From Amphirosellinia nigrospora (Eukaryota; Ascomycota; Sordariomycetes; Xylariales; Xylariaceae), in contig SCHM01000008.1 in NCBI GenBank assembly GCA_004123355.1, forward strand, positions 429,501-493,500: DNA of 64,000 bases, written 5' to 3'. Each line of letters starts with the position of its first letter. The first letter of the stretch is position 1. The notes under the pieces were generated by a model. It did no database searches and was not told the DNA's origin. It saw nothing but the letters and a program-made list of their open reading frames with translations. The position numbers and the translations under genes are program-made. Positions 1 through 64,000 of this stretch are shown here, piece after piece.

Positions 1-189
1 TACCAACGGTCGGGGACGATCCTCGACGTGGACAACATGCAGATCCTCCGCATCGGTGCGGGTTACGAGATCCTGAGAGAACGCATCAAGAAGTGGTGGG
101 GCTACGACCTGATAGAGGATCCTGTGAACAAGACGGATAAGGTTGGCCTAAGTTACTCCATCAAGACGGAACATGCAGAGACGTATTAG
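1..189 (+). CDS. 3' end of an unrecognised protein-coding gene (partial)
   Basis: Frame 1 is open from the first base of the window to a TAG stop at 187-189, giving 62 residues. It has coding-like composition: a tryptophan pair in the stretch IKKWWGYDLIED and a polar tail ending in AETY. The upstream part of the gene lies outside the window, so no domain can be assigned. I do not recognise the family. The reading frame is supported only by its openness and by good codon composition compared with the other two frames, which contain stops. It could be the terminal exon of a larger gene. Confidence 0.5.
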   Translation, partial: YQRSGTILDVDNMQILRIGAGYEILRERIKKWWGYDLIEDPVNKTDKVGLSYSIKTEHAETY

Positions 190-2321
190 GCGGTCCAGGG
201 TTTGTAGCCGGCTCAACTGCTGTGGACGAATGCCTCGGGAATATCGATGAGGTGACGATCTGTGGTGGTTTGTGTGACCTATCATCTTCATAGAGGTTTT
301 ACTTAGAGATACCAAGTACTTCAATGTCACGTGTATAATCAAATGCCATCGTGGCAGCCGGGTATACTGTGGTGTATATCTTACCGTGCTTAGACGGGCC
401 CATGTTCATGGCCCGGGCGAGATCAAGCCACAAACTTCAGCTTACTTATCCTATCGACAGACTACGGAGATCTGGGCCGTGCTGGCGGCTGCGAGATCTC
501 CCATCTGATCTCAAGGTTTCCAAAGCCAACTTACCCGCATAGTGCTAATATCATGAGCAGAATTAAGAATCATACCGAAAACCAGTGTTATCAATACAAC
601 CATCTTGCATTATCATGCGGAACTTGGCATTTTACTTCTGCTGTAAGCAAAGCGCGCGGTAGCTCCATTAGCACGAACTAGTGATAACAAGCTTTCAAAA
701 GTCTTGTACATAACGGAAATCGCTGGCGGATAGGCTAGTGATGGCCGAGACGGCCCCAACCGTCCCGCCGACCGAAGGTGCCAAGATTGCACTTATAAGT
801 GCGCATGTACTTACTAATACACTACGCATGATGTTGAGGTATGCATCATGTGTATAAGTTAATATTTACATATCAATCGCAAGATATCGGTACTTGGATT
901 GAATGCGCCCAAATCCTCCATCGACAAAGATGTCAAACCTGCTATCTGCTTAAGCGAATCGGTCAATTAAGTAAGGATTGGATCAGTAATGGTTGTTGAT
1001 GCAGACCCCAGGACCACGGTTCAGGGGGCCCTTATCCGACTAAGCTACCTAGGTATCGACCCGGGTACCCCAGCAGGACCCCAGTGCCACCGCCGCCCCG
1101 CAACCAGGATACTTATACGCCTGGTTATAGCGGAACACTACCATGTGGGTGGAGTCACACACAAACATAGTGTAGTGTAACATTCCGTATACACTGTACA
1201 ACACTGTGCTCAAACGGGCAATTCCGCTCGGTACCGAAAGCAGGTATGTTACCTCCCATACCGGTCACTACCCCTATATCTAACAATAGATCTCACGTGA
1301 AATTTCTATCACTTCAAGTACCAATATAATCATGAATCACTTATAGGAAATTCTTTCAACTATCTATTACGAATACCAAGCAAGACTGATGTCCCGTCGC
1401 AGGTCGCCCCTCCGCCTCCAAAGTGCCTTTACTAGCACGTATCATGCTATATTCTTAGAATGTTCTAAAGTCCTTACCGGTTTAATCTCGCCGCGAAGGA
1501 ATTGCAGTAGTTCGACTGGTAGTGCAAAAGTTAGCGAAGCGCTAAAGCGTGTCCCCTGCCAACATCAGGAGGTAGTGTAAACACAGCAGATAATATACTC
1601 GCATGGTTCGTACATATACGTACAGGGCCGATTAGTCAAGCGGCTATAGAAATGATATGATACCGATTTGTAGCATATACTACTTACACCGGACTCCGTG
1701 GGCACAGGTAATAATTGTTTATTATCATACTCTTCCCGAAATAGCACCGTTAACAAGAGGATTGACAAGAGGATTATACGATATTGACAACGCGGTCTCA
1801 CACCGCGTGGGAATTGCGTCATACGCAGGGAGGGGGGATACGGTTCAAAATTATACTGCTACACTAAATGGAAGATTAGGCTAGAGTGCAGGTTTTTTTT
1901 TAATGCCTGCCTCCACAGTAGTAATCCAAATCTAATCTACCCAGCCAGTCATCGACAAGGCGGAGTTGACAAATATCTCAGCTGGACGAATTAGATAGGC
2001 GTGGTCAGCTGAAATGTGTACTAAGCCTCGCCCGAATGGCTGCCACGTGCATAGGCAGCCTTGCAATCACAACCCAACGCTTACCTCTGGTGGCGCAAAG
2101 ATCAGGTCAGCTCATGTGCGCGTATCCTAGTGTAGTGTACAGTATTCGACGCGACGGGGGGCTAGTGTATAGGAGAACCAAGATGTCGGGAGATAGATAA
2201 AAAGGTCTGGACAGCGTCGTGCCATGTTGATCGCTAGTCACACTATCGTTACCTCTCCTCGCCAACTTCAATTCACAGTCACTCATTTGTAAAGGAAGTA
2301 ACTTTGTCAACTGTCGACATC
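190..2321. other. intergenic, no gene recognised
   Basis: About 2.1 kb between the partial gene and the HD-domain gene. Short open frames on both strands are under 90 codons and none shows a recognisable motif, intron signal or conserved composition. A short T-run lies near 1892-1901. The last few hundred bases presumably contain the promoter of the gene starting at 2322, but I see no convincing core element. Confidence 0.5.
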
Positions 2322-3160
2322 ATGAAGTTCTCATCTGTGCTCGCCTTCGCCGGTGCTGTGGCCGCTGCCAAGTACCCACCACCACCATCGCTGGCGTAGA
2401 GGTCATCGACACTCAGCTTGTTCGCGAGGCTCGTGATCTCATCGAGGTGTTCCAGGAGAAGCAGCCATACCTCGTCAAGCACTTGTACCGAACATGGCTG
2501 TTCGGTGCTGCCGCCATCAATGCCAACGAGACCCTCAAGGCCTCGCTCGACATTGAGCTTCACGCCGTCGGCACCCTGCTCCACGACCTGGGCTGGGACA
2601 TGCGGGAGAACTCTCCCTTCGTCACAAAGTGAGTGACTAAGCATCCATCTACACCGTCACCATCAATTAATTACTAACTTATCCTCAAAGGGAGGACCGT
2701 TTCGAGACCGACAGCGGTAGGGCCGCCGTCAACTTCGTCAAGGAGAAGATTGCTGGCGACAAGTGCGCTTCCAAGAAGTGGTCCGCCGCCCGTCTAGAGA
2801 AGCTGTACGACGGCATCTCGCTCCAGACCGAGTGAGCATCATCAAGTACAAGAACATCCAGTCCCAGTGGATCGTCAACTCCGTCGGTCTGGAGTTCCCC
2901 GGCCCCCGTAACCCTCTCATCCCCGAGAAGGACTACAACAACATCCTCGCCAAGTACCCAACGACTACCTCTTCCGAGGCAGCAACGAGACCTTCACCTG
3001 GATGGCTGCGACCAAGCCCGATGGATCTTACAACACCTTCATCCAGGACTTCGGTACCGCTTACGTTCCTGGCTACAACGCCACCGGACACCGCCTGTTC
3101 GACATTCTCCTCGGCGGTCTCGCTGCCGAGACCGAGAAGCACCCCAACGCTACCTCGTAA
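2322..3160 (+). CDS. secreted HD-domain protein, cyanamide hydratase-like
   Basis: ATG at 2322 opens a typical signal peptide (MKFSSVLAFAGAVAAA). The mature part resembles fungal HD-domain proteins of the cyanamide hydratase/DDI2-like group: a KHLYRTWLFGAAAI helix followed by the metal-binding HD pair in TLLHDLGWD, then an FETDSGRAAVNF segment and a conserved C-terminal stretch with FIQDFG and VPGYNATGHR. One intron is clear at 2629-2690 (GTGAGT...TACTAAC...AAAG). The frame is broken by three apparent one-base deletions: near 2377 in a C run, near 2832 in a G pair, and near 2959 in a C run. Adding one base at each restores a continuous protein to the TAA at 3158. Where relatives usually have LHT after the second helix this copy reads LQT. 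Substrate unknown; the assignment is by fold. Confidence 0.75.
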
Positions 3161-6100
3161 AGCGATAGAATATACTACCTACTCGGAGTAGTTGAGCATA
3201 GAGGGCGTTGAGGTGATAAAAAATAGGTCCTTGTACCACAATTCTAATGTACAAATTATATGTCGTCAAGTTGCTCTAGAACATCTTGCTTAATACATAA
3301 TGCATATGGGCATACTTTTTGCACACCTTATTATGATATGTATCATTGTGGCCGTGGTGCACAGTTGGTACTGAAACTGCTTAAGGCGAGAATACTCTAC
3401 GTGATCGACTAACATAGATTCGTTTGGCCAAGTGACTAATCTCGGTCCGGTTGTTGTTTAGTTGTTGAAGCGTTGATTAATCAATTGTGTTTGATACCGA
3501 CGTGGGAACGAAGCAAACATACCGACGACATCGGACGCGCGTACCGCAATACACGAATCCTATGGGTCTTTGATTTCCTTAATGTAGGAGTCACTTATCC
3601 CCGTCACGCAGAGAAGCTAGGCTACTAGATCAAGCAATACTGAAGGTTACGCACAAACACCGCCGATCTAAGAAGTGGATGAACTTGGACCATGTGGGAG
3701 GCGACACGCCACGGACGATACAATACGCTGTGCTACCTTGAAGCGGGAAACTTGGGTATTGGATGGCTATCTTGGATAGAATAGACGATACTTTTGGAAG
3801 CAGGCAAGAGGAGCCGGTGTGCATCAGCGACGTCGATTACTAGGTATTGAAAGGGCAAAAGCGGTGTATCCATCACCATTTCAATCGCAGCATCCCAGAC
3901 AAAGCCTTTCATAGGAGGATGATTATTAAATTACATCGTAGCAGCACATATTTTACTCAGCAATCTAAGACCACTTAGTAACTGATAAATAGATTATCAT
4001 GGCGGAACATGCTTGAGATAGGATTGCGCATACATAGATGTTGTGTTACCCCGGTGTAAAGGATTACACATCAGCGTAGGACTATCAAGTATAGGTGTGC
4101 GATTACGAGAGCTCTAAGGATCCGCCACCCACCAAACTTCCGTTGATTTCTGGGTAAGACCGCTAAAGCTGTAAGATATTCTATCAAATACATTGTAGAG
4201 TTTAATAATCAGAGGGCTACGCACTAGACTGCTTGCTACGCTGCCTAGGAAAGTCACGACAACCAGAGAGCTACGTCGCATAGCCTGGTCACCACACACT
4301 AGGAAATCGATTGACGCCGCAGGTCTATTAATCAATATACAACTAATCCGGCAATTGTATGCCCTATCGAATCAGTGGCCTTGGCATCATGCGCCCGCCG
4401 ACGTACGCCGCCGCCACGCATGAGACTCCGGCATACCTAGTCGTAGGGCAACGCCTCAATGCTTGTTTAAACCACCAGTTCGGCGATCGGTAAGGAATGA
4501 GGCTTGGCACGTAGACACGATATCCTGCTTCTAAATATTCTGAGATTTCGTTTTATACTGTCATGATACTAACTCCTTAGATCTCATGATAACTCACCCG
4601 GACCCCTACACACTCGGACCTACGAGCCTCAAACAAAGGTAGTCAGAGACTATCCCACCAAAGGGATTAAGATCCCTTCTGCAAAAACGAGAAAACATAC
4701 GTACCCCCAATACCAATAGGTCCCTGACACATGTACACTTGTCCCCGCCTCGCTCTTCATTCTGCTCATCATAAAGCATTCCATAATGGTATCCGAGAAT
4801 CACTACTTAAGCTATGACCCGCAGTCACCTGCCTGTGTATCTGAATCGAGCGTCACGAAAACGCCAGGGTGTCTATATGAGACTCGGATAGGAGCTTGCC
4901 GCCACAGGCTGGCGAAACCCTATAGCGCCGATGATTCTCGTCCGCTTCCAATGTTACGGTTACATGGGATTTTGAATCAAAAGCTCATCATGTACATTTA
5001 TCTCATCATCTCCTAGCCACGGGTCAGCATCAGCAGATTCTCGTCGTGTACACCGACTAGCTTATGCAGCTAATCATTCGAAGTAGGCAACACAAACCTG
5101 TTGTAGGCTATCGGCGTTATCTATAAGCTATAAGTACAAATACTCGGTGTGGACTATAGGCGCTTATGGGCTACAGAGGCTCGTCGTGGGCTATGGACGC
5201 TTGTCATAGGCTACAGATGCAACAGACGACACGAAGATCGTAGCGAAGCCCAAGCACAGCCCGACGCGAGTAAGATATGTTGAAACTATGAGCATGTTGT
5301 ACATCAAATCATCTAGTGTGTGCTGGACAAAGGGTCGGCGATACGAGCAATCCAGATACCCTCGCTTATACCTGCTTAAACACGAAATCCCCGAGCGAGT
5401 AGGAATCATAAAGAAAGGTTTACTTAATCAGCCCGGCCTGATGGGCGGCTGAGGGCGGCATGCAGCTCAAAGCCAGTGTCTTATGGACGTCCGATTGCCG
5501 GTGCCAAAGACAAAAGTGTAACGACCGGTGCACTTGTTGTTCCGCTGAATTCTCCGAAACCACCTTCGTAGTAGCCTGGCTACTAGAACACACTTTTTTT
5601 GCCTATGCATTGCAACATCATCAGATGGGGTGATTGGGATCTCTCAAGGCTTCAGTGAAGTGAAAGGGTCTTGACGTTCTGTTGCTGACGGTGGATGTAC
5701 TAGACTTAAATTATAACTTGCTCTAAGGCAAGTCACCAACTGCTTGTGCGGCATTGAAAGTAGACAAGAAAAGGGCCTTGGGCCAAGGGTCAACAACATG
5801 ATGTAGAGACATTGGGCTATTAGTTCAGCCAATTCCAGCAACGGAACACGCTGTCTTGTTGCGGTCCTCGCCCGGAAACGTAATATTGATCTAACTAAGG
5901 AAAGTATTTATATAGCCATAGGAAGTCATCGTTCTACAGATAACATCTGACCGTGCGACTCATATCGATTATCTTGGGCATCATCTAAAAGAGATTCCTC
6001 AGGAGCTAGTTTCATGTCGCCGCTTTCCATTGCACACCATCGACTGTCTGGGATCTTCTAATACCTGTCTTGATTACAGTGTCCTTTGTGGGATACACCG

Positions 6101-6739
6101 TATTATATATAGGCCGTAGACACTTGTTATCACGTGAAGATCTCTATAGTGCCGTTCGCTGTATGGTGGCGAATCAAAAAGTTTTGATTAAGCGTTTGGA
6201 AGAATATTCGAGTTACGATAATATGCTACGGCATCAAAGGGATATCAAAGTCTTGTCCTCTATTTATCCAAGCGGGAGATTCCCAGTCCATGTGTATGGC
6301 CAAATAGCTTCGCTTGCAATTGCCGTTCTTGCGCCTTGCTACCTCTTCGCTTCTGTACAACTGTCTAATGTGGCCAGTAATATGAGGTAAGTTGGGAGCT
6401 GAAGCTTCACAGAGAGCCTCACAATCGTATGGTTGATTACAGCATTCGTGTTTTGTCTAGTTTCAGTATCCTAGTACGTTAGGTAGCTAGTTGAGGTCAT
6501 ACGCGTAACTTTATGTTGTGTAATTTTGGGCGAGGGGACTACCCTTTTTAAACCATTGAGATTATGAGCCACTTGCATGTCGAATGAGCATCATAAATCA
6601 TTATCTATAATTAATGAGGTTGGTAGCTAGGAAACCCCGAAGTTCGTTGACTGATTAGCCGTCTAAAATTAAGTAACAAGGATTCTTGAACCAGCAATAA
6701 CTATCCCTACTCCTGCCATATCCGTCGTCGCGATATTAT
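3161..6739. other. intergenic, 3.6 kb, no gene recognised
   Basis: Long spacer between the HD-domain gene and the convergent end of the SDR gene. It contains only short open frames. The longest is 106 codons at 6070-6390, needs a TTG start and has no recognisable motif. Base composition is moderately AT-rich but without the extreme skew of the 40-60 kb block. A degenerate 20 bp tandem repeat at 5101-5220 is listed separately. Confidence 0.5.
5101..5220. repeat. degenerate 20 bp tandem repeat
   Basis: Successive 20-base windows share the core GGCTAYRGRYGCTYGT: 5161-5180, 5181-5200 and 5201-5220 align well, and 5101-5120 and 5141-5160 are weaker copies. The array is non-coding and sits in a gene-poor spacer. 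Confidence 0.5.
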
Positions 6740-7825
6740 TTAGAGGAACGATGCAATCTGTTCCTCGTTCCACTCCCAAAACTTCTGAGCAATGCCACTG
6801 CCCCCTTCAGCTTCGGTCTTGGTAGCTTCTTTCAGATCCTTCCGAGGACGCATGAATCTGCCAAACGGTGCGATCCATGCACCAGACGTCTCCATCGTAA
6901 CTTCGGGTGACAGCCCAGCAAAGAGCTCCGTATAAGCGCCGTTGATGGATGGATGAAGAATGAACCACTTGAGGAATTTTCCCATCACGTAGGATTGATT
7001 TCGCCAGAGTTCGGAGTCGAGGTTACCGGGGTTCAACGTAACGCTGAGGACGCCGTCGCCCTTGTAGCGTCGGGCAAACTCGGACCCTTGCAAGTAGTTC
7101 CCTGCCTTGCTGATACAGTACTTGGGGAACCATCCCAAGTCGTCATGATAGTCGAGGTTATCCAACGGAACACCTCCTTTAGGCGCCAGAGGGGCCTCTC
7201 CAGCAGATGAGCCAACCCAGACTACTCGGACGGCGCCAGGGGCCTCGGCCTTCGCAGTTGCTACTAGGGTTGGGGTGAGCAGCTTGGTCAGCATGAAAGT
7301 GCCAACGTTGTTCACGCCGAGTTGCAGTTCGTAACCTTGAGCAGTCTTCGAGTCGGCTGGCTCAGGTTTCATAACGCCGGCATTGTTGAATAAGACGTGC
7401 AGCTTCTTTTCTCTTCGAAGGAAGTCTTGCGCCGAAGCTTTGATGGTAGTAATCTGCCAGATCGAGTTTTATGAAGGCCAATTCGCCCTTTGAGGCTGGC
7501 TCTGCCTTTTTGATGTCGTCTATTGCAGCATCGGCTTTTGCTTCTGACCGCGCTGCGATGTACACTTTGGCGTGTTTTGAATACAACATGCGAGCCAGCT
7601 CTTTCCCGAGCCCGGTATTTGCACCTGTAATCAAGTACACCTTGAACACTAATTAGCTAAAGGATCATAGTATGAAAGAGTATAATGGCTAGGATAGGAG
7701 GTTTCGGAAGTAATCATGCTTACCTTGTCGTGTAGTTGGGGTAAATCTCGCTCCGTAAAACCGGGTTTGGGTGGGAACACTTGTGAGAGCTGATCCCATA
7801 GACCGGGGCCTGAATCACTGGACAT
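6740..7825 (-). CDS. short-chain dehydrogenase/reductase (retinol dehydrogenase/WWOX-like)
   Basis: Read on the minus strand from ATG at 7825-7823 (MSSDSGPGLWDQLSQVFPP). An intron follows LHDK; the best acceptor places VYLITGANTGLGKE directly after it. Classical SDR signatures are present in order: the nucleotide-binding TGANTGLG, the NNAG motif, a GSSAG strand bearing the catalytic Ser, and the catalytic pair YCISK, followed by LNPGNLDSELW. The reaction would be NAD(P)-dependent oxidation or reduction of an unknown alcohol or carbonyl. One frame break lies near 7450 between LDLAD and the TTIKASAQDF helix, and needs two bases added or one removed. The length of about 330 residues fits the family. 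The upstream spacer is shared with no close neighbour, so the gene is probably monocistronic. Confidence 0.85.
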
Positions 7826-10171
7826 ATTGAGAGAGTTTAATTCCTTAAACTTGAGTTGAATCAAACAGTAATGTAGGGTATCGGATGTGAATAATAGCAA
7901 AATAGGTGCTTCGGGTATTTTGGATAGAGATAGATGCTTGTGAAGGTCGTCATCTTTCTGGCGTTTGTTTTTATAAGTAGTCGGGGGGCAAACTGTAGCT
8001 ACAAGTAGAGGCCGTCATCATTCAGAATGGAATCGAACTAAGAGATATGGACGAAAGATGGACCGATGTGTACAGCGAGTGACACTCCACCCAATGAATA
8101 GTGTGGCATGCATCAAGCCGTGTGCGGATGAATGGCATATCCGTGAACGGGTGGTGGAATTTGATGTAACAAGGTTGGATCTATAATCTCTATAGGCTTT
8201 AGGCTTTAAGGCTTTTAGGGACCTCTCGCATTCGCTTCAATAGTCAGCTCTGGGCTTTGATTTTATGGCCTAGGTACAGGTAGCGTCATCAGTCGCCTAT
8301 AGTGGCTTTCACATGCCACAAAAAGCCCCAGCAATAATAAGTGCAGTATGTAGCGATGACGTTAATGATTTTAGACTATCTAAAATTGGTAATCCGTCAT
8401 GCACAGATATTTACCTAGTTATGGAAATTTAGCTACTTTCCTTATATACCTACTATAGCATTTCTCAGACAGAACGACCCGAGTGGATGTAAGCTGGAGT
8501 TGCAGGCTCTTCCTTCATTCAGCTCTGATCAGTAATACCCACACAACTACCGAGGCAGGGCTCCACTCGAGCTGATACCTCCGGCTGTATCCAGCTCTGC
8601 TCCCCCACCCCCACTAGCAAAGACCAACATGATCTTTAGCCTCTCCCTTGGTTAATCCTGACTAACCTACTCACGTTTAAGAAACGGTGGCTTCGTCCAG
8701 CGGTGATGATTGCAAGATATAGTCCCACAGTCCGGTCATGGATACACGCTGTTTTACCCGAGAAACTCGGGCTCTTGGTATGGTTTGGGGAACATAACGC
8801 AATGGCCATTCGCCATGCTGCGTCTGACAACGGGAGCGGGTGACTGTCGGTGATATATTATCGCCGACTAGCTTATCTGTTGTGCATCCCTTGATAACGT
8901 AACCAAAGACGAGTCTCAGTTGACGGGTCCGGATGAAACAACTTATTTTCTTATTGGCTGACAGGCGCTTATTACGAGGCTGGTGTGCCTGATAACACGT
9001 TGTGTAGTGGTACGAGCCAGCCTCGGAGCTCTTTCATTGGCGCTGTCAACTTTCGAGTTTCGGGTTGTTGGGGAAAGCAGCATTTATGGCTTGCACTAGA
9101 TTCCCCTCTAGTCCTATCAATTCTTAGCTGGTGGACTGTGTCGCGACTGTGGCGTAGGAATTGAGATTGATGTCGTTGAACGCCTGCGGTTCTTGATGCG
9201 TTTTGCTTATAACATCATTGAACTTTCCCCCTGGTCTTTGCTTATAGCTGACGAGCCTCGTCGTATTTCGTGGTAGTCCGTCAGGAGGTAGGTATATATC
9301 TACTTATTCAGGTCGCTACCTCTACCATGTACATATACATAAGTAGATTCCCGAGACAGGGGTATACCGATGAGTAGCTGAATGATTGATAAGGCTGTTG
9401 ATGCTCTGCTGATAGGGCTGTAGGGCAGACCAGTGTAGGGGCCGATCTCCTTCCGCCTCATCCCTATAGCTACGCATGGCTAGCTGTACTACTTCAAGTA
9501 CATAAGTCTAAACTCCTGGATCGTGGCGGCATCAAATTGCCAAAGGGATGCAAGAATGAATGGTCCAAAACGCACCCTACATCTAGAGGCAAGGTAACAA
9601 AGAAGATAACATATGGGGCTTAATCTATCTTGGTCGGTCCCGGGGACGGATGCATTGTTACATTTTCTCTTATATAAGTTCGCTCTTACACCAACCGTCC
9701 AAGTAATGCTTTTAGATATCTCCCACCATCCGTTTTGACCTTCTCGCCGCCCCGACAACTGTGTTGTTCATTCATTTCTGTCCTGCTCTGCTGTGCATAG
9801 CTATCCCGGTAAGATGATAGACGTCACTTATCCCGAGTCATTTCTCGCTTGTCTTGCAACTAATAATAACGATGATAGCAGACCAACCAACTTCTAACCT
9901 GATTCATTCCTTGGAGTGCCTGGGGCAAACCATTCATTCATTCCTTTATTGATTCATTTGTTGATTCGCTTTTCCCGCGGGTCTAAGAGGGGACACAAGA
10001 AGTGTGTCCTATTTGAGTACGACATAAAATATTATCTTAGGACTGTACGTTTGGTTGCTCTGTATTCTTCTCAGTGCCCAAGGTTCCTATAGGCAGGCAC
10101 TACCTGCAAACCCCACTAGCAAACAATTTATGTAGGTACTTACTGACATCGCCGACGCAACAGCCGACAAG
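7826..10171. other. intergenic between divergent SDR and lactonase genes
   Basis: A 2.3 kb spacer between divergently transcribed genes, so it must hold both promoters. I see only short open frames without motifs. A T-rich and pyrimidine-rich stretch with repeated TTCATT/GATTCATT words lies near 9930-9970, about 200 bases upstream of the lactonase start. No RNA gene was recognised. Confidence 0.5.
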
Positions 10172-11341
10172 ATGATAGTTCCCACTCTCACAACTCTCCT
10201 CGCACTCGGCAGCATGGCTACCGCAGCCCGTCCACAGCGCGCCGCGCCGCGACAAAACATAGCGTCCTCGTCAGCGTCCCTGGTCAAGTCCTCACTGCTG
10301 ATCTCGACGGCACCTCTTTCACGATTACCAACAAGGCCGCGACGGCGCCAGGTTCCGACTACAGCTGGCTGCGCTACAAGAAGTCGACTGGCACGGTGTA
10401 CGGCTCGAACGAGTACGGCAATGAAGTGACGGCGTCCCATTGACCAAACTGGACGTGAAGGGAGGCCACTCGGTGAATGGATCGGCAGGTGTGGTATTCC
10501 TCGAGTTCAACAAGGACCAGACTCGCATGATCGGTGCTGGCTACGGCAGCAGCATGCTCGATGTTTGGGACACATCGGCCGCCGGCCCCCGAAACTCATA
10601 AAATCCGTCAACGTCACCGAATCCTACCCGACCGTGACGGGTAACAAACCCCATCAAGCCCTCTACGACCCCACCGGGAAGTGGCTGGTTATTCCCGACT
10701 TGGGCGGGAACCAGCTCCTCCTCTCAATGACCGGGACCGGCGACGATTACCGGCTCATCGGCAACTATCCCCTCGACAAGTATTACAAAGACCCTTCCGG
10801 ACCTCGACACGGCGGCTTCATCGAGTCCGGCAACAGAACCTACTTCGTCGTCGCCTGCGAGCTGAGTAACCAGGTCCATCTCTACCAATTCAACTACACC
10901 CAAAACAGTCCCGTGTTGGACCACCTCTCGGTGCAGAGCACCTACGGCGGCGTCTTCACGCCCAAGAACACCACGTCCGCCGCCGCCGGCGCTCTCCTCA
11001 TCTCCTCCAACCAGCAGGACGTCTACATCTCGAACCGCCTCTCGGGCGATGCCGAGGACAACATCGCGCACTTCCGCTTCGATCACGCGGCGGCGAAACT
11101 CACCTTTATGGGCAGCACTCCCACGGGCGGCGTCAACCCCCGCAGCATGAGCTTCGGCGCCGACGAGAGCATGTTGTTTGTCGCCAACGTGGCCGGTCCC
11201 ATGGGTGTCGCCGCGATCAGTCGTTGCGCCGATTCGGGCCGTCTCACCGCCAAGCCCTTTGCCAGCATGAATCTCACGTCCCTACTCCCCGATGGTGGGG
11301 ACCCGACAACGGGAGGACCGCAATTTATCACCAGTATCTAG
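10172..11341 (+). CDS. secreted lactonase-fold (beta-propeller) protein, carboxymuconate-cyclase-like
   Basis: ATG at 10172 starts a signal peptide (MIVPTLTTLLALGSMATA). The body matches the lactonase/3-carboxy-cis,cis-muconate cyclase seven-bladed propeller family: GHSVNGSAGVVFLEF, AGYGSSMLDVW, HQALYDPTGKWLVIPDLGGN, VYISNRL and GGVNPRSMSFGADESMLFVANV are spaced as propeller strands. Fungal members of this group are usually secreted and of unknown substrate. Three one-base deletions interrupt the frame, near 10249 (G pair), near 10424 (A run) and near 10590 (a run of five C where six are needed). Adding one base at each gives one protein of roughly 390 residues ending at the TAG at 11339-11341. 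No intron is needed. Several N-x-S/T sites fit secretion. Confidence 0.8.
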
Positions 11342-12424
11342 TCGGCTGATTTCTGGTGAAGGGAGAAGGAAACACACACACGGCTTGAGGTTACATGACT
11401 TGAAGCTGGCCTTCTTCCGTCAGCGAGGTGGGAAGATATAGAGCGTAGATTAGATACTTTGTAAACTAGTCAAATGAATGATTTGACCCGGTTGACTTGT
11501 CTTGATTCATAGCCCACTTTCTACTTCTCTCCCCTTTTCATTTATTTTGGCGCCTCTGAGATGAATTAGACAGAACTAACCTGATAAATTGCACCGCCCG
11601 GCTGTTAGCGTAATATTAAAACGGTACCTAGGTGGACCAACTCTCGCGGCCCAAGGTATACCTCGTAGGCCATCGCGACGGATAGGGTTTCGTCAATTAA
11701 TGAGACTCAAGCGCGTTTTGATTTTCCAAAGTATACAATAACCGCATTGCCCCCCGACATACTCGTACAAATCTCACAATCCGAACATCGTATGTGAATT
11801 CGTATTTGAAAAACCTGATGCTTCTGTTCGACATGCCCTCGGCTAGTAAGGCCCCTAGGTTAGATACTTAATTTACCTTACCTACCTTACCTTAGTCAAG
11901 TAGGAGGGGTCAACCCCCCAACAGCTGCTTAACCTTTCCCGCCCGCCGCGAATCGGGACGAAGCCGATGTTAAGCACGGGCAGGTTTTGCGTCACAAGTA
12001 TTGCAGCCCACAGTTCCCCGCGTTAGGAATACCGAGCTTCGGCTTTGCTTTGCGTGGACAGGTATATATATACTGGATAGGCACTACTTACTCACCATCG
12101 CCTATTTTTGGGAATTGAGCTCAGAGTACAAGCGGGTGTGTAGAAGGTTGAAGTCGAGTCGATAAACTTCTAACGAACAGCGCTCACGTCGTCCCCCTAC
12201 GGCCTGAGACTCGGAGATTTGAAGTGTGCTAACTGTTAGGCATTTTGTAAGTGGGACTTAAGAAATCGTGATTTATCATACCTAGATAACCTGAACACCC
12301 AAGATTCGGGACGTGGGTAGTTTGCCGTCACGGTTCTCATTCCATTGTAATCTGTTCTAATCGAATCTCATAGTATTTGAAGAACAGTAGACGTCCTTAG
12401 ACAACAAGAACAGAAACGAACGAG
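11342..12424. other. intergenic; promoter side of the dihydroxy-acid dehydratase gene
   Basis: A 1.1 kb spacer. It contains a CCTTACC/TACCTT pentamer-like cluster at about 11874-11896 and a TATATATATA stretch at about 12062-12071. Both are plausible promoter sequence, but no factor can be assigned. Coding signal is absent. Confidence 0.45.
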
Positions 12425-14982
12425 ATGAGTAGCGACACATCCGCCGCGGAGGGCGCGGGGATCATGGACCCTAAGTCGGACCCTCAGTACATCCAGTTCA
12501 GATGTCTTCCACCAGGTGGTCAGCTAAACCGGTGGTCGCACATCATTACAAGAGAGCATGATTTTCCTGCCTCTCAGGTACGTGCCTCCAATCCCTATTA
12601 CGGCACATGGCCTGAAAACCTGCCTACTAGATGAATCCCTTGATTTCTCTCTAGACAGGGGGTTATTCATCTCCGCGGTGAAGAATTCATGAACGTTTAA
12701 TTGATGATCACGTGATGCGTAGGCTATGCTCTACGGTGCTGGAGTCCCGAATGAGGATATGATGAAGAATGCCCCCCATGTTGGTATTGCTACTATATGG
12801 TGGGAGGGGAATCCCGTAAGTATAGCCTTTCACAGGCTTTTGGGGAGTATTACTGACCAGCTACTCTTATTTTGCTTAGTGCAAGTAAGCCTTACTACTA
12901 TCAAACACCCCTATTGCATCGGTGATGAAACGCTATCGAGATCATCATACTTACGGCTTTAGCACGCATCGTAAGCCATTCTTCTTACCATCTTCATAAC
13001 CCTTATCTACCGTTTTGTTATTCACCCTCGTTGACAGAGTCAAGCTAACTGGCACAGTGCTCGAATTCGGCAAGATTGTGAAAAGGGGTATCGAGAAGCA
13101 GAAGATGCTGGCGTGGCAATATAACGCCGTAGGTGTTTCGGATGCTATCACCATGGGCGGCGAAGGTGAGAAAGGAGTTCTGACCTCGGCAATTTATCTG
13201 TATTATCACCGCTAACATATTGGTCGAGGAATGCGATACTCGCTCCAATCGCGTGATCTGATTGCAGACAGCATTGAAACCGTAACCTGTGCACAGCACC
13301 ACGACGCCAATATTTCAATTCCGGGATGTGACAAGAACATGCCTGGCGTCATCATGGCCGCTGCCCGTCACAATCGCCCGTTCATCATGGTTGTAAGTAT
13401 ACTACCCTCACCGAGCCCATTGGTTAAAATTAAACCTTCGATGAATTAACCCACTTACTTTATGAGGAAATGGGGCATGAATGCTGCAGGTTGAGTGAAG
13501 GCACTGACGATGGTCGTTGTAGTACGGCGGTACGATTCGAAAAGGGTATTCTAACCTATTGGAACGCGATGTGAATGTTAGCACCTGCTACGAGGCCGCA
13601 GGCGCTTTCTCCTATGGCAAGTTGCAGGCCAAGACAAACGCTGGCGCCACCGGACGAACTCCGAGTGATGTAATGTCTGATCTTGAGCAACATGCTTGTC
13701 CGGGGGCTGGCGCATGCGGTGGTAGTAAGTAATTTCGCATCTTTCGTCGTTTCTTTGCTTCTCGTATGAGAGTAGCACACTAAAGAAGTATCATGGACTG
13801 CGCCTATGCTGACTTCTTATAGTGTACACGGCCAATACGATGGCAACAGCGATTGAGGCGATGGGTCTGACACTCCCGGGGTCCTCATCGTACCCAGCCC
13901 TCTCGCCTGAGAAAGCGCGTGAATGCGAGCGCGCAGCTGAAGTGATTAAGACGACGATGGAAAAGGACATCCGCCCCGTGATCTTCTCACGAGGGAGTCG
14001 TTCGAAAACGCGCTCGTGATCACCATGATCTTAGGTGGCTCGACGAATGGCGTGCTGCATTTTCTCGCCATGGCCAACACAGCTGAAATCCACTGACGCT
14101 AGAGGATGTAGACCGAGTCAGCAACAAGACACCGTACCTCGCCGACTTGGCACCGAGTGGGCGGTATCTGATGGAGGACCTGTATAAGATCGGGGCACGC
14201 CGTCTGTGCTGAAGATGCTAATCGCCGAGGGGTTGATCAACGGCAATATCCCGACGGTTACGGGGCGCACGCTGGCTGAGAATGTGGCAGACTGGCCCAG
14301 CCTCCCACCCGAGCAGCGCATCATCAGGCCGCTGTCGGATCCGATAAAGGAGAGCGGACACATCCGGGTACTGCGCGGTAACTTCGCGCCCGAGGGTGCC
14401 GTGGCAAAGATCACGGGCAAGGAGGGACTGAGCTTCACGGGTAAAGCGCGGGTGTTTAATAAAGAACATGAGCTCGACACCGCGCTATCCAAGGGCGAGA
14501 TCCCGCGCGACGAGAACCTGGTGCTGATTGTACGGTATGAAGGGCCCAAAGGCGGGCCGGGAATGCCGGAGCAGTTGAGGGCGTCGGCTGCCATTATCGG
14601 GGCAGGGCTGAAGAACATTGCGCTGGTTACTGACGGGAGGTACAGTGGTGCAAGTCACGGATTTATTGTATGTCGTTCCCTGTTTTGGTCTTCCTCATAT
14701 TGACAAGTCGATACACTGACTAATCTTACCATAGGTTGGACACGTAACCCCAGAAGCCGCGGTCGGAGGCCCGATAGCGCTGGTGAAGGACGGGGACACC
14801 ATCGTGATAGATGCGGTGAAGAACCGCATCGACATCACGAACGTGGACGATGCTGAGCTGGCTGCACGGAAGGAGTCGTGGAAACCACCCGTTCCTAAGG
14901 TCAGACGGGGCGCATTGGCGAAATATGCCCGGCTTGTCGGGATGCCAGTCATGGTGCTGTTACGGACCAGTGGGAAGAGTGA
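12425..14982 (+). CDS. ILV3-like: dihydroxy-acid dehydratase (ILV3-type), nine exons
   Basis: IlvD/EDD family enzyme, which dehydrates 2,3-dihydroxy acids to 2-keto acids in valine/isoleucine synthesis. All three [2Fe-2S] cysteine motifs are present: [14 protein letters not shown] and CPGAGACGG. The active-site loops GGSTNG and [12 protein letters not shown] are also there. Exons read 12425-12577, 12723-12815, 12880-12884, 12963-12970, 13040-13165, 13229-13392, 13523-13724, 13823-14667 and 14735-14982. Phases agree throughout once four missing bases are allowed (near 13977, 14091, 14195, 14941, all in C or G runs), giving about 615 residues ending in AVTDQWEE. The N-terminus ([19 protein letters not shown]) is acidic and shows no mitochondrial presequence, so this may be a cytosolic paralogue and not the main ILV3. 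Confidence 0.9.
12816..13039 (+). other. two consecutive micro-exons (5 nt and 8 nt) within the dehydratase gene
   Basis: Between exon 2 and exon 5, the only way to encode the invariant Cys-Asn-x-His of the iron-sulfur ligand motif is a 5-base exon at 12880-12884 (TGCAA) plus an 8-base exon at 12963-12970 (CACGCATC). Each is bounded by AG before and GTAAG after. The surrounding introns are 12816-12879, 12885-12962 and 12971-13039. The joined codons read C-N-T-H-L and run in phase into [11 protein letters not shown]. Confidence 0.8.
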
Positions 14983-15263
14983 GATGAAGCGGCCATAAAT
15001 AAGATAAATAGTATCGAGTGATAGGGATCTTGATATGTCACACCTTGTATACGCGATGGGACAATTGGGAATGGGGATTAACTAAGCCACAATTCTATTG
15101 CGTACAGCCACAAATCGCGGGGTTGGGCAACGCGGGGCAGACGCGGGGCAGGCCAAAACTTTTTTTAATGGTCTTATTTCTTATCTGCGCAATCTTTATC
15201 TTTCGCGAACCCGCTTCCTAATTGGAAATATTTTTTGTTAGATTTCCGGTGATATAGACTGTC

Positions 15264-16763
15264 ATGTCGAAACGGATAGCCGAGACTGACGAGGGAAACG
15301 CCCCTCTTAAGGGGGGGATCGCCCCGAACCGATGGATGTAGACGACAACAGGGAAATGGGAGATTTCGAGGACGAGTTCGAAGACGAGTTCGAGAGTGAG
15401 GATGAGATATTCGAGGCTGGTGTTGATGGGAGACCCGATGCCGAGCGCGAGGCAGAGGAGCGCGCAGCAGGCGCCATGGATGTCGACAGCAACGGCACCT
15501 TCATCGTCGGGCGCAACAAACTCGAGCAGGGCCAACACTTGACGCCCGACTTGGGCACGTACGAGATGCTGCACAACCTCAGCACGCCATGGCCATGTTT
15601 GTCGTTCGACATCGTGCGCGACGGCCTCGGCGACAAGCGTGAGCGGGCATACCCTGCAACCATGTACACCGTGGCCGGCACGCAGGCCGAGAGTGGTCGC
15701 GCCAAGGAGAACCAGCTGATGGTCATGAAGTTCAGCGGCCTCAGTCGCCAGCAGAAGGACGACGATTCCGATTCGGGCGCTGATGATGACGACGGGACGA
15801 TGAGGAAACCGACCCCATCCTCGAGCACAAGGCATCCCCTGGCCTCACCCAACCGATCCGGCCACCAAATTCCTTCCTCAGACGCCTCTAAGCCGCCGAC
15901 CACATTGACAGCCACCATGACCGAGTCTACCCAGATATTCATCCACGACGTGACAACGCACCTGGCATCTTTTGACAACCCGGGCACCATCATAACACCC
16001 AGCAAAACAAACCCATCTCGACCATCAGAGCCCATAAGTCCGAGGGCTATGCGCTGGACTGGTCGCCTCTCGTGCCAGGTGGAAAGCTTCTGACGGGAGA
16101 TAATGATGGTTTGATATATGCCACTACAAGGACAGACGGCGGAGGCTGGGTGACGGACACGAGACCTTTCCAAGGTCACACTAGCAGTGTTGAAGATATC
16201 CAGTGGAGTCCTCAGGAAGCTTCCGTGTTTGCCTCGGCATCGAGCGATGGTACCGTCCGCGTGTGGGATGTGAGAAGTAAGAGCAGAAAGCCGGCCATTA
16301 CGGTCCAAGTCAGCTCAACCGATGTCAACGTGCTCTCATGGTCGAAGTTGACAACCCATCTACTGGCTACCGGCGCCGACGACGGAGTATGGGGGTTTGG
16401 GATCTGCGTCAGTGGAAGGGAGGCGCCGATAAACCTAGTCCCATCGCAAGCTTCGCCTATCACAAAGAGCAGATTACCAGCGTCGAATGGCATCCGACAG
16501 ATGACAGCATGGTGGCCATTGCGGCGGGAGACCATAAAGTTACATTGTGGGATCTTTCCGTCGAACTGGATGACGAAGAGAGCAAGGATACGGCGGGCGT
16601 GAAAGATATGCCTCCGCAGCTTCTCTTCGAGCACATTTCAGAACATGCAAAGGAAGTGCATTGGCATCCTCAGATTCCCGGTACTATTGTTGCCACTGGT
16701 CAAGAGTTCAGCATATTCCGACCTATTCCTGTTGTATACGGTATTCACGGGAAATATATTTGA
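15264..16763 (+). CDS. RRB1: WD40 ribosome-assembly protein, RRB1/GRWD1 family
   Basis: ATG at 15264 (MSKRIAETDEGN) is followed by the very acidic FEDEFEDEFESEDEIFEAG segment, the CAF1C/H4-binding-like stretch LGTYEMLHNLSTPWPCLSFD, and WD40 blades including SEGYALDWSPL, GHTSSVEDIQWSP, SASSDGTVRVWDVRSK, KEQITSVEWHP and GDHKVTLWDLSVELDDEE. This is the conserved nucleolar chaperone of ribosomal protein L3, essential in yeast. At least five one-base deletions break the frame: near 15330, 15798, 15822, 16012 and 16395, in C, G or A runs. The last is a G run of five where six are needed. The gene is otherwise complete, about 500 residues. Being essential and well conserved, it argues that the breaks are sequencing errors. 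It follows the dehydratase by 281 bases on the same strand. Confidence 0.9.
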
Positions 16764-17967
16764 GTTTACCGAGAATATTCGAGGCAGGATGATCTCGATA
16801 GATTGAATCGACAGGTTTATTCATCGTCGGCCACTCTTCTAGGCCAAATAGCGCCAGTTGAAGAATGAATAAAATCTTTCGTATGGAGGTCTCAGTGAGA
16901 TCTGTGATCTTCATTCGTGGGTTAAAGAAGACTAGCCGTTGTCTTGACAGTATCACGAGGTCGAATGACATCGCCTGATGTAGTTGAGTCTATAGAGCTA
17001 CAGCATGTTGCTAATTATAGTATGCCGAACGACCCGAACAACACTTGATCGAATGCCTACAGGGGCTAAGCAGGAGATATGCGGTACTACCTCTGATCTG
17101 CGCGATAAATATTGAGCTACAAAAGATCGTTCGGATATACAAATGGCCCAGGGGGTAACTATGCTTATATCAACGCCTGAATGATCAATTATGTTATAGT
17201 TGGAAGGAGCAAGCACAGGAAAAGGAGACCGTTTTATACTGCGGTGGCGATCGTGTTAAAAAGACTGCAACGTGGTCGATTGATTGTGTTAGATGGAGCT
17301 CTGCTATCACTAGGTATATAGATGATGAACGTTGAATGAAATGATTACACATATACCTTTCTTTAGATGCTATGTCGTTTACTGCGAAGATTTGATTCTG
17401 GCAAACAATAAGGCAGGAAATGAGATCTATCATTGGGAGTACCGTCAAGGGCGAACAGTTGTCGACACCTCGGTTTACGCCTTTATACGCGACGGGCCCG
17501 TAGAATACTGGCATCATTTTGCTTGATAGTTGCTTGGTGGTCGATTTGAGGATATGGCAATGTTCAAGACCGAAATCATAATCGATTGGGGACCGAGAGG
17601 TCTTCGGGCTTGTGGCTTACTATATATATCAGGCGGCGGGAAGGTAATGAGAGAGAAACCAAACAAGACAGAATGAATTATTGAACCAGACCGAAGACTA
17701 CCTAGGTAGGAAATATAGACTTGAATAACTTACCTCGCGGGGATTGAGATAAGGGGTACCCATAGTTATGTTCTCAGACGCATCGGGAAGGTATCTACGT
17801 AAGGAGATAGATACGCTTTCCCCTTCTTCGCATCTGGGTGGATACGCATCATCGTCAAGGTGTCTCTCATGCCTTGTTTTATTTTCCCATCCGAGGAGAA
17901 ACCCAATCGATATAAAATTCTAAGAGTCTCACCGACGACCGTCTTCTTTCGCACACGCAAGACCGTA
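16764..17967. other. intergenic, 1.2 kb, nothing recognised
   Basis: Spacer between RRB1 and the mpaB-like gene. Only short open frames on both strands with no motifs. A TATATATATC stretch near 17621-17630 may belong to the promoter of the downstream gene. Confidence 0.45.
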
Positions 17968-19098
17968 ATGTCTAGCTGCTTAGCCCGGGGGCTTGGAAGC
18001 GAGCAGCCCCGTAGCGGGCTGTTCTGGGTCGTTGCTTGTCTCCTCGTTTATCTCCCGTTATGTGCTATCGTACGGAGACACCAGATGCAGCGCATGGCCA
18101 GGAGACACGAGCCCATCGTGAAGATGACCTTGGAAGAGGCATATGCCATCAAGTGCCGGCTAGCCGAACACGAATTTCCAACCGTGTTCTCGGCAGCGAT
18201 CAACTCGGTATTCTTCAAGGTAGGCAGTCGGGTCCGAATACGGACGTGGAACAACGGGGGCATCATAGGCGGCAACAACAACAAGGAGCTGACGAGAACC
18301 AACCGCTCACGAATAGGCTGAGAGCATACCCTCTATAGCGAGACTCATCTCCCGTGCTGTGCAACGCTCCTCTTCCTCCAAGCGCCCGAGCGGTCCCGGC
18401 GTGGCGCCGCTAGACCTCCTGGGCCGTCCCGGGGCCCCGGAGACGGTAGCGGCAGTCGCCCGCGTGAACCGGATCCACGCCCTCTACCGGCCCTCTGGCG
18501 TCATGTCGGACGCCGACTTGCTGTACGTGCTGAGCCTATTTGCACTAGAGCCGGGGCGGTGGCTGAGGCGGTTCGAGTGGCGGGGGTTGACGACCCGAGA
18601 GCGCTGCGCGCTGGGGACGCTCTGGAAGGCGTTGGGGGAGGACTTGCGCATCCCCTTTGATGCGCTGCCGTCTTCGGGGAAGGAGGGGTTTCCCGACGCG
18701 CTGCACTGGCTTCGGGAGCTGGAGGACTGGGCGCGCGACTACGAGACCAGGAATAAAGAGAAGTCGCCCGAGAGCGTTTTCCTTGGCGAGAAGCAGTTGG
18801 AGGCTCGGACGGGGAACGTACCGAAATACCTGAGGGGTGTCGCGCGCGGGTTTGTTGCTGCGCTCATCGAACCGGGGCTTAGACAGGCTATGGGGTAGGT
18901 TTTGTGTTCATAGTTTTGAATGATTTGGCACTATGTCTTGCGTTGTATAGTTGCTGACTGAAATGGTTTCACAGGATAGAGACTCCCCCATTGGTGTCTA
19001 TGTTCATTGTCGAGAGCATCATAAGTGCCCGCAAGTTTATACGGGGCTATGTTTGCTCTCCTTCGGTGCTGGTGAAGGGATACAGGCGCGATCAATAA
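17968..19098 (+). CDS. mpaB-like ER-bound oxygenase (rubber-oxygenase catalytic domain, DUF2236-like)
   Basis: Three exons fit with consistent phase: 17968-18219, 18317-18894 and 18975-19098, with introns of 97 and 80 bases that both have a CTGAC branch site. The product is about 317 residues. Residues 15-37 form a single N-terminal membrane anchor (LFWVVACLLVYLPLCAIV). The domain follows with LEEAYAIKCRLAEHEFPTVF, RVNRIHALYRPSG, LLYVLSLFALEPGRWLRRFEWR, and VPKYLRGVARGFVAALIE. Family members include MpaB', which oxidatively cleaves the farnesyl chain in mycophenolic acid synthesis; most fungal paralogues have no known substrate. Exon 3 (ETPPLVSMFIVESIISARKF) is easy to miss, because a TAG immediately after the second donor ends the open frame at 18898. 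Unlike most neighbours this gene shows no indel. Confidence 0.85.
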
Positions 19099-19498
19099 TG
19101 GTGGCTCTGCTTTTCACTGCTGATGAATAGATGGGATTACGAGATTTCACTATGTAAAAGGGACTGACTTCCTTGGCCAATTAATTGACATCTGATTTTA
19201 TGAGTGTATAGTGCTTTCAAGCGGCGGAGTTACTTGTATCAAGAAAATTGTGAGCAGTTGGGTATCTGGTGGTTCAATTGATTTGCAATCTAAGAATTTA
19301 AGTTTTTTGGGACCGTGATGTCAAGAAAGTACGGTCATATAGGGTAAGATGTATTATCGTGATTGTCAAAGTCTTTCCTCCCTTGGACTTGGAGCGACTG
19401 GTTTGTATGGCTGCGTTGCAATGTTGGTATGCATCAATATCGTCGTATACTTCTGACTTAGTGACGGCCAACGTCCGCAACGAATATAGATCAGTTGT
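19099..19498. other. intergenic between convergent genes
   Basis: A 400-base spacer between the 3' ends of the mpaB-like and aldo-keto reductase genes. It is AT-rich and should contain both polyadenylation regions. No coding or RNA signal was seen. Confidence 0.45.
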
Positions 19499-20485
<987 letters not shown>

Positions 20486-21358
20486 GCTGTCGCAAACAGA
20501 GATGAATATCAGAAATCAGGCCTTTATTTCTATTTAGACACAATATGGACGGTGTTTCTCCCTACTCTAGGCACCTGAAAGTGCAATAACGACGACGCAG
20601 GCCGGAAGAGAGGAGAGCGGATTTCGTATGAGATTTAGGCGATGCATAGGAAGCAGCTACCTTACATACATCTATATATATATATATATGTCTCGGATGC
20701 TACTTTATGTCATAACCATACTCTTATATGGCTCGGTAATCACGTCTAATTAGTAAGAACATTCGGCGATAGTGGAAATGTGTTCGGGCCAGCGGACAAT
20801 AAGCTGCATGAAATGATGGCGTATTTAGGTACAATTCATCTACCTGCCGCATCTAGACTACAAGGGCAGTGACCAGCCACTGTGAGAGACAAGAAAAAGA
20901 AGAATGGTAAAGTAAAGAAGTCAGGTTTAGTGTTACATTGATGCCATTTTGCTGTGATTGTTTTTTCCTCTACAGTAGCTAGAAGAGCTTAGGTACTATG
21001 TAAGTAGGTAAGTGGCGGTAGCGCGGGGTAGGTATGTTTAGTGCGGGGCACACTTCCATTGCTGCATCATCAAGGCTCCACGGGATGGACCTTACCTGTA
21101 CTTACCTCTACCATGTAATAACTGTCTGACGCCCCGCTGTTTGTTACAATCTCACTCAATCTACAAATAAATATCATCGCTTCGGCGTTGCTGAGTTCTA
21201 TCTTATCACCGAAGCACCAACGACCTCGACGAAACCAGACTCGCTTGGAACACACCGATCACGACATATATCACATCCGCCTCTACTCTAATCCGCGTGT
21301 GGCACCTCACCGAATACAGCGGACAGAGGAGTCCAGCCCGACCAGCTTCACAGTAATC
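20486..21358. other. divergent promoter region between the aldo-keto reductase and DOM34
   Basis: An 873-base spacer transcribed away from on both sides. It contains a (TA)n stretch at about 20673-20689 and several TAGGTA/TACCTAC words. Short open frames here have no motif. It presumably holds the 5' UTRs and promoters of both genes. Confidence 0.5.
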
Positions 21359-22654
21359 ATGCAGCTTGTCGGCTCCAAGACGTCACAGCGCCTGGAGGAG
21401 GTGGGGCGAGGGCAGCTTGACGCTGCTCCCCACCGACCCAGAAGATATGGTAAATAGACTCTTGACATGTGAGACCCTCCTGGGCCTCTTGAACCAGACC
21501 CGTCAGCCCCCAGCGTTGTTAACAACCCCCCTTCTCTGACAGTGGCATGCCAACAACCTGATCGTCCCAAATATCATCAAGGCTCATGCCATACGAAAGG
21601 TTACCACCGAATCCAAGACGGGCAGCACCGTGTCGGAGCGCGTGCACACCGATTTGACATCCGTGTCACCTCGACCTTCTTCGATCCGCCGCCTCGCAGT
21701 TACACGTCTCCGGCACAGTCATCGTCGAGAACGCCTTCGTCAACATCGGCCAGTATCACACCCTCGATCTCGAGCTCAACCGGCCCTTCACGCTCTGGAA
21801 GAAGTACGGCTGGGATTCGGTGGCCCGTGAGACCTTGTCCGATGCTATCAAGCAGGATAAGGATGGCGCCGTCGCTGCCGTCGTCATGCAGGAGGGTATC
21901 GCTAATATCTGCATCATCACTGAGTTCCGTACGTCTCAAGCAACGCGTCGAGAGCACCATTCCAAAGAAGCGATCGGCTAGCTCAGACCAGGACTCGGGG
22001 ATGCGCCGCTTCTTCGACAAAACCTTATCCACGCTAACGCGTAGCATCGACTTCTCCAAGCCGCGCCCGCTGCTACTAGCGAGCCCCGGGTTCGTGGCCG
22101 GCGATTTCAAAAAGTACATCGCCGACGAGGGGACGCGCCGTGCTGACAAGACGATGTTGGCCATGGCCAAGCAAGCAACGGTGGTGCATTCGAGCTCCGG
22201 TCACCTCCATAGCCTCAACGAGATCCTCAAGAGTACCGAGGTCACAGCGACGATGAAGGACATGAAGTTTTCAAAGGAAACGAGATTCATGGACGACTTC
22301 TTTGACAAGATTCGCAAAGATGATGGCCGCGCTTGGTACGGTACAGCGCCGGTGGAAAGAGCGATCCGAGAGGGGGCGGTTGGCCGCGGTGGCGGAGTAC
22401 TGCTCATCAACAATTCATTATTCCGAAGCCTCGATATCGCGACGCGGAGACGCTATGTGTCCATGGTGGACAAGGTAAAAGAGGATGGCGGAGATGCCAG
22501 GATCCTGAGTAGCGACCACGAAAGTGGACAGCGGCTAGACGCGTTAGGCGGTATCGCCGCTCTTCTCACATACCCTATCCACGATCTAGACGAGGAGGAG
22601 GACGAGCAGACCAACGCTCATGAAGAAGCCGGTGACCAAGAATTGATAATATGA
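21359..22654 (+). CDS. DOM34: mRNA surveillance/ribosome rescue factor DOM34 (Pelota)
   Basis: eRF1-family protein without a GGQ loop, which dissociates stalled ribosomes with Hbs1. Start MQLVGSKTSQRLEE at 21359; an intron after PTDPEDM (donor at about 21448) joins to WHANNLIVP near 21543. The N-terminal Sm-like domain has IIKAHAIRKVTTESKTGSTVSE. The central domain carries LKQRVESTIPKKR and FFDKTLSTL...ID. The C-terminal eRF1_3 domain has GRAWYGTAPVERAIREGAVG, LLINNSLFRS and the closing LDALGGIAALLTYPIHDLD. Frame breaks near 21410, 21659, 21687 and 21932 are each repaired by adding bases to AA, GG or CC runs; at 21932 both a G and a C are needed. The gene ends EAGDQELII, about 400 residues. 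It is universally conserved, so a real pseudogene is unlikely. Confidence 0.92.
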
Positions 22655-23570
22655 TATTGCCGAATGTCTTCTCTGATATGCGACTCAATCTCCAATGCTT
22701 CATATCTCACTTTCTGGGTACGTATGTATGCTTGCGATGGTGACATATTTGTGAACACAATACGCTCGACTTTGCATTACGCTATGATGCATTTACGTGC
22801 AGTTTCTATGTGATGGTAACGCGCGATAACACGCCCTTTTACAATGTCACTGATGCGGCCGTTGAATTTCGATTTTGAACAACAGGTGCTGCTTCACGTT
22901 TATGGTAACATTGTCATGAGATATTCGACATCGTGAGATATTCGACACTACCCATGAGATACAGTGGAAACTCAAGAACCAATGACAGTCATCCCTATTC
23001 AAGACATTGTCTGTGGGCTTCGCAGCGTGGATTTCCCAGCCCCTACGTCATACCCCATCAATCTTAGCGCTGTTTAGTACAGTAGACTGGTGCAGGACTA
23101 AGAACTACGGGTCAGTGCTCGGCCCAATCATCATCCAATTTTACAAACTACAGTCAAGCGCGCTTGTCACTAAAAGAGAAGGCCATGCATGTCTGTTTTT
23201 GAATGCGCGGGATATGGCGCTGTTGTACATTCCCGAATTAGGATGACAGGCTGGGGTTACATCCATGACATCGACCTGCTCGTGCCATACCCTTACCATA
23301 CCCTTACCATACAAGTATCGCAACAGCGAGCGGAACATGACATGACCAAAGGACAGCCGGCCCTCGGCCACAACGGGATCTGTTTATCATCATAGTTGTG
23401 CATTATCGACAAGACGAAATCGCAATTGAGAGCGCCCTACGATATCGTGTCTATTCTGGGCACTTTTGGGTCGAATTCTGTGTCCCAATAAAAAAGAAGC
23501 AACGAAAAAGGAAAAAGGAAAACGGAAAACTAGAAAATACGCCAACACACGACGAGGGGGATAATGGAAT
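22655..23570. other. intergenic, 0.9 kb
   Basis: Spacer between DOM34 and the WD40 gene on the same strand. It contains a short CATACCCTTAC tandem (23285-23311) and a purine-rich A/G tract at about 23489-23535, just upstream of the WD40 start, typical of fungal 5' leaders. No gene seen. Confidence 0.45.
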
Positions 23571-26500
23571 ATGGCGTCGATCTCCTCTCCGACCGCCTTA
23601 GGCAGCGATATTCTAAGACACCAGCCTGCATCACCGTCTAATCCTGTGCTGCCGGCGCCGCCCACTCGCTCGTCTCACGATAGTTACTCTCGCGCCAACG
23701 CCGCATCTGCTACGACCACCGCGACCACCGCCGCCGAGTCTAGCGTGAGCATTACGAGAGATGGACCTGTGCGCCCGCTGCAATCGACGACCTCTTCATC
23801 TGGGGATCTCAGTGCGTGCCCCTCTCTGGACGTGTCGGGTGATATTATGAAGTGAAGCGCAGAGGGGAAAAGAAGCGGTATGCTGACGGGGCTAAACCTC
23901 GGCGCGTTCTAGGCACCGACATTTCTCAACGTCCGGCTTTGACGCCAACGCCAACCACAACCCTGGTCAAGAAAGATAGAGCGAAACCCGCCCGCAAGGA
24001 TACCGCTTCGGCCGTGGCTGCGGCTGTCTCAAAAGAAATCATCAAAGAGCCGGCAGATTCTAGAGACTCTATTAAAGAAGATGTCCGAGATCAAAGGATA
24101 ACCGCCAATGGACGAACCGCATCCCCCCTCCTCCGGTCTAGCTCCGTGGACCCTTTGTCGCATGTACGTTGATAGCCATTTTCCCATGGCTACCCCTTAT
24201 ACCTATCGGCCCTCTATTGTTACTACGCGATTTCTCGTCCTGCTGCTACTACCGTCCAGGTTTCTTTGTTTTATATCGTTAGTATAAGCTAAGTCTAACA
24301 TCGCTCTAGCATATCTTCACGAGGACCAACACGGAACGCACAATCACCTCGCGACTACTTAACCCGACACGTCCAGAGAGCCCTTCCAATGAGTCTGTAT
24401 CGCGCCCGGGCCCCGACGTCCCCAACAAGTTGTCTACTGCCCAACCTGACTCGGCTAGAGACAAGAAGTATGTGTTTCCTGAAGCCTGAAAGGTCTGCCT
24501 GCTAATTCTGCATCGTTTGCTTGTTATAGAAAAGGTGGCTCGTTCCTTAGTCGACTGAGCATGATAGGTGGCAAAAAGAAAGATGAGGATAGTCTGGATA
24601 ATGAATCCGAGATCAGCGAGCAGAGGACTGAGGGTGCTAACGCCGTCGCCTTCTCTTCTGCCCTCTATATCCCCCACCATAAGCAGCCACCTCGCTATAT
24701 TCGAGTTCGCGCCCAGAATAGGAGGTCTCAGAAGTTTGACCGCATCTTTCTCGCTCAGGAATTAGGAGGGGCGCGTTCTTCAGTACCTCATGGACAGCGT
24801 CCCGCTGTTAATGAGGACCCTCCCTCTGGGCAACAAGCCAAATCCGATGCTACGTCGGGTGGGCCTATATGGGCTGTTGAATTTAGCCAAGACGGTAGAT
24901 TCCTCGCAACTGGTGGTCGAGACCGTGTCTTGCGGGTCTGGGCTGTGATCGCTACGCAAGAGGATCGCAAAGCCTATGATGAGGAAGAGAACGCCAACAC
25001 GGAGAAAGAAGAGCGCCTGAGTGCTCCCGTATTTCACCCACAACCAGCTCGCGAGTTTAAGGGGCACGAGGGCGACATCCTAGATTTGAGCTGGAGCAAG
25101 AACAACTTTCTTCTCTCGTCATCCATGGATAAGACTGTCAGATTATGGCACATGAGTCGGCGAGAGTGTTTATGTACATTCAAACATAAAGATTTTGTTG
25201 CTTCTATTGCTTTTCATCCCCGAGACGATCGCTTCTTCCTCGCGGGGTCACTTGACTCTAGCTTACGGCTCTGGAGCATACCGGACAAGGCCGTGGCATA
25301 TTCGAGCCAATTATCCGACATTATTACGGCTGTGGGGTTCTCTCCGGATGGCAAGACAGCGATTGCTGGGACCTTGCATGGTCTGTGCATGTTCTACGAG
25401 ACGGAGGGATTAAAGCCGCTCAGTCAGTTACATGTACGATCCTCGCGAGGCAAGAATGCCAAGGGGAGCAAGATCACGGGCATACAGACGATTAATTATT
25501 CACTTAACAACGCAGACAATGAAGCTAAATTGCTAGTCACCTCGAATGATTCACGAATCCGCATCTATAACTTGGCCAATAAGACTCTTGAGGCGAAGCT
25601 CAAAGGCCACGAGAATGTGTGTAACCAGATTCGAGCAAGCTTTAGTGACGACGGAGCGTTTGTCATCTGTGGTAGTGAGGATAAGAAAGCTTTCATATGG
25701 TCAAAGGCAATTGTTGAGTCGGACAGCAGAGAAAAACGTGCCGGTGAATATTTTGAAGCTCATTCCGACGTTGTTACAGCTGCCATTTTTGCACCGACAA
25801 CCACCCGTCAGCTTCTCCAAGCGTCCCATGATCCCATTTTCACCCTCTGTAACCCTCCCCCGTCACGTTGCGAAGTAAGGAAGAGTCGGCAACCAACCTA
25901 GGAACATACGATACTCAATCAGAGTATTCTGAAAAGATCAGAAAACCTGAAGAGACACCGGCTTTTATTTCTCGTTCTGCCCACTCTGATGGCCAAATTA
26001 TCGTGACGACAGACAACTCTGGCTGATCAAGGTGTTCCGGCAAGATTGTGCCTTTGCCAAACGACGACATGACAATTGGGACTAGCTCCACATTCTCAAG
26101 AAAGCTTGGTCGGACAGGTTGCTTTTCGCTAGAACGGTAGCATCGTGACAGGAACCAGCGTGAGCAGTCGCGATCCGCATTCTCGACGTGGTTCGCTCTC
26201 ACAGCCCGTCCAAATCAATTCAGATAGGATCAACACGTGGCGCCATGGTGTTGATCCAACCGGTCGACCATTATCCATGACATTGGCCAACACGGCTACG
26301 ACAACGCCTGCTGGTAGCGTGCGGTCGCCATCGCCGACCAAGAATCGCACGCCTGTATCGCTGACGCTGGCGAACCCTTCAGAATCACAAAAACAGTTCA
26401 ACAATATAACATCGCCTATCCTACACCCCACAAGTCCGACAACAAGTAGTCGCTCAAACAAGACGAGTGAGACACCCCGAGAGATAGACACATCAGTTCC

Positions 26501-27041
26501 CCCCACTCCAAGTTTCTCCTTCCGCTCTATAGACGATGATGCCGACGAACTGCGTCTTGACTCTGTGGGCGCAAGCTATTCGTTCTGGAACCTCAATAAA
26601 TGGCGCAACATGAGCCAAGGCCGTAGCAACGGACAAAATGGTGCGGATCCTCTGCGCTCGAGACAAGAGCGATCGGCAAGCGGCTCCCTCAATCCAGACG
26701 AGGCGACACCACGCGGATCGTACGGTCGAAAGAGCTCGGACGCTGATACGAACAAAAATAGCTTTTCGGATCGGCGGAGAAGCGGTCGCGCCAGCGTCAG
26801 CCGACTCTGGCCCTCGCCGCTCGAGGAACGAGACGAGAATGACGGGTTCCTAGCCCCGCCCGAACGTGTTCTGACCAACCGCACGGGGTCGATCAGCCAA
26901 CTCAGCTCGGAACTCACGGCGAGTGAAGATGGCGAGGAAATGGAGTGCGTCAAGTGTGGGAATCAGGACTTCCGCGCCAAGAGGGTCGGCGGCATGCAGA
27001 GGCTGCTGTGCGGCAAATGTGGGCGCATGGTCGATGTATGA
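23571..27041 (+). CDS. WD40-repeat protein with C-terminal zinc ribbon (WDR44/DGR2-like)
   Basis: A long gene beginning MASISSPTALGSDIL. The N-terminal 300 residues are Ser/Thr/Pro-rich and disordered. Two introns lie near 24165-24310 and 24470-24530. The WD40 domain follows: PIWAVEFSQDGRFLATGGRD, GHEGDILDLSWSKNNFLLSSSMDKTVRLWH, FVASIAFHPRDDRFFLAGSLD, IITAVGFSPDGKTAIAG and GHENVCNQIRASFSDDGAFVICGSEDK. The C-terminus is basic and disordered, then ends in a zinc ribbon with CVKCGNQDFRAKR and LLCGKCGRMVDV. At least four indels (about 23852, 25861, 26024, 26050-26135) split it; adding single bases to G or C runs restores most of it. WDR44 relatives bind Rab11-type GTPases in animals; the fungal role is not established. 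Total product about 1,100 residues. Confidence 0.8.
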
Positions 27042-29123
27042 TGGAGCTGGTGTCTTGTATATTGATTGATTATGATGGGTTTATAGTGCTGCATACGCAT
27101 ATATGATGACAGCGGGCCATTGATTTTTGCACTGTACCTGTGTAATGGAGTTTGGGTAAAAGTTCAGCGATCTAGGGGAGGGGATATTTAGGTCGTGGGT
27201 CACTTTTGTATATCTGTGTTGGGCTTTGTATATCGAAAAGAGAATGTAGTTATATGTCTAATATCGTTGACCTCTGATTTGTTGTGATTCGATTTCTTTC
27301 TTTTCCTCATCCCCCTTTTACCCCCTTTTACCCCCTTTTGCCCCCTTTTGCCCCCTTTGCCCCCTTGCCCCCCTTTGCCCTTCTTCTACCCTCTTGTATA
27401 CTAATGCCGCATATCCTCAAGCTTGAATAGCTATATCGTTACTACCGCGAGAACTCATATATTAACATCACAGGATAGACCGGTGAGCAGCAACGACCTA
27501 GCACTGCGTACTCATTGTAGGGATTATCTCAGCGTGAGGGAAGGGCCATTACGGAGTAAAACGCCTCAGCCACAGTAAACGTATCGGGCTTGTATCGGTC
27601 GGGTATTTCTACTTTTTAGCTTTGCCCCTCTGACAGACTGTATATGATGAGCAGCGGTTAGTCTTAGCCTAGGGTTGTAGAGATTGGCGGGAAGGAAGGG
27701 ATAGGACTATAGGCCGATAAAGTAAATTGACGCTGCGGCTGTATTGCACAAGACGTAATGAGGGAGAGGAAAGCAATCTATGTGAGACAACTGCCTACCT
27801 CCACTTTGTCGCGTGCTTGTTGTTTGCTGCATTTGTCATTTAGGATATCGCAAGGCCTCTTTTGTTGCTCAAAAAGGTGTAAGAACTGCATAGTCCCACC
27901 GCGATGGCGATGGTATTGCCGAAGCGGTGTGCCTAATAGGTTGTCGCTGGGCGTTTTCTTTAAAATGACAATGGCTGACGAGTACAGCTTGTGGATGACG
28001 TTGATACACGGCGTCCCGTTGTGATAAACGGGACCGTAACTGATCGTTTTGGAACTTGCATGGCCCAACCAAGGCTTGAAATATCGAGAAGACCACTTCA
28101 GGAGGATCTACTTGGTGTATCTTGATATTTCTAGTAGCGTCAAGGCTAGGGTTTCACTAACACAGTGCATTTCTGTTTATTCATCCCACCTATTTTATTT
28201 ATCATCAATTCCTGAAGATCTATTTCCCACCCTATTTCTATCGTGGCGCCAACGATGCTGAGTGGGAATCTCGCCTCGAAAATTTTAGCACTAAGCCTTG
28301 TTTTGAGGTGCCAATAGTGTATTTGCCGGTGGCATTCTTTCTCTGCATGGTCGGTAGAACGCTACTGGCTGCGGATCGTCATATGCTACACGAGTTGCTT
28401 GCAGTGGCGAGAAGCGACACAGTCGATACATCAATACAGGATTGGTTGAAGAGACCGGGCACCTCTGTCCAGCCAGGTGGTTAGGCTAACCTGCAGCGGC
28501 TTATAATTTGCCCGTGGTGTTTGTGCTGCGGAACTTCTAACAGAAGCGAAAGGACACCTCTCAATGGTATGCTTGGCGGCTTAGATGTGACCAAGGGCTC
28601 AGCTGTCATCTTCGAATCCGTGAGCCTGAATGACGAAAGGAAAAATTGAGATTGGGTTGAGAAATGGTACCTGAGGAAGAAGGTATAAGTTCAGCTCCTT
28701 TCGTTTTACTCTAGTTGTTACCTCGTAGGTCGAAAACGTGGCCGCCCTGAAACGAATGATACTTTAGTAATAGGGGGTTTTCTTGGTTTAGGATTGGTTT
28801 AGAATTGGGTGCGTTATCTTCTCCAAATCTGACGTCCTACCAGGGGTTGTTTTCTGCACCTTGGTGTTTGCCTGCATATGGTGGCGCACGGCTGATGTCA
28901 GGTCAGGTGTCCTGGCGCGTTGTTGTGCGGCCCCAAGTAGAAAAAGCAACAAAGATGACAGTAGCTAGACGACATTGAGGCTCTACATCCCCTCGCCCGG
29001 CTTCCCCGCATTGCGAGAGTTGTATATTCACTCTCATAGTCCGTATCGCTTCTGTACGAGACAGACAACTATATCATGTCATTATCTATTGTTTCCTGAG
29101 TTACATTGGTATTCTAAGATAAT
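27042..29123. other. intergenic, 2.1 kb
   Basis: Spacer between the WD40 gene and the membrane-protein gene. A C/T-rich decamer array lies at 27311-27380 and is listed separately. Overlapping 70-96 codon frames on both strands at 27758-28260 show no recognised domain and differ in frame; they could be remnants but I cannot support a gene. Confidence 0.45.
27311..27380. repeat. polypyrimidine decamer microsatellite
   Basis: Four near-perfect CCCCCTTTTR units at 27311-27350, decaying into CCCCTTTGCC-type units to about 27380. The strand asymmetry (all C/T on the plus strand) makes it a potential triplex-forming mirror-like tract. It lies about 270 bases downstream of the WD40 stop. Confidence 0.7.
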
Positions 29124-30746
29124 ATGTTGAACTTCACGGGCACAAGACTACAGCTTTCTTCGCAATGGAGGAACCCTAGCGATGTCACTACCGTGCTCAT
29201 GGTTATTGGAGGAGACATAGTTCAGAAAGCGCTCGCGCAAACTACAGGGTGCCTATACACCCCAGTTTGCTTCTCTTTCGGTTGGGTTACGTATGCCTTC
29301 ATTGCCCTCATTGGTGTAATAGGTGACGGGAGATTGCTCCCACCCCAGATTACGCCGTTAAAGTGTTCAATCTGAGGTCGGGATATTGTCGCGATAATAG
29401 AAACTGGATTATCGGACGCATCGTTCGTGACATGGAGGCATACATGTCACGAAAAGAGCCAATGCCTCATAGCGGAATACGCATTTCCATATGGGAAGCT
29501 AAGGAGAACCGAAATCGCCATACGAAACACTCATACAACAAGATTCATATCTTGGGACTAGTCATCACAGTTCTACAACTGGTTATTGCATCAATCCCCC
29601 TATTTCGTTATGGCGATTGGGGTATCTTGTTACTGACAGCAGCTGGCACCTTTTTAGCATTGATCACGGGTAGTCTTCCCCAATGGCGAGCAGAAAAACT
29701 GCCAAACAGACAACACTCTAAAGCCAATTTCGCCTTGACATCTGGCAATGGTTCCAAAGACATCATGATAATAATCGGCGGCGGCCATTGTCTGGACTTG
29801 GAAGAGCTTTGTTTGCCAGAGACGCCTCGCAACGGGAAGCCGTGGGAAAAGTTTGCACGGGGAGAACCGGGCCTGTTCACGAAGCCGCAGAAGAGCGCGA
29901 CTGGTTTGCTGCTTCTCCATCGCACCGGAACTCAGATGATGAATGCTAGAGTTATCCGGGGTCTCCCATCAGGTTTCTGGCTTACGCTCTGCGTCTGCGT
30001 CGTTCAATCGCTTGCGTGGCTCGTCATCCTCATCACTTCTGCTGCGCTCTCGGAGCACACCTGGTTTCTCATTTTGGTCGGAGTCGTTGGTATGTTTCAA
30101 AATGCCTACTTGGCCGCAGTTGAGAGGAGCCCAAAACATCGCAACCTACCTCTGAGGCACGTCGAGACAATCATGAGACGCAAGGTTATGGATGGTCTCA
30201 TGGACCTCCAGGTCGGTTACGGGTGCGGTCGTCCGCTCGTGTCCGAGTTTTTCCCCGGACTATTACGCGAAGAGGAGGATGCGTGGTGGCGCGGAGACCG
30301 GAAGGTGTATGACGAGGTCCGATCACAGTTTAAGAGCTCCCGTGGTGCACCTCGCAGTCTCATGCCCAATTCCTCCATCATCAACCTGTCCAGGTCTGAG
30401 GGAGATGGTATTACGGGTGTCAGTCAAGACATAAAAAGCCCCCTCATACGTTAACAAATCTGAGTCATTACGGAGATGCCGCCACAACACCACTACAAAG
30501 GTCTATTGAAGTGGACTTGAGACGGCCGAAATCGCCGCCTCTCGCTTACCAGCCACCAGCACTGGGTACACTGGTACACTTGATGAAACATCATATGAGA
30601 GGAAGTCTGACGAAAAGTCAACAGATATGAATATTCTGATTCGAGAATCTTTTCAATCTCCTGGCCCTTCACGATCCTCGACATTGCAGCGCGCATCTGT
30701 CATCCAAGAAAATATGGTAGCTGCACCTCCGGAATGGATGGGATAG
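29124..30746 (+). CDS. fungal multipass membrane protein of unknown function
   Basis: Starts MLNFTGTRLQLSSQWRNPSD, a start I associate with a widespread but uncharacterised fungal family. Hydrophobic segments: VTTVLMVIGGDIVQKAL, FSFGWVTYAFIALIGVIG, ILGLVITVLQLVIASIPLF, WGILLLTAAGTFLALITG, FWLTLCVCVVQSLAWLVILI and TWFLILVGVVGMFQNAYLAA. Between the second and third is the conserved stretch NWIIGRIVRDMEAYMSRKEP. Three one-base deletions in C runs (near 29346, 30443 and 30516) hide the joins. The last two conceal a Ser/Thr-rich cytosolic tail ending MVAAPPEWMG at the TAG at 30744-30746, about 100 residues beyond the apparent stop at 30454. Such genes are often near HET/NLR-like genes in fungal genomes, as here (inference). 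Confidence 0.75.
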
Positions 30747-31095
30747 CTACTTATGTAAAATATTTCACCAGAGGAATTTGTAGGCTTTGCTGTTTAGCAA
30801 CTACTAGGTCCCGGCCCAGTGTCTTCGGAATGATTAACGACTGTCCATCACTCTCTTTTCTGTATTTTCTCGGTAGGGGTGTCTAGGAATCTCATATCGG
30901 CGTCAGCCTTGTATTTTGTTGAGTGTTATCTCACATCCTATAAATTGAAATTTACTGCACGTCCATAACGAGGGTCTGGCAAGTTCCTCGATAATGTATT
31001 AGAAGAGAATATTTTTTAACATCGTATAACTCCCGCAGTCCACTTTGTACATATTTATGAGTTCCCAGTATCCAAATTGTCATACAAGGTGAAAT
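30747..31095. other. intergenic between convergent genes
   Basis: A 349-base AT-rich spacer between the 3' ends of the membrane-protein gene and the HET-domain gene. No gene or structured element seen. Confidence 0.45.
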
Positions 31096-34063
31096 CTATG
31101 TCCTTGAGAGCCAATTCCAAGTCACGGAACGTTTCGTAGGTTTGGGAGCCGGGTGCGCCTCGTCAAAAGACCTTGAAGGCTCTTCAACGATGGTCCCTAC
31201 CCGGCGTGGCCCTGGCACTTGTTGGCTCTTGCTGCTGCCCGTTCCACCGAATAACCTTAAAAGCAACGAGCGTTGGCCGTCCTTAGATGGTCCCGCCTGA
31301 GCCCCAGTAGAGTCTCCCGTCTGTCCCCTATCTGCGAAATAGCTGTCTACGTACCACACTTGACTATTGTCTAGCTCTTCTGCCACACAGATTTCGTCAT
31401 CCATTTCGGGATTGACCATGATTTCTGGAATGTGTGGAGCGTCATCAGGGGCCTTGTAATTCTCAAAGTACCTCCCTCGATTAACTGCATGGAAATTTGG
31501 CTGTGTCTCACGTGAGACTTTGACTCGCCGTATGATCTCAGAAAAAAAGATTCTGTGATGACTTTTCCTTCTAAAATCCAGTCCGCGACGACTGATTTCA
31601 TCACCTGATGACCTTGTTGTTAAATTATTATGATCAATTCTTGACTCGCTATGATCGGTGTTTTCAATCTTCCAGATTCGCACAAGGAGTCCTATCTCGG
31701 CAGGGGCGTCATCTGGTTTTGGACGGGAAAGGATGATTGCAAGGGGTTCGGGATCGTCAATAAGTCGTTGAAGATAATCCGGAGTGGTCGTGTCGTCCGC
31801 AGGTTCGGCGACATACCAATCTAGAAAATTAGGACCTGTCGGAAACCAGAACCTTTTGTCCTGCTTGTCTGTCGCCAACAAAAGCTTCTTGTTTTTTGAC
31901 TCTAACAAGAATCCTGGATATGACACCTTTAGGCCATTACGGTTCGTCATATCGAGTCCCGCTGTCGAGTTTATGATGCCCAGCGGGTCAGGAGCGTCCA
32001 CAGGATCAGCAGACATCCAAGTCCTTGTAGCCCAGCCAAACCCACATTTATTGATCCTCTCACCCTGTAGAAAGATGATGCCCGGCGGAATCGAATCGGG
32101 CCATCGATCGTTGAACTGGGTCCAAAACCTCACCATCAATGCATCCATCTTTCCAGTTCGCCTAGCATCATCTTGAACGCTTTGCTTTTTGGCAAGCGGT
32201 GCCTGTTCTAAACCCTCTTTTTCTATTGTGGTATTTTGGTAGTCAAGGTTCAAAAGGGTCGCAAGCGCAAGTGTCTCATGGTATTCATTACTTGTGGTCT
32301 GCCATTTGAGTCAGTGGACAGCGGGAACGAGGAGATTTGAGGAACTATCAACTTACACGCCACTTTGCTGCTTTCCATATATTAGCGATTAGCACTGCAG
32401 CTGGCCTTCCCTCTAGGCCCTTATCTCTCTTCATGAGATGATTTCTTCGCTCTCCTCTTTCATGGTCTATAATATGGTGTCGCAGGTGTTCATTGACCAT
32501 GCTTAAAAGGGCGGTCGTAATACTGGCACCGGAGCTCTTCCTCAGATTGGCTGAAACATCCTTAAACTCCCTCAGGTGCTTGTCAGGTCGTTGAGATTCA
32601 CGGAACGAAAAATGTATTTTGTTGCTCAAGAAGGCTTCTTGTAACGTCCAAAGGCGTCGCATCCAGCTACTAGCTAGGATCCTCATGGCGGCGTGTGCCG
32701 GCTTATCTTCCACTCCTGGAGGCATGTTGGTCAAACCCCCATCTAGAACAATCGTGAAGGCTGATTCTCGGAAAACCGTGAAGATCTGGCTTATTGCTAG
32801 TTTTCTCCTCTCCAAGTGTTTTTGATACTCCGATTTATTTCTGTTCTCGAGGTGCTTTGGTGCCAGAGGGATTACCAGTGTATCCATCCAAAATGGGCGG
32901 TGTTCGAACCCAAGGCTGCGAAGCTGCCGCCATATGAATCGGAGCTGGCAAGGATAGAGCTTGTTCTCAGTTTCATTCCCAAACCCGTCCGACCACACGT
33001 GCGAAATTGTTGCATAGTCCGTCTCTTTTGTTCGAGGCAGAACTGTCAATTCGATGACACTCGCATTTGTCGGGTCTTCTCGGAATTGCAACAAAGGAAT
33101 CTTGGCTTCAGGCTTCTCCTCCAAGAGCTCACGAACCACGACCATGTTCGGGCCTTGCATCTGCCCACAATCTTCATCAATGCAATCTCCTGCATGTGCT
33201 GGGCGATATTGACCGGCCTTATCCAATGGTTTGACGAAGCAGTTATTGTTGTCGCACTTCGGGTGATGATCTGTTCCTTTGGTGTGGGTCTGACCTCTGA
33301 ACCTGTCAGTCTCTCGGTATGCCCACCACGACGCCAGTAGTAGGGTGGCGTGAGATCGAAGTTGATTTCGCCACAGATGTGTTGTTCTAGGGCACCACTG
33401 TTCCTTGTGCATCCTTGACCATACATACTGTGGTTGCCCCCATCCTTCTCCGTCGTCCCGGTGCCAGCCCCTGAGCTCTGAGCAGGTCTGCTCTAGGATC
33501 TGTGACTTCACGGCCGAGAGAGTCTCACCCAATATCATCAAGGAGAGCGCAAGGGAATCGGAAATGTAAAGCGGGTTCCCAGGTGCGAGCTGCACGCTCT
33601 TATCATAACTGCAGTTCCTTCGTGTCACTCGTCGTGCGATGTCCAGTACCCTCTCGGCCCGGATCATTCTGAGCTTGATACCATTCGGATTTTGGAGTTC
33701 CCAATTTTGCCACTTTTCCATTGCTGGGTTCAGCTTCTTCGTAGTGACATAATGCTTATCGTCACTTAAAAGATCGTCGTAGACGAGAATGGGCTGCCCT
33801 TCTTCTTGAACAACGGTGAATATAAGACCGAAGAACAGCCATGCTTGGAGAAATGGACCTAATTCCTTCTCGACCTGTGACGACTGATCTGAATCTGGGT
33901 TGTAGAACGGGCCAATCTTGTAGTCCTGGCCGAGCGTCCATCCTCTTTCTCTCGCAAAGTCATGAAAGGACATCCAATCGCTGGGAGGGCTGTACCGATC
34001 AAGCCTTGTTACATTCTCCACGTCGACATCTGGGATGTTGAAATCCCCTTTTAGGTGGTCCAT
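31096..34063 (-). CDS. HET (heterokaryon incompatibility) domain protein
   Basis: Minus strand, two exons: 34063-32357 and 32298-31096, separated by a 58-base intron (GTAAGT...GGCAG) after KAAKWR. The product is about 969 residues. The start MDHLKGDFNIPDV matches the MDH(L/I) opening seen in this subgroup. HET signatures lie around residues 330-490: VIELTVLPRTKETDYATISHVW with SDGFGN, FWMDTLVIP, RKLAISQIFTVFRESAFTIVL, and SSWMRRLWTLQEA. HET proteins trigger non-self cell death after hyphal fusion. Two departures are notable. The usual WIDTLCIP box reads WMDTLVIP, losing the Cys. The protein carries a 330-residue N-terminal extension (QAWLFFGLIFTVV) and a long C-terminal half with no known domain. 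There is no frame break over 3 kb, in contrast to the neighbours. Confidence 0.88.
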
Positions 34064-34086
34064 GTCGTAATAAAACGCTCAAGTGC

Positions 34087-34560
34087 TTACGATTGCTGAT
34101 TACAGCATAGCACTAGCACAATGAAAATAGCTACCGAAAGATTCGATGAAGTACGAATATGGACTCGGGCTGGAAATGGACGGCGTGCCATTTTGTCAAT
34201 TTTGTGCATCGGCGGCTCCAGAGCCTCATCCCCCAAATAATCCATTATCCTGTTCTCTCGTAAACACCAAGTCCAAATCGAGCACATATCGACGGATATA
34301 GTTCTTCATGCAGGCAGAGGTGGGCCGCCATAATCGACGACGAACCGGTCTCGCACGTCGGAATCTCCGCACTGGCTGAAGAACGCCACCTCCAACAGTA
34401 GATACCAAATTGAACTTGGAGGGTGCGCCCTGCAGGTCAAGAGCCAATGATCGTTCGGCCACCCTGGCCTCTTACCGAATGCATGTGCCCTGGAGGTCAT
34501 CTGCTTATCGAAGGAGGTAGGCTTGGGGCTGAATACTTTTGGTGCAAATGCTGATTCCAT
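34087..34560 (-). CDS. small hypothetical protein or gene remnant upstream of the HET gene
   Basis: Starting at ATG 34560 (MESAFAPKVFSPKPTSF), the frame runs to PPLPA near 34306. With one or two indels it continues through MKNYIRRYVLDLDLVF, DEALEPPMHKIDKMARRPFP and a hydrophobic end, VAIFIVLVLCC. Composition looks coding (Trp, His and Cys in WPNDHWLLTCRAHPPSS) but I recognise no domain. It ends just 24 bases from the HET start on the same strand. It could be a separate 145-residue gene, a 5' exon group of the HET gene, or a fragment of another incompatibility-type gene. The intron needed to fuse it to the HET frame does not phase cleanly. Confidence 0.35.
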
Positions 34561-35667
34561 ACACCACAAAAACCCAGACCAAGTAGCCTGAAAGCAGGCG
34601 ACGTGAAGGGTATGGGTAACTTACAGTAAGTTGTGTAGTTGAAGATCCAACTGGTTCGAAGCGCCTAGGTTAGAGCTGAAAACACAAAAAGAAAAGCAAC
34701 CAGAATTGCACGAAGCTAGCCCCACACAACCAATACCTCGTTCACATAGTAGGGGAGGGACAATAACGACAATAACCCTCGCTTATTTACCTATGTAGGC
34801 AGGCTGCGTGGAAGGCTTACTGGCTGCGCTGCTTCAGCAATGCGCCACCCTGCCGAGTAAGAGAATTAGCTCCCTCAAGCTATTTGCTATTTTTAATAAG
34901 CCCAGATCATACAAGTAGGTCGCCGTATTCGCTTGCGCCGTGCGCAAGTGAGATGAGCATCTAGCCGCCTGAGTTGGAAGCAGGAGGTAAAATGGGTCTA
35001 GTTTCAGATATGCAGGTGTATTTACTCGTGGTGTGTCAATCATGGCGACGCAGAGCCCGTCGGTCCCTGTCCTTAGATTCCAAATTGTTCTGATTGCCAC
35101 GTTTTATTGACCAAGGCAGCTGTCGAAGTACCAATTTAAGCTATCTTGTACGCCCTTGGTGACCTGTAAGGATTAGGTACCCAAGGTACTTAAGGTATGG
35201 TCCCTGAAGTAAGGCAAACATGCAACCTCGAACTAACTACCTTGGTACTTAAGTATTGTACTGGAAGCATTGAATACAACTCAAGGTAAGTGCATTTCAA
35301 GAGACTGAAACAGAGCAGGCCGCGATTACCTCGGCCATCACATCATATAAAGAACGGCCGAGCGTCTATTTCCAATTGTAGAGAGCTGCCCAGACATAGG
35401 ACCTGCTGGCGCTGACAATCACCATTCTATGTATTCATTTGGCATGTCGGCATGTCGGCATGAGGTACATATGCGTCTGTGTACCTAATTGATATACACA
35501 CCCTCCCCAATTAACACGGGCGTGCCTCGAACGCCAGGGCTCATTCGCGAGGCACTCCGCCATTGATCGCATCCCTCATAAGCACACCAAGCCCCTATGG
35601 TCCACGCCTTTGTTGCGTAGTTCATTTTCAGTGCACATTTTGACACATGATGAAGGTAATTATGGCC
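34561..35667. other. divergent intergenic region
   Basis: A 1.1 kb spacer between the minus-strand HET side and the plus-strand hydrolase-TPR gene. It contains an imperfect inverted/direct repeat around CCAAGGTACTTAAGG (about 35182-35260) and three copies of GGCATGTC at 35441-35463. It holds the promoters of both sides; no RNA gene seen. Confidence 0.45.
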
Positions 35668-38600
35668 ATGTCACATCAATCTATACGTTTTCCAGCTTAT
35701 TCTATCTGTAGATCTTGAACTCAAAGCAGTGCACAGTGTTGGTGATCAGCAATCACAGCACGAGTACGTTCGCCATCTAAACCACCAATTTTATAAACTA
35801 CAACTGATGATCACGTAGTGTCATTTTATTGCACCCGTTTGGTTCTTCTAGGGATGGAACCAAGCTGTACAGAGATGCCCTGGAAAATCTGCTCGATCGA
35901 ATCCCAACTATGGATGATGAGGAAGCTAAAATCAACGCCTACTGCTGCTCCTTCGATGGAAACCAAGTCTTGACCGGCAAAACCTCCATCCCTGCCATTT
36001 CTAAGAAGTTAATGACAAAATTGAGGAGAAAACGCCCTTTGCCGGAAGATTCTTCGCCGGCCCACTCGTCCAAAACCTCAACCATTGGCCGCGCAGGAGG
36101 TGAAGAGGCCACTACGGCAATCTCGACGACAAAAGGAAGACCCCAGAGAGAGCAGCCGGCTCTCATCTTCATCACCCATAGCCTCGGCTCCTTGGTTGTA
36201 AGACACATGCTCACGCAACTCAACGAACCTACTGCTTCAATATTCGATACTGTTGGTATGATCCTTCTAGATGATGTAGATGAGGATCTAGATAGCACCA
36301 ACGATGAGAAATATCTGAGTGCACTCTGGGATATGGTCTCCCCCAGCAACACGTCCAAGGATAGATTTATCCAGTATCCTGAGGGATTTCCGAGCTCAGA
36401 GTCCCGCTGCTCAACTCGGATTATATTCGTAATGAACGACGTAAAGATAATCGACCCGAGACACTGATTCAATCAAGTTTAATGTTTGGATTACAAAGAA
36501 TGTTAGTGGGAAGATAACAGGGTACTACCAATAAATGATTTGAAAATGTTGAATGTTTCTAATGTGACAATAGGTATTGGCTCGGAAAAAAAGAATACTA
36601 TCTTGGGTAAATGAGCGAATCCGCAAGATACACATAGCGAAGGAAGTTAGAGACGAGAAAAACATCCCTAATATGTTAAAGAGAAGTGATATTGACAACG
36701 CTATCAAAGATTTATTGAGCCAACCGCGATCAGCACGGGACTCTGAGCGACCTTTGCCACAGCGCCGGCGAGACGCCGAGCCTCGGGATGATAGCGTCTA
36801 CGAGAGTTTGTCTGATCCTGACCTCATAGCACCAAATCTCACATCTCATATGACCCTACAAGAACACAGCCATCTCCTTTCAGAATCCCTCACAGGCGAT
36901 GGAGTGAGTCTGCTAATTCCATCGCAACTCGGTCCATTATGTCGGAAGACGAAAGAATATCCGTTGGTTCGTATCCCACTGTTATACCGAACAACACGTC
37001 GGACGATAATCTAAAGCAAACCATCGACCTCGGCAAATCGTTTCTGAAAAAGGAGAACTCAAAAGCGCTGAAACCGCCTTTATTCGTTGTCAACGCATTT
37101 TGGAACTTTTGGAACATCATCAAAAAGTGCGTTATGGGATCGAAATCCGGGCACAGCTTGCCGGCATAAAACTCTTCAGAGGTACTTATAAAGAAGCCCA
37201 GGAAGATTTTGAGGCAGTTCTCGGCGATATGGCTCATGGATTCAACAGACGCGAACAAAATGTTGTGAAGAGATGGATCGCAACTGCATTACTTCACCAG
37301 GGACAATATAAACAAGCGGCAGAAAGCTTTGACTTCATACTCGAAAGTATTCACGCCCAGGACCCACCGATATTATGACAGAGATTCCAGTTCGAAGAGA
37401 TCTAGCCTTGGCATATGCCTATCAGGGAGACTATCACAAGCCCTGAAAGAGATTGGCGCTTCCCAGGAATGTCTTAAGGGGGCTCGAAGAGAGTTGAATA
37501 TGACGCTCCCCGAACTGTTGCCCCGATTTGGTAAAACTGACGAATCACTATCCACCGAAAATTCTGAAGCACCGACACCGCAGGTTTCCATCAGCATTGA
37601 TCAAACTCAGAAAAGCAACCACCATAAACCTCTTGATTTGAAGGTGCTGAACGAGCTATCCGCAAAAAAAGATCACCTCTACCTTACAGAATCGAAAATT
37701 CGTTACATGTGGGGAGATTTCGAGGTTGCCCTCAAATTTTCGGAGAAAGCATTACATGGTATGAAGAAGAGGTGGGGAGCTAGGCACCTAAAGACCTTGG
37801 AGTGTGCGAGCCACCATTCTATTCTTCTTGCATTTAACTCCCGTATCTTTGAAGCCGAGACTGCGTGCAACTTGACTCTCGTAGAGACACGAAGGGAGTT
37901 GGGTTCTCGGCACCCCCAAACACTGGAAACGATGGGACATCTCGTGAGCATCTTTCAATTCCAGGCGCGACTAGTGGAGGCCGGTGATACAGCAAAATCC
38001 CTCGCTAAGACTACAGAATCTTCATTGACAGCGCACCATCCTCAAACACATCGTTCCAGGTGCTTAGTAGCCGAGACCCTGTTGGCAGTTGGCGACTATG
38101 TTTCCACCGAGACTGAACTTGAAGGTATCATAAATGGTGCAAACAAAGTATATAGGAAAAACCACCCGGATACCTTACGATATCAATCTCGACTTGCTCT
38201 TGCGAAGTACTACACAGGTAAATTACAAGAAGCAGAGGAGCTCGCGATCTATGTCCTTCGAGAGCAACGGAGTATTTACACCATTCCTAAATCGAATCCG
38301 ACAAGGCCAGAAAAGACTCACGATAGGTTAACATTTCGCAGCCCCATACAGACACTTTAGAATATCAAGGTGCCCTAACGATCTCTTGGCAGCATCAACA
38401 GTAATTCGGATGACCTAAGAAATTCACCCATGTCTTCTCCAAACGTTGCGTACGATAGCACTGATTGCAAAACAAAATGAGAATCTCGGGACTCTTGCTT
38501 TTCGGATTTTTCTGGCAATATGGAAGTGGAATAAATCTTCCTTGGGGAGAACCTCAATATTCACGGTAGATTCACAATACGACCTTGCACTTGCTTATCG

Positions 38601-39602
38601 CGAAAAAGCTGAGGGCCTTGACGGTGATAGTGATAGCTCGCTACAAGAAGCTGTCAAGCACCTAAGACTTGTCTACCAGAAACGTTTCTCTATTCTAGGC
38701 CCAAAGCACCCAGGCACTGTCTCGGCGAGACGTGAGCTCATCACCACTAACTGTACTATTGGCCGGTGGGAACCACCTTTGGACGCTCCCGAAACAGAAG
38801 ACGCCGATAATGCTACGGAGGAAGTCACGGATTATAACAAAGGCAGCGGTCCATTAGATGACACAACATGGGGACCTCTCGAGGTAGAATCCCACGAGAT
38901 CGTTTATTTACACGAAGGATTAGTTGGAAAGTACCACCAGAGACAATGAAATCTCTTCTCTGGCTGTTCACTGTTCAGATTCTTCTTCGGAAAGAGAAGG
39001 GTGTAAATGAAACGCTTCACAAAGGCCTTGAACGCTTTCGCCACCCGTCTGTGCGTCATGAGCGTTTCATTGAATCTCTAAATCTAGAGCAGAAATTCGC
39101 ATTAGCCATGTCAGATCTCGGTGATAAATACGAAGCGAAGGCGCTCCAAATATTGCGTGAGACGTCGCGCACTATCGAAGAGTCGTTAGAGACAAAGCGC
39201 GGCTCACTGCAAACGAGTACAGAAATGCTCAAAAGAAGCGTGGAGAACGAAATCGATACCTTGTTCTTCAAAGTCAGTCGACATAGCAAGAAGTGGGAAG
39301 CAGAGTTGCAAGCACAGATAGAACTTGCGGAAAAAGAGAAGTCCTATCACAAAGCCACAATACACCAAGCTGAGCTGTGGTCATTACTAGTGGCTCTTCA
39401 CAAACATGACGATCCTCGGACACTGGATGCCCGGATCAGGTTAGCAGAGTTTCAGCTTCGTAGCGTCGAACACCACGGGAAGAAGGAAGGCCTTCAGATA
39501 CTGAGAGAGTTAACGACGAAATATTCCAAGGCTCTGACGCCGAATCAGAGACAAAGAATAGACGAGGCTATGAGGAGCGCGGTCGACAACATTCCCCTCT
39601 AA
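35668..39602 (+). CDS. alpha/beta-hydrolase plus TPR protein, NLR-like architecture lacking a visible NB domain
   Basis: A probable first exon near 35668-35770 encodes LELKAVHSVGDQQSQHE. An intron ending about 35819 joins VILLHPFGSSRDGTK, and the serine-hydrolase elbow THSLGSLVVRHML follows near 36176-36213. This matches the hydrolase head found on many fungal STAND/NLR-like proteins. After an intron near 36470-36570 comes a charged linker (ILSWVNERIRKIHI) and then TPR units: ILELLEHHQKVRYGIEIRAQ, YKEAQEDFEAVLGDM, LALAYAYQGDYHKALKEIG, RHPQTLETMGHLVSIFQFQ and NHPDTLRYQSRLALAKYYTGK. It ends DEAMRSAVDNIPL. Single-base losses near 37075, 37366, 37440 and 38938 (mostly G or C runs) and an unresolved stretch at 38330-38560 complicate the model. 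I find no P-loop or NACHT/NB-ARC motif between head and repeats. It could also be two adjacent genes. Confidence 0.6.
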
Positions 39603-39849
39603 AGAGACTCTTAGGAGATTATCTAGTGATTTAACTGTTTGGGCGACATGTATATCATAAATCTCTGTAGTAGAGGAGGATAACGTGTATATGAATCATT
39701 TAAGTAGTTAGAATATACACAGACGGGTTATTTCGCCTCATCTATATGTTGTTACGGGCTTACTGTTGAATTAAGTGGGGAGTGATACACTCCACCCACC
39801 TATGTATATATATATCATATATATCCCCGAGTCCTCTAAACTCGGATCT
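39603..39849. other. 3' flank and border of the AT-rich block
   Basis: The hydrolase-TPR gene's 3' flank. It includes a (TA)n stretch at 39806-39826 followed by CCCCGAGTCC, after which composition drops abruptly to AT-rich sequence. No gene. Confidence 0.5.
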
Positions 39850-40395
39850 ATTTTTTAGTTATCTTAATTTAATATATAATCTATTTACTGCTATACCACA
39901 TATATAAGTCTCTACTACTTTTAATAAGTTATAAGCCCGGAATAGCTTATTTGTATTGTTTTTTAAACTAAAACGCTATTTATATTATAATTATTTTTTA
40001 TAAGCTATTTTTTAACACTACGGCTAAAAAATATAAGTTAATATAACAATACTTAACTTAAATTTGTAAAATTTATACTTATTTAACGCTACTTAGAAAT
40101 ATTATTAAAATTTTTTTGTAAGTAAAAAACTCCTTTATAAATATCCCGGATAATTACTTTATTCATTTATTTTACTAAAAAATCTTTTTTAAATATTTAA
40201 TTATAGCGAGACTAAATATATAAAAAAAATATATAATAAAATAACGTTTTTTAATTTTTTTTTTTATATTAAAATAAATTACTTTTTTTTTAAAACATTA
40301 TAGTATATTTAGCTATATTATATTTTAGTACTAGCTATAGAATTTTAAAACTAGCTATAAAAGCTAGGCTTAACTAAAGAAAGTTTTTTTTATTA

Positions 40396-42240
40396 ACGTA
40401 CCATATAAATATCCTGCTTATATAAGCATCCTGCTTAATATTTTGTATTTTCGTACGAACAATTAAAATAATTTAACTATAATATAAAAAATTAATTAAA
40501 TCTAATCGGAATCGCTTTCGCTAAATATTTTTACTTTGTTTTAATATATATGCGCATTATATCTAGGCTTGCCGCAAATCTTATAGCACCGTTTATTTAT
40601 AATATTTTTTTTTGTATAATAACTACTCGACCGTACTTTATTATTTATTTAGCTTTTAATAGCTTTTTTAATCTTTTAATTTTATTTTTTTATATAATAA
40701 ATATTTTTTTAATTTAAATCCGTTTGTTTTTTACGATAACGTTAGTTTAGTTTATAATTTGCTTTTTAAAGTTTAATTATTTTAAATTAAAATAATATAA
40801 TTTAATATTTTAATATATTTATTTTTTTATAATTAAATTAATTATATTTAAAATAGTTATAAAAAAGCTATTTTAATATTATATAATTTTATATTTAATA
40901 TATTAAACTTATAATTTAATATTTTTTACGTTATAAAATATTTATAACTTTTAAATCCGAAGTCCGTTAAATAACTTTAAAAATATTTTAGTTAAATTTT
41001 TAAGCAGAAATTATAAAATAATATACTTTAAATCGTATAAAATAAAGCTAGCTTTTTAAAAGCTTTTTAATATTTTTTGTATTATTATAACGTTATATAT
41101 AGTATAAAATAATATAAAAAAAATTTTTTTTTAATATAAATAATATAAACTTAGGCTAATTTATCGATTTTTTTACTATATAACCGTTTTAAAAGATTAA
41201 AATAATTAATATTTAAAAGCTAGAGTTTATACGATAAATAAACAAATATATAAAAAGTAATAATTTTATGTTTTTAGCGTATAATTTAAATTTAATAAAA
41301 TAGTGATTTTTATAGTTATTTAAAATTAAAAAGTAATAAAAACTTTTTATACGACGTATTATATAGTAATCGAAATATTTAATTTAATTTAGATTTTTTT
41401 ATTTATAGTTTAGTTGTTTTTTATTATTTTAATTTTTTAATCGGTTAATAAATAGCTATTTTTATATTAAAATAGTAAATAGGTTAATTTAGCTAAAATA
41501 ATATATAGCGGAATAAAATAGCTATATAATAAAATAGTATAATAATAATTATTTATTCCCGATTATTTTATTAGATAGTTTTTAGTTGTTTATAATGTTT
41601 ATATAACGTTATAACTATTTTAAATAATATTTAGTTTATTATAAACTTTATTTTATCGAAGTTATAAATATTTATTTTATAGATATTTTTAATTATAATT
41701 ATATTTTATATAAGTTTAAACTATTTTTAATATTTATTAGGATTTTTATATAAAATTTACTAATAATTAATTTAACGGTTAAAATACGTTCGAAAGTTAA
41801 ATAATTATTATATAAAGTTTAAAGCTTAGTTAATTTTAATAAATAATATATTATATTTATATAGTAGTTAGTTAGTTATATTTTTAATATTATTTAATTT
41901 AAGCGGAAATTTTTATATATTTAAGTTAAATATATATTATACGATTAATTGTTTTTTAAATTTTAATAATTTATATATTGCTAGCTATTTATTTTACTTC
42001 GATAGAATTTTGTTGTAATACGTACGAAAAGTCGAGTAAAGGATATTATAGATTTTTATAACGCGTTATAGCGATAATTTTTCGTTATGTTTAATAGCTT
42101 ATAATATAAGCTATAGATTGTTTTTTTTGTACGATAGTACTATTATTAGTTGTTAAGATATTTGGAAATAATAATAGAAGGTATAAAAATGAGAAAAGTA
42201 AGCAGGATGCTTGTATGAGCAGGATGTTTGTGTGGTACGT
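40396..42240. mobile_element. Tc1/mariner-like DNA transposon relic (TA target site)
   Basis: Both ends are bounded by TA (40394-40395 and 42241-42242). The left terminus begins ACGTACCATATAAATATCC, and the right terminus is its reverse complement with C retained at several sites (ACGTACCACACAAACATCC when read inward). Within each end the word ATCCTGCTYA occurs twice. Terminal inverted repeats are about 42 bp and total length is 1,845 bp, a usual size for fungal pogo/Fot1-like elements. The interior is too RIP-damaged to recognise a DDE transposase or its strand. Confidence 0.7.
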
Positions 42241-43673
42241 TATTTTTTTTATTAAATTATTAATTTTTTATACTTAAAGGGTATTAGGATTTTTTTCTTT
42301 ATTATTTTTTTATAAAGTAAAAAATCTTTATAAAATAATAAAATTAAATATTAAACGATATTTTTTTAAAATAAAGCTTATTTTTTATTTAAAATTTATT
42401 AAATTTTTTAACAAAAATAATTTTTTTTTTTTACTGCTAAGTTAAATTTTTTAAATATTAAATTATTTATTAAAGTACTATTAATAGTAACTATTCCTTT
42501 ATATATTTTAAACTTTTATATAATATTTTACTAAATTTATAATAAATATTATTATTTTATTATTATTAAATAACTTAGATTTGTTTGGTTTAAAGGTTAT
42601 TATTTATAATAATTTTTTTATATTTATTAGGTTTGCTTTTTTTTAACTTAGCTATTTTTTAGCTAAATTATTTGCTTAAGCATTATTATACCCTTTAATT
42701 ATTGTAGAGTTTTTTGCTTAAGTATTATTACGTTTTTTGTTTTTTTTTGTTTAAATATAACGTTTTTTAAAACAATTAAATAATTAATTACTAAAAATAG
42801 CATTTTTATTTTTTAATTTAATTTTATAGCTTTATTTATTAAAGATTATATAAAATAGGCTTAGTAATAAAATTAAAATAAGCAGAAAAAATAATAAATA
42901 ATTATAAAAAATTTTTATATTAAAGTTTTTAAAAAACTATTTTTTTATATAAAAAAATATTTAATTATTTATTAATATAAAGTTATAGAAAACTAATACT
43001 TGGCTGTTCGTTAAAAGTTCGGCTTATAAAACGAATAAAAAAAAAAGATATAAATTTTAAAAATAAAATAAACTGCTAAAAAAATAAGCAAAAAAAAGCA
43101 ATAACAGCGATTAAATATTATTTTAAAATTAATATCCAATTAGTTATAAAAAAGTGTTTTTTTGCTTATATAATTATTAATACTTTTTAAAAGTTCTTAT
43201 AATAATATAAACTAAAAAGTAATACTATTTTTTAAATATTTATTTATAAACTAAATAATATTACTTTAAATATTTACGAAAAAGATATTATTAAACTTAT
43301 TGCGGAACTTTATATAATTTAAAATAAATTAGCAAAACTTAATAAAACATATAAGCTTAGCAAGCTTTTTTTTATTAATAAATTCTTTATTTTTTTTAGT
43401 TTATTTTTTAGGTTTTTTTATTACGTTTTATTAAAATTATAATATACTCCTAAAAAAAATAAAAATACTAAAATTATTAAAAAGTAATAACTTTTAAAAT
43501 AATTATATTAATAGCTTAATATAATTAATAAAACTAAAAAATTAAAGATAATAATATTAGCTTATTATTATTGTTTTATCGCCTAAAGTATAGTTATTAT
43601 AGTAGCTTTTATACTATATGCTATAAAAAAAACCTTTATTTTGCCCTTAAAGGGTAATACGATAAAAAAGCTA

Positions 43674-44281
43674 GGCAATTGATACGGGGGCATGAAGAAT
43701 TGATACGGGGGCATGACCTTAGGGGGGCATGACTTTTACTTAGCCACATATCAGCCACATAAAAAATCATAAAATTAAAGTTAAAACACCTTAATTTTTG
43801 TTATTTTTTGCTCTTTTTTATGGTATAAAGTCTGTAGCCCTAGCCCTAAGTGTGGCTGAGATATTACCTATTATATACAACTTGAAGCAAAAAATCGGTT
43901 AATTACATTACGTTGCATAACATATTATATCTCAGCCACCTTTGTGGCTAGAGCTTAGGGCTATATACTGTTATATAGCCCAGAAAATAACGAAAATTTT
44001 AATATTTTTATATCTTTTAAGTAGTGGCTTAAATTGTGGCTAAACTGTAAAAAACTATATTTTTAGCAAAATTTTAATATAAATTAAAGTATAGCTCAGC
44101 CACACTTAGGGCTATAAAACCCTAAGTTATACCATTGTATAGAGCAAAAAATAACAAAAATTTGAGTATTTTGCTTATATTTTTCAGAGTTTTTTAAATA
44201 GCTCATACAAGGGTTATAAAAGTCATGCCCCCCTAAGGTCATGCCCCCGTATCAATTCTTCATGCCCCCGTATCAATTGCC
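43674..44281. mobile_element. 608 bp foldback MITE with 65 bp TIRs and 8 bp target duplication
   Basis: Perfect 65 bp terminal inverted repeats at 43674-43738 and 44217-44281, starting GGCAATTGATACGGGGG. Each contains two direct copies of AATTGATACGGGGGCATGA. The element is flanked by AAAAGCTA at 43666-43673 and 44282-44289, an 8 bp target-site duplication. Inside, the symmetry continues imperfectly: TGTAGCCCTAGCCCTAAGTG at about 43833 mirrors the segment near 44095-44130, so most of the element can fold back on itself. There is no coding capacity. An 8 bp duplication fits hAT-type (or P/Merlin-type) mobilisation. CpA and G/C runs are intact, so it appears not to have undergone RIP. Confidence 0.85.
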
Positions 44282-44625
44282 AAAAGCTAAGCGAAAAAAA
44301 AAATAAGAAAAAAAAATAAAAAAACAAAAAAAAACTAAAAAAATAATAGCTTTAATACGTTATTATTTATAATTTAAAGCGCTAATATAAGCTATAATTT
44401 TAGCTTTATTATTTTTAATTTAAAAACTAATGTTACCTTTTTTAAAGCATTTAAACTAAGCTATTTTATAGCTATATTTAGTATTAATATAAAGCTTAAA
44501 ATTCTTTTATAGCTTTTTATAGAGATTTTTAATAGCGTTTTAAAAAAATCCTATATAATAAAAACTTTATAATAATTTAAAATAGCTAGCTTTAAAAACT
44601 TTTTAAATAACTAAATAAGCTAAAA

Positions 44626-44919
44626 GTTATGGATCTGCAGGCTCTAGTGGCTGTGCCCCACCACTAGCCACAGCACTTGTAATCTCTACTTGTAGTAACT
44701 GTTATTTGTAGTGAATGCGTAACTGCTATTCGTAGTAAATATAGTTGCAGTAAATAAAGGCAGGCACTAGTAGTGAATGTAGCTGCCTTACGCGAGTATT
44801 TAAGCAGCTGCTTATACTATAAATTTAAACTTTTTTTCTTTTTTCTTTTATTTGTAGATTTTATATATAATATATTATATATACTAGAGCTTTGTTTTTT
44901 TAAATATATAAAGCGTAAT
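44626..44919 (+). repeat. 5' LTR of the gypsy element
   Basis: 294 bp, beginning GTTATGGATCTGCAGG and ending AAGCGTAAT. The terminal GTTAT...ATAAC-type inverted repeat is partly mutated. This copy retains many C and G bases (CTAGTGGCTGTGCCCCACC) that are T or A in the 3' copy. Confidence 0.8.
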
Positions 44920-47900
44920 TATTTATAGATTATTTAAAATATTATAAAGTATTAGGACTATTTTTATAATATTTTTTAATTAAACTAAACTAAACGATTA
45001 ATTTAACTTAGAGATATTAAAATGCTTTTTAAAAAAGAACTGAAAATAATAGGTGCGTATGGCTATACGTGCTAAAGCTTTTGTTGATATTTTAGACTTA
45101 TTTGCTTCGAATGTTCGAAACGATAAGCTTTTTATAATAAAACTCTAATAAATAATAAAAGAATATATTTATTTTAGTTTTTTAGACTACGCGGAGACTA
45201 TAACGGCGGGCTATAAGGGCTAACTACTTTTGATTAATTTAGTATAATAGTTTTGCGGTATTGTTAATAACTATATATTTAAAGAATAAAAATTCGATAT
45301 AAATATTATTAGTTTTAATTATACGGTTTAATATTTAGCCGGTAATTATATAAAATTATAGATAAAAAAAGCTAAGCTTAGCTTTTATTTTAAATTAATA
45401 ATATAGTATAGCAAAATAATTTAGCTTAATTTAATAAAAATATAGATTAAACTAATATAAATAATATATATAAAAACTTTATTGCTATTTTTTAAGAAAT
45501 AAAATATGCGTTTTTTTAATAATAGCTTATTATTATTTAGTTATTAATTTATATACGTTTGCTAAAAAGTTAAATAGGTAAAATAAGGTTTTATTCGATT
45601 AAGTAAAAAAATAAAATAAAATTGTTATTTTTTATAACGAAGTATATATTATATTAATATATATATTAACGTTTTTTAATTTATAACTAAAAATAATTTT
45701 AGCTAATAATAAACCGATTAATAAATTATTAATCAATTATTAAATAAACTATAAAAAATAATTAAATAATATAACTACGCTTAAAATAATTTAAATATTT
45801 CGAACTAATAAATAGTTAATTTGCTAAATTATTATAAAGCAACTTTTGTTTTATTAAATAATAAAAAAAATAGCTAACATATAATTAAAATATTAATATT
45901 TATTTTTTATAATAATATAATTAAAAATAAATTTAAGTTTAAAATATAAATTTAAACTATATAAAATCGCTTTAAATTTAATGCTAATTAGTTTTATAAT
46001 AATATAGTTAAAATAGCTAATATTAAAACTTATATTAGAAGCTATATAGCTAACGATTTTTTTTTTTATTTTTTATCCGATTATTTTAACGTATTTATTA
46101 ATTCGGAAGCTATTTTAAAATATTTCGAAAAAATTTATATTAACGTTAATTATAATAAAAAAATTAAAACTAATTTCCGATTATTTAGTTTTAATTAATA
46201 TATATTAGCTAAATTTTCCAAGTTTTAAATTATTTTTGTCCGTTTAGCTAGTAAAATTAAATTTAATAAAGCTAAATAAAAAAAAAAGTTTAAAAATAAG
46301 CTATTTTTTTAACTAACGACTAAAATTATATTAAAATATTTAAAAAAAATATTAATTTTAACGTTTACGTAAAATATTATTTTTAAATAGTTTATTATTT
46401 AATAGTAACCGATTATAAACGAAATAAAATTTATAAAAAAAAATATAAAAGTTTATTATTATAATTTTTATTTTTTTTTTTTTACTTTTGCTTAAATAAC
46501 TTTTCGTTTTACTTCGAAATTAAATAATAATAGTAATAATTTTGCCCAACTATTTAAACTTAACGCTAATAAAATATAATAATTAATTTTTAACAGTAAA
46601 TATTTTAATTATTATTAATAAAAATATATTTCAAAAAAATACTTATTAAAAAATTAAACTTTAGTAAATAAAAAAGCTCGGGTTACTATTATTTTAGCTA
46701 TATATAGTATATCGGATATTAAGCCGGCTAATATACAAAAAAATAAACTTATAATAAGCATAAAAAAAAAAAATAACTTTAGGAAAAATAGCTTTTTTTT
46801 TAAAAAAGATATTTTTAAAAAATATTATTAGTTATAAAATAAATTTAATAAAAAAGTATTTAAATAAAAGATTTTATTATATATTTATATTTTATATAGT
46901 AATAGATTTTTTTTAACTATAAATAATTTTTTCGGAAATATAAAAATAAATATATATATAAACATAAACTAATAATTTACGGAAAAAATTATTAAACTAT
47001 TTAATTTTATTATTATTACGATTTTTTGCTAAAAAAATTACAGGATATAATAATAAAAACGGAAAAAATATTAATTAAGCTTTTTATTATTATTAAAAAT
47101 ATATAAAAGATTTTAAAAATAAACTTATAATTATTATTAATTTAACTTACGATATTATTTTAAACAAGCTATAGTTTAAATATTACAATATTTTACTAAA
47201 CTATTAATAAAATGCTTAATATTTTTACTTTAACTATTTTTAATTATAATATAAAGTATTATTTAATAATAAATAAAATAAGCATATAGCTATAATATTT
47301 AGCCTATTAATTTAACGCCGATCAATAAAATTATAACCTTAAGATTAAAAAAATATAGCGTTAATAATAATAAAAAAAGCAAAACAATATTTAAAAAACA
47401 TAAAACTAAAAATATTTATTTTAAAGCATAATAATCCAGTGCAAAAAAATTTCGATAAAATAAAGCAAATAATATTTAACTAACCCGCTAGAACTTATTT
47501 TTAAAAAACGCAAACTACGCTTTTTTATAAAAGATATAATTTTAATTTTTATTTAAAAGTTTAATAAAAAAAGTTTTTTTATATAAAATAAAATAGTATT
47601 AGTTAATAAAAAAACTAATAACCGAAATATTTAGTTTAAGTATAACTGCTTTTAATATAATAGTAAAAAAAAACCAGGTAAAAAACGTTTATATTATTAG
47701 TATTAATAAAATTGATAAAATAATCGGAAGATTAAAAAAAATAAAGATAATTTTTTAAAAAAAAAAAGTAAAAAGTTAAAATAAAAAGCGTAAAAAAAAT
47801 ACTTAAAAAATATTAAAATTTAGTACGCGTTTTTAGCCGAATAAACTTTAATATATTACTGCTATATTGTTTATAAATAAACTATAAAATAAAATTTATT

Positions 47901-50900
47901 AAAAGTAAGTTTAAAGCTAATTTAAGCTATAGTTTTTTATATAAAATATTATTAAATAAACTAGAAACTATATAAGAATTTTTAGTTAAAAACTTATACA
48001 AAGCTTTATTAAGTTTAGTAATATTTTATATAGTATATTTATTTTATTTATAAAAAAAGCAAGTAGTAGGCTTCGCTTTTATATAAATTATTATAAATAA
48101 ATAAAATTATAAAAAAACTAATATTTGCTTTTTTTTAAAGGAAACTTTAGCTTATATTACTAGGGCGAAAATCTTTACCCGATTTAATATACAGCAAATA
48201 TTTAACCGTATTTATATATTATTTAAAAATAAAAATTATATAACGTTTTATATAAAATATAGTACGTACTAATTATTAGTATTATTATTTAGTTTTATTA
48301 ACGGACTTTTAACGTTTTAATAGTATATTAATAATATATTATTTAATTTTTTAGATAACTTTTATAGCGCTTACGCGATAATATTATTATTTATTCGGAA
48401 ATAATAAAAAATATATTATTTATATATATTACGTGTTAAAATAACTAATTTAAGCTAAATTATAAATTAATTTAAAAAAATCTAAATTTTATATTATTAA
48501 AACTAAGTTTTTAGGCTATATTATTAATATTAAAAAATTTAAGTAAACTTTGCTAAAATTAACGCTATATTAAAAGATTTTTACGTTAGTTAAAAATATA
48601 TAATTTTTTTAAAATTTTATAACTTTTATTAAAATTTTATTAATACTTAAAGTTATATTATAGCGTTTTTAAACTAATTAACGCGAAAAAGCGTACTTTT
48701 TAAATAAACTAAAAAATATAAAAAGTTATTTTATTAGTTTAAAAAAGCTTTAGTAAAATCCTTTTTATTAAAATATTTTAATTATAATTTATTAACAAAA
48801 GTTAAAATTAATTTATTTAACGGTATTAGTTTTAGCGTATTATTATAATTATATAATAAAACCTAGCATTTTATAGCGTATTTTTCGAAAATATTTTATA
48901 ACGCTAAATTAAACTATAGTATTTATAATAAAGAATTATTAGTAGTTACGCTATATTTTAAGGAATAAAGACTTAAGTTAATTAGTAGCTATAATAAGTT
49001 TTTTTTAGTATTTATTAATAATTAAACATTAAAATTTTTTAGCAAAAATAATATTTTAACCTAAAATAAACTAAATAAGTTAACTTTTTTTTAAAATATA
49101 ACTTTTTAATATTATATTACCCTAGTAAAAATAATATACTAGCTAACGTTTTATTATAAAAAAAAAAAACTTAACAATATAAAAAGCTAAAAAAAAACAT
49201 AACGTTATTTTATAATATTTTAGCTAGTAAATAATATAATATAACTAATTTTTATATAAATAAAGTTATATTAAATAAGTTTTATTAAAATATATAATAA
49301 ACTAAGTATTTTTATAAAATTATAATTAATCAAGCGAATCTTTAAAAAAAACTATAAAAATATAAGTATAAAAATTTATTATTAACGAATAAAAATAATA
49401 AATTAAAAAACTTATAAAAATTAAAAAACAGATTAACTATTTTTTACGGATATTTAATTGTTTTTAACTTTTTATATTTATAGATATATTTTATTAAAAA
49501 AATATACTATAGAATATTTATTATATACTTTAGCAAAAATAAAATATATAAACTTATTGCCGAACGTTATTAGTAGCCGGGGCTAAATAAAAATTATAAT
49601 CGTTATAAGCAAATTATAAAAATATAAACCTATTAAAGTATTTAAGGATAAGATTTTTAGTAAACTTATATTTTTTTAATATTTAAGCGTATATAGCGCT
49701 ATTTTATTATCGACTTTAAATAAATATTTAAAAATAAATATAGATATAATAACGTATTAATTATAGTAAATTATTTAGGTAAACAAGCTTAGATTATATT
49801 TTATATTATAAAAGTAATCGTAAAAAACGCTGCTAAAATATATTACGAAAAACTTTTTTAAGTTTTAAAGTATTTATAACTATAATTTTAAACTAAAAAC
49901 TTTAGTTTATTTCCGCTTTTATAGATAAGCTATATAAGCTAATAGGTATAAAATATATACTAGTTATTATAAAATATTATAAAACTATAAAATAAATAAA
50001 AATTATAAATAAATATATTAACTAAAAATTATAACTATACGTAAGCTATTATTAGGACAACTAGTTTAAACGTATATTTATTATAGATTATATATAAGCT
50101 TTAATTTTTTACGTTTTAATAAAACTATTATTTTACGAAATAAAAATAAGTTTTTTAATATTATTTAACTTCGATTAAGAAAATCGGACTATAAGTATAA
50201 AGCTATAAAAGCTTTTTAAAAAAAAAAAGCGATTTAAATAAATATATAAAAAAAAAATAAAAAAATAGCATAGTTTGTTAAATTAACTAAAAAAAACTTA
50301 TAGTATATTTAAAAACGTATAATTAATTAAGTTAATAAAAGTTAACGTAAACTTAATTTTAATATAAAAAACTATATATTAATTTTAAAAAAAAAATAGT
50401 TTTAAAAAATAGACCGTTTATTGGATAAGCTAGATTTTTTTATAATATAATAAAAGTTTAAAATATACGAAAAAGACGGAAATATTTTTATATTAAATAT
50501 TTTTATAACTTAAAAAGTATTAAACCGTTATTACATAAATCGATTATAAAAGTATTTAAATAATTTATTATTAGGTTAAAAAATAAAAAACTTAAAAAAA
50601 AAATAATAAAACTTAAAAGTAAAAAAAAATTTACTATTAAAAAAATGCGAATATTTCGATTTTACTATTAAAAGTTATAATATTAAATAAACTAAAAAAG
50701 TTAAAATTTCGACGATATATAGTATTTAGTAAAAAACTTTAAAAATAGTGCAAAAGTACTAAAAAATTTTTATAATATAAACTTTAATTTAGCTAAACTT
50801 TTAGTAAAATTGTAAATATAGCTAGAAATAGCGTAAAAAAATAAATTTAATAAGCTATATTTAAATAATAATAAAACTATAGCATAAAGGGAAAGGGTAA

Positions 50901-51135
50901 TATAAAAAAAAAACGCGTAAAATAAAAAAAATACGTAAATATTATATATGTTTAAATATTATATTAAGTAAAAAAGACTTTAAGCGATATATAAAGAAGC
51001 TAATATAATGATTTAACGGTATAAAGGTTTTACGAAAATTATATTAGTAAAAATTTAAAGCGATTTTTTTTTTCGCTAAAAAATAGTTGCGATTTTGACC
51101 TTAGTTAAGTTATTTTTTTTTTCGAAAGGGGAGTA

Positions 51136-51427
51136 GTTATAAATCTATAGGCTTTAGTAGCTATGCCCTACTACTAGCTATAGCACCCGTAATTTTTATT
51201 TGCAATAATTACTACTTGTGGTAAATGCGTGACTGCTATCGTAGTGAATGTAGTTGTAATAAATGAAGGCAAGCATTAGTAGTAAATATAGCTGCCCTAC
51301 GCGAGTATTTAAACAGCTATTTATACTATAGATTTAGACCTTTTTTTTTTTTATTTTATCTGTAGATTTTATATGCAATATATTATATATGCTAAAGCCT
51401 TGTTTTTTTAAGTGTGTAAAGCATAAC
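51136..51427 (+). repeat. 3' LTR of the gypsy element
   Basis: 292 bp, beginning GTTATAAATCTATAGG and ending AAGCATAAC, aligned end to end with 44626-44919. Most differences are C-to-T or G-to-A. It begins directly after the polypurine tract. Confidence 0.8.
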
Positions 51428-54400
51428 TTTAATATTAAAAAAAGTTTATATTTTAAATTTAAACTATAGTTAATATATATTTTATAATTATAAAAAGTTT
51501 TTTACGACTAAACTTTATATTAATTTTAATATTTTTAAAATAAAGAAAAAAATAATTATGTTTAAAAAATAAAAAACTATATACTTATTTCCGTAATTAA
51601 TAGCTAATAAAAAAAAACGATTTTTTATAATATTATATATTACTTTAAAGCGGAAATAAATTTAATTTTAGTTTTTTAACTATTAAAAAAAAAACTAAAT
51701 TTTTTTTTCAATAAAATAAAACATTAAGTATTAAAAGCAAAAAATATTTCTTTTTCGCTCGAGCTATTAATAATTTATATTTAGTTAATACTTTAAATAG
51801 CGATATTAATATTATAACTTTTAATATTAGCTTTTACGCTTATTCTTTTTTTAATTTTAATATATAAATAATACGAACAATTTAAATACTTAAATAATTA
51901 AAGCTTTAAATATTTAATAAATTATTTAATAAAGATTTTTTTTATTTAAAAATATTACTTTTATAAAATATATATTAAAAAAATAAAAAAAACTTTTATA
52001 AAAGTAAGCTATATAAAAATATATAAAAGCTAAAATTTTTATATATAAATTTCGTAAGAATACTAATTTAAATAAACTAAGTTATAAACTACGATCGATT
52101 TATATAGTAAGTAATTATTTATAACGATTTATAAAAATAACTTAAGTATTTATAAAATTAATATTAAAATTTTTAAAAATTTTTAGATTTTTTAAATTAA
52201 AAAAAACGTTTTAAATAATATTATTATATTATTATTTTAAATTAAAGAGTAATTTTTACTAATAATACTTTTAAACTTTATATTATAACCGTAGTATAAT
52301 ATTATATTTTTTACTATTAATTAATACTAGCAAAATAATATTGTTAAAACTATTAATATTTTAAAAAATATTATTTAGCGGTTTTTTATTATTATAAACA
52401 AAAATTAATATTAAATATTAACTAATATTAATATATATAACTATATATTTAAAAAATCTTTATTAATTATTAAACTAAAAAATCGGACATTTTATAAAAT
52501 ATAGTATAAAAGTTTGCTAAACTTAACATATTTCTAAATAGTAAAAACTTTAAGCTATTATTTATTAAAAAAAAAGTTTTAATATTAATAAAAAAATAAA
52601 GTTTATATTATGCTAAATATTAAAAAAAACATTATAAATTATATTATTTTTTAAACTTTAATAAAAATTTACGCTAATAACGTTTTTTTAAAAAAAAATT
52701 ATATTTTAATCGAAAATTAATTATTAATTTATAATATTATTTTTTTAAAATTTATATTAATAATTTTTTCTTATTACTATAAATATTAGGGCATTTAATT
52801 ATAATATATATAACTAGTAAAAAAAGTTAAGTTTTAAAAAACCTTTAAATTAAAAGGAATGTTAAATTATAAATTACTAGAAATAAAAAAAGATAATTTT
52901 TACGTTTAAAAGCAAAATAATAATTAATTTTTAAAGCTTACGCTTATAACCTTGTTATAATTATATATAATAATAATATAAGGAATTTTAAAAACGCTTT
53001 TATAACCGACTTAAAACCCGGATTATATATACTTTTAAAAAGTTTAAAGCTAAAGCTAAAACTAAAGCTAAAAATATTAAATATTATATAAAATATATAT
53101 ATATTAACGGTTTAAAAAAATATTTTAATTTATAATTTAAAATAAAAAACTTATTAAAAATATAGCTTTATTATTAACTTTTTTATTAAATAGTATTAAT
53201 ATTTAATATAAACTTTTTTTAAATAATAATATATTAATTAGTATTATTTATTTTTTATATTTAAAAGTTATAAAACTTAAAACATTAAAATAAGCTTAAA
53301 ATAACATTTATTAATATAGTTAGCTTAAAGCTATAAATAGTAAATATAAATTTTAATTAATAATAAAATTTAAACGATTTATTAATTATTTATAAAATAA
53401 AAATTATTAAAAAAATAAGTTTTTAAGCTAAAATATAAGCCGAATAATAAAATTATTTACTATAAAGCTTGCTAAATAATTAAAAGTTTTAAATAAATAA
53501 AAGCTTAAATTATAATAAAACTTTTATTTTTATAGTTAAGCTTATAAGCTATAAAGCTATTTTTATTATTATTGTTACTTTAAATTTTAAGCTTAAGTAA
53601 ATAAACGTTAAAATAACGTTTTTTTAAAGATATTAATAAAAAATTTATATAAAATAACCTTTTAAGTTTAAAAATAAAACTAGTTATATATAAGCTAAAT
53701 AAAACTTTATATAGTTTAAAATAAATATTTAAAATATAATATAAAACTTTTAAGCTCCCGGAAGTATAATTTGCTATTTTAGGTAAGATTTTAGCTTTAA
53801 AAACATGTTTTTAGAGCTATTGTATAAGTTAACGAGCGTTAAATGTGCTAACGCAATATATATGTTTTAAACATTTTTTTATTACTAAAAGTTTGCTTTT
53901 AATATTATAAAGAACTTAAACAGATAATACTATGCTGCATAAAATTAACCGCAGCTTATTATTTACCCCGGAATAAAAGTAACAAAACGAAGTAATTATA
54001 TTCGTACGTAATATTTATTATAAAAAAGTGCTTTAAATAAATAGTCCGCTTAATAGTAATTATCGACGTTATACTAACGGAAGAATCGATACTTGTAGTT
54101 GGACGTTTAGCTAGCTTTTTTATCGAAATCTAAAATATTATACAATTTTTTCGCCTTAACGCGGTTTTATAAAGGTAGGTTTTTATATAGCTAAAAATAG
54201 CATATATTAACGTTAAAATAGTTAAATATAGCGCGCTCTTTTACGGCTATTATAATACTTATCGTTTAAGCTTTATATTTCGCTAAAAAAAAAAAGCGTT
54301 TATTAATCTGTTTTTTTAGCAGTTATATATTTTTTTTTAATAAATAATTAATAATAGCAACGTTTAAATTATTAGCTATTATTTATCGATCGTATAACGA

Positions 54401-55540
54401 TTTAGCTTTATAAGAATTTTTTTATTAGGCCTATTATATTATAAGCCGTAGCAAAAAAAAAGTAGTATAGTTTGCTTCGGAAGTATTTTTTAATAAGTAT
54501 AAAACTTAGTTAAACTTATAATTTTATATTAAAATATATAGTATATTTTTCGAAAAAAATAAAAATTAATATTAAACTAACGAAATATTTTTTTAAAAAG
54601 TATAAATATATAAAGCAAATAAATTAGTACTACTTTATAAATAAAAAAAATATACGCCGGGTTTTTTAAAATAAAAAACATAATAATTATATTTTAATTT
54701 TTAAAACTTTTTTTTAAATATTAATCGATTTATTAGTATAATTTTATAAGCGCTAAACCGGCTATTTATAAAATAGCTTAAAACAAAAAAATTTTTTTAT
54801 CTTTAAAAAATAAAAAATTTATACGCTACGGGCCATAAATAACTAAAAAAAGTTTATATTAGCTAAAAATCGTTTTAAACTTAGTTATAGCGCTAGTAAT
54901 ATAATTTTAAAGTTCGCAAATAATAAAAATAGGAAAATATAAAATTGCGCTTTTATTATCTAAATTATTAAAAAAACAAATAATAACCCTAAAAAAAAAT
55001 AACGATTTAAAATACGTAAATTAATAATAATTATTCTATTTAAGCTAAAAGATTATTTGCTTTAAATATTTTATATAATAAACTAAAAGATTTTCGGAAA
55101 GCTTTTAAAAATACTACAATAAGCAAATATATATAGTATTTTAAATGCTTTTTTTTTAAAAGCGCCCTTAATAAATCAAAAACTTCTATTAAATTAAAAT
55201 AATATTAAAATCTATTTTATTAATAATAAACTTTATAATTTAATAAAAGATTAATAACAGAAGAACATAATAACGGGGTTTTAGTCTATAATAGCCATAA
55301 ATCGAGCTAAAATCTTAACAAGAAAAACGTCTTTGCAGGTTTTAAAGAGCAAATACTGCTAATTTATATCCTTAAGCACTATATAAAGCTAAAAATTTCC
55401 TAAACTTAAATATCGGCCAAAGAAATAGCTAACATTATTTTAAAGGCAAATTAGCTATTAGTTTAATAATTTCCTAGCATTTATAAAATACTTTTTATTA
55501 AAACTTTTTACTATAATTTTTATAAAATAAATATCTATTA

Positions 55541-55805
55541 TTAAGTTATTTTTATAAGCTTTATATAACTATATAGTTAATATAAAAATCTCTTTATTTA
55601 ACTAGTTTTTAATCTTTATTCTTAGCATTAGTTAACTAATAAAACATAAATATTAACCGCTAAAATATTTGCTATATATTATTAAACTAATTTATATTAC
55701 TAAAAATAAAAAACTTTTATATAGTTAAATAATTATATAAAACCTATAGAAATAACTTTATTAGTTTTTATATAATAATAAATATTTATACTTTACTTTT
55801 ATAAA
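55541..55805. repeat. inverted pair of dispersed repeat blocks
   Basis: Sequence 55541-55624 matches 58202-58285 in direct orientation (shared core TATAACTATATAG...TTAACTAGTTTTTAATC). Sequence 55741-55805 is the reverse complement of about 58161-58223. The same family is therefore present here in two opposing orientations around a TTAGTTAACTAA palindrome at 55628-55639, suggesting nested or rearranged insertions. Differences are mainly transitions. Confidence 0.55.
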
Positions 55806-58160
55806 GTCGTAAAGCTTTTTTATTATATTAGATATTATTTTTTAGTATATAGTTACTTTTGCTTATATATATACCTTTAAACGAAAAAAATAATAGAAGT
55901 TTAAATATAAAGCTAAACAAGTTTATATTATTTTTATTTTTTAAAAAATTACGTAATAAAGCTAATAAAAAATAAAAAATCGGATAAATTTAGTTTTTTA
56001 TAACTTTATAAAAAATTTAAATATAGCTATATAATATTAACCTAAATTAAAAAAATAACAATAAAATTATTTAATAATAATATTTAAGCTTAATATTAAT
56101 TAATAACTTTATTAAATATTTTAATAATATATATATAATATAGTAAATATAAGTTTTTTTTTTACTTTTTAAACAGAAAAAAACTACGTAGCTATATAGG
56201 CCAACTTATATTATAAAATAATAAACCTATTTAATAAGATTTATATTAAACAAAGCTTTTTCGAACAATTTAAAATTGCTATAGCTGCTAATAATAATAA
56301 AAAATAAAACTAAACTAATTAAATAAAAAAAGTAGCAAATAAATATAAATAAAACTAATATTATTTATAAAATAAAAAAGCTATAGCTAAAAAATATCGC
56401 AAATAATTATAATAAATATATTAAATAAAGATTAAAAATTAAATAGCTAAATTTAAAATAAATTTAAAAAAAAAAAATCTAGCTAAGCAATTATAACTAA
56501 AAAAGTTTTATATAAAAATTTAAAATATAATTTTAAAAAGTTTAGATTTAAGGGTTATTAATAAATTTAAAAGCAAACATTAAAAAAGCTTTATTTATTT
56601 ATAAATAATAATCGATTAATAACTATATATTAAATAAATTTAAACTTAAAATTTATTATATTTAAGCTTACTAAATTTTATTTTTAATTTTATAGCTTAG
56701 TATATTTTATATAATATTTTATTAAAATTTTTATAAAAAAATAATTTATTTAATTTTATAACTTATAATATACGTTTTATTTAAAATATAATTTATATAA
56801 AGTTTTTAGTAACTTTTTAACGTTAATATTATTAAGTTAAAAAATAAAACAACTATATAAATAATAAAAGCCGATTTATTAAATAGTTTTATTAATTTTA
56901 TAGTTATATTTTTTACGTATAAATATTAAATTATATCGGTTTTTAACTATTTTATTAAATATATTTAATAATATTTTTAGCTTTAGTACGTTTTAACAAA
57001 TAATAAAGCTAGTTAGGCTATTTATTTTATATTTTTACTTTTAATATAAAAAATTCTGTTTTTTTTTATTAAGCGTATAGTTTTTTATATTTTAAAAAAG
57101 TAGCGTAAACTTGAAAAAAAAACCTAATTATATAGGTCCAGGGCGCTACGGTCCAAAAATAAAATAATGGTTATTAGTATACGCGTTTATAATAAAACTA
57201 AAGATTTTAGGCTTATGTTTAGTAGTATTGCTTATAAACAAAGCTTATAAGTAATTATTTTAATAAAGTAAATATTAGCAGCTAATATTTTTTAAAATTA
57301 TAAAAATATATATACTATATTTAGCAGTAGCGCTAGTTAAAAAAAGTATATTATTAAGCGTTAAAAAACCTAGGTTTAAAATATAAAAAAAAGTTTTTAA
57401 AGCTTCGTTAGTACTTTTATTAATAGTTTTATTTTTATTAGCGGTTTTATTAACGTTAAGGTTTTTATTAATAAGCCTTATGCTATTAAAATTAATAACT
57501 TTACGCTAGTATTAAATAATAGCACTAATAATTTAAGCTTTAGCTATATTTTTATTTTTAATATTAGCTTTTTTAAAATATTTAGCAAGCGTTATTTTAT
57601 AATAATTAAACTTAGTTATAATATCGGCATAAAATTAGCGTTTTATAATTTTTTTTTAACTTTAAATATATTTAAATTATATATAATTCGGTTTATTATT
57701 ATAGTTTTAACATTTTTATTCTTAGTAAAAATTATCCGTAAGTTGTTTTTTTGCTATAAAATATGTTTAACCGCTTTTAAAAAAGCCGAATTAACTTTGC
57801 TTATAAGCAAAAGCAAAAAAAAATAATAAATAACATTTTAAATTTAATATAGCTTATAAAAAACTAAAATAAATAAAATAAAAATATAAAAAAATATATA
57901 TTTAGCTATATTTTTATTAAAAGCTAAACATACTATTTTAGCTATATTTACTTTTGCTTATTTTTACTAATTTATTATTATATTTAAAAAATAAATAGTT
58001 GCTATAAATCTTATTTTAGTTTTATAATAAAACAAAAAATATATATTAATTTTTTTTAAGTCTTAAAATAATATAGTTTTGTTTAATATATAAAATAAAA
58101 ATCTTAAGCAATAAACTTTAAAAATATAAACAAAATTCTTTTTATATTATAATCTTTATA

Positions 58161-58295
58161 AAAATAAAGTATAAATATTTATTATTATATAAAAAACTAA
58201 TAAAATTATTTCTATAAGCTTTATATAACTATATAGCAATATATATAAAATCTTTTTGTTTAACTAGTTTTTAATCTTTATTTTTAATACTTTAT
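58161..58295. repeat. second copy of the dispersed repeat block
   Basis: Direct copy of the block at 55541-55624 and inverted copy of 55741-55805. It lies immediately left of the antisense LTR fragment and may be part of the same degraded element. Confidence 0.5.
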
Positions 58296-58329
58296 ATTTT
58301 ACTTTTATATTTAATATATAAGCTAAAAA

Positions 58330-58570
58330 GTTTTTAAGTTTTATCGATTTTTATTAATATATTATATATAAAATCTATAAATAAAAAAAAAAAAAAAAAG
58401 TTTAACCTTACGCTATAAATAGCTACTTATATATTCGCGATTTAATAAAATAAGTATATTTATTATTTATACTTACTTTTATTTATTATAAATATTATTT
58501 ATTATAAATAGCAATTATTATAAATAAAAATTATAAATATTATAATCTATAATTATTATATAAAATTATT
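58330..58570 (-). repeat. antisense LTR fragment of the gypsy family
   Basis: Reads as the reverse complement of the LTR: TATATAAAATCTATAAATAA, an A-run, AGTTT, TATATTCGCG (from ATACTCGCG) and then a series matching the repeated GTAGTAA words. It is more mutated than the two LTRs at 44626 and 51136, especially toward its right end, so the outer limits are approximate. No matching partner LTR was found, so it may be a solo LTR. Confidence 0.55.
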
Positions 58571-59224
58571 TAAATATATAAAATATATTAAACAAAGTTT
58601 TTCGTACTATATTAGTATAAATATTTAAATATTATTAATACTTTATAAAAATAATAGAAATTAAGACTATTATTCCTCGCTACGCTTTATTTAGCTACTT
58701 TAGGGTATTATAATATTACGTCCCTAATATTATATATATCTTTTATAAAAAATACTTTAGATTAAGCAATATAACTAACGTAAAATTATTTTTTTTATTA
58801 ATTTTTACTTTTAGCTTTAAAGCTTTAATTACTCGATCTAAAATAATAATAAGTTTATAAATTCTTTTTTTTACTAAACAAATAATATATAGTTAATATA
58901 TTTATAAAATTTTAATAAGCTTATAAACTTATAATTTAAGTTTAAAATAACTTCGTTAGCTTTTATAAACTAATTTTTTATTTATCCTATTTTTTACGTT
59001 TTTTATATTATTTATATAGCTTTATAAGCTTATAAATTATTTAAAAACGATTTTTAGCATTATTTTTTTTAACTATTTTTTTTTTTTTTAAGCTCGTTAA
59101 TAAAAAAACAACTTTATTTTAATAAAATATATCCGGCGTAAAAAGTATACTTATAAATATTTTTTATTATAATATTTATAATATAATAAAGCTATAAAAC
59201 AAAAACGTTAATAATAACTAAAGC

Positions 59225-59640
59225 ATTTAAAATAAAACTTTTTATCGCAATATTATTTTAGGCGTAATTACGTTATAAAAAAAAATATTAATTTTAGCCA
59301 AAAGCTTAAAAGCAAGACTTTTTATCGAAATATTATTTTAAACATAACTATATTATAAAAAAAAAATATTAATTATAGCTAAAAGCTTAAAAATAAAACT
59401 TTTTATTAAAATATTACTTTAAACGTAATTACGTTATAAAAAAAAATATTAATTATAACCGAAAGCTTAAAAATAAAACTTTTTATTAAAATATTACTTT
59501 AAATATAACTACGTTATAAAAAAAAATATTAATTATAGCTAAAAGCTTAAAAATAAAACTTTTTATCGAAATATTACTTTAAAAATAACTAAGTTATAAA
59601 AAAAAAATATTAATTATAGCTAAAAGCTTAAAAGCAAAAA
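59225..59640. repeat. 80 bp tandem array, about five units
   Basis: The word ACTTTTTAT recurs at about 59237, 59317, 59398, 59478 and 59558. Each occurrence is followed at fixed distance by an AATATTA element, GTTATAAAAAAAAA, TATTAAT and AAAGCTTAAA. Unit length is 80 or 81 bases. Units differ by transitions (CG/TA, ACG/ATA), as expected from RIP acting on a tandem repeat. The array ends about 350 bases before the ZZ-finger gene. Confidence 0.8.
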
Positions 59641-59994
59641 TTTTTAGCGATATTTTACTAAACGTAAAAACTAGTTTTAATAATAACGTTAAACTTATTA
59701 AAGCTGCTATAAAAGCTTTATAATTAAAGTTATTTTTAAAATTCCGGACATAAATATTTCTAGTTTTAATATTAATATTTTTAAAAACTTTAAACGTAAT
59801 AATAAAAAAGCTAGCTTTTATTAAAAAGCTTTTATATTAATTTTATACGCATAAAAATTATTTCTGACTAATATTTACTTTAAATAGTTGGTTATAATAT
59901 AAGAATTTTTTTTTTTTAATCTTTTTTACTTCTATTATATATAACATAGTATTAAAGATTTATTCTAGTCTTAGCATTACTATTATTATTTATC

Positions 59995-61976
59995 ATGTTT
60001 GCCACTCAACGAAACCTTAACGTACAATCATTTACACAGCGTAATTCTACACGAAAGCGGAAACACAACATCAATCAAAAAAGCCGCCCAAGGAGTCGCC
60101 AGAAAACTCATCCTGAGAGTCGTCCCAAGAGTCACCAAGAGAGTCGCCAAGAGAGTCACCAAGAGACTCATCCTGAGAGTCGCCCCAAGAGTCACCAAGA
60201 GAGTCGCCAAGAGACTCATCCTGAGAGTCGCCCCAAGAGTCACCAAGAGAGTCGCCAAGAGACTCATCCTGAGAGTCGTCCCAAGAGTCACCAAGAGAGT
60301 CGCCAAGAGACTCATCCTGAGAGTCGCCCCAAGAGTCACCAAGAGAGTCGCCAAGAGACTCATCCTGAGAGTCGTCCCAAGAGTCACCAAGAGAGTCGCC
60401 AAGAGACTCATCCTAAGAGTCGTCCCAAGAGTCACCAAGAGAGTCGCCAAGAGACTCATCCTGAGAGTCGTCCCAAGAGTCACCAAGAGAGTCGCCAAGA
60501 GACTCATCCTAAGAGTCGTCCAAGAGTCACCAAGAGAGTCGCCAAGAGACTCATCCCGAAAGTCATCCCGAGAGTCGCCAGGAGACCCATCCCGAAAGTC
60601 ATCCCGAGAGTCGCCAGGAGACCCATCCCGAAAGTCATCCCGAGAGTCGTCCTAAGAGTCGCCAGGAGAGTCGTCCTAAGACTCGTCACAAAAATCGGTC
60701 GAAAGAGCTCCGTGTTTTGAATCAAAATAATAATCGAAACGACCATCGAGACAGCGACCGAGAGGGCGTTACTCGAAATCATATCCGACCATCACGGTCA
60801 CATAAGAAACGATACAGATATAGAAATAAGAGCACAACAAATACCGCCGGCAGCATCAACGAAAGCATCAACGACAGTATTAACAGCAGCCTTAGCGACA
60901 CCTTCAACAGCAGCCTTAGCGACACCTTCAACAGCAGCCTCAGTAACAGCCCTAGCCACAGCCCCAACAACAGCTTTAGCGAAGGCATCAACAAAAGTAG
61001 CACAACATGTTCGTACTGTCAGAAGATAGTACTAGTATACTATACGTGCTCCAGTTGTACGTACTTGATCTGTAATAAGTGCTACATAATACACCCTAAA
61101 TCGCATTCACTGGAAAAATTTACTCCCTACAATCCCGGCACTACTCAAGGCTTTCAAGAGCCGGTGGAAGATCAAACCTCTAAGGCCTGTCAGGACGATA
61201 GTGGTCTTCAAGGCGGTGGCCAGGACGATAGTGGTCTTCAAGGCGGTGGCCAGGACGATATAGGCCTCAACGAGCCCGACGGTCCTAGTGTTGATGGTGT
61301 TAGCCATCACGGCTATCGTGAGCCCGGAAGCCCTGATTTCCAGGGCATTGGCTTTCAAGAGCCGGTGGAAGATCAAACCTCTAAGGCCTGTCAGGACGAT
61401 AGTAGTCTTCAAGGCGGTGGCCAGGACGATATAGGCCTCAACGAGCCCGACGGTCCTAGTGTTAATAGTGTTAGCCATCACGGCTATCGTGAGCCCGGAA
61501 GCCCTGATTTCCAGGGCATTAGCTTTCATGAGCCTGAAGGCTATCATAGCTTCGAATCTTCTAGTAATTTAGAGGACGACCCTAACGATTCAACCTATAT
61601 CCAAGTTAATTCGGATAACGAGGATTTTGAAGAATATAGACCGGATGATTTTTTCGAAGACTTTATTATATCAGTTAATTCAGCAGTTCAAAAAGCTATA
61701 TCAACTACAGTAACAAGTTTCACATCGAAACTTAACAAACAACAGCAACAATATTACGCTGATAAGTCTCGGGGCAAATCATCGCTGTTGGACTTTCGGA
61801 TTGATACAAGACGCCATAGACAAGGGGGGACCCTTCGACTATGGAGTTCTCACGACAGGCAACGTCTTCGGGACTTAAAGGAGAAGAATTGGTCTAATGC
61901 AGCAATTGGAAATGCGCTTGGGAGAAGTGCAGGAGCTATCTCACAACAATGGAGAAAGCAGGCTAAGCGTACCTAA
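59995..61976 (+). CDS. repeat-rich ZZ zinc-finger protein with C-terminal Myb-like HTH
   Basis: Start MFATQRNLNVQSF at 59995. One missing C near 60520 (CGTCC for CGTCCC) splits the frame; adding it gives a continuous 660-residue protein. Order: a basic N-terminus; about nine copies of a 16-residue unit HPESRPKSHQESRQET plus degenerate HPESHPESRQET units; a Ser/Asn tract (SLSDTFNSSLSDTF); a ZZ-type finger with CSYCQ, YYTCSSC, CNKCY and HPKSH at about residues 339-371; an acidic region with a 67-residue duplication; a Gln-rich coiled stretch; and a C-terminal tryptophan-cluster HTH (LRLWSSHDRQRLRDLKEKNW, then IGNALGRSAGAISQQW). This suggests a nuclear, chromatin- or DNA-associated protein (inference). 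It begins within 10 bases of the RIP block yet is unmutated. The domain combination is not one I recognise. Confidence 0.8.
60109..60690 (+). repeat. 48 bp coding minisatellite in the ZZ-finger gene
   Basis: A first 60 bp unit at 60109, then 48 bp units starting at 60169, 60217, 60265, 60313, 60361, 60409, 60457 and 60505, followed by HPESHPESRQET-type 36 bp units. Copies are nearly identical, with a GAG/AAG (E/K) alternation at one codon and a GTC/GCC alternation at another. All six frames are largely open, which creates long artefactual antisense frames. Confidence 0.9.
61149..61520 (+). repeat. internal 201/171 bp coding duplication in the ZZ-finger gene
   Basis: Copy A (61149-61349, 67 codons) and copy B (61350-61520, 57 codons) both start GGCTTTCAAGAGCCGGTGG. 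They differ by one 30 bp subrepeat (CAGGACGATAGTGGTCTTCA...) plus a few substitutions. Both keep the frame and encode acidic Gly/Asp/Gln/Pro-rich sequence. Confidence 0.9.
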
Positions 61977-62491
61977 TTGCTGAAGTAATACTAGGTCAAG
62001 GAGTCACCACAGGTACTGTACAAGGGCACAGGCATCCATCGTATATATAAACAGGTCATCCCACCTACTCTATCATATAGTCAAGTAGCTGAATAGTACG
62101 CTCGTATACCTTCCATTTTAGCACTAATAACCTGGATATACCCTTGCAAGTTTCTTAAAGTAGGTTAGGTACCTACCCCTCTGCGCCTCTATAAGTACAT
62201 ATTATTATTGGCCCCGGCCGTTTATCTCTTTGAATGGCGTTTCGGCACCACCTGCAGTACATAAAAAGTAGAAAAGCGGGACTAAGTAGATAACCAGATG
62301 AGCGAATCGGACTTTTATTCAAAAAGCGTACCTAATCCAATTCGTCCATCTGGCTATTTGCTTAGCTTCCCTGTCCACTTTTCATGTACTGGTGCCGAAA
62401 CGCCATTCAAAGAGATAGATATCCAACATCTTTCTATCTGCACAAACTTAACATCCCTTAGTGGAAACAACCCTAACTATAATGCCTTGTG
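61977..62491. other. spacer between the two ZZ-finger genes
   Basis: A 515-base region holding the 3' flank of the first gene and the promoter of its decayed paralogue. The main content is the long hairpin at 62223-62417, listed separately. A TATATATAAAC stretch lies at about 62041-62051. Confidence 0.5.
62223..62417. repeat. 195 bp imperfect palindrome (long hairpin)
   Basis: Arms of about 90 bp: 62223-62250 (TATCTCTTTGAATGGCGTTT...) is the exact reverse complement of 62390-62417 over 28 bases. The symmetry continues inward through GTACATRAAAAGT, GGGACTAAG-like and CCAGATGRRCGAATYGG segments to a short loop near 62312-62330. One arm carries a 6-base insertion (CCTGCA). Mismatches are largely transitions. 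It could be a foldback MITE or a hairpin RNA source. Confidence 0.75.
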
Positions 62492-63893
62492 ATGTTTGCG
62501 TCGAATCGTACTTTTGATCCATCCTCCTACGGCCAACCCCTCGATTCTCGTCTCGGGGCTCTAGGTACTACTCACACGAACCCTACGTCCTTCGAACCAA
62601 CCGCGATCACCCACACAGCAATTAAGTCGCCCAACCCGTCGATCGGGCGCCACCCCCAGAAAGGACAGTCAAATATTAAACAGAAGTTGAAGCCTACTAG
62701 CAATACAGCGTGAGCGACTAGTCGTTCGAGCCTAGCTACTAACAAGGGTCGCTAAGGCAATAAACATAGACCGGAAGGTCGGAAGACCGCTGAAGCGCTA
62801 ATTATAGGCGGTTCTAGCCTCACTATTAACGGGAAGGAGGGCCTTTTCTGCCGAAACGAGCTCGTCCAGCATCTACAACACGCCTGCCAGGATTGCGAGA
62901 TTTGTTTTTGCTCCGATTGCGTACCCTGGCCATGCCTTTAGCGCAGCCGTCCTTAGTCGCTATAAGAGCGACCCAAATTTTACTCGGTCGATAAACTGTG
63001 ACGACAGTACTTCCCCCGAAGCCTCCTTCGATACCTGCGACACTACACTCGTTACTCCTACTACCTCTCCCGAAACCCAATACAAAGCTACTCTAAATTA
63101 TGTGCCGGACGTTACCTTTTGTTGGGAATGCGAAGAACCAATTCGCGGGCTGCAATATGTGTGTTGAGTGTGCTCGGATGCCTTTTGCGCTGTGTGCGTC
63201 CGTTTCCACCGGTATCGGGTGGCCAAGAGGGAGCAGAAGGCCGGGGGATGGGCGAAAGCAACAGCGACAACGACAGCGACAGAAACAGTAATAGCGAGAC
63301 CAACAACAACGGCGATGGCGAGAGCGGCGCGGTACCTAATACATTTGCGGATGGCAAGATCAATGGAAGAGATCATGAGCATTAACATCGGTCCTGGGTC
63401 TTATGCTAACGATGAATCTTCTGCTCGGAGGAAGCAAGATCGCGAACCACCTGGAGCAGGTCTATACAGCATATTCATGGCATGGCAGCCGATCGTAGAA
63501 ACGACACAGCAGATGATCATCGAAATGGCACGAAGGAAATTGACTTCACCGGTTTGCAGCTGCTACCCCAAAACTCGAAAAGCCTGTCCCTCCCAGCCTT
63601 CATCCAATTCACCACAATGGCCAAGAACATGATAAGCTACGCCGAACAGCTTATTCATCAGGCTCAGAATCCTGCATCAGGCGCCAACAATAGCCGGGGA
63701 CAAAGCCATGCAACTCCAGATGGCCAAACAGTAGTAAGAAGCGGAAACATCGACATCACGCGCGCCATTCCCAGAGACCTCGTGCTTACCGCCAGATAGG
63801 GGAGGAGGAGGGTATTCAGCAGCTTGACAAGCATGATGACACTACGAGTAGCAGCAGCGCCGATAGCGAATTTGGTGACTCGACGAGCACCTG
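62492..63893 (+). pseudogene. decayed paralogue of the ZZ zinc-finger gene
   Basis: Start MFASNRTFDPSSYG at 62492 resembles MFATQRNLN of the upstream gene. The frame contains TGA at 62711 and TAA at 62753, each one transition from CGA and CAA, then RNELVQHLQHACQDCEICFCSDC. After a frame shift near 62935 it resumes as AFSAAVLSRYKSDPNFT through a ZZ-type finger (CWECEEPIRGLQYVC, a TGA, then VCSDAFCAVCVRFHRY). Further sections in shifting frames are rich in Ser/Asn/Asp (SNSDNDSDRNSNSETNNNGD) and end EEGIQQLDKHDDTTSSSSAD at a TGA near 63893. The C-terminal HTH of the first gene is not apparent. Several breaks could be consensus errors, but the in-frame nonsense codons are substitutions, so I call it a pseudogene. 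Confidence 0.6.
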
Positions 63894-64000
63894 ACAGCAC
63901 AGGGGAAAATGAAAATAAGGAAGCAGGACATGGGGTAGCTTTGGTAAGAATATACTCTTGCTATGTTCGAACCCCGTGTACAACTTCTGCATGGACTACA
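63894..64000. other. window end, nothing recognised
   Basis: The last 107 bases follow the decayed ZZ-finger gene. No feature could be identified. Confidence 0.4.

Follow-up and report, generated by a model that had tools for sequence, protein, structure and literature searches.

The window, by which we mean the whole 64,000-nucleotide stretch analyzed here, corresponds to positions 429501 to 493500 of the 1.30-Mb contig C10 in a genome of 48.1 Mb and 11 contigs; coordinates given without a contig are those of the window. Close to its right end lies a gene that we call ZZ-HTH. An ATG frame on the plus strand, running from 59995 to a stop at 60720, encodes a protein start reading MFATQRNLN and most of an S/R/H/Q/E repeat array, and an open frame of 487 codons on the same strand (open only from 60513 to 61976) encodes the end of the array, a zinc finger, an acidic duplication, and a helix-turn-helix (HTH). 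The array consists of 48-nt (16-residue) tandem units at 60128 to 60585 on the plus strand (TRF period 48, 9.6 copies, 94% matches, score 744), and its length varies among the genomic copies of the element described below. A spacing pattern scan over the family loci located a ZZ/B-box-like zinc finger at 61008 to 61106 (plus strand), present in one copy as C-x2-C-x9-C-x2-C-x4-C-x2-C-x3-H-x3-H; its spacing identifies it as the family's second ("B") finger, and the first finger was not found by the pattern. Farther along the plus strand are a 171-nt acidic direct duplication at 61221 to 61534 (TRF, 1.8 copies, 96%) and a Myb-like HTH with a QQWRKQ end at 61842 to 61973, defined by an alignment (A1) of eight loci with seven invariant columns. 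A decayed second ZZ-HTH copy occupies 62492 to approximately 63340 (plus strand), beginning with MFASNRTFDPSSY, with its fingers in different frames and an in-frame TGA; a second HTH that might belong to it was sought in C10:489001 to 499000 without a match. To the left of the gene, 40001 to 59850 is AT-rich RIP-type DNA (GC of 0.156, TA/AT of 1.32, and [CA+TG]/[AC+GT] of 0.35 over 40001 to 59990), and the gene itself has a GC of 0.487. The array, the ZZ/B-box-like finger, the acidic duplication, the Myb-like HTH, the AT-rich border, and the decayed neighbor had all been described in the initial annotation, and all were found.

The single open frame that the initial annotation had drawn from 59995 to 61976 was not, since the ATG frame stops at 60720 and the frame carrying the finger and HTH has no methionine. 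The switch between the frames falls at a 47-nt unit among the 48-nt units of the array (60502 to 60548, plus strand, from a listing of the units), and the same repeat peptide runs on either side of it. Because the peptide repeat is unbroken over the switch, we attribute the switch to the 47-nt unit, as an indel or an assembly error, rather than to a separate gene. An intron within the array might also have caused the switch, but no usual fungal donor was seen by eye and the repeat peptide continues, so that an indel is likelier. Judged from these frames, the window copy of ZZ-HTH is interrupted or misassembled. The translation start at 59995 is real even though the frame is later broken, and we regard the gene model as basically right because an intact paralog on C6 has the same MFATQRNLN start in a sequence comparison. 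For the window copy to yield a full-length protein, the interruption would have to be an assembly error. The alternative is that the window copy is a dead relic whose function ended with the array indel, with only paralogs such as the intact C6 gene still acting, and we give this a substantial but clearly less than even chance. The frame switch itself, the adjoining decayed second copy, and the RIP'd state of the sibling copies speak for a relic; indels in long, near-identical arrays are, however, a frequent assembly error, the window copy has no visible RIP (one reverse-type difference relative to the C4 copy), and on one reading of the alignment the two halves are in phase in one of the three RIP'd copies examined. 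A relic at this position would be compatible with the interpretation favored below, from which it was assessed separately.

A Pfam search with the window protein returned no domain above the gathering cutoff. Profile searches, the check that the initial annotation had suggested for the two domains, did give matches, but neither domain reached its gathering score: the HTH scored 25.2 bits against HTH_38 (cutoff, 27) and 17.3 bits against Myb_DNA-bind_6 (cutoff, 22.9), with six of eight family members matching HTH_38 at an E value of ≤0.1, and the finger matched C1, B-box, FYVE, Siva, and other families weakly. ZZ (PF00569; cutoff, 21.4) was not among the Pfam matches for the window finger, and the finger of the C6 paralog scored 18.0 bits against it, below the cutoff; the spacing of the window finger suits either the ZZ or the B-box type 1 class. 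A search of PDB sequences with the window protein gave five matches with E values of 0.21 to 0.36. A profile of the HTH matched designed helical proteins (E values down to 9.4e-10) without any single stretch passing and gave weak HTH matches, such as RcsB at an E value of 0.12 and a Myb-like factor at 0.14. AlphaFold models of the HTH and finger, built from single sequences, were of unusable quality (pLDDT of 62.7 and 58.5). Differences among HTH sequences at the first, second, and third codon positions numbered 419, 370, and 663 (28 pairs, 38 codons), and the 1.8-fold excess of third over second positions therefore indicates that the protein has been under past selection; at the protein level the HTH is conserved.

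Proteins of the ADA2 and SWI3-RSC8 types join a ZZ finger to a SANT/Myb domain, with a SWIRM domain and with other spacing. The window protein shares with them the presence of a ZZ-type finger and a Myb/SANT-type domain in one protein, but SWIRM was not matched in Pfam by the window or paralog frames (E value of ≤1 or 0.1), the finger is below the ZZ cutoff, the finger and HTH are approximately 245 residues apart, and the gene is inside a repeated element. The statement that no described family has this domain order survived the libraries searched, with the qualification that proteins of the ADA2/SWI3 type also combine ZZ with SANT/Myb.

Eleven ZZ-HTH loci that are not heavily RIP'd were identified by protein searches of the genome. 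C9 has six of them, C10 has three, and C6 and C1 have one each; nine therefore lie on C9 and C10, which together represent 2.6 of the 48.1 Mb. The weakest locus counted, C9:910k (E = 0.006), has no HTH match and was kept, counting against the association with DUF3435 genes reported below, and weak matches at C9:985988 (E = 0.04), C4:5987124 (0.05), C5:6638935 (0.004), C1:1207918 (0.07), and C4:7901223 (0.8) were left out of the counts. The intact C6 paralog has 399 codons and encodes two fingers, an SLLDF motif, and the HTH. By spacing pattern, two fingers are present at four of the nine loci examined (C6, C9:468k, C10:1011k, and C10:131k), one at another four (the window, C9:45k, C9:1195k, and C1), and none at C9:57k, although exon borders may hide some. 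None of 58 tRNA matches was on C9 or C10, compared with approximately 3 expected by length (63 of 1,644 candidates were scored), which is only suggestive as to the small-contig status of C9 and C10.

A DUF3435 recombinase gene lies just past the end of the window on the minus strand (C10:493464 to 495295, perhaps to 496709). It matches PF11917 in three pieces of 78.5, 61.1, and 37.7 bits, all above the Pfam cutoff, and is in pieces in the six-frame reading (introns or stops). It follows ZZ-HTH by about 2 kb in convergent orientation, with the decayed second copy between them. Across the genome, a PF11917 search gave 36 matches that were grouped into 19 loci, two of which were below the family cutoff throughout. 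Seven of the 11 ZZ-HTH loci had a DUF3435 locus no more than 10 kb away, against a mean of 1.02 in 20,000 within-contig placements (P of ~1e-4), and five were within 4 kb, against 0.49 expected. Of the eight DUF3435 loci with the best scores, seven belong to these pairs; at the eighth, C6:547k, a search of 10 kb found no convincing HTH. In the other direction, no ZZ-HTH was detected within 10 kb of 12 of the 19 DUF3435 loci. Gene order is convergent in five pairs (the window, C9:45k, C9:117k, C9:468k, and C9:1195k) and tandem in the remaining two (C6 and C10:1012k). Over six loci, pairwise distances between DUF3435 sequences correlated with those between finger B plus HTH sequences (r = 0.74; 16 of 720 permutations), a correlation driven largely by a trio of C9 loci, and correlated weakly with those of the HTH alone (r = 0.36; 109 of 720 permutations). 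Between C10:496k and C10:859k the PF11917 search listed no DUF3435 gene, though a RIP'd one at 756.5k was missed.

It is possible that ZZ-HTH is instead a passenger (cargo) family that takes no part in transposition, for example a transcription factor that was duplicated in small contigs rich in elements, in which case its closeness to DUF3435 would follow from shared residence in elements. This would agree with the four of 11 loci that have no DUF3435 neighbor within 10 kb, with the concentration of DUF3435 genes on C9 and C10, where nine of the 11 loci are found, and with the presence nearby of Hsp70-like/ZZ and J-domain genes too. Against it stand an association above within-contig random placement, the convergent order in five of seven pairs, and the terminal position of ZZ-HTH in a multicopy block, and we consider it somewhat unlikely. 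The Hsp70-like gene, which itself carries a ZZ-type finger (21.8 bits in the one scanned, above the Pfam cutoff), recurs near several ZZ-HTH/DUF3435 pairs, for example at C9:475.9-477.2k; the Hsp70-like label was given by eye to a part without a Pfam match. The order Hsp70-like/ZZ, DUF3435, ZZ-HTH is conserved at C9:36-47k and C9:466-478k, which have diverged to 65 to 77% DNA identity in the matched pieces.

At the left end of a repeated block, the gene nearest the terminus is ZZ-HTH, which starts 144 bp in and reads inward. At least 27 kb belong to this block: pieces of a copy on C4 match C10 between 489.35 and 516.4 kb, with an offset that hardly changes (to 492.8, 496.4 to 497.5, 499.0 to 504.1 with gaps, 509.5 to 512.5, and 512.5 to 516.4 kb), and copies at C10:751-792k, which contains inserted DNA, and at C9:1039-1009k on the minus strand show stretches of matching sequence across that span. 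A right end was sought without success: C4 departs at ~516.38 kb, and the C10:792k and C9:1009k copies continue. The DUF3435 stretch was matched directly by DNA, in part, only in the C10:752k copy, where it is in place at 756.5-759.5k, and the constant spacing suggests its presence in the C4 copy as well. The block also holds a J-domain gene at C10 500.1 to 502.0 kb (DnaJ, 31.1 bits) and, from ~504.2 kb on C10, a LINE-like stretch whose frames were read by eye.

The ZZ-HTH region of the block is present in RIP'd form at four loci (C10:752k, C10:797k, C9:1038k, and C4:6193k). All four are collinear with the window past the gene into the spacer, and three continue across the start of the decayed copy; the match of C10:797k ends at window position 62483, near the limit of the stretch compared. 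The decayed copy is part of the element and is shared by RIP'd copies, and because it lies within the aligned stretch, its decay must predate multiplication of the block. Relative to the window copy, RIP-type, reverse, and transversion differences numbered 742, 1, and 0 in the C4 copy (2,292 aligned positions), 683, 1, and 2 in C10:752k (2,137 aligned), 738, 3, and 18 in C10:797k (2,198 aligned), and 500, 9, and 21 in C9 (1,703 aligned), and 90 to 95% of CpA sites were changed in the RIP'd copies. Since the differences are almost only C/G to T/A, the copies were nearly identical to the window copy when RIP struck, and the pattern of differences indicates that the window copy escaped it. Together with its RIP'd sister copies, the window copy provides a natural experiment, in that the sequences are nearly identical apart from RIP.

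Four copies (the window, C4, C10:751k, and C10:798k) begin at the same base, window position 59851, so that 59851 to 59994 (plus strand) comprises the left terminus of the element and the 5' leader of ZZ-HTH. To the right of this base, the four share a purine/pyrimidine identity of 1.0 for 55 nt; on the left side, the six pairs give identities of 0.45 to 0.61 (positions −250 to −100) and 0.47 to 0.59 (−100 to −3), and the AT-rich flank in the window is unrelated to the three other left flanks. Over the last 10 bp before the junction, identity is high in two pairs (1.0 and 0.9) and low in the other four (0.6 to 0.7). The terminal 35 nt had four genomic matches at ≤3 mismatches, compared with none for a reversed control. 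In the C9 copy the left end is absent or diverged, and the terminus was not found in 12 other genomic regions examined. The one match there that scored well above its reversed-query control (95 versus 73, at C10:855k) was rejected as a gapped low-complexity alignment in DNA with a GC of 0.11. Outside the junction, TATA is present at −9 to −6 in all four left flanks (TTATA in three of them), and AT is present at −2 and −1 in all four; the TATA could be a RIP-altered target of the recombinase.

Because this sharp left end is common to four copies with unrelated flanks, a mobile element is the most likely identity of the block, and the gene very probably belongs to it. The common edge might also be explained by segmental duplication between the small contigs and C4, with one ancestral breakpoint copied onward. 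Duplication would suit a block of at least 27 kb whose right end is not seen, and other duplications do exist on C10, for example near its left end (C10:4000-65000), where a stretch recurs about five times with a spacing near 14.6 kb. However, four different left flanks meeting one identical junction would need the same breakpoint repeatedly, and the TATA at the same distance outside all four junctions and the recombinase gene inside the block also speak against duplication; we consider this explanation quite unlikely.

With the block read as a mobile element, the apparent heterochromatin border takes on a different meaning. The window copy, at normal GC, adjoins DNA with a GC of 0.15, so the AT-rich flank did not arise from RIP of this copy, and insertion of an un-RIP'd element copy into AT-rich DNA explains why the gene looked unmutated next to a RIP block. 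AT-rich DNA does adjoin the gene, as the initial annotation stated, but the boundary at 59851 appears to be the insertion boundary of the element, at a point common to four copies. The same annotation had raised the possibility of a host chromatin or genome-defense factor, and homologs were accordingly checked for similar surroundings: among the 11 loci, AT-rich blocks border two of the nine whose surroundings were examined, the window and C10:1011k, where the block stops ~230 bp before the ATG, much as at the window gene. Placement at AT-rich borders was thus rejected as a family trait. A host factor, next to the RIP block by chance, would be in keeping with the ZZ-like finger, the Myb-like HTH, and the AT-rich DNA at the border; the location of the gene inside a repeated block with four RIP'd copies, the scarcity of AT-rich borders in the family, and the common terminus all disfavor it, and we regard it as highly improbable. 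The further suggestion of a domesticated transposon-derived regulator was right about the transposon link, but the gene resides in the element itself, as the first gene of a DUF3435 block of at least 27 kb.

We therefore favor, at a probability of roughly 0.55, the interpretation that ZZ-HTH, a gene of the element itself, encodes a DNA-binding accessory factor of a Starship-like tyrosine-recombinase element. The block shares with Starships its large size and multiple copies, a DUF3435 gene, a sharp terminus, and the coexistence of RIP'd and un-RIP'd copies. The DUF3435 captain is described as the first gene of every Starship (PMC12257634). Here, at the left end, which is the one end seen, ZZ-HTH is first, whereas the DUF3435 gene lies farther in and reads toward that end, and we therefore class the block as a Starship-like variant and not as a member. 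The Starship Sanctuary has a conserved chromodomain gene as its final gene, for which targeting to heterochromatin was called purely speculative by the authors (PMC12506042). This far-end chromodomain gene is the nearest published parallel found to the terminal ZZ-HTH gene. Cryptons likewise use a tyrosine recombinase as the mobility gene, but they are small and carry a Crypton-type recombinase, a description that does not fit a block of at least 27 kb with a recombinase of the DUF3435 type; the Starship and Crypton recombinases are described as very distantly related (PMC12134995). In a literature search that missed most subscription papers and preprints, no paper joining Starships with Myb, or DUF3435 with ZZ-type domains, was found, and broader searches turned up nothing noticed on this gene pair. 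Other work on Starships may have mentioned Myb/SANT genes.

An accessory role for the ZZ-HTH protein in the recombinase system is, in our estimate, slightly less likely than not. In such a role, the C-terminal HTH would contact DNA, at the element ends or at the recombinase promoter, and the cross-brace finger or fingers would make contact with chromatin or with a partner protein, with the acidic or repetitive middle serving as a flexible linker. The protein would then assist or regulate excision and insertion and might bias insertion toward AT-rich heterochromatin, although a specific action in chromatin targeting seems unlikely. It is conceivable, at similarly low odds, that the block is a two-component element in which the terminal zinc finger/HTH protein reads chromatin, binds the element end, and steers the DUF3435 recombinase into RIP-made heterochromatin. 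Insertion there would be harmless, and the convergent ZZ-HTH/DUF3435 pair would represent an old, coinherited mobility module. This bears on how giant fungal DUF3435 elements choose their sites and on which genes they need besides the recombinase: a recurring DNA-binding/zinc finger gene at an element end, paired with the recombinase, offers a concrete and testable candidate.

Short repeats were also seen in and around the block. A repeat of ~147 bp at 61978 to 62123 begins 2 bp past the ZZ-HTH stop and has 87 to 98% identity to stretches in C9:120k, C9:688k, C6:196k, C6:543k, and C10:125k. Between the ZZ-HTH gene and the decayed second copy there is a MITE-like unit with a perfect 28-nt inverted repeat (62223 to 62250 and 62390 to 62417, arms 139 nt apart). 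A 145-bp repeat at C10:497050 to 497194 has at least 37 further copies at 93 to 99% identity on most contigs and appears to be a young short element.
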